Below, in pieces: positions 1 to 10,167 of a stretch of 10,167 bases of DNA; within the stretch, counting starts at the first letter, position 1, and each line of letters begins with the position of its first letter. The notes under the pieces are model-generated. The model was not told where the DNA came from and searched no databases. It was given only the letters and a program-made list of their open reading frames with translations. This DNA comes from Candidatus Brocadiaceae bacterium (GTDB lineage: Bacteria > Planctomycetota > MHYJ01 > JACQXL01 > CAKKQI01): contig CAKKQI010000179.1 of assembly GCA_919901895.1 (NCBI GenBank), positions 4,691-14,857 of the forward strand, given 5' to 3'. The position numbers and the translations under genes are program-made.

Positions 1-1374
1 AATATCATCCAGTAACAACCCTTGGGAAAGATCTTTAAAAAATCTTTTAATTACATATTGCGGCCTGAAATAAAATTCGCGATAAAATTTTTTATAATAA
101 GTTTCTATGACATCCCAATCAAGATTGGGATGGTCATAAATATCCCTGGCTGGAGAACAAAAATTATACTTGCTCCAGCCGGTTTTTTTGATTTTGCCGT
201 CCCTGGCCAGGTGGTTAAAATAAGCGGTGCCGGGTAAAGGAACGGTGATGGATACTTTAGCCAGATCAAAATTTAGTTCTTTAGCCAGGTGAATCGTCTG
301 TTTCATTGAAGACTCTGTTTCACCGGGTAAGGCGAGCATAAAAAAAGCCATGACTTCCAACCCGGCTTTTTTGCTTAATTTTACCGCCTTTTTTATTTGG
401 GCCACCGTTTCCCCTTTTTTTATCAATTTAAGTATTTCATCACTGCCGGTTTCTATGCCCATACTGAGACGGTAACATCCTGATTTTTTCATCAATTTCA
501 ACAGTTCATAATCAACACTATCCGCCCGGAGCCCCCCCTGGGCAACCCAGGAAACTTTCATCTTGCAAGAGATAATGGCACGACATATTTCCTTGGCTCT
601 TTGCAAGTCAAAAGAAAAACAATCATCCATAATATGAATTTCTTTAAAACCGCAATCCAGCATCAGTTTTATTTCATTAATGACACGCGAGACTGATTTA
701 GTTCTGAACTTATAACCAAAAATATTTTTATTGCAATAGACACATTGATGCGGACATCCGCGACTGGTTTCCAGCGGACCAACCAGATTTGCCCGGCTTA
801 ATAAAGACCTGCTTGAATATAAAGAAAGATTATAAAGATGCCAGGCCGGATAAGGCAAAGCGTCTAAATTATTAATACGCTGAGCCGGCGGTGTCCGACA
901 AATTGAACCATCCGGACATTTGAAAGCAATCCCTTCAATTTTTTCCGGCGGCTTTTCATTATTAACAATATTTAAAATAATTTCTTCGCTTTCTCCGATA
1001 CAAACGATGTCGATCGGGGTTGTTTCAAGAACCTCTTCCGGCAAAGCGGAGGCGTGAGGGCCTCCGGCTATTACGATAATTCGCGAATACTGTTTCTTTA
1101 TAAAACCGGCCAGCCGCCCGGCCTCTTCGGCCAGCGGGGAGGTAAAAGTTATGCCGGCATAATCAGGTTGAAATGAATCAAGCAATCTAACTAATTCTTG
1201 CTCATCCGCTATGTTTAAATCGCATATTTTCACTTGATGTCCGGCGGTTAATAAAGCGCCGCCTATCATAGCCAGACTCAAAAGAGGAGGGCGATTAACA
1301 ACATTTTTAATGACGGCGTCATTATAGATAAAACTATAATCAGGAACGATAAAAAGAACTTTTTTAGGAGACAT
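1..1374 (-). CDS. B12-binding-domain radical SAM protein (C-terminus cut by window edge)
   Basis: The frame starts at ATG 1374 and is open for 458 codons to the left edge without a stop, so the gene is incomplete at its 3' end. Residues 1 to about 140 look like a Rossmann-type cobalamin-binding domain: MSPKKVLFIVPDY at the start, then AGGPHASALPEEVL near 103-116. The radical SAM domain follows with SRGCPHQCVYC, whose cysteines 207, 211 and 214 form the CxxxCxxC set for the [4Fe-4S] cluster and S-adenosylmethionine. Further on are a GIETGS motif and ALPGET, both common in this family. The C-terminal FYREFYFRPQYVIKRF resembles the tail of the adjacent paralogue. The start lies 2 bp after the stop of the upstream radical SAM gene, so the two are probably translationally coupled; no clear Shine-Dalgarno sequence is seen. 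Related enzymes do methylations, cyclisations and other radical chemistry on lipids, tetrapyrroles and natural products. The substrate here is unknown. Confidence 0.93.
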   Translation of the reverse strand, partial: MSPKKVLFIVPDYSFIYNDAVIKNVVNRPPLLSLAMIGGALLTAGHQVKICDLNIADEQELVRLLDSFQPDYAGITFTSPLAEEAGRLAGFIKKQYSRIIVIAGGPHASALPEEVLETTPIDIVCIGESEEIILNIVNNEKPPEKIEGIAFKCPDGSICRTPPAQRINNLDALPYPAWHLYNLSLYSSRSLLSRANLVGPLETSRGCPHQCVYCNKNIFGYKFRTKSVSRVINEIKLMLDCGFKEIHIMDDCFSFDLQRAKEICRAIISCKMKVSWVAQGGLRADSVDYELLKLMKKSGCYRLSMGIETGSDEILKLIKKGETVAQIKKAVKLSKKAGLEVMAFFMLALPGETESSMKQTIHLAKELNFDLAKVSITVPLPGTAYFNHLARDGKIKKTGWSKYNFCSPARDIYDHPNLDWDVIETYYKKFYREFYFRPQYVIKRFFKDLSQGLLLDDI

Positions 1375-1376
1375 AT

Positions 1377-2714
1377 TTATTTAAAATAATTCAAGAATAA
1401 TCTTAGTCCATATCGGCAGGTAAGAAATGGTTCTGAAAACAATTTTTTAAGAATATACGCCGGGCGGCAATAAAAACTAAAATAGGCCCGGCGGAGTGTT
1501 CTTTTCAAGATAAAGAAATCATATCCGGCGATTGTTTCTGGGAGTATCTTATTATTGTTATTGCCGTCAAATAATTTTGAACCGGGGTAAGGAGTAGTAA
1601 TATGGAATGAAACGTAATCAGGATTTAATCTTCTGGCGAAATCAACGGTTACCTTGCGGTCAGTATCTGTTTCGCCGGGCAAACCAAACATAAATATGCC
1701 TATTGTTTTTATCCCGGCCTCTTTAGTTAAACGAATTCCTTCTGCCACCTGCGGTAACGATAGCCCTTTATTCAAAGATTTCATTATTTGAGGCGAACCG
1801 GTTTCTATTCCATAAAGAATTAAATCACAGCCGACCTGCTTCATTTTTTTCAATAATAAAGCATCTACTTTATCAAGTCTAGTTTGGCAGGACCATTTAA
1901 AATGATAATTTTTAGATTTTAAACGGTTGCAAAATTCAAACACCCACTCTTTATTATAAGTAAAATCTAGATCAATAAACATCCCGGTTCTGGCGCGACA
2001 CCTCGTTACCCCATCGTCTATTTCAGATATTATTTTTGAAACAGATTTCTGTCTTACCCCAGGTCCATACATTATTTTAGAACAGAATGAACAGTGATAA
2101 TGACACCCCCTGGAACCTTCTAATAACAAAAAATTATTACCCAAGACTTCATAAAAATATTTTCCAACATTTAATAAATGCCAGGCGGGAACAGGTAAGG
2201 CATCAAGGTTTAATGGTTCCCTGTCTTTATTAGATATTATTTGCCCGTTAATATTTTTATAAGCAATTCCGTCTATCCGGGATAAATCTTTTTTTCGACC
2301 TAATTCTAAAACGGTTAATTCAGGTTCACCCCTGATAACTGCTTTAGCCCCGGTCAGTTTTAGTATTTCTTCCGGCTTAACGGTTCCGTGATAACCCATT
2401 ACGTAAAACTCATCTGTTCTTTTTTTTATCCCGCTAACTGTTTCAAAAAAAGCGGTCAAGTCCAGATTGGGACATTGCCAGCGGTCGATGGTTGAAGACG
2501 TAATGAATATTTTATCATAACCATTAATATATCCGGTTATATCAATCGGCTTAATTCTTTCGGCGTGGGCATCCAGGATTTTTACCTGATGGCCTTCTTT
2601 TTCCAATAAAGCGGCGCAGTTGGCCAGGCATAACGGCGGCCAGATGCGGTTATAGGTTGATTCTTTGACCGTTCCGGGATAAAGCCAGTACGGTTTGATT
2701 AATAATATTTTCAT
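1377..2714 (-). CDS. B12-binding-domain radical SAM protein
   Basis: This is a complete 445-residue protein, a normal length for cobalamin-type radical SAM enzymes. The N-terminal MKILLIKPYW and the EKEGHQVKILDAH segment fit a cobalamin-binding Rossmann fold. At the usual GGPH position it reads MGYHGTVKPEEIL, so this domain is divergent. The segment LDALPVPAWHLL links it to the radical SAM core, where GCHYHCSFC supplies cysteines 204, 208 and 211. GIETGS and GLPGET follow. The C-terminal FYCRPAYILKKL matches the tail of the next gene, so the two enzymes are paralogues, although they differ clearly and may act at different steps. ATG 2714 lies 27 bp after the asparagine-synthase-like gene, without a strong ribosome binding site. 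The family call is secure; the reaction is not known. Two such enzymes in a row with a glycosyltransferase and an amidotransferase suggest a shared biosynthetic route. Confidence 0.95.
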   Translation of the reverse strand: MKILLIKPYWLYPGTVKESTYNRIWPPLCLANCAALLEKEGHQVKILDAHAERIKPIDITGYINGYDKIFITSSTIDRWQCPNLDLTAFFETVSGIKKRTDEFYVMGYHGTVKPEEILKLTGAKAVIRGEPELTVLELGRKKDLSRIDGIAYKNINGQIISNKDREPLNLDALPVPAWHLLNVGKYFYEVLGNNFLLLEGSRGCHYHCSFCSKIMYGPGVRQKSVSKIISEIDDGVTRCRARTGMFIDLDFTYNKEWVFEFCNRLKSKNYHFKWSCQTRLDKVDALLLKKMKQVGCDLILYGIETGSPQIMKSLNKGLSLPQVAEGIRLTKEAGIKTIGIFMFGLPGETDTDRKVTVDFARRLNPDYVSFHITTPYPGSKLFDGNNNNKILPETIAGYDFFILKRTLRRAYFSFYCRPAYILKKLFSEPFLTCRYGLRLFLNYFK

Positions 2715-2741
2715 TATAAATTTTGCAATAAAATTTACTTT

Positions 2742-4652
2742 TCAATTAAGAAATTTTTCCAGCCAGTTCTCAAACATAAATAATGTCCACAGTTGTTTCC
2801 GGTTATCTTTTTTATTAGACATATGTTCATTTATAATCTGCTTTATACAATCATATTCAAAGATCCCTTCTTTTTTAATTCTTTTAGCATCCAATACCGT
2901 TAACAACGAATTCTTTAATTCCTTTTTAAACCACCTGGCGACCGGAATACCAAAACCCTTTTTAGGTCTATTTAATATTTTTCGGGGAAGTTTATTATTT
3001 AAAGATTTCTTTAAGATATATTTAGGATTCCCAAAATGATATTTATATTTTACAGGCAATCCGCATATAAAATCTCCTAATTCTTTATCTAAAAACGGCG
3101 CGCGGACTTCCATGGAATTAGCCATCGCGGCAATGTCAATTTTATGCAAAAGATCCCCTTTTAAATAGGTGTGAATATAATAGTTACTGACCTGATCCAG
3201 ATATCTTTTTGCACCAGAAATATTATTTAATTGAAAAGCCTCGCTAAATAATTCTTCTTCTGTTATCTTATTTTTATCAAGCATAATAGCATTAACCTCT
3301 CTGGTATTGAATGACCCGAGCCAGACCTGTTCTCTTATTATATCGTTCTCGATAATACCTTTCATAAATTGTTTAATTTTAAAATCGAATGAAAAGTTTC
3401 CATCATTTACCCTTAATCGATCAAATAGAGGTTTTAAGCAAGAGCGGCTGAGCAATTTAGGCACAAGACGCCCATAATAATATGCGTATCGGTTAGCCGG
3501 AAAAGTGGGATAACCCATAAGTAATTCATCAGCCCCTTCGCCGCTCAGAGCAACGGTGATATGCTTTCTGGCGAAATTAGACAATAAATAGGTCGGAATA
3601 ATTGAGGCGTCGCCAAAAGGTTCGTCGCAAATATTTGTAATTTGCGGAAGAATATCCGTAAGTATTACCGGGGTTAATATTTTTTCGTGATGACTGGCAC
3701 CAAGATGACCGGCAATTAGTCGCGAATAAGATGACTCGCTAAAAGAATTATCTTCAAACCCGATAGAAAATGTTTTGATTTTTGCCGGCGCAACCAGATC
3801 AGCCATTAAACAAGCAATCGCACCGGAATCAATTCCTCCGCTTAAAAATACTCCCACGGGAACATCAGATATTAATCTTTTGGCGACTGCTTTCTTTAAC
3901 AAATTATAAAATTCGGCCTTGGCGTCATAGAAACTTATTTTATTTTCAGACGGGCCTAAAAATAACGGTTCCCAGTATTTACTAATCTTTAAATTCTTGC
4001 TTTTCAAATCAAATTCCAAAATGCTGGCTGCGTCTAATTTAAATATCCCTTTAAATATTGATAGCGGCGCCGGAATATATTCATAGGCCAGATATTTCTT
4101 TAGGGCCAATAAATTTAATTCTTTTGAAATATAGGGGTATTTTAATATAGCTTTTAATTCTGAACCGAAAATCAAGTTTCCTTTAATCTCAGAATAATAC
4201 AGCGGTTTTTTGCCGTATCTGTCCCGGGCCAGAAATAATTTATTTAATTTTTTATCGAATAACGCGAAAGCGAACATTCCGCTCAGTTTATTAATACAAT
4301 CTATCCCGCTGTCCTCATACAGATGAACAAGGACTTCGGCATCTGTTTTAGTTTTGAATTTATGGCCTTTGATAATTAATTCCTTTTTTAATTCCTGAAA
4401 ATTATATATCTCTCCGTTGAAAATAAGCACAACAGAAATATCTTCATTAAATAAGGGTTGATCGCCTGTTTCTAAATCAATTATCTTGAGACGTCTCACT
4501 CCCAAAATAATACGATAGTCTGGGGTTGATCGATAAAATCCTTCAGAATCCGGCCCCCGGTGAAGAATAGAATCAGCCATCTTTTTAATAATAGATTCAG
4601 ATTGGGATGATAATCCGTTATTAAGATCGGTAAAACCGCAAATACCGCACAT
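2742..4652 (-). CDS. asnB: Asparagine synthase-like glutamine amidotransferase
   Basis: The 636-residue protein has both domains of class B asparagine synthetase. It begins MCGICGF, so Cys2 becomes the N-terminal nucleophile that releases ammonia from glutamine after Met removal; HRGPDSEG (31-38) and FNGEIYN (78-84) also belong to the glutaminase domain. The synthetase domain has the pyrophosphate-binding loop SGGIDS (271-276) and LSGEGADE (369-376), which handle ATP activation of a carboxylate. No key residue is missing, so it should be active. In surface polysaccharide clusters such proteins often amidate sugar acids rather than make free asparagine. Here the neighbours (a glycosyltransferase upstream, radical SAM enzymes downstream) favour that reading, but a housekeeping asparagine synthetase cannot be excluded. 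The ATG start is supported by the MCGICG start, which must be N-terminal, and by an AAAGGA sequence 10 bp upstream. Confidence 0.96.
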   Translation of the reverse strand: MCGICGFTDLNNGLSSQSESIIKKMADSILHRGPDSEGFYRSTPDYRIILGVRRLKIIDLETGDQPLFNEDISVVLIFNGEIYNFQELKKELIIKGHKFKTKTDAEVLVHLYEDSGIDCINKLSGMFAFALFDKKLNKLFLARDRYGKKPLYYSEIKGNLIFGSELKAILKYPYISKELNLLALKKYLAYEYIPAPLSIFKGIFKLDAASILEFDLKSKNLKISKYWEPLFLGPSENKISFYDAKAEFYNLLKKAVAKRLISDVPVGVFLSGGIDSGAIACLMADLVAPAKIKTFSIGFEDNSFSESSYSRLIAGHLGASHHEKILTPVILTDILPQITNICDEPFGDASIIPTYLLSNFARKHITVALSGEGADELLMGYPTFPANRYAYYYGRLVPKLLSRSCLKPLFDRLRVNDGNFSFDFKIKQFMKGIIENDIIREQVWLGSFNTREVNAIMLDKNKITEEELFSEAFQLNNISGAKRYLDQVSNYYIHTYLKGDLLHKIDIAAMANSMEVRAPFLDKELGDFICGLPVKYKYHFGNPKYILKKSLNNKLPRKILNRPKKGFGIPVARWFKKELKNSLLTVLDAKRIKKEGIFEYDCIKQIINEHMSNKKDNRKQLWTLFMFENWLEKFLN

Positions 4653-4662
4653 AGATCAATAT

Positions 4663-4668
4663 TCCTTT
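4663..4668 (-). promoter_or_regulatory. Ribosome binding site of the asparagine synthase-like gene
   Basis: Read on the minus strand this is AAAGGA, ending 10 bp before the ATG at 4652. It supports that start together with the obligatory N-terminal MCGICG of the encoded protein. Confidence 0.55.
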
Positions 4669-4679
4669 AATATTTTTAG

Positions 4680-4693
4680 CACAGATACCTGTG
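4680..4693. repeat. Small inverted repeat in the gap before the asparagine synthase-like gene
   Basis: CACAG and CTGTG flank a 4-bp loop. The rest of the 83-bp gap (4653-4735) has words such as CCCGTGCTCATCCGC that look like a worn copy of the CGTGTTCATCTGTG-type intergenic repeats common in environmental bacteria. There is no T-run, so it is not an obvious terminator. The resemblance is from memory and unverified. Confidence 0.3.
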
Positions 4694-4735
4694 ATTATCC
4701 TGCGTTATATTTACCCGTGCTCATCCGCAGAATAT

Positions 4736-5455
4736 TCATAAACCTAAGCGAAACTTAATAATCGCAACCAGAAAAGTAAAAACATCTTTTAGTATTCGCA
4801 CTTTACTTTCATAATGTTCTGTCCATTCAACCGGTATTTCTTTTATTTTCAAACCACGCCTCTGGGCAGTAACCAGAAGTTCCGTATCAAAAAACCATTC
4901 TTCATTCATAACTTGCGGGAGCAAGTGATGAATAGATGTTCTTTTACAGGCTTTAAAGCCGCACTGAAAATCCGCTATTTTAGTTATGCGAAACATAACT
5001 TTTATTATAAGATGATAAGCCAGTGATAATATTTTCCTGAGAAGCGACCGCCGGATAACAGACGCCGGGCTAAGCCGTGAACCAACCGAGACATCAGCCC
5101 CGTTTTTAATAGCTGAAATCAAAGATGGGAGCATTTTTAAATCGGTGGCCAGATCTATATCCATATAACCAACAATCTCGGCCCGGCTTTGCCCCCAGGC
5201 CTGCTTCAACGCACCACCCCGACCTTTTTTAACGCGATGGAGACACTTTATTTTTCCGGAAAACTCCCGGTTTAATTTTTCAGCAATATCCGCCGTCCGG
5301 TCGGTTGAGCCGTTATCGGCGATAATAATCCGCCATTGTTCAGAAAAATTATCGGCCATAAAAGATATTGTTTTTTTTACGTTCTTTTCCAATATCTTTT
5401 CTTCATTATAAACCGGCAACACTAGATCAAGATTAACATTGTTCTGGATTGACAT
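4736..5455 (-). CDS. Family 2 glycosyltransferase (polyprenyl-phosphate sugar transferase type)
   Basis: This 239-residue protein is a single GT-A domain. LPVYNEE (13-19) begins the nucleotide-sugar-binding fold, DNGSTD (47-52) contacts the nucleotide, and YMDIDLATD (97-105) carries the metal-binding acidic residues. RLSPASVIRRSLLRK (127-141), DFQCGFKACKR (162-172) and WFFDTELL (187-194) match the dolichyl-phosphate glucosyl/mannosyltransferase branch (ALG5/DPM1-like). Such enzymes move a sugar from a nucleotide donor to a polyprenyl phosphate on the cytoplasmic side of the membrane. No transmembrane segment follows the domain, unlike in some GtrB-type relatives, so it probably binds the membrane peripherally. 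The start ATG 5455 has no good Shine-Dalgarno sequence, and no better in-frame start lies nearby. It probably provides the lipid-linked sugar used by the cluster. Donor sugar and acceptor cannot be told from sequence. Confidence 0.93.
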   Translation of the reverse strand: MSIQNNVNLDLVLPVYNEEKILEKNVKKTISFMADNFSEQWRIIIADNGSTDRTADIAEKLNREFSGKIKCLHRVKKGRGGALKQAWGQSRAEIVGYMDIDLATDLKMLPSLISAIKNGADVSVGSRLSPASVIRRSLLRKILSLAYHLIIKVMFRITKIADFQCGFKACKRTSIHHLLPQVMNEEWFFDTELLVTAQRRGLKIKEIPVEWTEHYESKVRILKDVFTFLVAIIKFRLGL

Positions 5456-5530
5456 GGCAGATTCGGCATTGGATACCTTTATTATTGTTTTCGTTAAAAT
5501 CTTACCCCAAAATGTTCCCGGGCCGAGGGA

Positions 5531-5630
5531 TGAGTGTCAGGGAAACAATCTCATTTCCTTAAGATTGCTTCACCCTTTCAGGGTTCGCAATGACAAAAAT
5601 GGGATTATGACACAGTCTGAATGACACTCA
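5531..5630. repeat. 100-bp miniature repeat element with 9-bp terminal inverted repeats
   Basis: TGAGTGTCA at 5531-5539 and TGACACTCA at 5622-5630 are perfect inverted copies bounding about 100 bp. Inside, CAATCT (5546-5551) and AGATTG (5562-5567) form a second inverted pair. A third hairpin lies at 5565-5590, with ACCCT/AGGGT around a TTC loop and outer TTGC/GCAA arms. The internal words AGATTGCTTC and TTCGCAATGACA resemble a repeat seen in gaps of many environmental bacterial genomes (from memory, not checked). It occupies half of the 200-bp gap between the sulfatase-like and glycosyltransferase genes. No T-run follows the hairpin on the minus strand, so it is not a standard terminator. The remaining gap sequence, 5456-5530 and 5631-5655, shows nothing recognisable. 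Confidence 0.7.
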
Positions 5631-5655
5631 AATGATGGTTTCAACGGAGCCTTTA

Positions 5656-8600
5656 TTATTTACTTTCCCAGTACCCGTGTTTTTTAAGTTCTTCAATTAA
5701 TAAAGCGGGCAATTCTTTTTTGTCTAACGGCTGATCAATCCGAACAGTCCTAATAAATTCCAAAAGTTTTTGAAGCAGGGCATAGACCACGCCAGGATTT
5801 TCCCGACTGCATTCTTTTGACTCACCGCGATCTTTCGTTAAATTGTAAAGCTCGTAACTCTCCACCTCAACATTAATAATTTCTTTGGGATTAGAGTCAA
5901 ATCCGTCCAGATCATCCCGGATCAGTTTTGGCAACTCTTTGAATAAATGAGTCCTGGTTTTATTAACTTTCCTGATTAATTTCCATTCCCCGGCGCGAAT
6001 CGTTTGTTTATATTCATTCGCCTCGGCGAATGAATATTTAAAATTTGAAACATCATTTTTTTCTTGATTAAGATTATTATGCTGTGACTGAGTTCTTTCT
6101 GTCATCAACGGAAGCAAACTCTGGCCCTGAGATTCTTGGTTAAGCGGAATCTTTAATAAATCTAAAGTCGTGGGCATAATATCAATGAGTTGAACCGGCG
6201 TATCAATTGGGGAATGGGGAATGGAGAATGGGGAATGCGGGATGCGGGATGTAAGATTGTTAGGTAATTTTATAATCAGCGGGACGTGGATAACTTCATC
6301 ATAAAGATTCTGCGCGCCAAAGCGGTCAAAACTGCCGTGGTCGCCTAATTCCTCGCCGTGGTCCGCCGTTAAAATAATCAGAGAATTTTCAAATAAACCT
6401 GATTCTTTTAGTTTAGCAACCAAGATTCCCATCTGCTGATCGGCATAAAAAATACTGCTGTCATAATGAGCAACGACATGATTAAAGTCATCTGCATTTA
6501 ACTTATGATTTTTATCTTTTAATGATAGTTCTGAATTTTTGATATTTTTCAGCAAATCATATGATAAAGGAACCCGGTCAAAAATCCCCCGGTAATTTTC
6601 GTCAAACATATGGTGGTCCGGTTCCGAAACGGCATCATAAGGCGAGTGACCGTCGTAGGTATGAAGGTAGAGGAAGAAAGGGCTGGGTGTCGTGCGTCCT
6701 GCGTCTTGCGTCTTGGGTCTAGTGTCTGGCGTCTTGCGTCTTGCGTCTAACCAATCAACAACCAGAGGCACTAAATCAGCGCTGCGGGCCAAGGATTTTT
6801 TATCATAATAAGAATCAAATCCTTGGTTAAGGTTGTTAATGGAATTAAGGTCAAGCCCCCCGGTAAAAGCGGTTGTTTCATAGCCATACATCTTTAATAT
6901 TTCAGGTAAGGTTAACGCTTTGTCCTGTAATGATTGCCCTCTTTCCCAAACTCCATGAGTGGAAGGGTATTGAGAAGTCAACATTGAGGTATGACTGGGC
7001 AAAGTCCAGTATGATTGACCAATCGCCTGAGTAAAAATAATCCCTTCTTTGGCTAAAGCATCAATATTCGGTGTAGTTTTACGATTATAACCATAACATT
7101 GAAGATGGTCGGCCCGTAAAGACCCGATCACAATCCAGATGACATTAAAGCCGGAAGCAGGAAGCGAGAAGTTCTCGGTTAAATTAGCGGCGGAATCATT
7201 TAAAGTAATTAATTGGCTTTCAAATTCTTTTAGTTTACTTACCCCGCTTTTATCGTCGGGGGAATCACTCCAGTACCCGGCCCGGCTGATTTCCTTTTGT
7301 AACTGCGGTGTCATACCGGTCGGAATAGAAACGGTTAAATTTTGCTTACTCCCATTAACCGATCTATTTTGCTCCAGCCATTTGAATAATTGTTCTTTTA
7401 ATTCGGTAGTTATTTCAGGATGTTCAGAAACAACATTTTTGGTTTCGGCCGGGTCATTAACTAAATCAAATAAGATGAAGATATGGGCGGGGACCCCGCT
7501 TGGGGCGAGACTCTCCCGCTTGGGGCGGGACTCCGCTGTCACTTTGCACTGTCGTTTCGCAAGTCCCGCTCTTTCCGGGAGAAAGGACGGGACAAGCCCC
7601 GCCGCTACATTTTCTTCGGTCTCAACGTAAATTAATTTCCATTGATTCGTCCGGACCAGCGCCCGATAAGGGGCGTCTTTGCCTAAAGCACCGTTACTGA
7701 AAACATACCCCGAAAATGAATTCGGGGCAGGTTTATTGAAGTCAGAGGAAACCGTCTCATTAATTAATGGTTTTAAACTCTGTCCTTGGGCCTGATGGGG
7801 AATCGGAATACCGGCATAATCAAGAATAGTCGGCATCACATCAATGAGTTGAACCGGCGCATCAACAGTTAAGTTATGAGTTATAAATGATGAGTTATGA
7901 ATGACAGATTGATGAGGTAATTTTATAATGAGCGGAACGCGAATGCCTTCTTCATAAACATTACCATGTTCGGCGCCACTTAAAGTTAACGGCAAATTGT
8001 CATTATTTTTATTCACATAAAGATAATTTTCATTTTTATGTTCATCAAAAGATTCACCGTGGTCTGAAAAAATTGCAATTAAGGTATTATCATAAAGATT
8101 CATCTGTTTTAACGCATTTAAAAATTGTCCGATTTGTTTATCCGCGCGGTTAATGGCGGTATCGTAATGCGCAATGACATATTCAATTTCTTCCATAGTA
8201 GGCGACAGGTCTTTCCAGTCCGGTTCGGCTGATTTTAAAGCCCGCTTAATTTCCGGCCGGACCGTAGACCACTTCCGGTTATTCCAGGCCGGAATAATCT
8301 CGTCAGTTTGGTCCGGACCGGGAATATGAGCATCGTAGCCGTGGAGGAAGAGGAAGAAGGGGAGGGACGGGCGTCCTGCGTCCGGCGTCCTGCGTCCACT
8401 ACTCTCTATTCGTTGCTCTCGACCCGCTACTTCTGATTTCAGCCAGTTAACGGCCTGCGGAACGGTTTGATTAAAACCGCCCAGCCAGGATTCGTTATGC
8501 TGATAAATATCAAATCCTTGCGCTAGCCCATGGCGCGAGTGGACGTCAAATCCGCCGCTGAAAGCCGCGGTCCGGTAGCCGTATAATTTTAAAATTTCAG

Positions 8601-8958
8601 CCAGTGTTAACGCTTTATCGCCTAACCGTTTATCCCGGCCATAAATCTGATGAACATCCGGATATAAAGAAGTCATAATTGAAACGTGGCTGGGCAGGGT
8701 CCAGGAAGATTGGGCAATGGCCTTGGTAAAAAGTATTCCATCCCGGGCCAGGTTGTCAATATTCGGGGTGGTCGGTTTTGGGTAACCGTAACAGGAAAGA
8801 TGGTCGGTTCTGACCGTATCCAATGATATAAGTATCACATTGGGCCGAGACGGCTTTATATCTGATGAAATCAGCGGCGTTGCTTTATCATCAGCGGCGT
8901 TACAGCCGAATAATAAAATAAGCAATAATAGTAGAATATATTTTACAGCGTAATTCAT
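5656..8958 (-). CDS. Two-domain sulfatase/alkaline-phosphatase-fold lipoprotein
   Basis: The 1100-residue protein begins with a hydrophobic signal and a lipobox (LLFGC, Cys19), so it should be lipidated and face the periplasm or cell surface. Domain 1 (about 38-565) and domain 2 (about 603-1097) are homologous. Each has NVI..., RxDHLxCYGY, WTLPSH, FFL(F/Y)LHxYD, AHYD, DHGE, VPLIIKLP and VQLID(V/I)MP, and ends in a GYW motif. In domain 1, Asp47 and Asp299/His300 are the expected metal ligands. The catalytic position is Thr87, not the Cys of CxPSR, and is Thr652 in domain 2. Domain 2 has Gly612 where Asp47 should be, but keeps Asp866/His867. A formylglycine sulfatase is therefore unlikely; a Thr-dependent phosphatase, phosphodiesterase or transferase in domain 1 is possible. 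The two-domain length is about twice normal. Several inserted repeats expand surface loops. ATG 8958 is supported by the signal peptide and an upstream stop in frame. Confidence 0.93.
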   Translation of the reverse strand: MNYAVKYILLLLLILLFGCNAADDKATPLISSDIKPSRPNVILISLDTVRTDHLSCYGYPKPTTPNIDNLARDGILFTKAIAQSSWTLPSHVSIMTSLYPDVHQIYGRDKRLGDKALTLAEILKLYGYRTAAFSGGFDVHSRHGLAQGFDIYQHNESWLGGFNQTVPQAVNWLKSEVAGREQRIESSGRRTPDAGRPSLPFFLFLHGYDAHIPGPDQTDEIIPAWNNRKWSTVRPEIKRALKSAEPDWKDLSPTMEEIEYVIAHYDTAINRADKQIGQFLNALKQMNLYDNTLIAIFSDHGESFDEHKNENYLYVNKNNDNLPLTLSGAEHGNVYEEGIRVPLIIKLPHQSVIHNSSFITHNLTVDAPVQLIDVMPTILDYAGIPIPHQAQGQSLKPLINETVSSDFNKPAPNSFSGYVFSNGALGKDAPYRALVRTNQWKLIYVETEENVAAGLVPSFLPERAGLAKRQCKVTAESRPKRESLAPSGVPAHIFILFDLVNDPAETKNVVSEHPEITTELKEQLFKWLEQNRSVNGSKQNLTVSIPTGMTPQLQKEISRAGYWSDSPDDKSGVSKLKEFESQLITLNDSAANLTENFSLPASGFNVIWIVIGSLRADHLQCYGYNRKTTPNIDALAKEGIIFTQAIGQSYWTLPSHTSMLTSQYPSTHGVWERGQSLQDKALTLPEILKMYGYETTAFTGGLDLNSINNLNQGFDSYYDKKSLARSADLVPLVVDWLDARRKTPDTRPKTQDAGRTTPSPFFLYLHTYDGHSPYDAVSEPDHHMFDENYRGIFDRVPLSYDLLKNIKNSELSLKDKNHKLNADDFNHVVAHYDSSIFYADQQMGILVAKLKESGLFENSLIILTADHGEELGDHGSFDRFGAQNLYDEVIHVPLIIKLPNNLTSRIPHSPFSIPHSPIDTPVQLIDIMPTTLDLLKIPLNQESQGQSLLPLMTERTQSQHNNLNQEKNDVSNFKYSFAEANEYKQTIRAGEWKLIRKVNKTRTHLFKELPKLIRDDLDGFDSNPKEIINVEVESYELYNLTKDRGESKECSRENPGVVYALLQKLLEFIRTVRIDQPLDKKELPALLIEELKKHGYWESK
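6209..6250 (-). repeat. Heptanucleotide repeat in CDS, domain 2 loop B (6 units)
   Basis: Six 7-bp units, GGGGAAT-like changing to GCGGGAT on the plus strand, lie between VPLIIKLP and VQLIDIMP of domain 2. They encode the 7-residue periodic peptide IPHSPFS/IPHSPID. The 42-bp length keeps the frame. Confidence 0.85.
6685..6747 (-). repeat. Heptanucleotide repeat in CDS, domain 2 loop A (9 units)
   Basis: Nine consecutive units with minus-strand consensus GACGCAA occupy exactly 63 bp, directly after the WL of domain 2 and before PFFLYLHTYD. Because 7 is coprime to 3, three units make one 21-bp coding period. The peptide is thus three 7-residue repeats (DARRKTP, DTRPKTQ, DAGRTTP). It is basic, polar and probably an exposed loop. 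Confidence 0.92.
7150..7170 (-). repeat. Three-unit heptanucleotide repeat before domain 2
   Basis: GCCGGAA, GCAGGAA and GCGAGAA on the plus strand form a 21-bp tract encoding FSLPASG, just before the first strand of domain 2 (NVIWIV). It sits in the linker between the two domains and is short, so chance is possible. Confidence 0.5.
7487..7606. repeat. GC-rich hairpin-forming insert within domain 1 coding sequence
   Basis: This stretch of about 120 bp is much richer in GC than its surroundings and encodes about 40 residues between WKLI and FDLVND with no counterpart in the paralogous domain at 9146-10167. It contains a 13-bp palindrome (7487-7499), a 20-bp tandem duplication (7495-7514 and 7515-7534, 18 of 20 identical), and a 31-bp hairpin (7563-7593) with 13-bp arms broken by one two-base mismatch around a 5-base loop. 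The exact ends are uncertain by several bases. It resembles the GGCGGGGCTTGTCCCCGCC-type repeats of environmental genomes (from memory). The frame stays open. Confidence 0.7.
7708..7731. repeat. 24-bp palindromic insert in domain 1 coding sequence
   Basis: CCCCGAA (7708-7714) and TTCGGGG (7721-7727) are perfect inverted arms around AATGAA. The 24 bp encode PAPNSFSG between FNK and YVFSN. The paralogous domain reads FNKYVFSN without interruption (near 9540-9565), which gives an empty site and shows a frame-preserving insertion in domain 1 (or precise loss in the other copy). Confidence 0.8.
7872..7906 (-). repeat. Heptanucleotide repeat in CDS, domain 1 loop B (5 units)
   Basis: AGTTATG, AGTTATA, AATGATG, AGTTATG and AATGACA follow each other on the plus strand, between VPLIIKLP and VQLIDVMP of domain 1. 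They encode a Ser/His/Asn-rich loop (HNSSFITHNLT). The site matches loop B of the other two domains, but the unit is a different word. Confidence 0.75.
8369..8431 (-). repeat. Heptanucleotide repeats in CDS, domain 1 loop A (4 + 5 units)
   Basis: Four GGGCGTC/CTGCGTC-type units (8369-8396) abut five worn CGCTACT-like units (8397-8431), 63 bp in total, just before PFFLFLHGYD of domain 1. The first family is close to the GACGCAA units of domain 2; the second is a different word. The length equals the 63-bp tract of domain 2. Confidence 0.75.
8870..8901. repeat. 12-bp direct repeat after the lipoprotein signal
   Basis: ATCAGCGGCGTT occurs at 8870-8881 and again at 8890-8901, 20 bp apart, in the linker directly after the lipidated Cys19. 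It may be a small local duplication lengthening the tether between membrane anchor and domain 1. Confidence 0.6.
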
Positions 8959-8970
8959 AAACAGTTTTAT

Positions 8971-8975
8971 CTCCC
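8971..8975 (-). promoter_or_regulatory. Probable ribosome binding site of the two-domain lipoprotein gene
   Basis: On the minus strand GGGAG lies 12 bp before ATG 8958, a slightly long spacing. It is the only purine-rich candidate near that start. Confidence 0.4.
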
Positions 8976-9063
8976 GGTTTCGGTGGTGGTTGCATCTCGT
9001 TTATCAGTATGGGGATAGGCGTCGGCATAAATTGCGCCAAACGAAACATATTTCCCAAGCCGA

Positions 9064-9105
9064 CCAGGCCTCGCCTGTCTGCCGACAGACAGGCCGTCAG
9101 GCTGG
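9064..9105. repeat. Intergenic palindromic element
   Basis: GCCTGTCTG (9073-9081) and CAGACAGGC (9086-9094) form a perfect 9-bp stem with a CCGA loop. CCAG/CTGG ends extend it imperfectly to about 42 bp. It lies in the 187-bp gap between the partial and the two-domain sulfatase-like genes. No T-run follows on either side, so it is more like a REP-type repeat than a terminator. The word family (CCTGTCTGCCGACAGACAGG) recalls palindromes scattered in many uncultivated bacterial genomes, from memory. The rest of the gap shows no clear promoter. Confidence 0.65.
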
Positions 9106-9145
9106 AACTCAACCGTAACCTAACCCCCAAACTATACCTCGTTAT

Positions 9146-10167
9146 TTAATCATCGGTAATTATAATAGTCTCGCTTTTCATTTCAGTCTCGTGTTTTTTA
9201 ACAGAAATATCTCCGGCCGAATTGTCATTTTCCGTCCAGTAGCCATGCTGGCGGATTGCCTTGAGCATTTCCGGCGTAATCTTTCCTGCCGCGACCGGTT
9301 TAATTCTCTGATTTTCTATTTCTTTCCACAATCCGCACAATTGTTTTTCGAGTTCCGTAACCACGGCCGGATATTCTTGGGCAACATTTTTGTCCTCGGT
9401 CTGATCATTGACGCAATCATATAATTGAACCGCGTAATGTTGACCCGCTTCCGTTTGCGGGAATGGAGTGCAAACTAATTTCCATTTATCAGTCCGGACG
9501 CGGAAAGAGAAAACGCCGTCATCTTCTGTGGTATTGCTGAACACGTATTTATTAAAATTAGGAGAAGCCGTATTTTCAATTAATGGTTTAAGACTGCGGC
9601 CCTGGGCCTGATGGGGAATCGGAATGCTCAAATAATCGATGATCGTCGGCATGATGTCTATAAGTTGGACTTGGGTATTAATTTTAGATTGCGGATTACT
9701 GATTGCGGATTTCAGGCTTAGCGGTAATTTTATTATTAAGGGGACATGGAAACGATCTTTGCCGAGTATTTTTTCGATGGAACCGTGATCTGAGAAAATA
9801 ATAATCATCATATTGTCCAGCGGTTCGATTTTTTCTAATGCGGCCAAGAAGCCGCCAATCTGTTCATCAGCATAGTTAATCGCGCCATCATAATGAGCTA
9901 TCTGATGCTGCCTCAGAACCGGCGAAGATAAAAGATCTTGTTCAAATTTTTTACTAAATCTCCAATTAGACATTATTTCGTCTAATCTCAAATCAATCTC
10001 AGGATGTTCGCTTATCCAGCGATGCCGGTAACTATCCGAAATACTGGAATAAGGCCTATGAACGTCGTAGCCGTGGAGGAAGAGGAAGAAGGGTTGTGCG
10101 TTGTGCGTTGTGCGTCTTGCGTTCAGCCAGTTGCTCGCCCGGGGGATAGAATCCCGAAAAGGACCCC
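9146..10167 (-). CDS. Sulfatase/alkaline-phosphatase-fold protein (N-terminus cut by window edge)
   Basis: The frame is open from the right edge to the stop at 9146, giving 339 visible residues; the start lies outside. A TTG at 9991 is in frame but is not the true start, because the preceding codons encode conserved domain sequence including WLN and PFFLFLHGYDVHRPY. Then come AHYDGAINYADEQIGGF, FSDHG, VPLIIKLP, VQLIDIMP, IPIPHQAQGRSLKPLI, YVFSN, DCVNDQTEDKNV and a terminal GYW motif. It resembles domain 1 of the downstream two-domain protein more than domain 2, so tandem duplication is likely. After DHG the protein reads SIEKILGKDRFHVPLIIK: the Glu and the second His-Gly loop of the paralogues are missing, so activity is doubtful. 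The Thr/Cys nucleophile region is outside the window. It ends 187 bp before the next gene. Role is presumably envelope-associated like its neighbour; the substrate is unknown. Confidence 0.9.
   Translation of the reverse strand, partial: GPFRDSIPRASNWLNARRTTHNAQPFFLFLHGYDVHRPYSSISDSYRHRWISEHPEIDLRLDEIMSNWRFSKKFEQDLLSSPVLRQHQIAHYDGAINYADEQIGGFLAALEKIEPLDNMMIIIFSDHGSIEKILGKDRFHVPLIIKLPLSLKSAISNPQSKINTQVQLIDIMPTIIDYLSIPIPHQAQGRSLKPLIENTASPNFNKYVFSNTTEDDGVFSFRVRTDKWKLVCTPFPQTEAGQHYAVQLYDCVNDQTEDKNVAQEYPAVVTELEKQLCGLWKEIENQRIKPVAAGKITPEMLKAIRQHGYWTENDNSAGDISVKKHETEMKSETIIITDD
9687..9714 (-). repeat. Heptanucleotide repeat in CDS, third domain loop B (4 units)
   Basis: GATTGCG, GATTACT, GATTGCG and GATTTCA follow on the plus strand, between VPLIIKLP and VQLIDIMP of the partial protein. 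They encode part of KSAISNPQSK. The position equals loop B of both domains in the downstream gene, with a third, different unit. Confidence 0.75.
10094..10121 (-). repeat. Heptanucleotide repeat in CDS, third domain loop A (4 units)
   Basis: Three identical TTGTGCG units and one TCTTGCG unit lie directly after WLN and before PFFLFLHGYD, encoding ARRTTHNAQ. This is the same loop A as in the two domains of the downstream gene, and the minus-strand units (GCACAAC, GCAAGAC) are related to the GACGCAA family. Confidence 0.85.

Follow-up and report, generated by a model that had tools for sequence, protein, structure and literature searches.

Heptanucleotide repeats of the STRR type have cyanobacterial hosts; they were reportedly described by Mazel in 1990, and a 1997 study by Vioque is said, going by its title, to place them within an RNase P RNA gene. 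Like STRR, the repeats analysed here are 7-bp tandem units that are dispersed at many loci and drawn from a few recurring words, the latter trait having been tested genome-wide for the word GATTACC and in part for the others. STRR lie mostly outside genes; of the 35 strong tracts sampled here, 18 were found outside open frames of at least 100 aa, in a sample of which such frames make up 85.6%. What sets these repeats apart from STRR is that roughly half of the strong tracts are inside protein frames, where they occupy loops of conserved enzymes; the words and the host also differ, and about half of the non-coding tracts are paired inversely.

Rickettsia palindromic elements, in the accessible part of the account, place in-frame, repeat-derived peptides in unrelated metabolic genes in a fold-compatible manner (PMC10969869). 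By that partial account, in-frame insertion in unrelated genes is shared with the tracts reported here, but the Rickettsia elements are palindromes that measure about 150 bp and carry a conserved peptide, whereas ours are tandem arrays of 25–100 bp with differing peptides; the palindromic inserts of this genome, described below, are nearer to them than the heptads are. By analogy, the heptads would resemble the intragenic insertion of Rickettsia palindromic elements, except that the inserted unit is a heptanucleotide array. In Beggiatoaceae, the available text describes TAACTGA as a single word, mostly intergenic and placed before start codons; like the heptads here, it forms tandem heptamers that are sometimes coding, although its coding cases, unlike ours, are mostly at the protein edge (PMC4679880). 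The sections available on heptamer repeats of the GGGAATC type in Xanthomonas and Nostoc place them mostly outside genes (PMC4692102), and those on the heptanucleotide elements of Geobacter describe a family also found within genes (PMC2700814); in the same sections, both are read as G-quadruplex or regulatory elements. Among the matches listed in a literature search that left most subscription journals uncovered, no paper was found on heptanucleotide arrays inside the loops of conserved enzymes.

Sulfatase-like domains with heptanucleotide tracts in two loops

The window, that is, the whole stretch of 10,167 nucleotides that was analysed (contig C179, positions 4691–14857), comes from a 2.50-Mb draft genome of 509 contigs that is 93% complete. 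It encodes three sulfatase-like domains (Table 1), assigned to the sulfatase/alkaline phosphatase superfamily by both the Pfam Sulfatase match and the fold. Type I (formylglycine) sulfatases carry the nucleophile motif C/S-x-P-x-R. This motif was not found in domains 1 and 2, C346 or C333, which have WTLPSH (both domains), WTLPSN and WTLPAT, respectively; the partial domain 3 lacks this part. Such replacements of C-x-P-x-R were observed in the ORF at 5656–8958 and at L144 and L145. Judging from these residues, the ‘sulfatases’ with WTLPSH/N or WTLPAT may be phosphodiesterase-like rather than sulfatases. The three domains share 35–42% protein identity, and their pairwise identity at fourfold sites (13/37, 17/45 and 30/66) is near saturation. 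In the sulfatase structure model, the mean pLDDT was 80, with 62–75 in the blocks of loops A and B; loop A is predicted at about residues 149–170, flanked by a helix (137–153) and a strand (172–178), and loop B at about residues 311–330.

Table 1. Features of the window (positions are those of the window)
Feature	Position	Strand	Sequence or evidence
ORF of 1100 aa with two sulfatase-like (alkaline-phosphatase-superfamily) domains; domain 1 is its C-terminal half, domain 2 its N-terminal half	5656..8958	minus	PF00884 twice, SGSH_C twice
Loop B tract, domain 1	6208..6251	minus	GGGGAAT then ATGCGGG (+ strand)
Loop A tract, domain 1	6689..6748	minus	GACGCAA-like (coding strand)
Folding repeat of a second kind, domain 2 C-terminal part, in frame, dispersed	7476..7612	minus	blastn
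Loop B tract, domain 2	7872..7904	minus	AGTTATG / GAGTTAT (+ strand)
Loop A tract, domain 2	8370..8431	minus	GACGCAG/GACGCCG array 8370-8397, then degenerate 7-bp units
Partial sulfatase-like ORF (domain 3), open at contig end	9146..10165	minus	
Loop B tract, domain 3	9687..9711	minus	GATTGCG (+ strand)
Loop A tract, domain 3	10093..10123	minus	AACGCAC-like (coding strand)

The first-pass annotation of this DNA had placed six period-7 tracts in two corresponding loops of the three domains, and Tandem Repeats Finder returned period-7 arrays within a few bases of each claimed place (6208–6242, 6235–6251, 6689–6748, 7872–7900, 8371–8397, 9687–9711 and 10093–10123). The tract given as 8369–8431 was borne out only in part: a clean array spans about 8370–8397, and the remainder is degenerate (GAGCAAC GAATAGA GAGTAGT, coding strand). 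A lag-7 scan also recovered all six tracts. Lag-7 identities in domains 1–3 were 50/71, 40/77 and 23/32 for loop A DNA and 39/71, 27/65 and 31/56 for loop B DNA; lags 5, 6, 8 and 9 were below lag 7 in all six loops. When a 352-kb genome sample was locally shuffled in three runs, no tract reached 20 of 28 lag-7 matches, and 0, 1 and 0 tracts reached 19 of 28. Six tracts per 4.3 kb against 0.20 expected amount to clustering, in a window that was chosen because of them. The words are unlike in the three loops B (GGGGAAT/ATGCGGG, AGTTATG and GATTGCG) and GACGCA(A/G/C)-like in all three loops A, and the anticipated seven-residue peptide repeats are seen, for example, in DARRKTP DTRPKTQ DAGR and RIPHSPF SIPHSPI.

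Loop A has 22, 26 and 10 residues in domains 1–3 and 26 in C346, a further paralogue in which it carries another word family; the loop A of C333 is 12 residues long and shows a weak period (22/41). In homologues, it has 6–7 residues in 48 of the 49 loops caught by pattern, among 119 homologues listed. Loop B has 22, 20 and 17 residues in domains 1–3, and no heptads were found in that of C333 (lag-7 identity 14/53); among 90 loops of homologues, 86 have 10–15 residues and the other four have 20. Given these four, which belong to long relatives (P0002–P0005) without the heptad words of this genome, the repeats in loop B may partly replace a native loop, not only lengthen it. The length of loop B may thus predate the arrival of the repeats, and insertion is less clear here than in loop A. 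A protein-guided scan of named genomes found no relative, and a close strain was likewise not found.

Dispersed repeats of other kinds also occur in the window. The element at 7476–7612 is strongly folding and has 10 blastn matches on seven other contigs of the genome, and the intergenic stretch at 5515–5640 is another dispersed repeat, with seven matches on five other contigs.

Period-7 tracts across the genome

For a census, 115 contigs were sampled by number, excluding contigs fetched for a hit, giving 525,153 bases, of which 420,941 were readable and the rest N. At a threshold of 30, we detected 28 tracts of period 7, 13 of period 8, and eight each of periods 14 and 21, which are multiples of 7; every other period between 4 and 22 gave 0–7. 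Not all of the period-8 signal is noise, given a coding octamer array in leucyl-tRNA synthetase (LeuRS; see below). Thirty-five of the 43 candidate places qualified as strong tracts, with a trimmed score of at least 10. The tandem-repeat search that the first-pass annotation had proposed, run on this contig sample, put 17 of the 35 strong tracts in open frames of at least 100 aa; such frames cover 85.6% of the readable sample. Tracts are depleted in frames, yet common there, and with about half of the strong tracts outside genes despite this coverage, genes are not a preferred target. The notion that the tracts might be peculiar to loops A and B was not supported: heptads were found genome-wide, inside and outside genes.

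An inverted match (at least three shared 10-mers, in the tract or within 200 bases) accompanied 8 of the 18 strong tracts outside frames and 1 of the 17 inside. Non-coding arrays arranged as inverted pairs were observed at L172:329–409, L063:6497–6578, L039:4022–4117, L192:5715–5783 and L188:1372–1455; inverted heptad pairs could form hairpins. The consensus word was stop-free in at least one direction in 14/17 coding and 9/18 non-coding strong tracts, a weak difference. The idea that GA is the best-conserved pair of every word was dropped: over 27 tracts, GA (taken together with TC) ranked first in 2.1 and AA in 11.4. Palindromes of the form TCCCGA-N1-12-TCGGGA numbered 23 in 460 kb of the genome, compared with 0–2 for four control words.

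Recurrence of words within and between genomes

GATTACC, searched with up to three mismatches in 20 bases, occurred in this genome at 48 places, distributed over 19 contigs, and its reversed word at none, which argues that words spread. In G007, the reversed word was found at 35 places against one for GATTACC itself, and of the 143 places in G033, the matches listed have the variant GAGTACC; these two cases suggest that the dictionaries are genome-specific. Of 199 genomes sampled from the phylum, 23 contain GACGCAA with up to two mismatches. Within this order, it was found at 6 places in G000, 13 in G001, 11 in G004, 18 in G006 and none in G003 (reversed controls 0, 5, 0, 1 and 0), and at none in the six other genomes drawn from the class. 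Elsewhere in the phylum, there were mostly 1–4 places, with 15 in G146, 6 in G033 and 5 in G119 (reversed, 8). GATTGCG occurred in 14 of 18 chosen genomes at up to 255 places, with 0–2 for the reversed controls except for 32 in the 255-place genome.

A dictionary common to unrelated genomes was considered and rejected, the overlap not being above chance: 1 of 46 consensus words was shared (null mean 0.58), as were 9 of 105 exact dimers (null mean 4.3, 97.5% point 9, reversed 6). Three exact units of GACGCAA were found in stretches belonging to many phyla, at least 117 in all, a count that had no control word alongside; for 80 of these stretches, 33 of 84 places fell in frames of at least 150 aa, which cover 84% of the bases. 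Calidithermus chliarophilus, which is unrelated, has long arrays of mixed heptads built around GACGCAA at L282, L296, L313, L316 and L317. When two-unit words were counted with two mismatches allowed, real words could not be told from shuffled ones. With three units, the count came to 28 tracts for nine words, compared with 3 for their reversals and 0.22 for each shuffled word, a weak result, as most of the nine had been chosen from the same sample.

Tracts in housekeeping enzymes and their orthologues

Pfam matches on ten frames included acetyl-CoA synthetase, a CoA-disulfide-reductase-like enzyme, GcvPB, LeuRS and TsaD, as well as a frame containing parts of both SHMT and GcvT. When the first five of these enzymes were compared with solved relatives, the tracts coincided with alignment gaps. 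TsaD has extra stretches at residues 134–160, 237–273 and 334–382, and the insert comprises about 19 residues in GcvPB, 4 in acetyl-CoA synthetase, 2–3 at the two tracts of the CoA-disulfide-reductase-like enzyme and 2 in LeuRS; given inserts of just 2–4 residues in the last three, the tract may have overwritten the loop there. Residues 237–273 of TsaD and a second GcvPB insert (398–430) are not heptads and appear palindromic by eye, and the latter has blastn matches on 12 other sampled contigs. A TsaD model built from six sequences had a mean pLDDT of 58, with insert 337–382, like much else, below 50, and was not used as evidence. The LeuRS frame (L100:2–1498) contains two coding arrays, one of period 8 (AACAGTCC) and, after it, an inverted one (CTGGACTG-like). 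At L192:3183–5624, a single frame joins the C-terminal part of SHMT to a GcvT domain, with heptad tracts between them; it is possibly a fusion made through the repeats.

TsaD has 451 aa here, 344 in the frame of G003 and 345, minus the first ~30 residues, in the sister genus G001. Inserts 237–273 and 334–382 are absent from all six other genomes aligned. In this genome, the loop after AHLY is 32 residues long and its heptads are AGTCGCG- and ATTACCG-like (lag-7 identity 0.57); it has 37 residues in G001, with AACGCAA- and AATTTGC-like heptads (0.49, against 0.30–0.33 at other lags); G004, from a third genus, has 26 residues with a palindromic repeat, G002 has 37 without a clear repeat, and G003, G010 and G012 have 11 bare residues. 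Similarly, one GcvPB loop holds heptads here and other inserts in G002, G004 and G007 and is empty in G001, G003 and G010. The earlier observation of different words at the same site, made on paralogous domains, now holds between orthologues too. G002 and G007 carry inserts other than heptads, so tolerance of the loop, and not the heptad, is the common feature.

Origin of the tracts

Tracts occur genome-wide and in frame in housekeeping genes, the same loops are empty or otherwise filled in related genera, and a word recurs on many contigs. The account that we consider probable is that genes take up dispersed STRR-like heptads and REP-like palindromes, which persist where a loop tolerates changes in length. 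Short and degenerate heptanucleotide tandem repeats, built from a small stock of recurring words, would form a population across the genome, with REP-like palindromes alongside. New tracts would appear at many places, with words copied from other sites and then altered by slippage and point mutation. Selection would mainly purge them except outside genes and in tolerant loops, and within genes the survivors would be tracts that keep the frame and lie in such loops. Loops A and B and those of TsaD and GcvPB would have been filled more than once, hence the different words at one site.

If, instead, an ancestral tract in loops A and B had been inherited by all copies, its words drifting by slippage and mutation, tracts would be expected at two identical sites in all three domains, with loop A words alike, as is observed. 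However, fourfold divergence among the domains is close to saturation (13/37 to 30/66 identical), so a resemblance as strong as that of the loop A words would have been lost, and their sharing is unlikely to reflect plain descent, in line with the first-pass view that simple inheritance does not explain the pattern. A long loop A is also missing from most homologues, and the TsaD loop has other words in the sister genus and none in three genomes; we regard inheritance as very unlikely. Conversion or copying among the three neighbouring domains would hold their loop A tracts alike, and GACGCA words do stand in one orientation in all three, with similar DNA beside loop A in domains 2 and 3 (0.86 in a 12-codon window, 0.53 overall). 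That window is near-identical in protein too, though, so high DNA identity is expected, and conversion appears improbable given that loop B words differ in all three domains, that C346, elsewhere in the genome, carries other words and that GACGCA tracts are also present on other contigs.

Slippage in place from chance seeds, with no copying of words, would suit the imperfect units, the length-tolerant loops and the longer arrays outside genes. It is quite unlikely to account for the presence of GATTACC on 19 contigs and its reversal on none, or for the recurrence of GACGCA and GATTGCG words in this order, where most genomes have them far more often than the reversed controls. The tracts might also be contingency loci, at which a change in unit number alters or switches the protein adaptively; they are coding tandem repeats with a period that is not a multiple of 3, but degenerate units work against slippage and housekeeping genes bear tracts of like kind, which makes this reading highly improbable. 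Repeated entry of dispersed repeats into tolerant loops agrees with the earlier suggestion that these loops repeatedly accept repeats, which is supported by the saturation between domains, the other words of C346 and the TsaD and GcvPB loops filled differently across genera.

As to machinery, targets of diversity-generating retroelements would be accompanied by a reverse transcriptase in the genome, and none (PF00078) was detected in seven draft genomes of the order, which are 77–97% complete. Y1-type transposases are known from REP mobilisation. They were found in all ten genomes searched, with one copy here and no tie to the heptads, and might serve the palindromes. A more far-reaching reading, which we consider rather doubtful, is that the order has an active process, not reliant on a reverse transcriptase, by which 7-letter words specific to each genome are copied to new sites, frequently in the form of inverted pairs when outside genes, and loop peptides are continually added to essential enzymes, with per-genome dictionaries turning over between genera.

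What began as an oddity of one sulfatase becomes a measurable genome-wide process, in which repeats known mainly from non-coding DNA would be written repeatedly into the loops of conserved enzymes. Orthologous loops with different repeats would provide natural maps of where a protein, TsaD for example, tolerates insertion. Because words recur on unlinked contigs, the spread of bacterial heptanucleotide repeats becomes a testable question.
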